Positions 1-38,600 of a DNA stretch of 38,600 nt are shown in pieces. How positions within the stretch are numbered: the first letter of the stretch is position 1; each line of letters starts with the position of its first letter. Origin of the DNA: Chloroflexota bacterium (GTDB lineage: Bacteria > Chloroflexota > Dehalococcoidia > Lucifugimonadales > UBA3495); NCBI GenBank assembly GCA_022566155.1, contig JADFJS010000002.1, positions 1 to 38,600 of the forward strand. The letters run 5' to 3'. The translations under genes were made by a program, and so were the position numbers. The notes beneath the pieces were generated by a model. It was given only the letters and a program-made list of their open reading frames with translations, had not been told where the DNA came from and did not search any database.

Positions 1-429
1 CTGTGCCGCCGTTTCGTCGAGCTCTCCCGAAAAGCCGGGCACAATGTAGCCATGTCCCAGATTCCTTTCTTCCGCTACTTCTACGTGGCCGCCACAGAGG
101 CTGAGGCCAGGAAGGACAGCCAAGACGCCCTCAACTGGACCCTGGACATGACACAGTGGCGCCGTACCTTCACCGTCGGCAGCGAAGTGAATCTACGGTT
201 GCAAGACTGGCGAGATACCCGCAGCGAGCTGCCCCCCAGCTACGACTATCTCTGCGAGCACCGGGCGATCATCGGCACGCCCGACCAGTGCGTGGCCAAG
301 ATCAAGGAGCTGCAGCGACAGGGCATAGAATATTTCGGGTGCAACTTTTCCTTCGGCGGCCTGGAGCACGAAAAGCTCTTGCGCTCCATGGAGCTATTCT
401 CCAAAGAGGTTATGCCCCACTTCAAGTAG
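1..429 (+). CDS. LLM-class flavin-dependent oxidoreductase, C-terminal part (5' truncated by window edge)
   Basis: The frame is open from base 1 to the TAG at 427-429, so the ATG at 52 is internal and the gene starts outside the window. The visible ~142 residues resemble the C-terminal end of luciferase-like (LLM) F420/FMN-dependent monooxygenases: a helix, then the pattern IIGTPDQCVAKIKELQRQGI and a short strand and helix that close the TIM barrel in this family. The substrate cannot be told from this part. These enzymes are numerous in SAR202-type Chloroflexota (recalled knowledge), which fits the rest of the window. It converges on the small - strand gene that follows. Confidence 0.75.
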   Translation: MCRRFVELSRKAGHNVAMSQIPFFRYFYVAATEAEARKDSQDALNWTLDMTQWRRTFTVGSEVNLRLQDWRDTRSELPPSYDYLCEHRAIIGTPDQCVAKIKELQRQGIEYFGCNFSFGGLEHEKLLRSMELFSKEVMPHFK

Positions 430-519
430 CAGAGACCGCGGGCGTCCCCTTTTTATAGAATGGGTCTGGGGGGGCTCCCAATCTTCTCTCAGCTTTGACC
501 CGTTCGCTGATCCTGGGCG

Positions 520-921
520 CTACCCCTCGGCACGCTCCGGATGGAACCCGGAATGGTCCTCAAATGCGCCCACGGCGGGGTAGATCTGCCGGTACAGGCC
601 TCGCATCCGCTCCCGGATGTAGCTGTGGGCCCGGTCCCTTAGCTGGCTGGGCCGGGCGTTCTGCGCCTGGTATTCCTGGCTCTGTAGCGGGCTGGCATCT
701 TCCAACTCCCAGATGCACAGGTATCTCAGCACACCCTGGCCCTCTTCCAGCAGGAAACGGCGGGCACTTACATAGCCGGGTATACCCAGGCGTTCCGGCA
801 GGTGCTCGTCGTTGTACCACCGATTGAATTCCTCATCGTGCTCCGGGTCCACGTCCATCATCACGACCATGATGGTGGAGCCGATGGATTGCTTTGGCTG
901 TTGGCTTTCTTTGGTTGACAT
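520..921 (-). CDS. Small EthD/DUF4286-like dimeric alpha-beta barrel protein
   Basis: 133 residues. The start ATG has a good ribosome site (GGAGGAAA about 6 nt upstream on the - strand). The motif YNDEHLPERLGIPGY after a short beta strand (IMVVMMDVDPEHDEEFNRW) is typical of EthD- or DUF4286-like ferredoxin-fold proteins, which form dimeric alpha-beta barrels and often act on small aromatic or fatty molecules. The family call is by motif resemblance and the substrate is unknown. It is divergent from the CutS gene and convergent with the LLM oxidoreductase, so it may belong with either in a degradative pathway. Confidence 0.6.
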   Translation of the reverse strand: MSTKESQQPKQSIGSTIMVVMMDVDPEHDEEFNRWYNDEHLPERLGIPGYVSARRFLLEEGQGVLRYLCIWELEDASPLQSQEYQAQNARPSQLRDRAHSYIRERMRGLYRQIYPAVGAFEDHSGFHPERAEG

Positions 922-1138
922 ACTATTTCCTCCACATAAGGCGAGATCTTAGGTGCGCAAAGATGCCGATATAGGGGGGCCATGGAAGCCACGATCTCAT
1001 CGACGGAAGTGTTGCGAGGACGTGCCGGACACACGGCGCCGGCCAGCTTGTCAGAAAATAAGGCCTAGTATACCATTGGGACGTTTAACGACCCTCAGGC
1101 TCAAAAATCCCCGGCCGGGATCACCAGCGAGGAACGGA

Positions 1139-1645
1139 TTGATTCAGCGAGTTAATCTCAAGGTCAACGGCCAGGACCACCAGTTAGACATCCCCGCCCG
1201 GCGCCTTCTGGTGGACTGCTTGCGTTACGAGCTGGGCCTCACCGGCACCAAGGAAGGGTGCAGCGTGGGTATCTGCGGCGCCTGTACCGTTCTGATCGAT
1301 GGAGAGATGGCGGCCTCCTGCATCACTCTGGCCGCGGCGGTGGATGGCGCCGAGATCACCACCATCGAAGGTCTGGCCGGCGAAGACGGCCGGTTACACC
1401 CGGTGCAGCAGGCGTTCATAGACCACGGCGGATTCCAATGCGGCATCTGCACCCCCGGCCAGGTCATGGCCGCCAAGGCCCTCTTGGACCAGAACCCCAG
1501 TCCCACCGAGGATGAGATCCGGGATTGGATGATGGGGAACCTGTGCCGGTGCACCGGTTACTATGGAATCCTGGACTCGGTGGTCAAAGCGGCTGAAGCG
1601 TCAGAAACGTCAAGGGGCGCCAATGCCAGCAACAACGCTCAATGA
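1139..1645 (+). CDS. Xanthine dehydrogenase/CO dehydrogenase family [2Fe-2S] small subunit (CutS/CoxS-like)
   Basis: About 168 residues from the proposed TTG start at 1139, which has AGCGAGGAA just upstream at good spacing. The longer ORF to 953 adds an Arg/Pro-rich stretch unlike this family and is probably untranslated. Both iron-sulfur domains are visible: the plant-type ferredoxin cluster (CSVGICGACTVLIDG plus a later Cys) and the helical-bundle cluster (CGICTPGQVM and NLCRCTGY). The protein carries electrons from a molybdenum centre to the FAD subunit. It overlaps the next gene by ATGA, so the two are translationally coupled. The catalytic large subunit is not adjacent. Confidence 0.9.
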   Translation: MIQRVNLKVNGQDHQLDIPARRLLVDCLRYELGLTGTKEGCSVGICGACTVLIDGEMAASCITLAAAVDGAEITTIEGLAGEDGRLHPVQQAFIDHGGFQCGICTPGQVMAAKALLDQNPSPTEDEIRDWMMGNLCRCTGYYGILDSVVKAAEASETSRGANASNNAQ

Positions 1646-2544
1646 TCGATTTTGAGTTTCACAGCCCCACCACCCTGGAGGAAGCCTTCGATCTGCTGGA
1701 GCAGTACGGAGAGGACGCCCGGGTGATAGCCGGCGGGACGGCGCTGGTGCTCCAGATGAAGCAGCGGTTCGCCCAGCCGGGCCACGTGATCGGCCTGAGA
1801 AAGATTCCGGGGTTGAACTCGATAGCGATTGAAGCTATGGGAAGCAACGGCGATACCGGCAGCGTGCGCATCGGGGCGCTGTGCACTCAACGATCTATCG
1901 AATATTCAGAGATCATTGGGCAGAAGCTGCCCCTCGTAGCGGAAACCTTCCGCCGGGTGGCCACCCCCAGGATACGCAGCATGGCAACCATCGGCGGCGG
2001 ACTGGTCCACGGCGACCCCAACCAAGACCCTCCGCCCACGCTGATCGCCCTGGGAGCGTCGGCGGTTTTGACCTCCAGCCGGGGCCAGCGCGTTGTGCCG
2101 GTGGCGGAACTGTTTCTCGACTACTTCGAGACAGACCTCCGGCCGGGGGAGATCCTTACCAGCGTGGTCGTACCCCAGGCGCCTCCGGGTTCCGGGGCAG
2201 CCTACCTCAAGTTCCTTCCCCGGACCGCCGACGATTACGCCACGGTGTCGGTCGCCGCGGTGGTTACCGCCGGAGAAGACAATATGTGCCGGGACGTCCG
2301 CATCGTACTGGGCTCTGTGGGCGTCACCCCGGTGCACGCGTCGGACGCCGAGGATAGCCTGCGAGGCCGGCCTCTCAACGAAGAAAATATCCGTGCCTGC
2401 GCCGCCATGGTCAGCGATCTGGTAGACCCTCTGGACGATTATCGCGGTTCTGCCGCATACAAGCGGGAGATGGCCCAGGTGTTTACCCGGCGGGCCATAC
2501 AGCAAGCAATGGCCGCTATGTCACCGGAAAAGAACAAGGATTAA
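1642..2544 (+). CDS. FAD-binding medium subunit of a molybdenum hydroxylase (CutM/CoxM-like)
   Basis: 300 residues, normal for this family. The N-terminal PCMH-type FAD domain shows AGGTALVLQMK, and the second flavin-contact motif is TIGGGLVHGDPNQDPPP followed by TLIALGA. The usual sequence is TIGGN-x2-HADPAAD, so this copy has substitutions but keeps the glycine turn. The C-terminal CO dehydrogenase flavoprotein domain (LKFLPRTADDYATVSVAA) is present. It should accept electrons from the [2Fe-2S] subunit encoded just upstream. The ATGA overlap at its start and the 15 nt gap to the CoxG-like gene indicate one operon. Confidence 0.9.
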   Translation: MIDFEFHSPTTLEEAFDLLEQYGEDARVIAGGTALVLQMKQRFAQPGHVIGLRKIPGLNSIAIEAMGSNGDTGSVRIGALCTQRSIEYSEIIGQKLPLVAETFRRVATPRIRSMATIGGGLVHGDPNQDPPPTLIALGASAVLTSSRGQRVVPVAELFLDYFETDLRPGEILTSVVVPQAPPGSGAAYLKFLPRTADDYATVSVAAVVTAGEDNMCRDVRIVLGSVGVTPVHASDAEDSLRGRPLNEENIRACAAMVSDLVDPLDDYRGSAAYKREMAQVFTRRAIQQAMAAMSPEKNKD

Positions 2545-2559
2545 GCAAGGGATCATAGA

Positions 2560-3018
2560 TTGAAGCTGGAAAATCGCTGCCTGGTACCGGCGGACCTGGA
2601 CACCACCTGGGAATTGATCACCGACATTCCCCGGGCCGCCGCCTGCGTCCCCGGGGTAAAAGACGTTTTCCTCGAAGGGGAGAACCTGTACCGAGCCTCG
2701 CTTCAAGCGAGAGTTGGACCCATGGGATTCACCATGTCCGGGACCATCCTGGTGCTGGAGCAAGACCGGGAAAAGGGCGAGGCCAGGTTTCAGGTCAATG
2801 CCTCCGACCGGCGCCTGGGCGGCTCCATCCGGGCGGACATGACTTTGCGCCTGAGCGCTCAACCCCAGGGCCATACCGAGTTGCTCATCATCACCGACAC
2901 CACGTTTATGGGCAAGCTGGGAGAGATGGGACAACCCGTGATCCGCCGCAAGGCCAGCTCTACCCTGGAGCAGTTTGTCAAAAACCTGGCTAAATTATTA
3001 GAGACTCCCTCCGCCTGA
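2560..3018 (+). CDS. CoxG-like SRPBCC protein
   Basis: 152 residues, starting at TTG 2560 with AAGG a few bases upstream. It begins like CoxG proteins (PADLDTTWELITDIPRAAACVPG, the first strand and helix of the START/SRPBCC fold) and has MTLRLSAQPQGHTELLI later. CoxG of aerobic CO oxidisers has been linked to membrane attachment of the dehydrogenase and, in recent work I recall, to quinone delivery. Here it closes an S-M-G group with no large subunit. It lacks the C-terminal membrane anchor of some CoxG proteins and ends soon after the last helix. Confidence 0.8.
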   Translation: MKLENRCLVPADLDTTWELITDIPRAAACVPGVKDVFLEGENLYRASLQARVGPMGFTMSGTILVLEQDREKGEARFQVNASDRRLGGSIRADMTLRLSAQPQGHTELLIITDTTFMGKLGEMGQPVIRRKASSTLEQFVKNLAKLLETPSA

Positions 3019-3242
3019 CGCCTGTCCCGCCGCATCCTCCACTGTCCATCCCACGCCAAGCCGGAACGGAACGCCGGCACACCGCTATCTTTATCGACCG
3101 CAGGCTTTCTCTTTGTCCCTGAGTTAACGTATCGACCCTGGGCCTACATTGTCCTTTTTACCCTTTTCCCTCAACTCCCCTCTCGGTCCCGGAACGTAAT
3201 TGTTCCACACCGGGTCCCCCCAGCCACCCCACTCCAAGGTGC

Positions 3243-3290
3243 TGCCACCCACCCATAGGGTTTAACGCCCTGTGGGTAACCAAGGTGGCA
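3243..3290 (+). ncRNA. Stem-loop in the archaellin leader (possible regulatory RNA or terminator)
   Basis: TGCCACC (3243-3249) pairs with GGTGGCA (3284-3290), and inside it CCCATAGGG (3252-3260) pairs with CCCTGTGGG (3268-3276) around the loop TTTAACG. The two stems are separated by an asymmetric internal loop. No T-run follows, so it is not an ordinary intrinsic terminator. The nested structure suggests a functional RNA in the archaellin leader, though it might mark the 3' end of the CoxG transcript. Confidence 0.45.
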
Positions 3291-3340
3291 ACCCCGTGTG
3301 CCAGCGTTATGGGCCAACCCTACACTTATCTGAACACCAG

Positions 3341-3407
3341 GGAACGGCGAGCCGCGGATGAGTGGGCCAGGGCAGAAGGCTTCCACATCCGCCGACAACG
3401 CCGTTCC
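3341..3407 (+). ncRNA. Two-tiered perfect stem in the archaellin leader
   Basis: The outer stem GGAACGGCG (3341-3349) pairs exactly with CGCCGTTCC (3399-3407). The inner stem GCGGATG (3354-3360) pairs exactly with CATCCGC (3386-3392). Between them is an internal loop, AGCC on one side and CGACAA on the other, and the apical loop is 25 nt. This lies 53 nt before the archaellin start codon. Sixteen exact pairs around defined internal loops are unlikely by chance and resemble a ligand- or protein-binding RNA, but I do not recognise the class. Confidence 0.5.
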
Positions 3408-3417
3408 TAGCGGTTCA

Positions 3418-3427
3418 CACATATGTG
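3418..3427. promoter_or_regulatory. CACATATGTG palindrome upstream of archaellin gene
   Basis: A perfect 10-bp palindrome lying 32 bp before the archaellin ATG. It could be an operator for a dimeric regulator or a chance sequence. No clear promoter could be fixed in this region. Confidence 0.25.
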
Positions 3428-3459
3428 GGCAAATCTTAATTTCGAGAGGAGAGTTGACC

Positions 3460-4089
3460 ATGACCAGTATAAGGGGCAATTTTTTGCAGAGGCTACGGTC
3501 GCTGTTGCCCAGCCAACGAGGCATCACCGGACTTGAAACCGCCATCGTCTTGATCGCCTTCGTGGTGGTCTCGTCGGTGTTCGCCTTCGCGGCCCTGTCC
3601 ACCGGCCTGTTCTCCGCCGATAAAGCCAAAGACACCATTCAGGCAGGGCTTGCAGAGACCAGGGGCAGCATGGAGCTCAAAGGCTCTGTGGTGCTCACAT
3701 CGACCGTCGGCACCACCGGGGTTGTGTCCAACATCGCCTTCCAAGTGTCCAACGCCGCGGGCGGCGAGGCCATCGACCTGACCCCTGGCAAAACTATCAT
3801 CAAGTACAACGATGAAACCCAGTCGAGGATCTTCGACGCCGACAGTGGCTTTACCGTCACCCCAATCGGTAGTGCCGACAGCGACAAACTGCTTGAGCTA
3901 AAGGAGATCTACCAGATCGACATTATTAACCTTCATATCACCGGCGACAGTACCAGCAAGAATAATTTGTTGAACACGCTGGGTACCAACACGACCTTCA
4001 GCTTGGAAATAATTCCACCTAGGGGCGCAGTGCTCTTCATCGAACGCACCACGCCCGTTTACATGGACATCAGTACTTCGCTTGACTAA
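3460..4089 (+). CDS. arlB: Archaellin (archaellum filament subunit, FlaB/ArlB-like)
   Basis: 209 residues from ATG 3460, chosen for its strong ribosome site (GAGAGGAGA, 3444-3452); the ORF track start at 3358 is too early. The N-terminus is a class III signal peptide: a basic leader ending PSQRG, then ITGLETAIVLIAFVVVSS, with the conserved Glu at position 5 of the mature protein. This is the archaellin pattern, close to euryarchaeal FlaB, rather than the FTLIE pattern of type IV pilins. The rest is beta-rich with one N-x-T sequon (NTT), as expected for an archaellin outer domain. It is the only archaellin in the window and heads the operon for the ArlCDE, F/G, H, I and J proteins. A PibD/PilD-type peptidase must process it; none is encoded here. 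Confidence 0.92.
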   Translation: MTSIRGNFLQRLRSLLPSQRGITGLETAIVLIAFVVVSSVFAFAALSTGLFSADKAKDTIQAGLAETRGSMELKGSVVLTSTVGTTGVVSNIAFQVSNAAGGEAIDLTPGKTIIKYNDETQSRIFDADSGFTVTPIGSADSDKLLELKEIYQIDIINLHITGDSTSKNNLLNTLGTNTTFSLEIIPPRGAVLFIERTTPVYMDISTSLD

Positions 4090-4110
4090 CGGGCTACCTG
4101 TAAGTCGTGG

Positions 4111-4138
4111 GGCCGGTGGTACGCCAAGTACACCGGCC
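4111..4138 (+). terminator. Hairpin after the archaellin gene (attenuator or processing site)
   Basis: GGCCGGTG (4111-4118) pairs exactly with CACCGGCC (4131-4138), with a further TAC/GTA pairing across one bulged base. It begins 21 nt after the archaellin stop codon. No T-run follows, so it would act as a partial terminator or as a stabiliser of the archaellin mRNA. This could give more filament subunit than motor protein. Confidence 0.5.
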
Positions 4139-4280
4139 GGCACGGCAAATTCCGGCCCGGTCCAGCCAGCACAGTTAGTGGGCGCCTCACCCGAGCAGAC
4201 CTCGGCGGTGATATCCGTATCCCTGGAATCCACCACCGGGGCCTGTTCCCAAATACGACCTCCGGGCACAGGGATTCATC

Positions 4281-6065
4281 ATGGCGGATAAAGACACACG
4301 GGTAGACGCCCTGGAGGACGAGGTCAAGGTTCTCAAAGGCGAGGTCAGGCGGACGCTGGTGGACCTCCGGGCATTGCTGATGCGAGAGGACTCGCCCCTC
4401 AATGAAGGTTCGTTGGGACGCAGATCGACACCGATAGACTATGGCGCCGATGAAGGGCCTCCACAGGCACGAAAGGAAGTTACCGAGACGACAAAGGTGA
4501 TCGAGAACGAGCCGGCGGCGGCTGTACCGAGCGCCCCACAACCGGCTAATCCTGGTCAAGGAATCGGAAACGCCGCTCCACCATTTGCCGGTGTGGTCCC
4601 CGGTGGCATGTTTCCACCCCAAATGGGTCCTCAACCGGGGGCAGGTTGGCCCGGTCCTCAAGCAGTCCAAGCACCACCACCCCCAGCGCCAGCGCCAGCG
4701 CCAACACCACAAGCGTCGCCCGGCCTCGATGCGGCCATGGCCGAGCGAGAACGAAGGATGGTCGAACAGGAGCAAAGGATGGTGGAGCAGGAGCGGAGGA
4801 TCGCCGACCAGGAGCGGAAGATCGCCGACTCCGAGAGCGCCCGGGACCGCCGAGAACAGGACATCGCCAACGATGCAGTTAAACGGGAATCTCCCACTCC
4901 AGCCAGCCAGCCGGATTCCGTCGTGCCCGAAACAGTACGCACGTCTGTCGGAGGCAGGATGCAGGAAACGCCCACTCCAGCCAGCCAGCCGGATTCCAGC
5001 GTACCCGAAACAGTACGCACGCCTGACGAAGGCAGGATGCAAGAATCTACCCCTCCAGCCAACCAGCCGGACAGTGCATCCAAAACGGATCGCCCGCCCG
5101 AAGAAGTCAGGATGCAGGAAACACCGGCTCATGACAGGGAATCGGATCCTAGGCAGTCTGAGATGGAGCGCTCGTCCGTTGAAGTAGATCCGGAAATGAA
5201 CGGTATGGATCGGCCGGAGCCGCGGAAACGTCCTTCCGGCCGGATCCAAAACCAAGAACCCGAGGATGGTCAATCCGAGGAACCATCCCAGCCGAGACGG
5301 CTTGCCTCCCGTGGAGAACCCAGGCGTGAACCAGCGAACGACGATGTAGAGGTGGACTATGAGGATGGAGATCAGTTCGCCGGTAAGGATCAGATCGATG
5401 AACCCTATGATGACGAGTGGAACCAGCCGGACCGCGACATCTCATCTGGGCCCCGTCAAGAACAGCGGGGCCGGAAGCGAGTCTACTATGACGAAGACGC
5501 GGAGGCTGCCAGGCCTCGTTCCAGACTCCAGCATCAGGAGCAAGACTCGGCCGGCGCCTCTCAAGATTCTGATCGCCCTTCCCGCCGGCGGGTCAAGCCG
5601 GCGGAGTGGCGTCAACAGACCCAATCTGATAACGGACATGGTTACCATGAGAAATATGACGAGAATCAGAATATTAAACGCAACGGTACCGGCAGCCGGG
5701 TCTATGAAGAGTACTTTCAGCTCTTGTCTGAGACTGAGGAAAGCTACGAAGATAGCGGCGAAGCCTCCCCATCGGCGCCCATGGACATCAACCTGGTAGC
5801 CAGTTTGGTGCGCTGGGCATCGATCGCCAAACAAAGGGTGGGAGAGGACCGGTTATACGACATCCTGGAACTATACCTGCAATCGGGGCATGCTACCCCG
5901 GGGCTGCGCGAACTGCTAACACAAACCTCTGGGATGGCCGATGCTATGCCCCCTGAAACCAATCAAACCGCCCAAGAGTGTGTGGACCTGATATCCCACC
6001 TCCACGGCATACTCACCGGTTCCCTGGCCATCGCCAGAGTCCCACAGTTAAAGTTGCCGGCCTAG
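4281..6065 (+). CDS. ArlC-ArlD/E-like archaellum scaffold protein with long disordered linker
   Basis: 594 residues. Residues ~1-40 are a coiled coil with VRRTLVDLRALLMREDSPL, like archaeal FlaC proteins (coiled coil then a DLREL..NP motif). Residues ~501-550 match the FlaD/FlaE domain: LVRWASIAKQRVGEDRLYDI, then LELYLQSGHATPGLRELL. Between them lies a long low-complexity region: Pro/Ala-rich, then heptad-like Glu/Arg repeats (RRMVEQEQ, RRIADQER), then a 26-residue repeat in three copies, then a charged Asp/Glu/Arg stretch. In euryarchaea ArlC/D/E form the cytoplasmic ring around ArlH and link the motor to chemotaxis, which suggests the same role here. Archaeal versions are about 150-400 residues, so the linker is exceptional. 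The C-terminal domain decides the call. Confidence 0.75.
   Translation: MADKDTRVDALEDEVKVLKGEVRRTLVDLRALLMREDSPLNEGSLGRRSTPIDYGADEGPPQARKEVTETTKVIENEPAAAVPSAPQPANPGQGIGNAAPPFAGVVPGGMFPPQMGPQPGAGWPGPQAVQAPPPPAPAPAPTPQASPGLDAAMAERERRMVEQEQRMVEQERRIADQERKIADSESARDRREQDIANDAVKRESPTPASQPDSVVPETVRTSVGGRMQETPTPASQPDSSVPETVRTPDEGRMQESTPPANQPDSASKTDRPPEEVRMQETPAHDRESDPRQSEMERSSVEVDPEMNGMDRPEPRKRPSGRIQNQEPEDGQSEEPSQPRRLASRGEPRREPANDDVEVDYEDGDQFAGKDQIDEPYDDEWNQPDRDISSGPRQEQRGRKRVYYDEDAEAARPRSRLQHQEQDSAGASQDSDRPSRRRVKPAEWRQQTQSDNGHGYHEKYDENQNIKRNGTGSRVYEEYFQLLSETEESYEDSGEASPSAPMDINLVASLVRWASIAKQRVGEDRLYDILELYLQSGHATPGLRELLTQTSGMADAMPPETNQTAQECVDLISHLHGILTGSLAIARVPQLKLPA
4893..5126 (+). repeat. Three-copy 78-bp in-frame tandem repeat within the ArlCDE-like gene
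   Basis: Copies start at 4893, 4971 and 5049. The first two encode 26 residues each (PTPASQPDS..VPETVRT..GRMQE) and are nearly identical. The third is one codon shorter and more diverged. This looks like recent tandem duplication inside the disordered linker and would let the linker length vary between strains. Confidence 0.85.
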
Positions 6066-6122
6066 ATCGGCAGCCAATGAAATTCCCGGAGACATATCAT
6101 CGAAAAATCAATCTCCACAGCT

Positions 6123-6566
6123 ATGTTCCTGATTGCCAGCGTAATCGCCGCGCTGGCCCTGACCAACGCGGTGCTGCCCGCAATGGGGAAAAGCGCCAGC
6201 GCCCTGGTTTCCGCCAATAAATCTGCCGCCGAGCGCATCAAGACCGATATTGCCATTGTTCACGCCACCGGAGACGCGGCCAATGACCAAGTCACCGTCT
6301 GGGTAAAGAATATTGGAACTCAATCAATCAAGCAAATCGACGCCAGCGACGTGTTTCTTACCACACCCAGCAGCGTGCTAAGACTGCCTTATGTAAGCAG
6401 TTGCGCCAGCGAGTGCTGGGATTATTCCATAGAAGGCGGCGGTGCCGCCTGGATCCAAGCGGTGACGGTCAAGTTTACTATAAAAACCAGCGTGGATACC
6501 GGCAATTACAATGTTTCCGTTGCCGTGGCCAACGCAGTTAGAGCCGACAAAGATTTCAGCGTCTAA
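6123..6566 (+). CDS. ArlG-like archaellum stator protein
   Basis: 147 residues from the first ATG. One hydrophobic helix at the very N-terminus (MFLIASVIAALALTNAVLP) is followed by a helix and then a beta-rich domain (VTVWVKNIGTQSIKQIDASD). This is the layout of archaeal FlaG/ArlG, which forms a pseudo-periplasmic filament capped by ArlF-ArlG contacts that bind the S-layer. The start is uncertain: the frame is open upstream to 6081, a GGAGA site lies at 6088-6092, and the residues between (IEKSISTA) resemble the short tail before the ArlG helix, so initiation at a rare ATC codon near 6099 is possible. Position between the ArlCDE-like protein and the second single-span protein supports the call. 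Which of the two is F and which is G is inferred. Confidence 0.65.
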   Translation: MFLIASVIAALALTNAVLPAMGKSASALVSANKSAAERIKTDIAIVHATGDAANDQVTVWVKNIGTQSIKQIDASDVFLTTPSSVLRLPYVSSCASECWDYSIEGGGAAWIQAVTVKFTIKTSVDTGNYNVSVAVANAVRADKDFSV

Positions 6567-6612
6567 ATTTAACGTTTGGGGACGGAATCAACTTTGAGAA
6601 GAGGCAGGCCGC

Positions 6613-7131
6613 GTGGGCATCGTATTAGCGGGGTTTGTGGTAATCACCACCTTCTTGATGACCTCGGTGTTGATGTTTAGCGCATTTTTGTCCGCTTCTG
6701 TATCCCAGGGGGAATCATTGAGGGTGATCACTCACGTTAGCAGCGAAAGACTGGGCAGCGCACTATCCATAACTAGTGCATCCGTTGTCACCCCGGCTGG
6801 GCCGGACGTGGCGGTGCAGGTGGATAACAGTGGCAGCCAATCGGTGGTCCGCTTTGGCGAATTGGACGTGATCATAAAATACACCGATTCGGACAACACC
6901 GCGGCCCTGCGATACCTGGCGTATACCTCGGGCGCACTCGGCAACAACCAGTGGACGATCGCCACCACCGGGGTGCAGCCCGATAACTTCAACCCGGGGA
7001 TGTGGGACCCCGGTGAGACCCTGCCGATAGACCTGCGGGTGTCCCCAGCCATCAAGGCCGGGACCGCCGCAGAGGTAGTGGTGGGAACCCCATGGGGAGT
7101 AAACGATAAGAGTTCGATCGTCAACCCGTGA
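6613..7131 (+). CDS. ArlF-like archaellum stator protein
   Basis: 172 residues from GTG 6613, with a GAGAAGAGG ribosome site about 8 nt upstream. The N-terminal helix (GIVLAGFVVITTFLMTSVLMF) is followed by a beta-sandwich-like extracellular region rich in Asn, Ser, Thr and Gly. In archaea ArlF is a single-span protein whose soluble domain binds the S-layer and anchors the motor. Size, topology and position before arlH fit. Sequence resemblance is weak, as is usual for this family, so the call rests on topology and context. Confidence 0.6.
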   Translation: MGIVLAGFVVITTFLMTSVLMFSAFLSASVSQGESLRVITHVSSERLGSALSITSASVVTPAGPDVAVQVDNSGSQSVVRFGELDVIIKYTDSDNTAALRYLAYTSGALGNNQWTIATTGVQPDNFNPGMWDPGETLPIDLRVSPAIKAGTAAEVVVGTPWGVNDKSSIVNP

Positions 7132-7195
7132 ACGTGCCGGTCCAATCCCGGTTAGTTGGCGAATGTGTCTACGTGCTGGCTGAAACGTATCCCCG

Positions 7196-7206
7196 AAAGG
7201 AGGTGA
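7196..7206 (+). promoter_or_regulatory. Near-perfect Shine-Dalgarno of arlH
   Basis: AAAGGAGGTGA matches the 3' end of bacterial 16S rRNA along its whole length and lies 4 nt before the GTG at 7211. It fixes the arlH start and shows that this archaeal-type gene is equipped for bacterial translation. Confidence 0.85.
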
Positions 7207-7210
7207 CATC

Positions 7211-7933
7211 GTGACTACAGGCGCAATGGCGGATGCGGGAGGGATAATATCCACCGGAAGTAGCGAGATAGACAAGAAGCTGGGCGGCGGGATCCCTGTC
7301 GGGTCCCTGGTTCTGCTGGAGGGACAATCCGACTCCGGCAAGAGCGTCGTGTCTCAGCATTTCACCCATGGCTCATTGAACACTAGAATGTCGGCCGCCT
7401 ACTACACCACGGAAAACACGGTCAAGAGCCTGATGACCCAGATGGCCTCCCTTAACCTGGACGTCACCGATTACTTTCTGTGCGACCGATTGAGAGTTTA
7501 CCCCCTGGAGATGTCATCCACTAAGGAAAACGACACCAAGGAGGCGTTCCGGGTTCTTTTGGACCACTTCGACAGTTTACCCGTCAGGTTCAAACTGACG
7601 ATCGTGGACAGCCTTACCGGCCTGGTTTCCCACAGCGACGACCGGGCCATCATCGACTTCTTTGCCTCTTGTAAACAGCTCTGTGATCGAGGCCGCACGA
7701 TTATCGCCGTGGTCCACTCCTACGCCTTCGACGACCGCATGTTGATTCGTATACGTTCGCTGTGCGATGCACACCTGGTCCTGAAGGTGGACCAGGTGGG
7801 AGAGCGGTTGATCAAGATTATGGAGGTAGCGAAAGTTCGAAATGCCGACCAGTCCACGGGAAACATTATCAGCTTCGATGTGGAACCGGGTATGGGCATG
7901 AAAATCATCCCAATCTCAAAAGCTAAGGCTTAG
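7211..7933 (+). CDS. arlH: ArlH (FlaH) KaiC-like ATPase of the archaellum
   Basis: 240 residues, the usual ArlH length. The RecA/KaiC fold is marked by GSSEIDKKLGGGIPVGSLVL, Walker A GQSDSGKS (residues 38-45, close to the archaeal GPNDSGKS form) and Walker B LTIVDS with Asp133. There is no second KaiC domain. In archaea ArlH binds ATP, forms a hexameric ring inside the ArlCDE or ArlX ring and regulates ArlI. The gene follows the stator genes by 79 bp and precedes arlI by 3 bp, the same order as in many euryarchaeal operons. Confidence 0.9.
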   Translation: MTTGAMADAGGIISTGSSEIDKKLGGGIPVGSLVLLEGQSDSGKSVVSQHFTHGSLNTRMSAAYYTTENTVKSLMTQMASLNLDVTDYFLCDRLRVYPLEMSSTKENDTKEAFRVLLDHFDSLPVRFKLTIVDSLTGLVSHSDDRAIIDFFASCKQLCDRGRTIIAVVHSYAFDDRMLIRIRSLCDAHLVLKVDQVGERLIKIMEVAKVRNADQSTGNIISFDVEPGMGMKIIPISKAKA

Positions 7934-7936
7934 ATC

Positions 7937-9661
7937 ATGCCTGCAGGTGCTTTGCCATTCCCGGCCCAAAAAGGACACTCCCATAAGGGAGGAATCAAGA
8001 CTTGCCCGATGTTCAAGATGTTGCCGGCGGGTCTGCAAGAGGAGGCCAAGAAAAATGAGTTTTTACTGGACTACATCCACATGCTGCCGATGGACGAGGT
8101 GGGCATCCCGGAATATTACCCCGAACTGAATCGGGGCTTGGGGGATCTAAAAGACCCCAACCTTATCTATCCGGTGGGGGAACAAACCTACATTCACATC
8201 TTTGCCGACCAGACCGATAGCCGCGACTACTACATCGCCATCGAGCCCGGGATGACGCTGGATATGGACAGCCTGATGGAGGCCCTTGAAGACCGCCTGG
8301 TTGACTACGTAGACGAGCTGGACGACTTGGATGGCGCCCAAACGGACCGGGGGCAGGTGCTGCGGAACATCCTCGCCAAGGCCTGCATAGTTGTCGATGC
8401 CAAAGACCTCAAATCTCAACGGAAAAAGAACGAGAAGAAGGCCGCTGCCAGACTTCCGGTCAGCAAGGCCGAAATGGCTTCGCTACGGTACCAATTGATA
8501 CGCGACAAAGAAGGCATGGGCGTGATGGAGCCGTTGATCCTGGACCCTTACATCGAGGATATAAGCTGCAGCGGCCTGGGCTCATTGTTCCTGGAGCACA
8601 AGATCTTCAAGAGCCTGAAGACCAACATTTCATTCGGGTCCTTAGACGAGCTGGACACCTTTGTGATCCAACTGTCCGAAAAGATTGGGAAACCAGTCAC
8701 CTACCGAAACCCCATTGTAGACGCCGTTCTTCCCGACGGCTCCCGCATCAATCTCGTCTTCGGCGCCGACGTCTCCAAGCGGGGCAGCAATTTTACTATT
8801 CGAAAGTTCTCAGCCGAACCGTTGAGCATGATTGAGTTGGTGGAGTTCGGAGGGCTGACCTATGAAATGGCCGCCTACTTTTCTCTCGCCATGCTCCACG
8901 GCATGAACATGTTCATTGCCGGGGAAACGGCCTCGGGGAAAACCACGCTGATGAACGCCGTGACGGTATTTCTCCATCCAAATTCCAAGATTGTCAGCAT
9001 TGAGGACACACCCGAACTTCAGGTCCCTCATCCCAACTGGATCCGGGAGGTGATCAGGGGTAAGGCGGGAGACGACTCCTCTTCTTCGGTTACCATGTTT
9101 GACCTGCTGCGGGCGGCCCTAAGGCAGCGGCCCAACGAGATCATTATTGGCGAGATCCGAGGCGAGGAAGGGGCGATCGCATTCCAGGCGATGCAGACCG
9201 GCCATGCCTGCATGGCTACTTTCCACGCGGCTTCGGTCGAGAAGCTGATCCAACGCCTTACCGGCAGCCCCATCAACATTCCCAAGACTTATATCGACAA
9301 CCTCAACTTGGTGGTCATTCAGAGCTTGGTACGCCTGCCCAACGGCAAGGATGGCCGCCGGATCCTCAGCATAAATGAGATCGTAGGCTACGATTCGGCG
9401 ACAGATTCCTTCTCTTATATCGAAGTTTTTCACTGGAACCCTGTGGATGATTCCTACGAGTTTACCGGTTACATGAACAGCTACCTGCTGGAGGAGGTCA
9501 TCGCCTTCAAATTGGGTCTCCCTCCTCATCGAAAACGTGAAATCTACAAGGAGCTCAGCCGAAGGGCCACCATCCTGCGTAAGCTAAAAGATCAGGGAGT
9601 CACCGGGTTCTATGACCTCTTCAAAGTCATCTCGCAAGCGTCCCGCCAAGGTATCTTCTGA
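7937..9661 (+). CDS. arlI: ArlI (FlaI) archaellum motor and assembly ATPase
   Basis: 574 residues. It shows the secretion-ATPase signature: N-terminal domain with EYYPELNRGLGDL, Walker A GETASGKTT (near residue 330), an Asp box around IVSIEDTPELQ, Walker B IIIGEIRGEE (near 402) and a His box (TFHAASVEKLIQRL). The region DPYIEDISCSGLG is the archaeal GspE/FlaI form rather than bacterial PilB, and the Cys-rich zinc segment of PilB is absent. The hexamer powers both archaellin assembly and rotation. The start is open: ATG 7937 lies 3 nt after arlH; ATG 8009 has a strong AAGGGAGGAA site but a long spacing of about 14 nt. The 3' end overlaps arlJ by 50 bp. Confidence 0.95.
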   Translation: MPAGALPFPAQKGHSHKGGIKTCPMFKMLPAGLQEEAKKNEFLLDYIHMLPMDEVGIPEYYPELNRGLGDLKDPNLIYPVGEQTYIHIFADQTDSRDYYIAIEPGMTLDMDSLMEALEDRLVDYVDELDDLDGAQTDRGQVLRNILAKACIVVDAKDLKSQRKKNEKKAAARLPVSKAEMASLRYQLIRDKEGMGVMEPLILDPYIEDISCSGLGSLFLEHKIFKSLKTNISFGSLDELDTFVIQLSEKIGKPVTYRNPIVDAVLPDGSRINLVFGADVSKRGSNFTIRKFSAEPLSMIELVEFGGLTYEMAAYFSLAMLHGMNMFIAGETASGKTTLMNAVTVFLHPNSKIVSIEDTPELQVPHPNWIREVIRGKAGDDSSSSVTMFDLLRAALRQRPNEIIIGEIRGEEGAIAFQAMQTGHACMATFHAASVEKLIQRLTGSPINIPKTYIDNLNLVVIQSLVRLPNGKDGRRILSINEIVGYDSATDSFSYIEVFHWNPVDDSYEFTGYMNSYLLEEVIAFKLGLPPHRKREIYKELSRRATILRKLKDQGVTGFYDLFKVISQASRQGIF

Positions 9662-11099
9662 TAACGCCGCAATCAGCTTCGATCTGCTGTCCAACCTCAC
9701 GTACATGGCCGCGTTGGCCACCGGCGGATCGGACCGCGACACGATTCTGAAATGGGCGATCAAGCAAGATTTCAAGACGGGCACCTTTTTCCGCCGCGTC
9801 TACCTCCTCTCCAAGCGGCTAGGGTTCGAGTACACCCGGTCATTTCGCATGGTTGCCGCCAAAGCCGGCGCCTCATCGGTAAAAAACCTTTTACTGCGGT
9901 TCGCGGGCGCCATCTCCTCCGGTGTCTCCGAGGCTGACTTTCTGGCCGAAGAGGCGAGGGTCGAACGGGACCTGTACATAAACGCCTATTACCGCAGCCT
10001 CGAAACCCTGACGAAGTGGGGAGATGCCTACGCGGCCCTGCTGGTGTCGGTTTCCCTGATAGTAGTAGTCGCGATGATGTCCACCATGATCAGCAACCTG
10101 GGTGCCACTTTCGTGATTATGCTTACCTCGACCATGGTCATGGTGTCTGCCTTTGGCGTATATATCATCTATCGGACCGCGCCATACGAAATCAAGACAT
10201 ATCAAAACAACCGTGGACCAGTGGAGAGGGTTTGGGCCAAGCGTCTGTTTTACGCGCTGGTACCCGCGAGTATCTTGATTGGCATATTTCTCGGCTACAT
10301 TTACGGCTTCCACTATTTCCTCTTCTCCTTGGGGATTGCTCTTTTCCCTTCGGGCTTCATGGCCTGGATGGACAATGGCAAGGTTAACCAGCGAGACCAG
10401 GAAGCCGCGACCTTCGTGCGTTCCCTTGGCAATGTAACAGCCTCCCTGGGCACTACGCTAGGCGCCGCATTGATAAAGATAGACCGGCGCTACCTGGGCA
10501 GTCTGGAACCGTCTATCAGACGTCTGCAAGTACGTCTTAGCAGGGGAATCAACACCCAAAAGTGTTGGGACGCCTTCCGGGACGAGGTGGGCAGCGAGCT
10601 GATGAACCGGACTTCGCGCATGTTTGTCGACGGTGTCAGCCTGGGTGGACCTCCGGAAAAGGTGGGCGCCATCGCGGCGGAATACTCCCAGGACGCCGCA
10701 ACCATGCGGGCCCGCCGCATGGTGTCGGCCGCTCCATTCTCCTTTCTAGTGATTCCCCTCCACTTCGCCATGACCGGGTTGATGACCTTCGTCCTGGAGA
10801 TAATCAGAGCGTTCAATACACGAATAGAGATCGCCTCGGCAGAGCTGGCAGCGCAGTCGGGCGACGGGGCAATGGGCCTGTTGCCGGACTTGCCGATCTT
10901 CCAGACTCAGGATATGACCTTGATGTCTAACATCACCCTGGTCGCTCTGATATCCATGACCGTATCCAATGCCCTGGCGCCCAAATTCGCGTTGGGGGGG
11001 CATTCCCTGATCGTCGGCGTATTCGGCTCGATCACCTGCTTGATGACGGCTTTCAACATGGCGGTGATCCCCCCCATTGCCGCCCAGGTGATGCTATAG
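9612..11099 (+). CDS. arlJ: ArlJ (FlaJ) archaellum membrane platform protein
   Basis: 495 residues. A cytoplasmic N-terminal region is followed by two T2SSF-type domains, each with helical hairpins, separated by groups of membrane helices (SLIVVVAMMSTM, SFGVYIIY, ALVPASILIGIFLGYIYG and four or more near the C-terminus). This double-domain, many-helix layout is that of archaeal FlaJ/TadC rather than bacterial PilC, which is about 400 residues with three spans. ArlJ holds ArlI at the membrane and seats the filament. The reading frame begins inside the end of arlI, so the two are probably translationally coupled. Confidence 0.92.
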   Translation: MTSSKSSRKRPAKVSSDNAAISFDLLSNLTYMAALATGGSDRDTILKWAIKQDFKTGTFFRRVYLLSKRLGFEYTRSFRMVAAKAGASSVKNLLLRFAGAISSGVSEADFLAEEARVERDLYINAYYRSLETLTKWGDAYAALLVSVSLIVVVAMMSTMISNLGATFVIMLTSTMVMVSAFGVYIIYRTAPYEIKTYQNNRGPVERVWAKRLFYALVPASILIGIFLGYIYGFHYFLFSLGIALFPSGFMAWMDNGKVNQRDQEAATFVRSLGNVTASLGTTLGAALIKIDRRYLGSLEPSIRRLQVRLSRGINTQKCWDAFRDEVGSELMNRTSRMFVDGVSLGGPPEKVGAIAAEYSQDAATMRARRMVSAAPFSFLVIPLHFAMTGLMTFVLEIIRAFNTRIEIASAELAAQSGDGAMGLLPDLPIFQTQDMTLMSNITLVALISMTVSNALAPKFALGGHSLIVGVFGSITCLMTAFNMAVIPPIAAQVML

Positions 11100-11201
11100 G
11101 GTCAACTCGAACCACCTTTTCGCCCATGTTGGGTCACCACCGAAGCAGTAGAGGCGCTGCCTCCGAACCAAACAGGTAATCAATGCGAAGGAGTATCAGA
11201 G

Positions 11202-11915
11202 ATGGGCCTACTGGGCAAGATTATCAAACGGCAGAGTGCCGAGGACGCGGAAGATCTTGACTTCGAAGAAGAATTAGTCGATTCCCTGGACATGCCTGAC
11301 GAGGAGAGTGGCTCCAGTACCGGAATCCTGGGTAAAGTCCTGAAGTGGCGCGGGAAGGGTGACTCGGAAGATGCGGACGAGGACGAGGAGCCGGACGAGA
11401 TAGAGGATACGGATGAGACGGAGGATGCGGACGAAACGGATTCTGATGAGTACCCCAGCAACGCCGACGCTGCCGGCACCGCGGAAGAGGACCCTCCTGT
11501 CCAGGTAGTACGGTTGGAAGGTATTCCAGATGTACACCCTGTCGGTGATTCAAATACCAACATGACGCCGGGGCGGGGACCCGGGGCTGCCGCGGGCGCC
11601 GGGGGATCCGCCGGGCCCAGCGCTGGGCAGGATCCCGCTGCGGATTCTTCCCTGGAAGACGGCAACAATGCTGCCGAATCGCCCATAGCTGAGGTGGATG
11701 ACGCCGAGGGGGATGACACTAAAGAAGGCGACTCCAAGCAAGGCGGCGCCAGCGTACCAGACCTCGGCATTTCTTTGGAAGATATATTTGGGGAGGAGGA
11801 GGAGGTAGACGAAGCCCTTCGAGACCTCGCCGACTTCGTGGAAGATGTCGCGGCCAAAGATTTGGCCAGCGACCTGCAAGAGTTCTTAGAAGAACTGGAA
11901 GCCAGGCAGAAATGA
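11202..11915 (+). CDS. Acidic low-complexity protein closing the archaellum operon
   Basis: 237 residues with GAAGGAG before the ATG. The N-terminus MGLLGKIIKR could form a short amphipathic helix. Residues ~15-90 are highly acidic and repetitive (DEDEEPDEIEDTDETED), the middle is Gly/Ala/Pro-rich and probably disordered, and the C-terminus (ISLEDIFGEEEEVDEALRDLADF onward) is a predicted helical segment that may be the functional part. I recognise no family. Same strand and 102 bp after arlJ, so it is likely in the operon; it may be a binding partner of the ArlCDE-like protein or a link to an unknown switch. This is inferred from position only. Confidence 0.7.
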   Translation: MGLLGKIIKRQSAEDAEDLDFEEELVDSLDMPDEESGSSTGILGKVLKWRGKGDSEDADEDEEPDEIEDTDETEDADETDSDEYPSNADAAGTAEEDPPVQVVRLEGIPDVHPVGDSNTNMTPGRGPGAAAGAGGSAGPSAGQDPAADSSLEDGNNAAESPIAEVDDAEGDDTKEGDSKQGGASVPDLGISLEDIFGEEEEVDEALRDLADFVEDVAAKDLASDLQEFLEELEARQK

Positions 11916-11970
11916 CGAAGCTATCGCAGGATAGCAGGGCGTTGACATGGTGCGCCGCCGAGGTGCAATC

Positions 11971-12000
11971 TTGACATAAAAATGCAGGCCTGAATATACT
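11971..12000 (+). promoter_or_regulatory. Sigma70-type promoter of glmS
   Basis: TTGACA (11971-11976), an 18 bp spacer and TATACT (11995-12000) form the best housekeeping promoter in the window. It lies about 95 bp before the glmS start. A second TTGACA at 11942 has no matching -10. The ~85 nt leader shows no glmS-ribozyme core that I can recognise. Confidence 0.8.
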
Positions 12001-12095
12001 AACCATAACAGGCCGGGGTTGGTATAAGACGGTTCTCGCCTTGGTCTGAGCCCTAATGCCGGACTGCTGTCCGAGTGGGTCTGCGAGGGGGAACT

Positions 12096-13958
12096 GTGTG
12101 TGGAATCGTTGGATACATAGGCCACCAGGATGCCTGGCCTATCATCCTTGAAGGGCTTCAGCGGCTGGAGTACCGGGGCTATGACAGCGCGGGTATCGCC
12201 ATCATAGACCATGCCGGAGAGTTACAGTTTCGGAAGACGGTGGGCAAAGTCAACGGGCTAATCTCCAACGGCCAAGAAGACTGGATCCAAGGCTCCATCG
12301 GTTTGGGGCACACCCGCTGGGCCACACACGGAAGACCGTCCCACGCCAACGCCCATCCCCATACCGATTGTAGCCGCCGCATCGCAGTGGTGCACAACGG
12401 CATCGTGGAAAATTTCCTGGAGCTCAAACGGGGTCTACTGGCCAGCGGCCATCGCTTCTCTTCCGAAACCGACTCCGAAGTTATCTCCCACCTCATCGAG
12501 GAGGGTATGGATCGGGGCCTCGATTTCGAGGCGGCGTTCCTTAACATGGGTCAAGCGGTGCAAGGCTCTTCGGCAATCACTGCCATGCTGCGTGGAGAGG
12601 AAGGCATGCTCTGCGCCCTCCGCCTGGGCTACGCCGGAGGGATCGTTGTGGCCCACCGGGAGAATCAAGGCATCATCGGCAGCGACCTGCCCGCGATCCT
12701 GCCACTGCTGCGCCTTCAACCCCTTGGGGAACCCGTCGGATTTCTAGACGCGGGTGAGATGGCTGTAGTTACCCGGGAAGGGGTCAAATACAGAGACCTG
12801 GCCGGGAACCACATAGACAAGCAGCTGCGCGTGGTCGTTCCGGAAGACGTCCTGATCGACAAGGGCGGCTATCGCCACTTCATGCTCAAGGAGATAATGG
12901 AGCAGCCCCAATCGGTGGCCGGCGCGTTAAGGGAACGGGTGGACTTCGAGGCGGGCCTGGTTGTGCTTCCGGATTTCCCTATCTCCGACCAGGATGTGAC
13001 CAACCTGCAGCGGGTGATGCTCATCGGCTGCGGCACCAGTCTCCACGCCGCCCAGGTGGGACGCCATCTGGTGGAGCGGCTGGCCGGCCTGCCCGCGGAG
13101 GCCGAAAGCGCCTCCGAGTTTCGCTACCGCGATCCTTACATCGACGAAAGGACCCTGGTGATCGCCGTTGCCCAGTCGGGCGAAACCGCCGACACCGTTT
13201 CAGCGATGCAGATGGTGCGTGAGAAGGGCGGACGGTTGATCACCATCTGCAATGTGGATGGCAGCCAGGCCACCCGTTTGGCCGAGGGCACCCTGCTGAT
13301 GCGTTCCGGCATCGAGATCGGTGTGGCCAGCACCAAGACGTTCATCACCGCGCTGACTCTGTTGAACCTGCTTGCCACCTATCTCGGTCAGGTCAGGGGA
13401 ACGCTGGACCGCCAGCAGTCACGCCAGATCGTGGATAGCCTGGCTCAATGTCCCCGGCTTATCGGCGAGATGCTGGCCGACACCACTTTGTACCAACGGC
13501 TGGCGCGGCGGTTTCATACCTACAACAATTTCCTATTTCTGGGCCGGGGAATCAACGCTCCCATCGCCATGGAGGGAGCGCTCAAGCTGAAGGAGATCAG
13601 CTACATCCACGCCGAAGGCTATCATGCTGGGGAGATGAAACACGGCCCCATCGCCCTCATCGACCAGGGGATGGCCACCCTGGCCCTGGCGCCTCGAGAT
13701 GCGCTATACGACAAGGTTGTGAACAATATCAAAGAGGTTAAAGCCCGGGATGGCGTGGTATTGGCCGTGGGCACCCAGGGCGATGAGGAGCTTGCCGGTA
13801 TGGTGGACGAAATGCTCCCCATCCCGGCTGCTCCCGAGATTCTCATCCCCTTGTTAGCCACCGTGCCTCTGCAACTGTTGGCCTACCACATCGCGCTGCA
13901 ACGGGGTTGCGATGTGGACCAGCCCCGCAACCTGGCCAAGACCGTGACCGTGGAGTAA
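12096..13958 (+). CDS. glmS: Glutamine-fructose-6-phosphate aminotransferase (isomerising)
   Basis: 620 residues from GTG 12096. This start is chosen because it puts Cys directly after Met (M-CGIVGYIG); the Cys becomes the N-terminal nucleophile of the Ntn-type glutaminase domain. GAGGGGG lies just upstream. The ORF track start at 12075 would bury it. After the glutaminase domain come two SIS sugar-isomerase domains (GCGTSLHAAQVGRHLVE; LGRGINAPIAMEGALKLKEIS) and the C-terminal PRNLAKTVTVE characteristic of GlmS. It makes glucosamine-6-phosphate for cell wall and glycan synthesis. Monocistronic, with its own promoter. Confidence 0.97.
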   Translation: MCGIVGYIGHQDAWPIILEGLQRLEYRGYDSAGIAIIDHAGELQFRKTVGKVNGLISNGQEDWIQGSIGLGHTRWATHGRPSHANAHPHTDCSRRIAVVHNGIVENFLELKRGLLASGHRFSSETDSEVISHLIEEGMDRGLDFEAAFLNMGQAVQGSSAITAMLRGEEGMLCALRLGYAGGIVVAHRENQGIIGSDLPAILPLLRLQPLGEPVGFLDAGEMAVVTREGVKYRDLAGNHIDKQLRVVVPEDVLIDKGGYRHFMLKEIMEQPQSVAGALRERVDFEAGLVVLPDFPISDQDVTNLQRVMLIGCGTSLHAAQVGRHLVERLAGLPAEAESASEFRYRDPYIDERTLVIAVAQSGETADTVSAMQMVREKGGRLITICNVDGSQATRLAEGTLLMRSGIEIGVASTKTFITALTLLNLLATYLGQVRGTLDRQQSRQIVDSLAQCPRLIGEMLADTTLYQRLARRFHTYNNFLFLGRGINAPIAMEGALKLKEISYIHAEGYHAGEMKHGPIALIDQGMATLALAPRDALYDKVVNNIKEVKARDGVVLAVGTQGDEELAGMVDEMLPIPAAPEILIPLLATVPLQLLAYHIALQRGCDVDQPRNLAKTVTVE

Positions 13959-14349
13959 CGACCGCTTCGATAGACGCCGGTTGAGCAATCTCCCCGGTCT
14001 CATCTCCGCATCCGGTTTCATCTCCGCACTTTGTTTCACCCACTCCCTGCCGGGACTCGCCAGAGTCGGGTTGCGGCACGAAAACTGCCTCTTTTCTGGG
14101 GACATACGCCCTCTGCCGGCCAAAATTCGTGTGAGCTTTCTACACCGACGAACTGCGCCAAAGTTCAAATTGACCGGTTTTTGGACCTTTTTCAGCAACT
14201 GCGTTATCATAACTGGACCGTGCTCACCGCTGATGACGCCGGAAATCCGTAAACGCGGGCGCACGAATGCTTGAACTATTGTTGGAGTGGTGAAATCATA
14301 TATGTAGGCAAAATCTGAGATGCTGCCGCGCACCTTTCGTGCCGGTTGA
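13959..14349 (+). other. Intergenic region between glmS and the TreT-like gene
   Basis: No gene supported. Two adjacent 18-bp units share TCATCTCCGCA (about 14000-14035). A possible promoter is TTGGAC (14181-14186) with an 18 bp spacer to TATCAT (14205-14210). The -10 lies inside the inverted repeat GTTATCATAAC, which could be an operator. No clear terminator for glmS was seen. Confidence 0.35.
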
Positions 14350-15663
14350 ATGAGGTTAACCATCCAGATGTATCACAAAGTCCTCCACCCGCCGGTGAGC
14401 ATCGACAGCTATCTTCCGTTCCTTTCTGACCAGTTTGCAGAAGAGCTAACCTCTCTTGCAAAGGAACTGGGTCACCTTCGGTTTGTGCACCTGAACAGCA
14501 CGGAAACCGGAGGTGGGGTGGCCGAGATCCTCCAGTCAATGGTCCCCCTGATGAACGCCCTGGGCATCGCCACGGAACGGATCGTAATTGACCCTCCCTC
14601 CGAATTTTTCCAGGTGACCAAGCGGATCCATAACCTGCTGCAAGGAGCGGAGGGCAGCCTATCGAAAGAGGAACTGGAGGTTTATTACGGAAGCGTCCGG
14701 CAAGTCGCCGACGATCTGCGCCGGCGGCCTGTGGCGGCCGACGTTTGGTTTTTCCACGATCCCCAGCTTCTTCCCCTGGCCGGGCTATTACCCCGGACGT
14801 CTCAGGAAATCCGCATCTGGATAGGGCACATAGACTTCACAACCCCCAATCCAAGCGTACTCGATACCTTGCTGCCGCTGGTCCATGATTACGACCGCCT
14901 GATCTTCTCGCTGCCTTCCTATGTACCAGCCCGGTTGAGCGAGACGCCACCGGTCTCCATCGCGCCCCCCGCCATCGACCCACTATCCGTTAAGAATGTT
15001 GCCCTGTCCGAGTCTGCGGCGGCCGATATAACCACCGCCCTGGGCATAGACCCGGCCAGGCCTCTGATCACCCAGGTTTCCCGCTTCGATCTGTGGAAGG
15101 ACCCCTGGGGAGTGATCGATGCCTTCCGGTTGGCCCGGAATCACGTGCCCGGGCTCCAACTTGCCCTGTTGGGATTGAGCCAAGCCACCGACGACCCCGA
15201 GGCGCTGGACGTTCTCGCCACCGTGTCTAACCACGCCGCGCAGGACCCTGACATTCACCTTTACTTCGATGCCAGCGTGCTAACCTGCTCGATCGACGAA
15301 GTCGTCAACGCCTTTCAAGTCGCTTCTCAGGTGGTGATCCAAAAGTCGACGCGGGAAGGCTTTGGTCTCACCGTAACCGAGGCCATGTGGAAAGCCAAAC
15401 CAGTTATCGGTGGCGACGTTGGGGGAATACGCATTCAGATCGATGACGCGGTCAACGGCTACCTGGTCAGCTCCCCGGAGGAGTGCGCCCAGCGTTTGGT
15501 GCAATTGTTGCAGGACCCTCAGTTGCGGGCCCGGTTGGGTGAAGCAGCGCGGGAGAGCGTTCGCGAGCGCTTCCTGATGCCGCGCCTGGCCTTCGACTAT
15601 CTTCAGGCGGCCAAAGCCCACGCCTTCAGTGCGGCCGAGACGGCCAGTACCCCGTCAACCTAA
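14350..15663 (+). CDS. GT4-family glycosyltransferase, trehalose synthase TreT-like
   Basis: 437 residues. The N-terminal half has LNSTETGGGVAEILQSMVP, the glycine loop and helix typical of TreT-type trehalose glycosyltransferring synthases, plus FFQVTKRIHNLLQG and WIGHIDFTTPNP, also typical of that group. The C-terminal Rossmann half has SRFDLWKDPWGVIDAF and the nucleotide-sugar site VIQKSTREGFGLTVTEAMW. TreT makes trehalose reversibly from NDP-glucose and glucose. Trehalose synthesis is the best guess, but related sugar transferases share these motifs. The start at 14350 has no clear ribosome site; ATG 14368 is an alternative. Confidence 0.7.
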   Translation: MRLTIQMYHKVLHPPVSIDSYLPFLSDQFAEELTSLAKELGHLRFVHLNSTETGGGVAEILQSMVPLMNALGIATERIVIDPPSEFFQVTKRIHNLLQGAEGSLSKEELEVYYGSVRQVADDLRRRPVAADVWFFHDPQLLPLAGLLPRTSQEIRIWIGHIDFTTPNPSVLDTLLPLVHDYDRLIFSLPSYVPARLSETPPVSIAPPAIDPLSVKNVALSESAAADITTALGIDPARPLITQVSRFDLWKDPWGVIDAFRLARNHVPGLQLALLGLSQATDDPEALDVLATVSNHAAQDPDIHLYFDASVLTCSIDEVVNAFQVASQVVIQKSTREGFGLTVTEAMWKAKPVIGGDVGGIRIQIDDAVNGYLVSSPEECAQRLVQLLQDPQLRARLGEAARESVRERFLMPRLAFDYLQAAKAHAFSAAETASTPST

Positions 15664-15904
15664 CGTCGTCCTGCGGTCAATCAAACTGTTGGTACGCGCC
15701 TACCGTCAAGGGAATGGACAAGCTCCTTGCCCATAACGGAGAAAGGATAGACCCAGCCTCTCTTGCCTCATGGATAGATCGTTGCCGTGTTGCCGCCGCG
15801 CTTCAGATGGGTTAGAGTCTTAGGGGCGTGCCACCTCGCACCGCCGTTTGGAATCCTGTTGGCGGTCTTGAAAACGCATACTACGGACAGCAGAGGTCTT
15901 CGCC

Positions 15905-17005
15905 ATGGCTCAGACGACTGTAATAATCATGGTTGACGGTTTCGACCCAGAGTATCTGGACTATTGCCCCACGTCCAACCTCCGAAGCCTGGCCAAGCAG
16001 GGTTTTATGACCGAGGCCCGGGCGATGATGCCGACGGTGACCAACGTTAACAACGTGTCGCTGATCACCGCCAGCTACCCGGAGGTCCATGGCATAACCT
16101 CCAACTACTGGCTCAACCGCCAGACCGGAGAAGAAGCCTACATGGAGTCCGGCGATTACGTCTTGGCCGAAACAATGTTTCAACGCGCTACCAAGACCGG
16201 AGCCAGGTCTCTGTTGGTCACCGCCAAGGACAAACTGCGTCGACTGCTGGGCGACGGCGCCACACTGAGCGTTTCTTCGGAAGAGGCGCCGCAATGGGTT
16301 GTGGAGGGTGCAGGCCAACCGCCGCCGATCTACTCCTTGGAAGTCAACGAGTGGGTCATCGATGCCGGCCGCTACATCTTGAGCCAGGAGCATTACGACC
16401 TCGTCTACCTGACCACCACCGACTACGCCATGCACACCTACCCGCCGGAAGATCCCGAGTCCTCAAGGCACCTGGCCTTGTTGGACGAAGCCATCGGACG
16501 GCTGGTGGAGAGCCTGCCCGACGTTCAACTTCTGCTTACCGCCGACCACGGCATGTCTTCCAAGGACCGCCTGGTGCACCTTCCGGCGGAACTGGCCCGT
16601 CACGGGATCCAGGCGCAGGCCGTGCCAATCATCAAGGACAGATACACCGTCCACCATTCCAATCTTGGCGGATGCATCTATCTTTATCTGGGAGACGGAG
16701 ACATAGACCAAGCCCTGGCAGTTATCCGCCAGATCGATGGTGTAGATCAGGCCTTGAACCGGGAAGAGGCAGCCAAAACCTTCCGGCTGATGCCCGGCCG
16801 CATCGGTGACATCATGGTGCTGGGCGGTCCGGGAGTGGTCTTTGGCGACCCGGAGCAGGTGACATTGCCGCCCACGCTGCGCTCTCACGGCTCTTTGCAC
16901 GAGGAGCGGGTACCGATTATCGGTTACGGCGGTAATTTTGACGGCTTCGAGTTCAAAGAGAATAAGGACCTGGGCCGATTCGTATTTGAGCGAGTGCTGG
17001 GCTGA
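15905..17005 (+). CDS. Alkaline phosphatase superfamily enzyme, phosphonoacetate hydrolase-like
   Basis: 366 residues. Metal ligands and nucleophile of the nucleotide pyrophosphatase/phosphodiesterase fold are visible: IIMVDGFD (Asp11), the MPTVTNVNNVSLITASYPEVHGI block with the nucleophilic Thr, TTDYAMHTYPPED, LTADHGM and a late SHG before the C-terminus. The exact TVTNVNNVS block and the ETMFQRATKTGARSLLVTAKDKL stretch recall phosphonoacetate hydrolase (PhnA), which splits phosphonoacetate to acetate and phosphate. A phosphodiesterase or pyrophosphatase role cannot be excluded. There is no other phosphonate gene nearby. It stands alone with about 240 bp of empty sequence before it. Confidence 0.65.
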   Translation: MAQTTVIIMVDGFDPEYLDYCPTSNLRSLAKQGFMTEARAMMPTVTNVNNVSLITASYPEVHGITSNYWLNRQTGEEAYMESGDYVLAETMFQRATKTGARSLLVTAKDKLRRLLGDGATLSVSSEEAPQWVVEGAGQPPPIYSLEVNEWVIDAGRYILSQEHYDLVYLTTTDYAMHTYPPEDPESSRHLALLDEAIGRLVESLPDVQLLLTADHGMSSKDRLVHLPAELARHGIQAQAVPIIKDRYTVHHSNLGGCIYLYLGDGDIDQALAVIRQIDGVDQALNREEAAKTFRLMPGRIGDIMVLGGPGVVFGDPEQVTLPPTLRSHGSLHEERVPIIGYGGNFDGFEFKENKDLGRFVFERVLG

Positions 17006-17006
17006 A

Positions 17007-17040
17007 GGCCGGCCTTGTGACGTTGCGTAACCGGCCGTTT
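17007..17040 (+). terminator. Weak terminator-like hairpin after the phosphatase gene
   Basis: GGCCGG (17007-17012) pairs with CCGGCC (17031-17036) and is followed by GTTTT. The loop is long (18 nt), so this is only a weak candidate. Confidence 0.35.
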
Positions 17041-17328
17041 TAGCGGCAACATGGCGCTGACCGGCTACCCTACTTCAGCCGCCCGATTTCTACCACCTTG
17101 ATGCCGGCCGCTTAGAAAGCATCTTTTGCCCCATCTAATGGGATTGCGCCAAGGGGCGCGCAACCGATATCCTTGTCTGAAGCGTCTGACATAGTTCGCC
17201 GCCGAACACTTGAACAAGGCACAGCACCGGGCACTTCTGATCTGATCTCTCTCCCGCGCCTGTGCCCGACATGTTATGTAAATCGGTTTCGGCATGGCGA
17301 TTCCGTGTCCGCTCATCGTTGACGCCGG

Positions 17329-17347
17329 CGCCAGGCATCACCTGGCG
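17329..17347 (+). promoter_or_regulatory. Hairpin abutting the thrB ribosome-binding site
   Basis: CGCCAGG (17329-17335) and CCTGGCG (17341-17347) form an exact 7-bp stem with the loop CATCA. The ribosome site GGAAGGA (17347-17353) begins at its last base, so folding could limit access to the TTG start at 17359. Confidence 0.5.
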
Positions 17348-17358
17348 GAAGGACGCAG

Positions 17359-18285
17359 TTGGATAAGGACGATCGACCCATCAGGGTAATGGCGCCCGCT
17401 ACCACGGCCAACCTGGGCCCGGGCTTCGACTGCCTGGGGCTCGCCCTGGACCTGTGGAACCAGTTAGACGTGCTACCCGGCGATCCCGGCGACGGCCCAG
17501 TGGTCGAGATAATCGGGGAAGGCGCCGATGAGCTGAGTACCGGCCAGGATAATCTGGTGTATCGGTCCATGGCTTTCCTGTTTAATGAGGCGGACCGGGA
17601 GCCACCCCCGATGAAGCTGCGATGCCACAACCAGATTCCCCTGGAGCGCGGCTTGGGTAGCAGCGCCGCCGCCATCGCCAGTGGTTTGGTGGCGGCCAAC
17701 GCGCTGTGCGGACACGCTTTCACCCCCAATGACCTGCTGGAGATGGCCGCCACCATAGAGGGGCACCCCGACAATGTGGCAGCCGCCGTGTTGGGCGGCC
17801 TGCAACTAGTGCTCGCCGAAGACCAGAAGATCTACACTGCTTCCATAAATGTGCCTCCGGAGCTTTATGCCGTCCTATTCATACCCGAGTTGCGCATCGC
17901 CACTTCCGATGCAAGAGCGGTTCTGCCCCAGTCGGTGAGCCGCGCCGACGCGTTGTATAATATGAGCCGCACCGCCTTGCTGGTAGCTGGAATGGCTGGC
18001 AACCACCCTGAATATCTATCGGTGGCGACTCAAGACCGGATGCACCAGCCATACCGCCTGCAATTGTTCCCGGCCATGAAACTGCTCTTCAAGGCGGCCC
18101 TAGATGCCGGCGCGCTGGGAGTGTTTCTCTCGGGCAGCGGTTCCACGGTGCTGGCCCTGACCCGGGGACGGGAGATGACCGTGGCCTACGAGATGGCCGA
18201 GGCGGCTCGTCAGGCGAGCGTACCCGGCCGATTGCAGATCACCCAACCAACCCTCCAGGGTGCCCACGAAGTGGCTATTGAGTAG
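17359..18285 (+). CDS. thrB: Homoserine kinase
   Basis: 308 residues from TTG 17359, with GGAAGGA 5 nt upstream. GHMP kinase motifs are clear: APATTANLGPGFDCLGLALD at the N-terminus, the ATP loop LERGLGSSAAAIASGLV near residue 95, and SGSGSTVLALT near the C-terminus. It phosphorylates homoserine on the way to threonine. It is followed after 42 bp by aspartokinase, so the pair carries the first step of the aspartate pathway and its threonine branch, probably as one operon. Confidence 0.95.
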   Translation: MDKDDRPIRVMAPATTANLGPGFDCLGLALDLWNQLDVLPGDPGDGPVVEIIGEGADELSTGQDNLVYRSMAFLFNEADREPPPMKLRCHNQIPLERGLGSSAAAIASGLVAANALCGHAFTPNDLLEMAATIEGHPDNVAAAVLGGLQLVLAEDQKIYTASINVPPELYAVLFIPELRIATSDARAVLPQSVSRADALYNMSRTALLVAGMAGNHPEYLSVATQDRMHQPYRLQLFPAMKLLFKAALDAGALGVFLSGSGSTVLALTRGREMTVAYEMAEAARQASVPGRLQITQPTLQGAHEVAIE

Positions 18286-18327
18286 TGAGTGGACATTGAC
18301 TAGCCAGCGAAGAGGAATTGCCACTAG

Positions 18328-19554
18328 ATGCCTCTGGTAGTGCATAAATACGGCGGAACATCGGTGGCCGACGCCGCCAAGATCCTCAGCGTGGCCCGGG
18401 GGATCGGCAAGGTCAGGGATTCGGGTGTAGAGGTCGTCACCGTGGTGTCGGCCATGGGTAACACCACCGACGACCTGGTGCGGCTGGCGGAGACGATCTC
18501 TCCCGACCCGGACCCCCGGGAAATGGACCTTCTCCTGTCCACGGGCGAACTGGTGGCCTGCACCCTGATGACCATGGCCCTGAGATCCTTAGGCTATGAC
18601 GCGATAAGCCTGAGCGGGTCACAGGCCGGCATCCACACGGATACCGTCTATGGAAAGGCCCGCATCGACCGCATCGATACTGCCAGATTGAAAAAAGAGC
18701 TGGCCAAGGGCCGGGTCATCGTGGTAGCGGGGTTCCAGGGAATCACCGCCGACCAGGACATAACCACCTTGGGCCGGGGAGGGTCCGATACCACCGCTGT
18801 AGCCCTGGCTGCCGCTCTTGGGGCGGAACGATGTGAGATTTACACCGACGTGGAAGGCATATACTCCGCCGATCCAAAATTGGTGCCCGGTGCGCGTAAG
18901 CTGGCGGAAATTGGCTATCGCGAGATGCTGGAATTGGCAAGTTACGGCGCAAAGATGCATCCCCGGTCCATTGAGCTGGGGCGATACTATAATGTACCCA
19001 TCTACGTGTCTTCCAGCTTCAGCGACGCTTCCGGCACTCTAATCCATCAAGGACCGGATGAACAACCCATGGAAAACAGAGTCAAAATTGCCGGGATTAC
19101 CTGTGACACCAATGTGGCCAAGATCACAGTACGATCCGTATCGGACAGGCCTGGTATCGCCGCCGCGCTATTTGAACCCCTGGCCGACGCCGGCATGAGC
19201 GTAGACACGATAGTGCAGAACACCAGCCTGGACCGCACCACCGATATCAGCTTCACCGTCAGCCGCGGGGATCTGCCAGGCGCACTGCGCCAGGTGGAAA
19301 AAGTTTTGGAGACCATTGGCGCCCCGGATGTGGCCAGCGACTCGACTCTGGCCTCGGTGAGCATCATTGGCTCAGGCATGCAGAACACGCCCGGCTATGC
19401 CGCCCGCATGTTTCGTATCCTGGCCGAAGGCAACATCAACATCGACATGATTACGACTTCGGAGATCCGCATCTCCTGCATCGTCAAGGAAGAGCAAGTT
19501 GAAGAGGCGGTGCGTCTGCTGCACCGTGGCTTCGAGTTAGAGGAGGCGCAGTAG
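18328..19554 (+). CDS. lysC: Aspartate kinase
   Basis: 408 residues, a monofunctional aspartokinase of usual length. KYGGTSVAD at residues 7-15 and the amino acid kinase domain (FQGITADQDITTLGRGGSDTT) are followed by two ACT domains in the last ~140 residues (AKITVRSVSDRPGIAAALFE; SVSIIGSGMQNTPGYAARMF). The ACT domains normally bind lysine and/or threonine for feedback control. GAAGAGGAA lies before the ATG. It makes aspartyl phosphate for lysine, threonine and methionine. Confidence 0.96.
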   Translation: MPLVVHKYGGTSVADAAKILSVARGIGKVRDSGVEVVTVVSAMGNTTDDLVRLAETISPDPDPREMDLLLSTGELVACTLMTMALRSLGYDAISLSGSQAGIHTDTVYGKARIDRIDTARLKKELAKGRVIVVAGFQGITADQDITTLGRGGSDTTAVALAAALGAERCEIYTDVEGIYSADPKLVPGARKLAEIGYREMLELASYGAKMHPRSIELGRYYNVPIYVSSSFSDASGTLIHQGPDEQPMENRVKIAGITCDTNVAKITVRSVSDRPGIAAALFEPLADAGMSVDTIVQNTSLDRTTDISFTVSRGDLPGALRQVEKVLETIGAPDVASDSTLASVSIIGSGMQNTPGYAARMFRILAEGNINIDMITTSEIRISCIVKEEQVEEAVRLLHRGFELEEAQ

Positions 19555-19560
19555 GGAATC

Positions 19561-20343
19561 TTGCGCCCCGTCTTTCTATCCATCGTAATCCCCACCTACA
19601 ACGAAGAAGCGCTGATCAGCGATACATTAGGGCAGGTGGCGGAATTCTTAAGTAACCGCGAGTACACCTGGGAGGTGGTGGTTGCCGACGACGGCAGCAC
19701 CGACGCCACGGCCCGGTTGGTCGAGGACTTTGCCAAAGACAACCCGCAGGTTCGCCTCCTCGGTCTGAGCCACCACGGCAAGGGCTGGGCCGTGCGGGAA
19801 GGTATGCTGCAAGCATGCGGCCAATACCGCTTCCTTTGTGATGCAGACCTCTCCATGCCCATAGAACAGGTGGAACGGTTCCTCCCTCCCCAGGCCGTTG
19901 GACTGGACCTGGCCATCGGCTCCAGGGAAGTTGCCGGAGCGCGGCGCATCGGCGAGCCGGCCTATAGACACATAATGGGCCGGTTTTACAACGCTCTGGT
20001 ACGCATACTTGTGGTGCCGGGTGTGCGGGATACCCAGTGCGGCTTCAAATGCTTTCGGAGCGATATTGTTCCGAGCCTCTTCCTGCGTCAGACGATGGAG
20101 GGTTTCGCCTTCGACGTCGAGATCTTGTTTCTTGCCCGCAAAGATAAGCTGAGTATCGGGGAGATCGGGATCGACTGGCACTTTCGGCAGGGAAGCAAAG
20201 TACATCCTCTGCGGGATTCGCTCGTCATGACACGTGACCTGCTCATTATCCGCTGGCGTAACTGGCGAGGCCGCTACGATCGAGGCTACCCCGGCAACGC
20301 AATGGAAGAAAACACGCCTGGAAATGACCGGGATGGGGGTTGA
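19561..20343 (+). CDS. GT2-family glycosyltransferase, dolichyl-phosphate glucose synthase-like
   Basis: 260 residues, TTG start 6 nt after the lysC stop with AGGGAA as ribosome site. The GT-A fold shows IVIPTYNEE, VVADDGSTDAT, HHGKGWAVREGM and the metal-binding DADLSMP. The later GRFYNALVRILVVPGVRDTQCGFKCF block is typical of the Alg5/dolichyl-phosphate beta-glucosyltransferase branch of GT2. No transmembrane segment is seen after the catalytic domain. The enzyme probably moves a sugar to a polyprenyl phosphate carrier. In archaea, archaellins are N-glycosylated from such lipid carriers, and the archaellin here has one sequon; the link is only speculation. Confidence 0.8.
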   Translation: MRPVFLSIVIPTYNEEALISDTLGQVAEFLSNREYTWEVVVADDGSTDATARLVEDFAKDNPQVRLLGLSHHGKGWAVREGMLQACGQYRFLCDADLSMPIEQVERFLPPQAVGLDLAIGSREVAGARRIGEPAYRHIMGRFYNALVRILVVPGVRDTQCGFKCFRSDIVPSLFLRQTMEGFAFDVEILFLARKDKLSIGEIGIDWHFRQGSKVHPLRDSLVMTRDLLIIRWRNWRGRYDRGYPGNAMEENTPGNDRDGG

Positions 20344-20687
20344 CCGCCAGTGTGATTTTAGTGTAACTAGATATTGGCGGGTATTATACATAACCAACGA
20401 ACAATGGAGTCGCCGGTAAAGTTACAGGGAGGTGGGGAGTTGATCACCGGCTGCTTGATCCCTGGCCTATAAATCTCGTCCTCTTCGCTCAAACCCAGCG
20501 GTAGAATTGCCTGCACAGGAGCTTGCGCGGTGGTGTGTGGAGGTTCAGGGATGGCGAATGTGGGGCGAACCAAACGCCGCGTTGTTTAGCCCGGACCAAT
20601 TTTGGTCAAATAAGGGTTAAAGCAATCCCATCGGGAAATGTTAAATTCTCTCAAAAAGTGTGTGCAAAGTCACAGTTGATCAGCGTC

Positions 20688-20701
20688 ATGGTATGTACCA
20701 T
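20688..20701. promoter_or_regulatory. ATGGTATGTACCAT inverted repeat inside a possible promoter spacer
   Basis: Exact 6-2-6 inverted repeat placed between a TTGATC box and a TATACA box. A repressor binding here would block RNA polymerase. A second 6-2-6 repeat, GACCAATTTTGGTC, lies 94 bp upstream (about nine helix turns) but has a different sequence. Confidence 0.4.
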
Positions 20702-20718
20702 ATACATAACAATAACTA

Positions 20719-20741
20719 GAGGAGGTAAGGCACCCCTTACC
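20719..20741 (+). promoter_or_regulatory. Ribosome site partly inside a hairpin before the TPR gene
   Basis: The strong site GAGGAGG overlaps the stem GGTAAGG (20724-20730), which pairs with CCTTACC (20735-20741) over a 4-nt loop. The start codon at 20753 lies about 27 nt from the site in the linear sequence, too far for normal use. Folding would shorten the distance, or the true start differs. This looks like a translation control element. Confidence 0.45.
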
Positions 20742-20752
20742 CTGGAAACACT

Positions 20753-21547
20753 ATGAATATGAATCTAACGAAATCATTGGATCAAAGCAGGCCTACACGG
20801 GAATTAAGTCGAGACGCAATCTCGCTGGCTCTGCAAGGCGAGTGGGAGCGCGCCGCCCAAGTGAACCAGCTTATACTGGATTCGAGCGCCGATGTCGACG
20901 CCATGAACCGCCTGGGCAAGGCTCTGATGGAGCTGATCCGATACGGCGAGGCCAGGGAAGTGCTGGACAAAGTGGTCAGCATTGCCCCGTACAATATTAT
21001 CGCCAAGAAGAACCTCGCCAGGTTAACCCAGTTGGAAAATACACCGTTGACCAGCAGGCAAGTCCGCAAGGCCGGCAGCGCACCTCAGCTATTCATTGAG
21101 GAGAGTGGCAAATCCGGAACGACCCTGCTTCAGAAGGTGTCCACGGGTCAGGTGGTAGCCCGGATCGCCCCCAGTGAGTCTACCGATCTGGTGGTGGAGA
21201 ATAACACCATCAAGGTATATACCCGGGATAACGAGTACCTGGGCCAGATTGAGCCGAAACTAGGCAGGCGGCTCATCAGGCTGATGCTGGGCGGCAACAG
21301 ATACGATTCCGCGATCATTGGCGTCAACAACCAGGGCATCTCAATAATCATCCGCGAAATATTCCGCCACCGCAGCCTGCATAACGTCTGTTCTTTCCCC
21401 ACCCGCACCAAGGAAGAACATCGGGTTTACCTGTCCGAAAGCATGGCCAAGTATATGGCCGGCGATGACCTGGAAGATGATGATGATGATGACGAAGCCG
21501 TCATCGAAGAAGACGAGCTTGAAACCGGCTGGAGCGAGAACGAATAG
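20753..21547 (+). CDS. TPR-containing protein with acidic C-terminal tail, unknown function
   Basis: 264 residues. Residues ~15-100 form two or three tetratricopeptide-like helix pairs (ALQGEWERAAQVNQLILDSS; AREVLDKVVSIAPYNIIAKKNL). A beta-rich domain follows (VVARIAPSESTDLVVENNTI, EYLGQIEPKLGRRLIRLMLG), which has an HIRAN-like look, and the tail is a run of Asp/Glu (LEDDDDDDEAV). I recognise no named family. It stands alone with its own promoter region and terminator, and is separate from the lysC group upstream. A regulatory or scaffold role is possible. Confidence 0.7.
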   Translation: MNMNLTKSLDQSRPTRELSRDAISLALQGEWERAAQVNQLILDSSADVDAMNRLGKALMELIRYGEAREVLDKVVSIAPYNIIAKKNLARLTQLENTPLTSRQVRKAGSAPQLFIEESGKSGTTLLQKVSTGQVVARIAPSESTDLVVENNTIKVYTRDNEYLGQIEPKLGRRLIRLMLGGNRYDSAIIGVNNQGISIIIREIFRHRSLHNVCSFPTRTKEEHRVYLSESMAKYMAGDDLEDDDDDDEAVIEEDELETGWSENE

Positions 21548-21670
21548 AGGCCGGCGGGCCAGGTCAAACGGGTTGCGCCGGGGACTGTATTTGTAGAAAT
21601 CCAACGACCGTGGCAGAAGAAAGCTGCCCCGGCGATGATTTAACGTTAAAGCGGACTATAGACTTTTGAT

Positions 21671-21697
21671 TCAGGGACGGGATTTTGCCGTCCCTGA
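21671..21697 (+). terminator. Rho-independent terminator of the TPR gene
   Basis: TCAGGGACGG (21671-21680) pairs exactly over 10 bp with CCGTCCCTGA (21688-21697), loop GATTTTG, followed by TTTATT. It sits between two convergent genes and may also limit the - strand pilus transcript. Confidence 0.85.
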
Positions 21698-21810
21698 TTT
21701 ATTGTCCGCTCTCTTGGGCCAAAGCTGCTACAGGCAGTATACATACGGAGATTTGAGCCTACCTTCAAGCTGCCACCCAGTCCGCAAAAGCAGAATACCG
21801 GCTATGTCTC

Positions 21811-24339
21811 CTACTGCGGCCAGTCTAGGATCGTGACTTCACCATCCGAGGTCACGATGGCCCGGTACTGGGTCACTGTGCCGTCGGGCGACACGGCGGT
21901 CATGTTGTACAGAGTGCCCCCGGTGCTGCTGCCGCCCTCGGCGGTTACCACGGTTTGGACCGCCGCCAGGGCCGCTTCCACGATCGCTCCGACCAGGTCG
22001 AGCAGAGCCTGGAAGTCGTCGGCGTGAAAAACGTGGTCCGAGTAGTAGGGGTCCGGGTTGGTGTCGTCGAATACAGCTTCGGGGTCGTCGGGGTCATAGG
22101 CGATCGCGAAGAGATCTTCTCCATCCACGTCGGCGGCCGCCCCTACGCCCACGGCAAAGACCTCGGCGCCGCTGCCGGCCGAGGCGTTGGCGATACTCTG
22201 GCCGGGCATGGATGACCCGTCAACGATCACGATCAAAAGGTTGGGAACCTCAGCGCGGTCCCCCAGGCCGCTGTCAAACTGGGTCCCGGTGACAAAGTTA
22301 AATGCCGACACCAGGTTAGCACCGCCGCCCTGGCTCGGCGCCGGCGCCAGATTCTCATCGATCCCGTCGTGCAATGGGAGGCTGCTGGAGGCGCCGGTGG
22401 TTATCTTCAAGAAGGATGAATGTTCGTCGGCGCCTCCCCAGCGGTATTGGAAAAGCCGTTGGTTGACATTGGACTTGTCGCTCCAGACCTCCACACGTAC
22501 TCGTAGCTTGTCTCCAACCTCCACGTCGATGCTTGACGGATGGGCGAAGGACAGCACTTCATCGTCGAAGTTGGGTGGTGTGGTGGCTGACGCGGTAGTG
22601 AAGACGGTGACAATGCCGCCGCCGTCCTCCACGAGCTGCAATTTCCACCGCCAGCGGTTCTGTGAGTGGCCCGACTCGATCCACTGGGTGAATGCCCACG
22701 TGGCCGCAGAAATCGAACCGGCGGAGCCGAAGGCGGTTGTTTCCCAGAAGTCCGAAACCTCTTCCCACTCACCTTCCACCGAGAAATCGGTCCCTTCGGC
22801 CGGGGTATGGCTGCCTTCGGTTGAAGCGCATCCTTGAACAGTGCCCAATGGATATGGAGAGCCGCCGCCACTATTTGGAAAATAAAGGGTCGCGTTGATG
22901 GGGGCTGGAGAGTGGGAGTCCACGTCGGTCATATCGGCCACGGAGCTGGACTGGCCGCCAAAACGAGTAAGGCCGATCCTTATCCTGCCCTCGGTCGTTT
23001 CCAGGCTAAACCCGTCAACCATCGCGTTGGCCGCTTGCCTGAGCTGGACTAACTGGCAGTCATCGACGCTGCCGCTGTTGTCCAGAAGGAGCACGGTGTC
23101 GGCAAACGCAATGGCCCAGCTGTTGAATCCGACCGGTTCATAGATCAACTGTATCTCGTTGAAGAAGGCCAAACCGGGGTCCGCCTTGGTGGTGGCTTTC
23201 AGCGTCTGGATAAGCTCCTGACCCGCGGCGATGGTGAACAGGGGAACATCGTCGTCCCCGGTCTCCCAGGTCAGCGTGCAACGCTGCAGGCCGGTTATAT
23301 CAGGGGGCTGGGTGCAAGGTGCCGGGACCGACGTTGGATCGGAGGAGCTGATGCCGCTGCTGGAGCCCGCCTGGTAGATGAATCCCGGGGGAAGGATGTC
23401 TACCATCTTGGTCACCGGCAGCGCGTTGGAGGTGACATTCTCAACGCTCACGGTGTAGGTAACTTCGGTCTCCCCCGGGGCCAAGATCCGAATATCTGTT
23501 ACCTTTTTACGCACCAATAGCTCCAGGTTGAAACCGCACTTTGTGCCGCCGTCCCCAACGGTTACCTCGGCGGTATAGGGCGTGTGGACCTCCACGGTGG
23601 AAGCCGGGTCCCCGATCAGGTAGCTCATGGTCACTTTGTTGTAGTAGATCCCGTCGGGCAGAGTCCCGGTCGCCTCGAATGTCAGCGTCTGAATATCCTG
23701 TGGGGCAATGACGATGACCGGTGAGAAATCCCAGGTTAGCTGGTCGGGTTCGTCCCCACAGCGTTGGTCTCCAGCGGCTAGGGAGATGTCCGGATTGCCG
23801 CTAAAATTAAGGACACCATTGAAGAAACCCTCGGTCGTGTTATCGGTGTACTGAAACAGCGGGGGCAGGTAATCGATGAGTTTCTCCAGGGATATCGAGC
23901 TGGTGCCCTGGTTTTTCAAGGTGATAGTGTAGGTGAAGGTGGTAAGGGTATTCAGCGTCGCCTTGTTGGGGGTAACCTCCTTGAAGCCGCTCTGTATCTC
24001 TTGAAAGCTGTAGCCTGGCGAATCGCCGGGCGACGCAGGCAGCTCGGTTGCCGTTAGCGTAATCTGGTCGTCGCAGAATGTGAGGGTTTCCTCGCCGCCG
24101 GGGTTGTCATCAAACCAGGCCAGCCAGCGTTCCGGATCAAGAGCCAGATAGCGTATATATTCACGTACGCCCAAGTCGCAATATTGGCGCTTGAGGATCT
24201 TGGTTTTGACCCGCGAGTCGATAGCGATGGTGCTGGACAAGCTCAAGGCCGCCGTAATGATGGGCACACCAAAGGCCATAAATGCCAGGACCAACAATAT
24301 GGCCACCCCACCTCTCTCGCCGGTCAACAGAGACCTCAT
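21811..24339 (-). CDS. Large vWA and DUF11-like surface protein with pilin-like N-terminus, candidate pilus tip adhesin
   Basis: 842 residues. The N-terminus (GERGG then VAILLVLAFMAFGVPIITAA) looks like a PilX/GspK-type prepilin segment without the Glu5 of major pilins. Two DUF11-like beta domains follow (TYTITLKNQGTSSISLEKL near 133; VTYTVSVENVTSNALPV near 290). A von Willebrand A domain begins with the metal site DNSGS near residue 420 and resumes with GGANLVSAF near 670 and LLIVIVDGSS near 700. The ~180 residues between, with aromatic beta-strand patterns, look like an inserted beta-sandwich. Last gene of the pilus operon, overlapping the previous one as TGATG. PilY1-type tip proteins also carry vWA domains, so adhesion at the pilus tip is the likely role. 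Confidence 0.7.
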   Translation of the reverse strand: MRSLLTGERGGVAILLVLAFMAFGVPIITAALSLSSTIAIDSRVKTKILKRQYCDLGVREYIRYLALDPERWLAWFDDNPGGEETLTFCDDQITLTATELPASPGDSPGYSFQEIQSGFKEVTPNKATLNTLTTFTYTITLKNQGTSSISLEKLIDYLPPLFQYTDNTTEGFFNGVLNFSGNPDISLAAGDQRCGDEPDQLTWDFSPVIVIAPQDIQTLTFEATGTLPDGIYYNKVTMSYLIGDPASTVEVHTPYTAEVTVGDGGTKCGFNLELLVRKKVTDIRILAPGETEVTYTVSVENVTSNALPVTKMVDILPPGFIYQAGSSSGISSSDPTSVPAPCTQPPDITGLQRCTLTWETGDDDVPLFTIAAGQELIQTLKATTKADPGLAFFNEIQLIYEPVGFNSWAIAFADTVLLLDNSGSVDDCQLVQLRQAANAMVDGFSLETTEGRIRIGLTRFGGQSSSVADMTDVDSHSPAPINATLYFPNSGGGSPYPLGTVQGCASTEGSHTPAEGTDFSVEGEWEEVSDFWETTAFGSAGSISAATWAFTQWIESGHSQNRWRWKLQLVEDGGGIVTVFTTASATTPPNFDDEVLSFAHPSSIDVEVGDKLRVRVEVWSDKSNVNQRLFQYRWGGADEHSSFLKITTGASSSLPLHDGIDENLAPAPSQGGGANLVSAFNFVTGTQFDSGLGDRAEVPNLLIVIVDGSSMPGQSIANASAGSGAEVFAVGVGAAADVDGEDLFAIAYDPDDPEAVFDDTNPDPYYSDHVFHADDFQALLDLVGAIVEAALAAVQTVVTAEGGSSTGGTLYNMTAVSPDGTVTQYRAIVTSDGEVTILDWPQ

Positions 24340-24881
24340 CAGTCCAGTTTCCTGATGTGGGTTGTGAGACTGATGCTTTCCGTTGTACCTCGATCGGCAT
24401 CAACCGCCAGGTCGAATTTGAGGTCGTTATTGCAAAGGGAGAAGCCCACGGACCCTGATACAACTTCCCTGGCTACGACGGTTGTTAAACCGTCATAGTC
24501 TCTGTTCAGGGTGTCGCCCGTCACCAGGTAGGTGACTACGTGGGACCCACTGCCGTCGCTCAGAATCAAGGTCACGCTGTTGGCTGGTGAGGTGGGATTA
24601 CAGGAGAGGTTGGTCCCAGCCGGAGGCGGCCCATCCAAGACATTTTCCGCTTTCAGAGCATCGCCGGCGAACCTGCTGCCGGCGTGGCGCAGCTCCATCG
24701 TGGCCACCGCGCCGTCGCGCCAGTACCTCTGAATGCTGTGGACCTGGAATAGCGCGCCGCCAATCATACCCGTGGCCATGGTGAGAAGGCCCACGGCAAT
24801 GACCAACTCTATCAGGGTGAATCCACCACCGCCGGCCAGAGTTGATTTCAAAGCCTTGGCTTTTTCCAGTATTGTCGCCAA
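24339..24881 (-). CDS. Type IV minor prepilin (PilW/GspJ-like)
   Basis: 180 residues, TTG start. The leader ends in GGGG and the mature protein begins FTLIELVIAVGLLTMATGM, the class III prepilin signal with Glu5. The rest holds a beta-rich globular domain with two Cys that could form a disulfide. Position after the other minor pilin and before the vWA protein fits a tip or initiation-complex minor pilin. Cut and methylated by a PilD-type peptidase not encoded here. Confidence 0.85.
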   Translation of the reverse strand: MATILEKAKALKSTLAGGGGFTLIELVIAVGLLTMATGMIGGALFQVHSIQRYWRDGAVATMELRHAGSRFAGDALKAENVLDGPPPAGTNLSCNPTSPANSVTLILSDGSGSHVVTYLVTGDTLNRDYDGLTTVVAREVVSGSVGFSLCNNDLKFDLAVDADRGTTESISLTTHIRKLD

Positions 24882-25101
24882 CTGTTGCTGCTCCGTTGGG
24901 CACGGCGATCAAACTACCGATTACTCAGACATTGCCGGAGTTTCTACTACAGGTGCAATACTGTGCCCATCTGCCGAGTCGTAGCTTGGGAGGTCCCAGA
25001 CCGATCGTGGGAGAGATCGATAGGCCCTGCCGGCTCCGGTATTGCCACCAAACTTTGGTATGTGCAGTGTGCCGTTGGGCGGGATCTGGAACCGGAAATG
25101 C

Positions 25102-25119
25102 CCGGCAATGCCGTGCCGG
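25102..25119 (-). repeat. Short hairpin directly after the PilV-like gene
   Basis: CCGGCA (25102-25107) pairs with TGCCGG (25114-25119) around ATGCCG, a few bases past the stop codon of the PilV-like gene. The arm sequence CCCGGCA is shared with the larger hairpin at 25673-25719. There is no T-run. Confidence 0.4.
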
Positions 25120-25124
25120 AGAGG

Positions 25125-25550
25125 CTAGTTGGCCCTCAGCGTCTCCAATACCAGCACAGCCCGCCCCTCCACGCTGACGGTTACCACCACTCTTTCAACG
25201 GTCCCCTCGTAGCTGTCGGAGGCCTGCAACTCCAACGCTACGGCGCAGATGCTATAGCCGGTGGAGGAACCGCAGGCATTCGCCTCGGCGAGAGTATCGT
25301 ACGCCACGGGCTGGGACTCAGCGGGCTTGTAGGCCTGATTGAATACGGACTCCATCTGGTTGCGGGCGAGGCGCTCGGCGATTGAATGGTCTTCCACTAA
25401 ACTGGCCGAAATGTGGGCCGTGCGGACGCCCAGCACCACGGCCGTACCCACCGCTCCGAAAATAGTTATCGCCAGGACAACCTCTATCAACATCTGGCCC
25501 GAGGAATCCCGGGCCAGCCTCCAGGGTTCCAGCCAGAACCCCCGGCCCAT
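25125..25550 (-). CDS. Type IV minor prepilin (PilV/GspI-like)
   Basis: About 141 residues from the ATG at 25550. The prepilin site is RDSSG then QMLIEVVLAITIFGAVGTA, with Glu5. The rest has a beta domain and two Cys. The start is uncertain: the ORF track start at 25724 would run through the hairpin 25673-25719 and give a leader of more than 70 residues, which is too long. ATG 25619 has an AGGAAG site but a 42-residue leader. ATG 25550 gives a normal 18-residue leader but only a poor ribosome site. Confidence 0.75.
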   Translation of the reverse strand: MGRGFWLEPWRLARDSSGQMLIEVVLAITIFGAVGTAVVLGVRTAHISASLVEDHSIAERLARNQMESVFNQAYKPAESQPVAYDTLAEANACGSSTGYSICAVALELQASDSYEGTVERVVVTVSVEGRAVLVLETLRAN

Positions 25551-25672
25551 CCGCCGCAGGAAGGCTAGTGCACGTGCTGAGCCAGTTGTTGCGATCCATT
25601 TAAAAGCTGGAAATAACATTTTTGCTAGGTTCTTCCTGGTGCCGGCTCTTGCCCATCTTCTAAAGCCTAGGA

Positions 25673-25719
25673 ACAGCAACGCCCGGCATTTGCTGCATAG
25701 TGCTGCCGGGCATTGCTGT
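25673..25719 (-). terminator. Long hairpin between the major pilin and minor pilin genes
   Basis: ACAGCAA-C-GCCCGGCA (25673-25688) pairs with TGCCGGGC-A-TTGCTGT (25704-25719): 15 pairs with one mismatch over a 15-nt loop. It lies about 60 nt after the major pilin stop codon. No T-run on either side. It probably slows read-through or protects the pilin mRNA, so that pilin exceeds minor pilins. Confidence 0.65.
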
Positions 25720-25780
25720 CCCACTAACCTATCATCGATGGATGGCGCCCCACCGCCAGCTTAGAGCCCTTGGGGCACCG

Positions 25781-26158
25781 CTAGCAATCTGTTTGGGCTA
25801 GAAGTTTACCCGTAGTGTCCCAAGTGTAACAGTAGGCGGTGGAGTCGTCCCTGAAGTACTCGGCTATCAGTTGCCCACTGCCGAAGTCGGTGGTATTGGT
25901 GATCGCGGCGGCGGTGCCACCGGCCGTAACTGAGGTCAAATTGTTGTCGGTGATCATGAGATCAATGGCCGCTTGCACGTTATCGAACTCCGACTTCTTG
26001 GCGCCCTCTTCACCGCTTCCGGAGAACTTGATGACCGTGGGGACGATGACCGCGGCCAAGGCCACGATAATTCCCACCACGACGAGCATTTCGATAAGAG
26101 TAAACCCCTTTTGGCTCTTGCCCACCTTCTCTTGGATGTTTTTGAGCATTTTCCGCAT
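25781..26158 (-). CDS. Type IV major pilin
   Basis: 125 residues with a strong ribosome site (AGGAGG) before the ATG. The leader SQKG is followed by FTLIEMLVVVGIIVALAAVIVP, a textbook class III signal with Glu5. The small C-terminal domain has a pair of Cys (AYCYTW near residue 109 and the final Cys), typical of a disulfide-bound D-region in short pilins. It has a 270 bp leader region of its own after the PilMN gene and a hairpin after it, consistent with separate high expression. This is the likely main fibre subunit. Confidence 0.88.
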   Translation of the reverse strand: MRKMLKNIQEKVGKSQKGFTLIEMLVVVGIIVALAAVIVPTVIKFSGSGEEGAKKSEFDNVQAAIDLMITDNNLTSVTAGGTAAAITNTTDFGSGQLIAEYFRDDSTAYCYTWDTTGKLLAQTDC

Positions 26159-26428
26159 TTCACTTACCTCCTGTGCGGCTATTGTTCCTGCCTATCGGTC
26201 TATGAAGTGTACCGAAGCATTGCCTAACATTCTAGCAGGATAACGGCGAGATTCTGTGACATTCTACACTGGAAGATTGTGCCTTTCGTCACACTTCGCC
26301 GGGTCTCCTCTCGTATATTGATTCTACCGCGTCCGCTGCACGACGATGCCGGGAAAGTTGGATCTACCAGGCTGCCAAGGCGGCCCTGGTAATTGCCAAG
26401 TAGCGTCAGCCTGGATTATTCAGCTCCC
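26159..26428 (-). promoter_or_regulatory. Upstream region of the major pilin gene
   Basis: 270 bp without a gene. On the - strand it starts with a hairpin TACCAGG/CCTGGTA (26365-26391), about 38 nt after the PilMN stop codon, which may end that transcript in part. Three TAGAAT -10-like boxes follow (26321-26326, 26261-26266, 26229-26234), none with a good -35 at 17 bp. A pilin promoter is expected here but could not be fixed; no sigma54 pattern was found. Confidence 0.4.
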
Positions 26429-28168
26429 TTACTCTTCTGCTTCGAGCACCGGGATTGTAGCCATGATGGCAAAGCTTACACCTCCCTTTTTTTCTTCGCT
26501 CACTTGCTGCACGGTGGCATTGGCGAAGGCAAGTTCATTGCGTAGGTTAGCCGAATATTCTCCGGTTTCATCTTGATATTTGTCGAAACCCTGCCTGGTA
26601 AACAGCCTGTATTGGCGTAGGCCGGCGGCATATTCGAGCACCTCCCCACTGTCGGATGCTATGCCGGTCAGAAGAAAATTACCATCCTGGGGGACCAAAG
26701 ACACGAGTTCAACACCTTCGGGCAGGGCTCTGCTGGTAACGGTCTCCAGCCTGACCAAAAGATCAGCCATGCTGCCGCTCATGTCCAGAAGTTGCGTCTC
26801 CAGCGCTTGGATCTCGATATCGGCCGCCTTCAAATCACGAGCAGTGGACCTCAATCGGTTGGAATCCAGGCGCAGACCCCGCTCCCCAGCCTCCTTGTCT
26901 GATTTTTCAGCGGATCGCAAGTCCGCATCCTGCACCGCCTCGGCGACGGGGCCAGCGACGCTGAAAGCAAGGCCCGCCAACAGGAAGAGTCCGATAAATA
27001 CGCCAATCGCTAAAAACGGGAATGGCCGCGGCCGGTAGCGCTCTGGCAGAATGTTGAGCACCGGGCCAGAATCACGCCAGGTTTTCCCCTTGGCCTTATC
27101 GCCCAGGAACAATCCAAGGTTTGCCGCATATTCGCTGGACGGGAAATCATCCGGGCAATCCAATGATGGCGTAAAGGGCAGCACGGGGCCCTGTAAAACC
27201 CGAGGGAGAGCTTCCGCCAACCGGCTGTTTGTAGCGAGTTGGCCGGTCAAGACAACCGGCAGGGTCTGGGTGACTTCCTCCGGGTCCACCATCTGATAAA
27301 AGCCCTCTACACGGTCCACGACCGACGCCACAGCCTCGGCTTGGTCCTCGGCAGAGGTGATGCCTTCGGGGAATTCCATCTGGTGGACTACCCTGGGCAT
27401 GCGGTCTCGCACCAGAACTACCGCCGTCTGAGCGCGTTCAATGTGAACTATGATGACGTCCGGCACGCCCACGGCGAAGGCCAGCGCCGCTTCTTTGGAG
27501 TACACGGCCTTGAGCGTCCCACCGGCTTCCTCGAAGAGCTGCACCTGAGTGTCCATCTTGCTTTTAGGCACCGCCGCCGCGATAACCTCATGGCCCGCGC
27601 TGTCCCGGCGGCGGAGCCAGTTGATATCCACTTCAAATGGATCGAATGGAATGCTATTCACGACCTCGGCGTGGATGATCTCTTCAAGGTGCGCTTTGCT
27701 GGTCCCGGGCAGACGCATGTGACGCATCAGGGGTATGTACAGGGGCAGGTCTGCCACCAACCGGCTACGCCTTTGCTGGATCTCCTCCAGCATGACGCTG
27801 AGCTCGCTCTTGGGCGGGGGGGCCGGCATATCATCGGAGCCCTCTTCGGGCGTGTCCTGTGCCGGTTTACCTTCCCCTGGCGGTTGCGCCTCAGATGCGG
27901 ACCCTTCTTTATCGAGAGATGCGCTTTCCAGAGAAGCCGATCTCCATCCGAGCACCTGGGCCCCCTTGAACACCACTGCCCGTACTTGACCGGACTCCAT
28001 GCTGAGGGTCACTGTCTGGGCGCGGAACCTCTGGGTTGACGCTTCCAGCCTCACGGATACACGGCGCCAGATCGGGCTTAACACGCGAGTTACGCCACCC
28101 AAAGCCCCCGCTATCGCTTGACGCAAGGTAGTGACGGCCCTGGCTATCGCTTGACGCATGGTAGTCAC
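26429..28168 (-). CDS. PilM-PilN fusion protein of the type IV pilus
   Basis: 579 residues; GTG at 28168 overlaps the stop of the upstream gene as GTGA. Residues ~45-370 resemble PilM, an actin-like ATPase domain (LPLYIPLMRHMRLPGTSKAHL, EVVNSIPFDPFEVDINW, a form of the PilM TV..EIPF block), with an acidic Pro-rich insert near 85-120. A single membrane helix near 384-404 (FLAIGVFIGLFLLAGLAFSV) follows, then a PilN-like coiled coil and ferredoxin-like domain (LPEGVELVSLVPQDGNFLLTG). In most bacteria PilM and PilN are separate; GspL has a comparable fused layout. The first 22 residues are an 11-residue tandem duplication. Confidence 0.8.
   Translation of the reverse strand: MTTMRQAIARAVTTLRQAIAGALGGVTRVLSPIWRRVSVRLEASTQRFRAQTVTLSMESGQVRAVVFKGAQVLGWRSASLESASLDKEGSASEAQPPGEGKPAQDTPEEGSDDMPAPPPKSELSVMLEEIQQRRSRLVADLPLYIPLMRHMRLPGTSKAHLEEIIHAEVVNSIPFDPFEVDINWLRRRDSAGHEVIAAAVPKSKMDTQVQLFEEAGGTLKAVYSKEAALAFAVGVPDVIIVHIERAQTAVVLVRDRMPRVVHQMEFPEGITSAEDQAEAVASVVDRVEGFYQMVDPEEVTQTLPVVLTGQLATNSRLAEALPRVLQGPVLPFTPSLDCPDDFPSSEYAANLGLFLGDKAKGKTWRDSGPVLNILPERYRPRPFPFLAIGVFIGLFLLAGLAFSVAGPVAEAVQDADLRSAEKSDKEAGERGLRLDSNRLRSTARDLKAADIEIQALETQLLDMSGSMADLLVRLETVTSRALPEGVELVSLVPQDGNFLLTGIASDSGEVLEYAAGLRQYRLFTRQGFDKYQDETGEYSANLRNELAFANATVQQVSEEKKGGVSFAIMATIPVLEAEE
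28110..28168 (-). repeat. 33-bp tandem duplication at the start of the PilMN gene
   Basis: GCTATCGCTTGACGCA occurs at 28110 and 28143, 33 bp apart, with close matches beyond it (AGGTAGTGAC and TGGTAGTCAC). It encodes TTMRQAIARAV and TTLRQAIAGAL in the protein. Because it lies at the start codon, it also duplicates a possible start. Confidence 0.8.
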
Positions 28169-28977
28169 CGCCCCAGCCGCGGAGAGTGTCCTGTACTCCC
28201 CGCCGAACTTGAGGCTGCCGCCGGCCTAGGAGTAGACGTGGGGTGGGGCACCGCGGTTGCAACCGGCGGCTTTGGAGTGGCGGTCGGAACAGTAACCGGA
28301 GAAAGGAAGAACAGAAGCGTAACCTGAGCAGACGGGTCCTCGTCCAATTTAGAGAACCTGATGTCAGTGGCGGTGGCCACAGGGACCGTTTCCCGGAGCA
28401 GGGCTAGAAATTTAGAGAAATCGACCGGCCCTCCTCTCAAGTTCAAACCTACCCGCCCGACTTGGTAGTCCATGGGCCCCACATTCTCGATCTGCGACTC
28501 GCCAGACGAGATGGAGATCAGGGTCATTCCCGTTTCCAGGGCGGTATCGGCCACGATCTTCAGCAATTCGTCGGTGGAGGAGTACTGGAAAACGCCGTTG
28601 AGGGCCTTCAACTGTAAGCCCCCAGCTTCCAGCAGCAATTTTTTGGCTTCTAACTGCTGCTTCAGCGCGTCGATGTTTTCCTCTAGCAACAGCTTCCGGG
28701 CTTCAAACAGCAGTTCTCCGCCTTTCAGCTTTGGGTCCTCGGTTTGCAGCCGCACCTTCAGGGATTCTAATCTCCTCTCCGGGTCCTTCACCGGGGAGAG
28801 GGCGGCTATCTTGCGGTCAAGGACACTGATGTCCTTTTCCAGAGAGGACTCATCGGACTGAGCTTGATAGTACCGAAACCCCTGGTATGCGAAATAGCCG
28901 AGCAGTGCCACTCCCATGATGCCTGCGATGGCGATCCAAGGCTTGACTCTTTTCAGGAGTTGTCGTAGTTGGTCCAA
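28165..28977 (-). CDS. PilO-like inner-membrane pilus protein
   Basis: 270 residues, TTG start without a clear ribosome site. One membrane helix (IAIAGIMGVALLGYFAYQG, residues ~15-35) is followed by a long coiled coil (LEKDISVLDRKIAALSPVK; LEAKKLLLEAGGLQLKAL) and a ferredoxin-like domain (DELLKIVADTALETGMTLIS onward), the layout of PilO. It ends in a Pro/Thr-rich tail (VTVPTATPKPPVATAVP), probably extracellular and disordered, unusual for PilO. It sits between PilC and PilMN, so the alignment complex is here without PilP or PilQ, which fits a cell without an outer membrane. Confidence 0.75.
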   Translation of the reverse strand: MDQLRQLLKRVKPWIAIAGIMGVALLGYFAYQGFRYYQAQSDESSLEKDISVLDRKIAALSPVKDPERRLESLKVRLQTEDPKLKGGELLFEARKLLLEENIDALKQQLEAKKLLLEAGGLQLKALNGVFQYSSTDELLKIVADTALETGMTLISISSGESQIENVGPMDYQVGRVGLNLRGGPVDFSKFLALLRETVPVATATDIRFSKLDEDPSAQVTLLFFLSPVTVPTATPKPPVATAVPHPTSTPRPAAASSSAGSTGHSPRLGR

Positions 28978-29013
28978 TATCTATGGTGAAGGCACGAATA
29001 TGGTCTATCGGCG

Positions 29014-30225
29014 CTAGGGGGCTATGGCGTCCATTCCAGACATGATGGGCATGAACATGGACAGTGCCATAAACAGTACAACTCCCCCCACGGCGAAAGT
29101 AGACAAGGGCTCCATCAGGGATAGGATGGCGGCCAGCCGGTTCTCCACTTCAGCCTCGTATGCATTGGCCAGGTTTTCCAGTGTCTGGGGCAGGAAATTG
29201 TTTTCCTCCCCCACCATCACCAATTCCACCCAGAGCCTGGGTAGGACAGGGTATTCCTTGAGGGCTTGTGCCATACCGCGCCCGGCTAAAAGGCTCTGTT
29301 CTCCAGCCGCGAAGGCAGCATAAACCACCAGGTTCTTGCACCCGCCGATGGCCAGAGGCAGGGACTCGGCCAAGGATACACCGGCATTTAGCAGCATTGC
29401 GTTGGTGCGGGAAAATGCCGCTATCTCTTTGGACACCAACAGGCTACCGATGACGGGTAATTTGGTGCTCGCTAAGTGCATCTTGTAATGGATAGTGGGG
29501 ATACGGCTCCCAACCGCGTAAGCGACCGCCAGGAATACGATGACCCCGACTATGATCAATAGATTGTCCGAGATGAACCCCACAACGCCCATGGCGATGG
29601 CGGTGATCAGAGGGGTATCGGCGTCGAAGGCCTCGAAAGATTCGAGGAGGGGCGGCAGCATGACGGTCATCATGAGGACCAGCATCGCCACGGAGGAACC
29701 CATGGTGAAGAGGGGCATCATCATGGTCCGCTTGAACCGCTGAACCGCCTCGTGCTCCCGCTCCATGGAGTCGGACAGCTGCTCCAGGGCCGATGCAAGA
29801 CCGCCGGTGTGTTCGCCAACTTCCACCACGCTTACAAAACGGGCGTTGAACACCGCAGGGTGCTTGGCCATCCCAGAGGAAAGGCTGCCACCTTCGTCTA
29901 GGGTCTTGCGGATGCTGGCCAGGATCTTGCGTAATACTCTATTTTTGCTCTCAGACTCCAACATTTCAAGCGAGCGTTGAAGGCTGCTTCCGCCCAGTGT
30001 CATGGTGGCTAGCTGCCGGGACAGGCGCACCAGGTCCCCAGTTTTGACCTTGAACAGGGATGGGAAAATCTCGTCAATGGGAGGAAGCTTCCGCGCAGGT
30101 TTGAGCTGAAGCAGCCTCAACCCCCTGCCAAGGACCTCTTCCCGGGCCTCATACTCGTTCTCGGCATCCACCCGGCCTTTGATCACGCCCTGCTCCAGGG
30201 TGTAGGCCACATAGTTGAACTGCAT
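29014..30225 (-). CDS. pilC: Type IV pilus platform protein PilC
   Basis: About 403 residues. ATG 30225 is preferred over the TTG at 30231 because GAGAGGG stands 6 nt before it. Two T2SSF domains with helical hairpins (FKVKTGDLVRLSRQLATMTLGG; KEIAAFSRTNAMLLNAGVSL), each followed by membrane helices, with VEVGEHTGGLASALEQLSDS typical of PilC/GspF. It anchors the PilB ATPase at the membrane. The gene begins about 12 nt after pilB. Confidence 0.93.
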   Translation of the reverse strand: MQFNYVAYTLEQGVIKGRVDAENEYEAREEVLGRGLRLLQLKPARKLPPIDEIFPSLFKVKTGDLVRLSRQLATMTLGGSSLQRSLEMLESESKNRVLRKILASIRKTLDEGGSLSSGMAKHPAVFNARFVSVVEVGEHTGGLASALEQLSDSMEREHEAVQRFKRTMMMPLFTMGSSVAMLVLMMTVMLPPLLESFEAFDADTPLITAIAMGVVGFISDNLLIIVGVIVFLAVAYAVGSRIPTIHYKMHLASTKLPVIGSLLVSKEIAAFSRTNAMLLNAGVSLAESLPLAIGGCKNLVVYAAFAAGEQSLLAGRGMAQALKEYPVLPRLWVELVMVGEENNFLPQTLENLANAYEAEVENRLAAILSLMEPLSTFAVGGVVLFMALSMFMPIMSGMDAIAP

Positions 30226-30237
30226 AGACAACCCTCT

Positions 30238-32019
30238 CTACTCCAACGTGAATAGAACCCGCATTACTTCGTAGGGAGTAGTGATTCCCGCATCCACCTT
30301 CTCCATGCCGTCACGCCGCAGATAGGTCATTCCGTCCTTGAGGGCCTGTTCCCAAAGCTTGTAACGGGGCGCGTCTTCCATGAAGAGCTGGCGGATTGCG
30401 TCGGTCATAGCCATAATCTCGAAGACGCCGGTGCGGCCCAGGTATCCAGTCTGGGCGCAAGCGTTGCAGCCGGCGCCATAGTAGAACCTCTCTCGGGTGC
30501 GTCCCATCTCTTCGGCAAAGACCTGCTGCTCAGCCAGTGGGCGTGAGGTCAACGCGCCGCAGGTGGAGCATACGCGACGCACCATTCTCTGGGCCACTAA
30601 ACCTGCCACCGAAGAAACGATCAGGTAGGGGGGCACGCCAAGGTCTCTGAGGCGTATCAGCGCCGAAACAGTGTCGTTGGCGTGCAGAGAGGTCAGCACC
30701 AAGTGGCCGGTCAGGGCGGCCTGGGTGGCGATGATCGCCGTCTCCTGGTCCCGGATCTCCCCGATCAGTATAACGTCTGGGTCCAAGCGCAGGATGCTGC
30801 GCAGCTGGGTGGCGAAGGTGATGCCGGCGTCATTATGAACTTGCATCTGATTAACGTCGGCCATATGGTATTCCACCGGGTCTTCAATGGAGATCATCTT
30901 GTTCTCCACCCGGTTCATCTGCATCAGCGAAGCGTAAAGGGTGGTGCTTTTCCCGGACCCGGTGGGGCCGCAGACGATAATCATGCCATAGGGAAGTTTC
31001 AGCAATTTCCGGTACTGCTCTTGAGATTCTTCATCGAATCCCAATTGCTCCAGACCCAATAGCGTGAATTTGGCGTTGTCCAGCAGGCGCAGCACCGCCA
31101 TCTCACCGGTAACGGTACCGCTAACGGCCACACGCACGTCGATCTCCCGCCCGTGGGCTTCAAAGTTAAGCTGCCCATCCTGAGGCCGCCGCCGCTCGGC
31201 GATGTTCATTCCGCACTCGATCTTCAGACGGGAGATGATGGTGGCATGCATGTCCATGGGCAGATTCATTACCTCATGCAGGATACCATCGATGCGAAAC
31301 CGGATTCGAAGCCGTTCCTCTGCCGGTTCGATGTGTATGTCCGAGGCCCGGTCCTGGAGCGCCTGACGCAGCAAAAGGTTGATCACCTGAGCCGGCCCCG
31401 CCTCTCGGACCTTCCGCGAGGTAACCCGCTCGTTGGGCTGGCCATCTTCGTCCACGTCGGTGGACTCCAGCGCCTCGCTAAGGCGATAGTAGAGGTCGAT
31501 GTGTTCCTGGATGTCGTCCCCAGTGGTGACCACCGGATCGATGATTCGACCGGTCCGGGCCGCCAGGTCTTGAAGGAGCTGAAGATCGGTGGGGTCGGCC
31601 ATGGCCACGGTCAGATGCCCATCCTTCTGGCTCAACGCAAGGACCATATACTTGCGCGCCACATCTTCGGGGACCAACCGGACCGCCGCACGGTCAATGG
31701 TCTCGGCTCGGAGTTCAACCATGGTCAGACCCAGGTGGAGGGCAGTCAGCGTGGCCAAGACCCTTGAGGCCACCAGGTCATCCCGCACCAGGATCTGCCC
31801 CAGAGGAAGACGCTCCCGCCGGGCCTCCTCCTGCGCTCGGTTCACCTGGTCGGAGGATAGAATACCTCCCTCCACCAGCATCTGCGCTAATGAAAATCCG
31901 CGAGCACGGCCAGCCGGTTTCGAAACCGGACTTGGCGCACTTAGAGTGGAAACCTCGGTTCCACCCAGGTCTGCGCTTCCGCCCCCGCCGTTGATTTCGA
32001 TGCCATTATCTTCGCGCAT
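30238..32019 (-). CDS. pilB: Type IV pilus assembly ATPase PilB
   Basis: 593 residues with GGAGGG upstream. An N-terminal MshEN-like domain with FSLAQMLVEGGILSSDQVN is followed by Walker A GPTGSGKSTT, the Asp box ISIEDPVEYHMADVNQMQV, Walker B VILIGEIRDQETAI and a His box (LTSLHANDTVSALIRL). The zinc tetracysteine segment (CSTCGA and CNACAQTGYLGRTGVFEI) marks PilB/GspE rather than PilT or ArlI. No PilT is in the window, so whether this pilus retracts cannot be judged. MshEN-type domains often bind c-di-GMP in other systems. Confidence 0.95.
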   Translation of the reverse strand: MREDNGIEINGGGGSADLGGTEVSTLSAPSPVSKPAGRARGFSLAQMLVEGGILSSDQVNRAQEEARRERLPLGQILVRDDLVASRVLATLTALHLGLTMVELRAETIDRAAVRLVPEDVARKYMVLALSQKDGHLTVAMADPTDLQLLQDLAARTGRIIDPVVTTGDDIQEHIDLYYRLSEALESTDVDEDGQPNERVTSRKVREAGPAQVINLLLRQALQDRASDIHIEPAEERLRIRFRIDGILHEVMNLPMDMHATIISRLKIECGMNIAERRRPQDGQLNFEAHGREIDVRVAVSGTVTGEMAVLRLLDNAKFTLLGLEQLGFDEESQEQYRKLLKLPYGMIIVCGPTGSGKSTTLYASLMQMNRVENKMISIEDPVEYHMADVNQMQVHNDAGITFATQLRSILRLDPDVILIGEIRDQETAIIATQAALTGHLVLTSLHANDTVSALIRLRDLGVPPYLIVSSVAGLVAQRMVRRVCSTCGALTSRPLAEQQVFAEEMGRTRERFYYGAGCNACAQTGYLGRTGVFEIMAMTDAIRQLFMEDAPRYKLWEQALKDGMTYLRRDGMEKVDAGITTPYEVMRVLFTLE

Positions 32020-32087
32020 CTCGCTTTGATTCCCTCCGGGTGGCCAAATCGGTGACCCGTCAAAGGTGATCTGCCTGATATCCTCGT

Positions 32088-32861
32088 TCAGCCCAACGAC
32101 ACTTTAAGCTGACGCTCGTTGGAATCGGTGTCTATCCCATTGGGGGCGGCCACCTCGGACACACCTTCGATCTCGAGCAGGATGGTTCTAAGCGGCATGG
32201 GCTCCCTGAGCCTTAGCCATATGTCCATGCCCTCCCTCCGCTGGTCGGCGGTCAATCGCAACAGGTGAAAATGCTGATTGTTTCTGAGCTCGTCAACGAA
32301 CCGGATCATGGCCCTGATGTAACCGGCGCTCTTTATCATCAGCTTGACGGTACCTTCGTAGACCTCTTCGTCGACCGATGGAGCGGGTACATCCAGGTCG
32401 ATGGGGGGCGCTGGAGGCGGTTCCGGGACCACCAAAGGCTCCGGGATCACTCCCCCATCGTAGCGGCGCAAGACGGCCTTGACCCTTGCGGCCAGCTCAG
32501 CTATGGCGAAGGGTTTGGTCACATAATCATCGGCGCCCAACTCCAGGCCCCGCACCTTGTCCTCGTCCCGGTTTTCGCCGGTGACCATAATGATGGGAAC
32601 CTGGGAGAATTCTCGAATGCGCTGGCACGTGGTGAAACCGTCGATGCCAGGCATATTCACATCGAGCAAGATCAAAACCGGGCTAATAGTCTTGATGATC
32701 GCCAGCGCTTCCTCTCCACTGCCGACGGTCTCCACCGGGAATCCCTCTTCTTCCAGGACGAATTTTTCCAATCGCTGGGTGCGGGAATCGTCATCCACGA
32801 CGAGAACCAGGCCTTTCTGGGGGCCTTTTTCCTCGGCTTCGTTCGAGTTCGCTTGCGCCAT
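32088..32861 (-). CDS. Response regulator with unusual C-terminal domain
   Basis: 257 residues. The REC domain (residues ~17-130) is complete: acidic cluster VVDDD, phosphoacceptor Asp67 in LLDVNMPG, Thr94 and Lys116 in VTKPF. After a Pro-rich linker (~140-165), the C-terminal ~85 residues (YEGTVKLMIKSAGYIRAMIRF, then RTILLEIEGVSEVA) form an alpha-beta unit that is not a DNA-binding or enzyme output I know. First gene of the pilus operon, 68 bp before pilB, so it probably controls pilus assembly by protein contact. No partner kinase is in the window. Confidence 0.85.
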   Translation of the reverse strand: MAQANSNEAEEKGPQKGLVLVVDDDSRTQRLEKFVLEEEGFPVETVGSGEEALAIIKTISPVLILLDVNMPGIDGFTTCQRIREFSQVPIIMVTGENRDEDKVRGLELGADDYVTKPFAIAELAARVKAVLRRYDGGVIPEPLVVPEPPPAPPIDLDVPAPSVDEEVYEGTVKLMIKSAGYIRAMIRFVDELRNNQHFHLLRLTADQRREGMDIWLRLREPMPLRTILLEIEGVSEVAAPNGIDTDSNERQLKVSLG

Positions 32862-32917
32862 GGGGTGGAAATCCTCGCCTCAGTGTCTCATGATGACCAC
32901 TTTAGCAGTTTTCATTA

Positions 32918-32935
32918 GGGTTAACAGGGTTAACA
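32918..32935. promoter_or_regulatory. Tandem GGGTTAACA direct repeat between the response regulator and speD
   Basis: Two exact 9-bp copies (32918-32926 and 32927-32935), each with a GTTAAC palindrome, in the divergent promoter region about 57 bp from the response regulator start. It looks like a tandem operator, perhaps for the pilus operon. Confidence 0.4.
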
Positions 32936-33016
32936 TTTCCGATTTCGATTATATCAGGATTGCGGTATTCAGGCATTGTAAACGAGCCCGGCCGGACAGA
33001 GACCTGCGATTGGGTA

Positions 33017-33045
33017 TTGATTACGCAGGGGTATACCTATAGAAT
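33017..33045 (+). promoter_or_regulatory. Promoter of speD
   Basis: TTGATT (33017-33022), 17 bp spacer, TAGAAT (33040-33045), about 47 bp before the speD start. The ribosome site GGGAGGAGGG follows. Confidence 0.65.
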
Positions 33046-33091
33046 GAGGCGTTCCTTAGTTGGGGAAATACCAAGGGAGGAGGGCAGGTGA

Positions 33092-33457
33092 TTGAATGTA
33101 CTAGGTCTTCATCTTTTGCTGGAACTCAGGGATTGTAACTCCGGTCTTCTCAACGATCTCAACCACATCCGTTTGGCCATGCTCCGCGCCGCGGAAGACG
33201 CCGGCGCCCACGTTATCGGCGAGTCTTTCCACCAATTCAGCCCGCAGGGCGTAACTGGTATCCTGGCCATCGCGGAATCCCATATCTCGATCCATACCTG
33301 GCCCGAGTACGGATACGCGGCGGCCGATATCTTCACCTGCGGTTCCGGTGTCCAAGCCAGGAAAATCGCCGGTACATTGGTGGATGTGCTCGAATGCCGG
33401 GACCCAGAGATCACCGAAGTCGTCAGGGGTTTGCTTCACGAGTCCGCGGTCAGCTAA
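33092..33457 (+). CDS. speD: S-adenosylmethionine decarboxylase proenzyme (prokaryotic short type)
   Basis: 121 residues from TTG 33092. The self-cleavage motif ESHISIHTWPE puts the future pyruvoyl Ser at residue 63, His at 68 and Cys at 83, the same positions as in the Thermotoga enzyme as I recall it. The proenzyme splits before Ser63 and makes decarboxylated SAM, the aminopropyl donor for spermidine. It is followed after 27 bp by speE, which uses its product. Confidence 0.95.
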   Translation: MNVLGLHLLLELRDCNSGLLNDLNHIRLAMLRAAEDAGAHVIGESFHQFSPQGVTGILAIAESHISIHTWPEYGYAAADIFTCGSGVQARKIAGTLVDVLECRDPEITEVVRGLLHESAVS

Positions 33458-33484
33458 CCTCCCGCTGCTAGGTCAGCGAGGTTT

Positions 33485-34396
33485 ATGGACATTTCCGGCA
33501 AATGGTTCCTTGAGACGGTCTTTCCGGACCTTGCTGTAATGCTCAAAGTCCGGAAGGTTCTCTATTCAGGCCACACAGCCTACCAGGCGGTGGAGATCCT
33601 GGAGTCGGAGGTGTTTGGGCGTAGCCTGGTTCTCGACGGCAAGACTCAGTCCACCGAGCGGGATGAGCACATCTACCACGAGGCCCTGGTCCATCCGGCC
33701 ATGCTTTTACACCCGGGGCCCCGCACCATATTCATTGGTGGCGGGGGCGAGGGCGGCACATTGCGTGAGGTGCTGGCCCACGAAGGTGTGGAGCGGGTAG
33801 TGATGCTGGACCTGGACCCGGAGGTGGTAGAATTGTGCCGCCGTTACCTGCCCCAGCACCATCAGGGCAGCTTCGATGACCCCCGGGTGGAGCTGCTGCA
33901 CCAGGACGCCCGGGAGTACCTGGCCGCCAGTTCCGAGACATTCGACGTTATGATTATGGACCTTGTCGATCCCATCGAAGGGGGGACAGCCTACCTGCTC
34001 TATACCGACGAATTCTACCGCATCGTCAAGGCCAGGATGAGCCCCGATAGTATCTTGGTCACCCAATCCGGTCCAGCCGGATTACTGAGCCATCAGGAAT
34101 GCTTTACCACAGTCTTCAACACTTTGACCGGCGTCTTTAACCACACCGCGCCAACCACGGTACACGTACCGGCTTTTCAGACCATGTGGGGCATGACGTT
34201 GGCGTCCGATTCGCCCTTCCCAACGCTGTCCGACGATCAGATCGATGGGTTGATCGCCCAGCGCATCGACAAGACCCTCAGATTTTACGATAGCGAAACC
34301 CACCGGAACATGTTTGCCCTACCCAAATACCTGCGGGAGAGCATCCGCTCGGAAAGCCGCGTCAACCGCGACGCCGATCCCGTCTTCATGATCTAA
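33485..34396 (+). CDS. speE: Spermidine synthase family aminopropyltransferase
   Basis: 303 residues. The SAM-type fold shows FIGGGGEGGTLREVLAHEGV and VVMLDLDPEVVELCRRYLP, then an acidic site, here MIMDLVDPIEGG, where many members have a DSTDP-type motif. The N-terminal beta region (YSGHTAYQAVEILESEVFG) is usual. Transfers the aminopropyl group from decarboxylated SAM to a polyamine acceptor. The exact acceptor (putrescine, agmatine or another) is not fixed by sequence. Pairs with speD upstream. Confidence 0.9.
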   Translation: MDISGKWFLETVFPDLAVMLKVRKVLYSGHTAYQAVEILESEVFGRSLVLDGKTQSTERDEHIYHEALVHPAMLLHPGPRTIFIGGGGEGGTLREVLAHEGVERVVMLDLDPEVVELCRRYLPQHHQGSFDDPRVELLHQDAREYLAASSETFDVMIMDLVDPIEGGTAYLLYTDEFYRIVKARMSPDSILVTQSGPAGLLSHQECFTTVFNTLTGVFNHTAPTTVHVPAFQTMWGMTLASDSPFPTLSDDQIDGLIAQRIDKTLRFYDSETHRNMFALPKYLRESIRSESRVNRDADPVFMI

Positions 34397-34441
34397 GGCG
34401 GGTCGGCCGAGGTAACGTCGAGGCGAGATACTCCCCCTCCC

Positions 34442-36394
34442 CTACTCTTCTTCGCCGTACTGTTCCATCAATGCCTGAACCACCGCCGGGTCGGCCAGCG
34501 TAGTGGTGTCACCCAGGGTCCTGCCTTCAGCAATATCCCGCAGCAGACGGCGCATTATCTTGCCGCTGCGAGTCTTGGGAAGCTCGCCGGTGAAGTAGAT
34601 CTCGTCGGGACGGGCCATTGCCCCGATCTTGGTGGTAACGTGCCGCTTCAGCTCGGCGACGATCTCCTCACTACCGGTTACATGGTCCTTCAGGGTCACA
34701 AAGGCCACGATGGCCTGTCCCTTTATCTCGTCGGTCCTGCCGATGCAAGCGGCCTCGGCCACCTTTGAGTTGTCCACCAGGGCGCTCTCCACCTCCATGG
34801 TGCTGATGCGGTGGGCGGAAACGTTGATCACGTCATCCACCCGTCCCAGGAGCCAGAAATAGCCATCCTCGTCGATCTTCGCCCCGTCGGCGGTAAAGTA
34901 GATATCGGGGTAACGAGCCCAGTATTGCTCCACGTACCGGTCCGGGTCGCCGTAGAGGGTCCGCAGCATGGCCGGCCAGGGACGCTTGATGACCAGGTAC
35001 CCGCCGGCGCCCGGGCCCACGGGGGCGCCGGACTCGTCCACCACCTCGGCCTCAATGCCCGGAAAGGCCCGGGTAGCGGAGCCCGGCTTCAGCGTTGTGA
35101 TTCCCGGCAATGGGGTAATCAGCACCATACCCGTCTCGGTTTGCCACCAGGTGTCCACCACGGGGCAACGTCCGCCGCCGATGTTCTTCCAGTACCATAC
35201 CCAGGCTTCCGGGTTGATGGGCTCCCCCACCGTGCCCAGCAGCCGCAGCGACGTCAGGTCATGCCTCTCCGGGTACTCCTCGCCCCAACGCATAAAGGTG
35301 CGGATGGCGGTGGGGGCGGTGTAGCAGATGGTGATTCCATACTTGGCGATGATGGCCCAGAACCGGTCCCGGTCCGGCCAATCGGGAGAGCCCTCATACA
35401 TCACCGTCGTTGCGCCGTTTGCCAGGGGTCCGTAGACGATGTAGCTGTGGCCGGTGACCCAGCCGATGTCCGCCGTGCACCAGTAGACGTCGTCCTCCTT
35501 CAGGTCGAAGATCCACTTGGTGGTGGCATAGGTGCCCACCAGATACCCACCGGTGGTGTGTACGATGCCCTTGGGTTTGCCCGTGGTGCCGCTGGTGTAC
35601 AGCAGATACAGCATGTCCTCGCTGTCCATCGGCTCGGGTTCGCAGGTCAGCGGCTGGCCTTCCACCAGGTCGTGCCACCAGATATCGCGGCCGTCGACCA
35701 TATTTTCGTCGGCATGGCCGGTACGGCGCACCACAATCATCTTCTCCACGCTGGGGGCACCGTCGAGGGACTCATCCGCATTCTGCTTGAGCTGGATGAT
35801 GTTGCCCCGCCGGTAGCCTCCATCGGCGGTGATCAGTATCTTGGATTGAGAGTCGTTGAGCCGGTCGCGTATGGCTTCGGCGCTGAACCCGCCAAACACC
35901 ACGCTATGTGGCGCGCCGATGCGGGCGCAAGCCAGCATCGCGATGGGCAGCTCGGGGATCATGGGCAGGTAGATGGTGATGCGGTCACCCTTTTTGACCC
36001 CCAAGCTCTTTAATCCATTGGCGAACCGGCACACCTCCCGGTAGAGGTCCCAGTAGGTATAGACCTGCCGGTCCCCGGGTTCTCCCTCCCAGATTATCGC
36101 GGCCTTGTTGCGCCGGGCCGAGGTCAGATGCCGGTCGATGCAGTTGTAGGAGACATTGAGCTTGCCTCCAACGAACCATTGAGCATGGGGAGGGTCCCAC
36201 TGCAGGACTTTGTCCCATTTCTTGATCCAGTCCAGTTCGTCGGCGAATTTGGCCCAGAACGCTTCCGGGTCCTTTAGGGCCTCTTCGTATATATTGGGGT
36301 CCGATATGTTCGCTTGTTTCTTGAATTCCTCGGAGGGCGGGAAAGTACGGTCCTCATGCAGTAATGCCTCGATGCTTCCCGAGTCCTGTGCCAT
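34442..36394 (-). CDS. acs: Acetyl-CoA synthetase
   Basis: 650 residues from ATG 36394, preferred over the ORF track start at 36469 because GGAGG stands 8 nt upstream and the length then equals the usual Acs length. Adenylate-forming motifs: [26 protein letters not shown], and TRSGKIMRR with the Lys that is acetylated for control in other bacteria. N-terminal [20 protein letters not shown] is typical. It turns acetate, ATP and CoA into acetyl-CoA. Convergent with speE. Confidence 0.96.
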
Positions 36395-36589
36395 CTCAAA
36401 AACCTCCGGGGTTACGTTCTGCTTGCACCTGTTAGACGACGGACCCGCCTCGGCTGGGCCAGACTGCATAGGGTGCCTGACTCACGCATATTTAACACAA
36501 GGCGGCTGCCTTTGCAAACCTCGGTGTAACTCTATCCGATACGCGAGGCCCCAACAATTGGCATACGAATTGACGTACAATCTCTAACC

Positions 36590-38053
36590 ATGTCCATGCC
36601 CGCCGACAAGCACTCCGGCACGTTGAGTTCCACCACAGGAGGGCGCTGGGGTGAGGTCATGGTGGCAGTTGTCGCCGGCCTAGGCATGTTCCTGGGAGCC
36701 CTGGACATTGCGGTCAACGTCGGATTGCCCTCGATCACCACGGCCTTCAACACCGACCTGGAAACCGTGCAGTGGATCATCGTGTCATTCGTCGCCACCC
36801 GAGCCGGTCTGGTGATGGGCGCGGGCAGCTTCGCCGACCGGTTCGGGTTGCGGGAAGTCTACATCTTTGGCGCATCGGTTTACCTGGTGGCCATGATCTG
36901 CATCGCATTATCGCCCAACCTGGGATCGGTGGTGGGGTTTCGAGTCCTTCAGGCCCTGGGGACCGGGAGCTTGTTCGCCGTCTCCCCGGCCATACTCGTC
37001 AGGCTATTCCCGGCCGAACGGCGTGGGCTTAGCATGGGGTTTGCCACCGCCAGCCAGGCCCTGGGGATGCTGGCCGGCACGCTGGGCGCGGGCCTGCTGG
37101 TGCAGTGGACCGGGTGGCAGGCCGTGTTTTTGGGTAGGATTCCCTTCATCGTTTTGGCGCTGGTGCTCGCCGTCATGTTCCTGGGCCGGGAATCCCGGCC
37201 GAGGCTAAAGGCATCCTTCGACATCGCCGGGGCCACGTTGCTGATGGCCGCTCTCATATGCCTGGTTGTCGGCATGCGGCTGGGGCGTTCCCAAGGGTGG
37301 GACCACCCGGCGGTGCTAACCTTGCTGCCGCTGGCGCCCATACTCCTGGGAATATTCTGGTGGGCCGAGGGGCGAGCCCAGTGGCCGGTGCTGCCCCGGG
37401 AGTTTTTCAGAGTCAGAGGGGTCGTCTTCGCCGGCGCCAGCGTGTTTCTGGTACACCTGGGCGTGTTCGTCATCTGGTTCATCTTTCCCTTTTACGTATC
37501 CGACGGCTTGGGACGGGGACCGTTTACCCTGGGGGCCTTGCTGGCGGTGATGGCCGCCTTCAACGCCGTCTTTTCCGGAGTGGGAGGATGGTTGTGTGAC
37601 AAGGCCGGCACCATGCCCGTGGGGATGTGCGGCCTGATAATGCTAACCTTAGGGTTGGTTTACGTGGGATTCCTCGACAATGATTCCAGCCTGACCCAGG
37701 TAGGCCTTCGCATGGCCGCCGTCGGCGCGGGGATGGGGTTGTTTCAAGCGGCGGCCTACACGTTGATGATGAGCAGCGTTCCCGACCAGCGCTTTGGCAC
37801 GGCGGCCGCCTCTCTTTCCTTGGCCCAGTCTTTCGGCACGGTGCTGTCGGTGGCCGCCATCGGTGGCATCTTCACGCTGATCGAAGACCACCGCCTCGCC
37901 GGCCTCGTGTCGGCAAGCGTCACTACGACCCAGGCGATGGATCTGGCATTCGTGCTGGCCTTCCAGGACGTGTTCCGGCTGGGAGCGGTTTTAGTGGCCC
38001 TGGGCGCCGGCGTTTTCTTGTTCAGCCCCAGGCGGCGGAGGATGGTCCCGTAA
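36590..38053 (+). CDS. MFS transporter, DHA2-like drug efflux family
   Basis: 487 residues with about 14 hydrophobic segments. Family marks: FLGALDIAVNVGLPSITTAF in helix 1, the loop DRFGLREVYIFG after helix 2 (motif A), RVLQALGTGSLFAVSPA (motif B) and GFATASQALGMLAGTLGAGL (motif C of drug/proton antiporters). The substrate is unknown. No ribosome site precedes the ATG; a TACAAT box ends only 8 bp before it, so the mRNA may be leaderless. Divergent from acs. Confidence 0.85.
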   Translation: MSMPADKHSGTLSSTTGGRWGEVMVAVVAGLGMFLGALDIAVNVGLPSITTAFNTDLETVQWIIVSFVATRAGLVMGAGSFADRFGLREVYIFGASVYLVAMICIALSPNLGSVVGFRVLQALGTGSLFAVSPAILVRLFPAERRGLSMGFATASQALGMLAGTLGAGLLVQWTGWQAVFLGRIPFIVLALVLAVMFLGRESRPRLKASFDIAGATLLMAALICLVVGMRLGRSQGWDHPAVLTLLPLAPILLGIFWWAEGRAQWPVLPREFFRVRGVVFAGASVFLVHLGVFVIWFIFPFYVSDGLGRGPFTLGALLAVMAAFNAVFSGVGGWLCDKAGTMPVGMCGLIMLTLGLVYVGFLDNDSSLTQVGLRMAAVGAGMGLFQAAAYTLMMSSVPDQRFGTAAASLSLAQSFGTVLSVAAIGGIFTLIEDHRLAGLVSASVTTTQAMDLAFVLAFQDVFRLGAVLVALGAGVFLFSPRRRRMVP

Positions 38054-38171
38054 CGCTGGGCCGATGATCGCTTCAGGATGCCGGTGGTTTTGCCAGGTAA
38101 TCCATCGGCGCATTTCGTCGCGATTCATTGCCTTGACGCCCAATCGGGCCGTTGCTAAACTGCAAGAGCAT

Positions 38172-38212
38172 GGGCGGTTAGCTCAGCTGGTTAGAGCACT
38201 TGCTCGACACGC
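38172..38212 (+). tRNA. 5' half of a tRNA gene, broken in the anticodon arm
   Basis: GGGCGGT, TA, GCTC-AGCTGGTTA-GAGC and A-CTTGC match the acceptor 5' strand, the D arm and the 5' side of an anticodon stem. The expected GCAAG partner is missing and no T arm or acceptor 3' strand follows in the next 380 bases. Read literally the anticodon would be GAC (Val), but position 33 would then be C rather than the universal U, so the break probably falls at or just before base 33 and the identity is undetermined. Possible causes: an integration junction, a deletion or an assembly join. Confidence 0.7.
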
Positions 38213-38280
38213 CTCCCGCTCTTAACGCTGTGCTTCCGTAGCTACAGCCCCCTTTAAAATGTGTCCAGTTATGTTCTCTA

Positions 38281-38311
38281 AAAAAGCCCGCGAATTAATC
38301 GCGGGCTTTTT
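38281..38311. terminator. Bidirectional rho-independent terminator
   Basis: AAAAAGCCCGCGA (38281-38293) pairs with TCGCGGGCTTTTT (38299-38311) over the loop ATTAA, with T5 on both strands. Its classical form differs from the T-poor hairpins in the rest of the window, which adds to the impression that a different sequence starts after the tRNA fragment. Confidence 0.9.
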
Positions 38312-38343
38312 GCTAACCAGGCAGTAATCAGGAAAGAAACTAC

Positions 38344-38600
38344 ATGGCACCAGCGACAGTACTCGAACTCGTGGATCGTCTTGAGGATGTGAAAAAGGCA
38401 ATCGGCCAGGCCCAGGCGTCTTTTGGCGCTGATTGGATCTCTAATAGCGATGTTCGCTCGCAGTGGTTCGATGGGGTTTTTAAGTCCCTCATAATTACAC
38501 AAGCCCACCTGCATCTGTATAAGAGCTATCTAGGCGATTACTCATGGTGGCAAACCATTGCACCCAAGATGCCACAGAGCCACATGTCGTGGATTCTGTC
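38344..38600 (+). CDS. Unrecognised partial ORF at the right edge
   Basis: Open from ATG 38344 to the window end, 85 residues visible (missed by the ORF track because it has no stop). A GGAAAGA site lies 7-8 nt upstream. The sequence has a helical N-terminus (TVLELVDRLEDVKKAIGQAQ) and then a Trp/Tyr-rich part (LGDYSWWQTIAP). I recognise no family. Base use is less GC-rich than in the genes to the left. It lies beyond the broken tRNA, so it may belong to a mobile element or to another organism. Confidence 0.55.
   Translation, partial: MAPATVLELVDRLEDVKKAIGQAQASFGADWISNSDVRSQWFDGVFKSLIITQAHLHLYKSYLGDYSWWQTIAPKMPQSHMSWIL

Follow-up and report, generated by a model that had tools for sequence, protein, structure and literature searches.

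Archaella occur in some bacteria, and the locus described here raises the question of how the motor of such a machine is held together. Within the 38,600-nucleotide stretch of DNA that we analysed (the window), the gene following arlB encodes a protein that looks like two archaeal motor proteins joined end to end. The original prediction took this protein for an ArlC coil and an ArlD/E domain fused through a 450-residue disordered linker, a layout not known from archaea. Few components of the archaellum motor are, to our knowledge, as poorly understood as ArlCDE. We refer to the product of the ORF at 4281-6065 (+ strand) as the window protein and to its long-linker relatives (seven members including the window protein) as the window clade. 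Our analysis makes it very probable that the window protein is a divergent ArlCDE, presumably the motor scaffold or switch, of a bacterial archaellum, and that its linker was expanded once in this clade.

The host is a bacterium (Chloroflexota), and the family-level relatives are Chloroflexi, SAR202 and Dehalococcoidia MAGs. Archaella with arlCDE homologues have already been described in Chloroflexota (PMC12488501; PMC10444878), and such homologues are present in most Chloroflexota archaellum loci (PMC12488501). The operon runs arlB-fused gene-G-F-H-I-J and its archaellum gene set is complete, so that the fused gene is encoded together with arlB, F/G, H, I and J (Table 1). We read the ORF beyond the acidic 237-aa ORF as glmS. 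Viral contigs scanned with the PDB FlaH sequence gave no match, nor did plasmids searched by tblastn with the C-domain. Near the arl operon of another locus lies a 669-aa ORF (L030:3759-5765) whose N-terminal part resembles ArlF (31% identity over 175 residues).

Table 1. Features of the archaellum operon and segments of the fused protein (positions in the window).
Feature	Position	Strand	Evidence
arlB archaellin; listed ORF, with the true start probably further downstream	3358..4089	+	Pfam Arch_flagellin 6.2e-23
ArlCDE archaellum protein of 594 aa, ArlC and ArlD/E types fused through a long linker	4281..6065	+	Single ORF; homologues in equivalent operon slot
N-terminal ArlC-like coiled coil, residues 1-50, DTRVDALEDEVKVLKGEVRRTLVDLRALLMREDSPLNE, AF2 helix 2-34	4281..4430	+	Window-clade HMM matches fused archaeal genes; hhalign 97.8%; AF2
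Pro/Ala-rich disordered segment, residues 51-148	4431..4724	+	AF2 pLDDT mostly 33-50
Central predicted helix, residues 149-202, MAEQERR-like heptad repeat	4725..4886	+	AF2 pLDDT 86-94; alignment; 21-bp tandem repeat
Tandem array, 3.1 copies of a 78-bp (26-residue) unit, residues about 203-280	4886..5120	+	Tandem Repeats Finder
Charged disordered segment, residues 281-472	5121..5696	+	AF2 pLDDT about 31-45
Short helix ahead of C-terminal domain, residues 473-490	5697..5750	+	AF2; alignment
C-terminal ArlD/E-type domain, four-helix bundle, residues 499-592	5775..6056	+	hhalign via intermediates 95%, E 2e-8; AF2 pLDDT 76.8, pTM 0.67
arlG-like minor archaellin	6123..6566	+	Pfam Arch_flagellin 3.8e-6; slot, synteny
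arlF-like minor archaellin	6613..7131	+	Pfam FlaF_Ig-like 1.1e-5; slot, synteny
arlH	7211..7933	+	Pfam KaiC/ATPase 1.3e-21; PDB 4yds FlaH 2.3e-35
arlI ATPase	7937..9661	+	Pfam T2SSE 3.2e-38
arlJ membrane platform	9612..11099	+	NCBIfam ArlJ 1.9e-112, under model's curated cut-off
Acidic 237-aa protein directly 3' of arlJ	11202..11915	+	Equivalent slot in archaeal and Chloroflexota loci; archaeal-only HMM 8e-4

To identify the C-terminal domain, which includes RVGEDRLYDILELY (residues 519-532), we compared it with archaeal ArlD/E at the level of profiles. The Pfam scan of the window protein gave no Arch_fla_DE (PF04659) match reaching the curated cut-off, its relatives match this family below threshold only (0.06 to 1e-3), and the NCBIfam scan returned no useful match. 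An HMM built from the C-terminal ends of the seven window-clade members only, searched against 5,533 ORFs, retrieved genes of ANME-1 in the same operon slot (L053, 4.7e-9; L050, 3.4e-7), the gene in other Chloroflexota arl loci, and Methanococcales ArlD at 4e-4 to 3.5e-3. The archaeal fused genes themselves fall just under the Arch_fla_DE cut-off (L064, 9.6e-4; L090, 1.3e-3): in a search of 14 whole genomes it was exceeded only in two genomes with classical ArlD/E, while most archaeal genomes with a fused gene held a single match at E<=1, in the profile range of the fused C-terminal end (4e-4 to 7e-4 in Archaeoglobi). Profile-profile alignment joined the window-clade domain to that of the archaeal fused genes (hhalign 96.5%, E 9e-10), and the combined fused domains to 133 classical ArlD/E sequences (95.4%, E 2e-8; reversed control 0.4%). 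Direct comparison of the window clade with classical ArlD/E is weak (56%, E 1e-4), and family membership therefore rests on the intermediates. AlphaFold2 models the domain as a four-helix bundle (Table 1); a PDB fold search with this model gave no match (best E 1.6, low TM), nor did a PDB sequence search with the window protein. These profile comparisons firmly support homology of the C-terminus to ArlD/E, as originally proposed. No second ArlD/E-like protein was found in the source genome, which is about 67% complete. Outside the archaellum operons of two other genomes, an ArlD/E-like domain is joined to an IS4/5-type DUF4096 transposase domain (L033:10570-12381 in G090 and L037:8629-10101 in G082, from two different families of one order), possibly as a domesticated transposase fusion.

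The N-terminal coil, which contains the DLRALL motif at residues 28-33, shows a similar pattern of evidence at lower strength. FlaC_arch (PF05377) was not found over its curated cut-off in the source genome or the window protein. An HMM from the N-terminal ends of the window clade only retrieved the same fused genes as the C-terminal one (L053, 3e-6; L050, 3.8e-6, among 5,533 ORFs), the archaeal ELNERINALEGEVKLIKTEIKKVLIDLREFMNNYENPFVN aligns almost continuously with DTRVDALEDEVKVLKGEVRRTLVDLRALLMREDSPLNE, and hhalign matched the window-clade coil to the archaeal fused coil at 97.8% (E 1e-12). Against classical FlaC, the combined fused coils reach 89% (E 2e-6; reversed control 46%, E 2e-4) and the archaeal fused coils 90% (E 1.5e-6), the latter alignment keeping the NPF motif in phase; the reversed controls of these comparisons span 38-46% (E 2e-4 to 4e-4). 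The window-clade coil taken by itself reaches 3% (E 0.013), too weak to serve as proof, and in the window protein the NPF motif is degraded to DSPL. Because coiled coils match each other easily, which inflates such scores, we call the support from this end moderate: the N-terminus appears to be the ArlC-like coil of fused archaeal ArlCDE proteins, and its link to classical FlaC is of moderate strength. Both ends, missed by direct Pfam and NCBIfam scans, were tied to the predicted domains by profile-profile comparison through intermediates, the C-terminus firmly and the N-terminus moderately, and divergent bacterial arlCDE genes that escape these models need such intermediate profiles. G090 encodes a 129-aa protein (L040:1219-1605) that has just the N-terminal coil, as a separate ArlC would.

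Is the fused frame genuine, and is its coil really that of ArlC? The ORF is open over 594 codons with zero internal stops. The source MAG is fragmented into 179 contigs and about 67% complete, so an error in sequencing or assembly might have made one ORF out of two genes. However, six related genomes, assembled independently, carry the fused gene intact in the same operon slot (490-908 aa, both ends in one frame); the ORF is therefore not a frameshift or an assembly fusion, the prediction of one polypeptide stands, and we reject the artefact as having practically negligible probability. The second doubt concerns the coil, which could be a generic oligomerising coil, non-homologous to ArlC, that arose in the fused lineage of ANME-1, Archaeoglobi and Chloroflexota and stands before an ArlD/E-like domain. 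The very low direct score of the window-clade coil against FlaC and the height of the reversed controls favour this reading, but the archaeal fused coils match FlaC in an alignment that brings the terminal NPF motifs together, and the order of coil, then DE domain is the same as in haloarchaeal ArlCE. We consider a generic coil unlikely, and retain the reading of the protein as a divergent ArlCDE.

Between these ends, which by HMM boundaries lie 445 residues apart, the predicted length and low complexity of the linker were borne out, but not its disorder throughout. When the whole protein was modelled by AlphaFold2 together with six relatives, confidence was low overall (mean pLDDT 46.9); the model has helices at 2-34, 149-202 (54 residues, pLDDT about 86-94), 473-490 and, in the C-domain, 503-580; the remainder is mostly below 50. 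Given the confident central helix, the linker consists of two disordered stretches flanking a helix rather than one 450-residue run. Tandem Repeats Finder recovered the predicted three-copy 26-residue repeat at 4886-5120 (residues about 203-280), where a 78-bp unit occurs 3.1 times with 81% matches, and a second repeat of 21-bp (heptad) units (3.6 copies, at 4755-4829). In the alignment, the heptad helix occupies an equivalent position in the window protein and four relatives (five of the seven clade members), as many as carry the VYxEYxxL motif that includes the helix at 473-490. The 21-bp repeat was detected at the matching position in three relatives, and repeat units vary by species (90 bp in L027; 36 and 42 bp in L032).

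This anatomy leads to a further question: Is the expanded linker under selection, or has it simply grown? If only the two ends matter, low-complexity sequence could have been added near-neutrally through replication slippage; this would account for the wide length range (339-730 residues), for repeats that are unlike between species, and for the fast divergence between genera, where the later linker (203-457) retains 22-27% identity vs 62-67% for the DE domain. In the closest pair (L026/L029), however, rough Nei-Gojobori estimates of dN/dS are about 0.08 for the DE domain, 0.13 for the Pro-rich part and 0.40 for the later linker: the linker is subject to purifying selection, relaxed in its later part, where dN/dS is still below 1. 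The retention of the central helix in five of seven members also speaks against neutrality, as does the fact that none of the clade members has a short linker in this operon. We regard near-neutral growth as quite possible, if a little short of probable. At the other extreme, the linker with its helix and repeats could function as a long-reach tether, or as a scaffold organising the pole, in place of the archaeal polar cap and CheF link; we judge this improbable. If it were true, a bacterial cell would hold and steer an imported archaellum motor by means of the linker.

What, then, might the protein do? The ArlCDE of Haloferax has ArlH and CheF as interaction partners and is believed to ring the motor (PMC8978795). 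By analogy, the window protein would act as a motor scaffold or switch in contact with ArlH: a cytosolic part surrounding or docking on the ArlH-ArlI motor, whose N-terminal coiled coil probably oligomerises and whose C-terminal four-helix domain probably binds a partner in the motor or at the pole, which in Haloferax is ArlH. The long linker would be an elastic spacer, partly made by tandem duplication and carrying the central helix, that was expanded once in the Chloroflexota clade; a single polypeptide might, as first suggested, both form the motor ring and tether it at a distance. A search of 11 Chloroflexota genomes for CheF, the partner known from archaea, gave no match, consistent with PMC12488501; CheF was found in one Archaeoglobi genome and one genome of the haloarchaeal phylum. 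Of nine clade genomes, CheA was found in only G014 and G026, whose linkers are long, but Chloroflexota with short linkers have it too, and we discarded a tie between linker length and chemotaxis as showing no clear link. With CheF not found in these 11 genomes and CheA found in two of nine, we therefore keep a scaffold or switch as the best inference, and the linker as a spacer or the result of near-neutral growth. Chloroflexota linkers of 28 to 730 residues in otherwise conserved operons form a natural length series, which allows the effect of the distance from coil to DE domain on assembly, polar placement or switching to be tested.

The slot directly 3' of arlJ is also shared. In nearly all loci (L026-L118), archaeal (ANME-1, Archaeoglobi) and Chloroflexota, it holds a small, mostly acidic protein with a hydrophobic/membrane-type or basic amphipathic N-terminus and a similar C-terminal helical motif of ~50 residues; none of the ten examined matched a Pfam family over cut-off. 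Searched against 5,533 ORFs, an HMM from the archaeal members alone found the window's counterpart (Table 1), and the archaeal profile aligns with that of Chloroflexota at 90% (E 1.7e-6). Judged from these profiles, the protein may be an unrecognised archaellum component.

It is instructive to ask whether the layout is as foreign to archaea as was supposed. The window protein unites the two conserved ends in a single chain, encoded in the slot that follows arlB, and so belongs to a fused subfamily of ANME-1, Archaeoglobi and Chloroflexota. Among the best 80 of 140 ArlH loci and relatives, 15 archaeal loci have a gene of this kind in that slot (linkers of 51-273 residues), as do 39 other Chloroflexota loci (28-224 residues); the linkers of the window clade span 339-730. 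In addition, 29 chains from the haloarchaeal phylum (Halobacteriota) join FlaC to Arch_fla_DE through acidic linkers of 122-286 residues, some with tandem repeats; we label them haloarchaeal ArlCE on the basis of sequence character and the literature. According to reviews, DE and CDE fusions are common (PMC4858521; PMC8978795). The claim of novelty is thus refuted. The fusion is ordinary; what is unusual is the length of the linker (339-730 in the window clade against 51-286 in the archaeal fusions measured), a lineage-specific quirk. In the ArlI tree the seven long-linker rows form one clade (support 100/100), which makes a single expansion the simplest history. One SAR202 genome (bin.363) has two archaellum loci with linkers of 35 and 730 residues (L063 and L089), and G005 has, besides its long-linker locus, a second archaellum locus whose ArlCDE-like protein carries two tandem DE-type domains (L038:9866-11146).

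Among known systems, the fused ArlCDE of ANME-1 (Methanophagales) and Archaeoglobi resembles the window protein in its slot between arlB and arlG/F, its N-terminal coil, its C-terminal domain and its single chain; it differs in a shorter linker (51-273 vs 445 residues) and in retaining the NPF motif. Haloarchaeal ArlCE has the same domain order and a long, acidic, disordered linker able to carry tandem repeats; it differs in linker length (122-286), in directly recognisable classical domains, in an extra N-terminal extension before FlaC, and in the presence of CheF in the Halobacteriota-phylum genome examined. ArlX has a transmembrane segment, and the Pfam scan of the window protein gave no match to its family (PF24151). 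In Crenarchaeota, ArlX is thought to have an analogous motor-ring role (PMC8978795). Litorilinea aerophila and Candidatus Lucifugimonas marina likewise have a bacterial archaellum with arlCDE homologues (PMC12488501; PMC10444878), and the other sampled Chloroflexota have linkers of 28-224 residues (159 in Lucifugimonas), in contrast to the 339-730 residues of the window clade.
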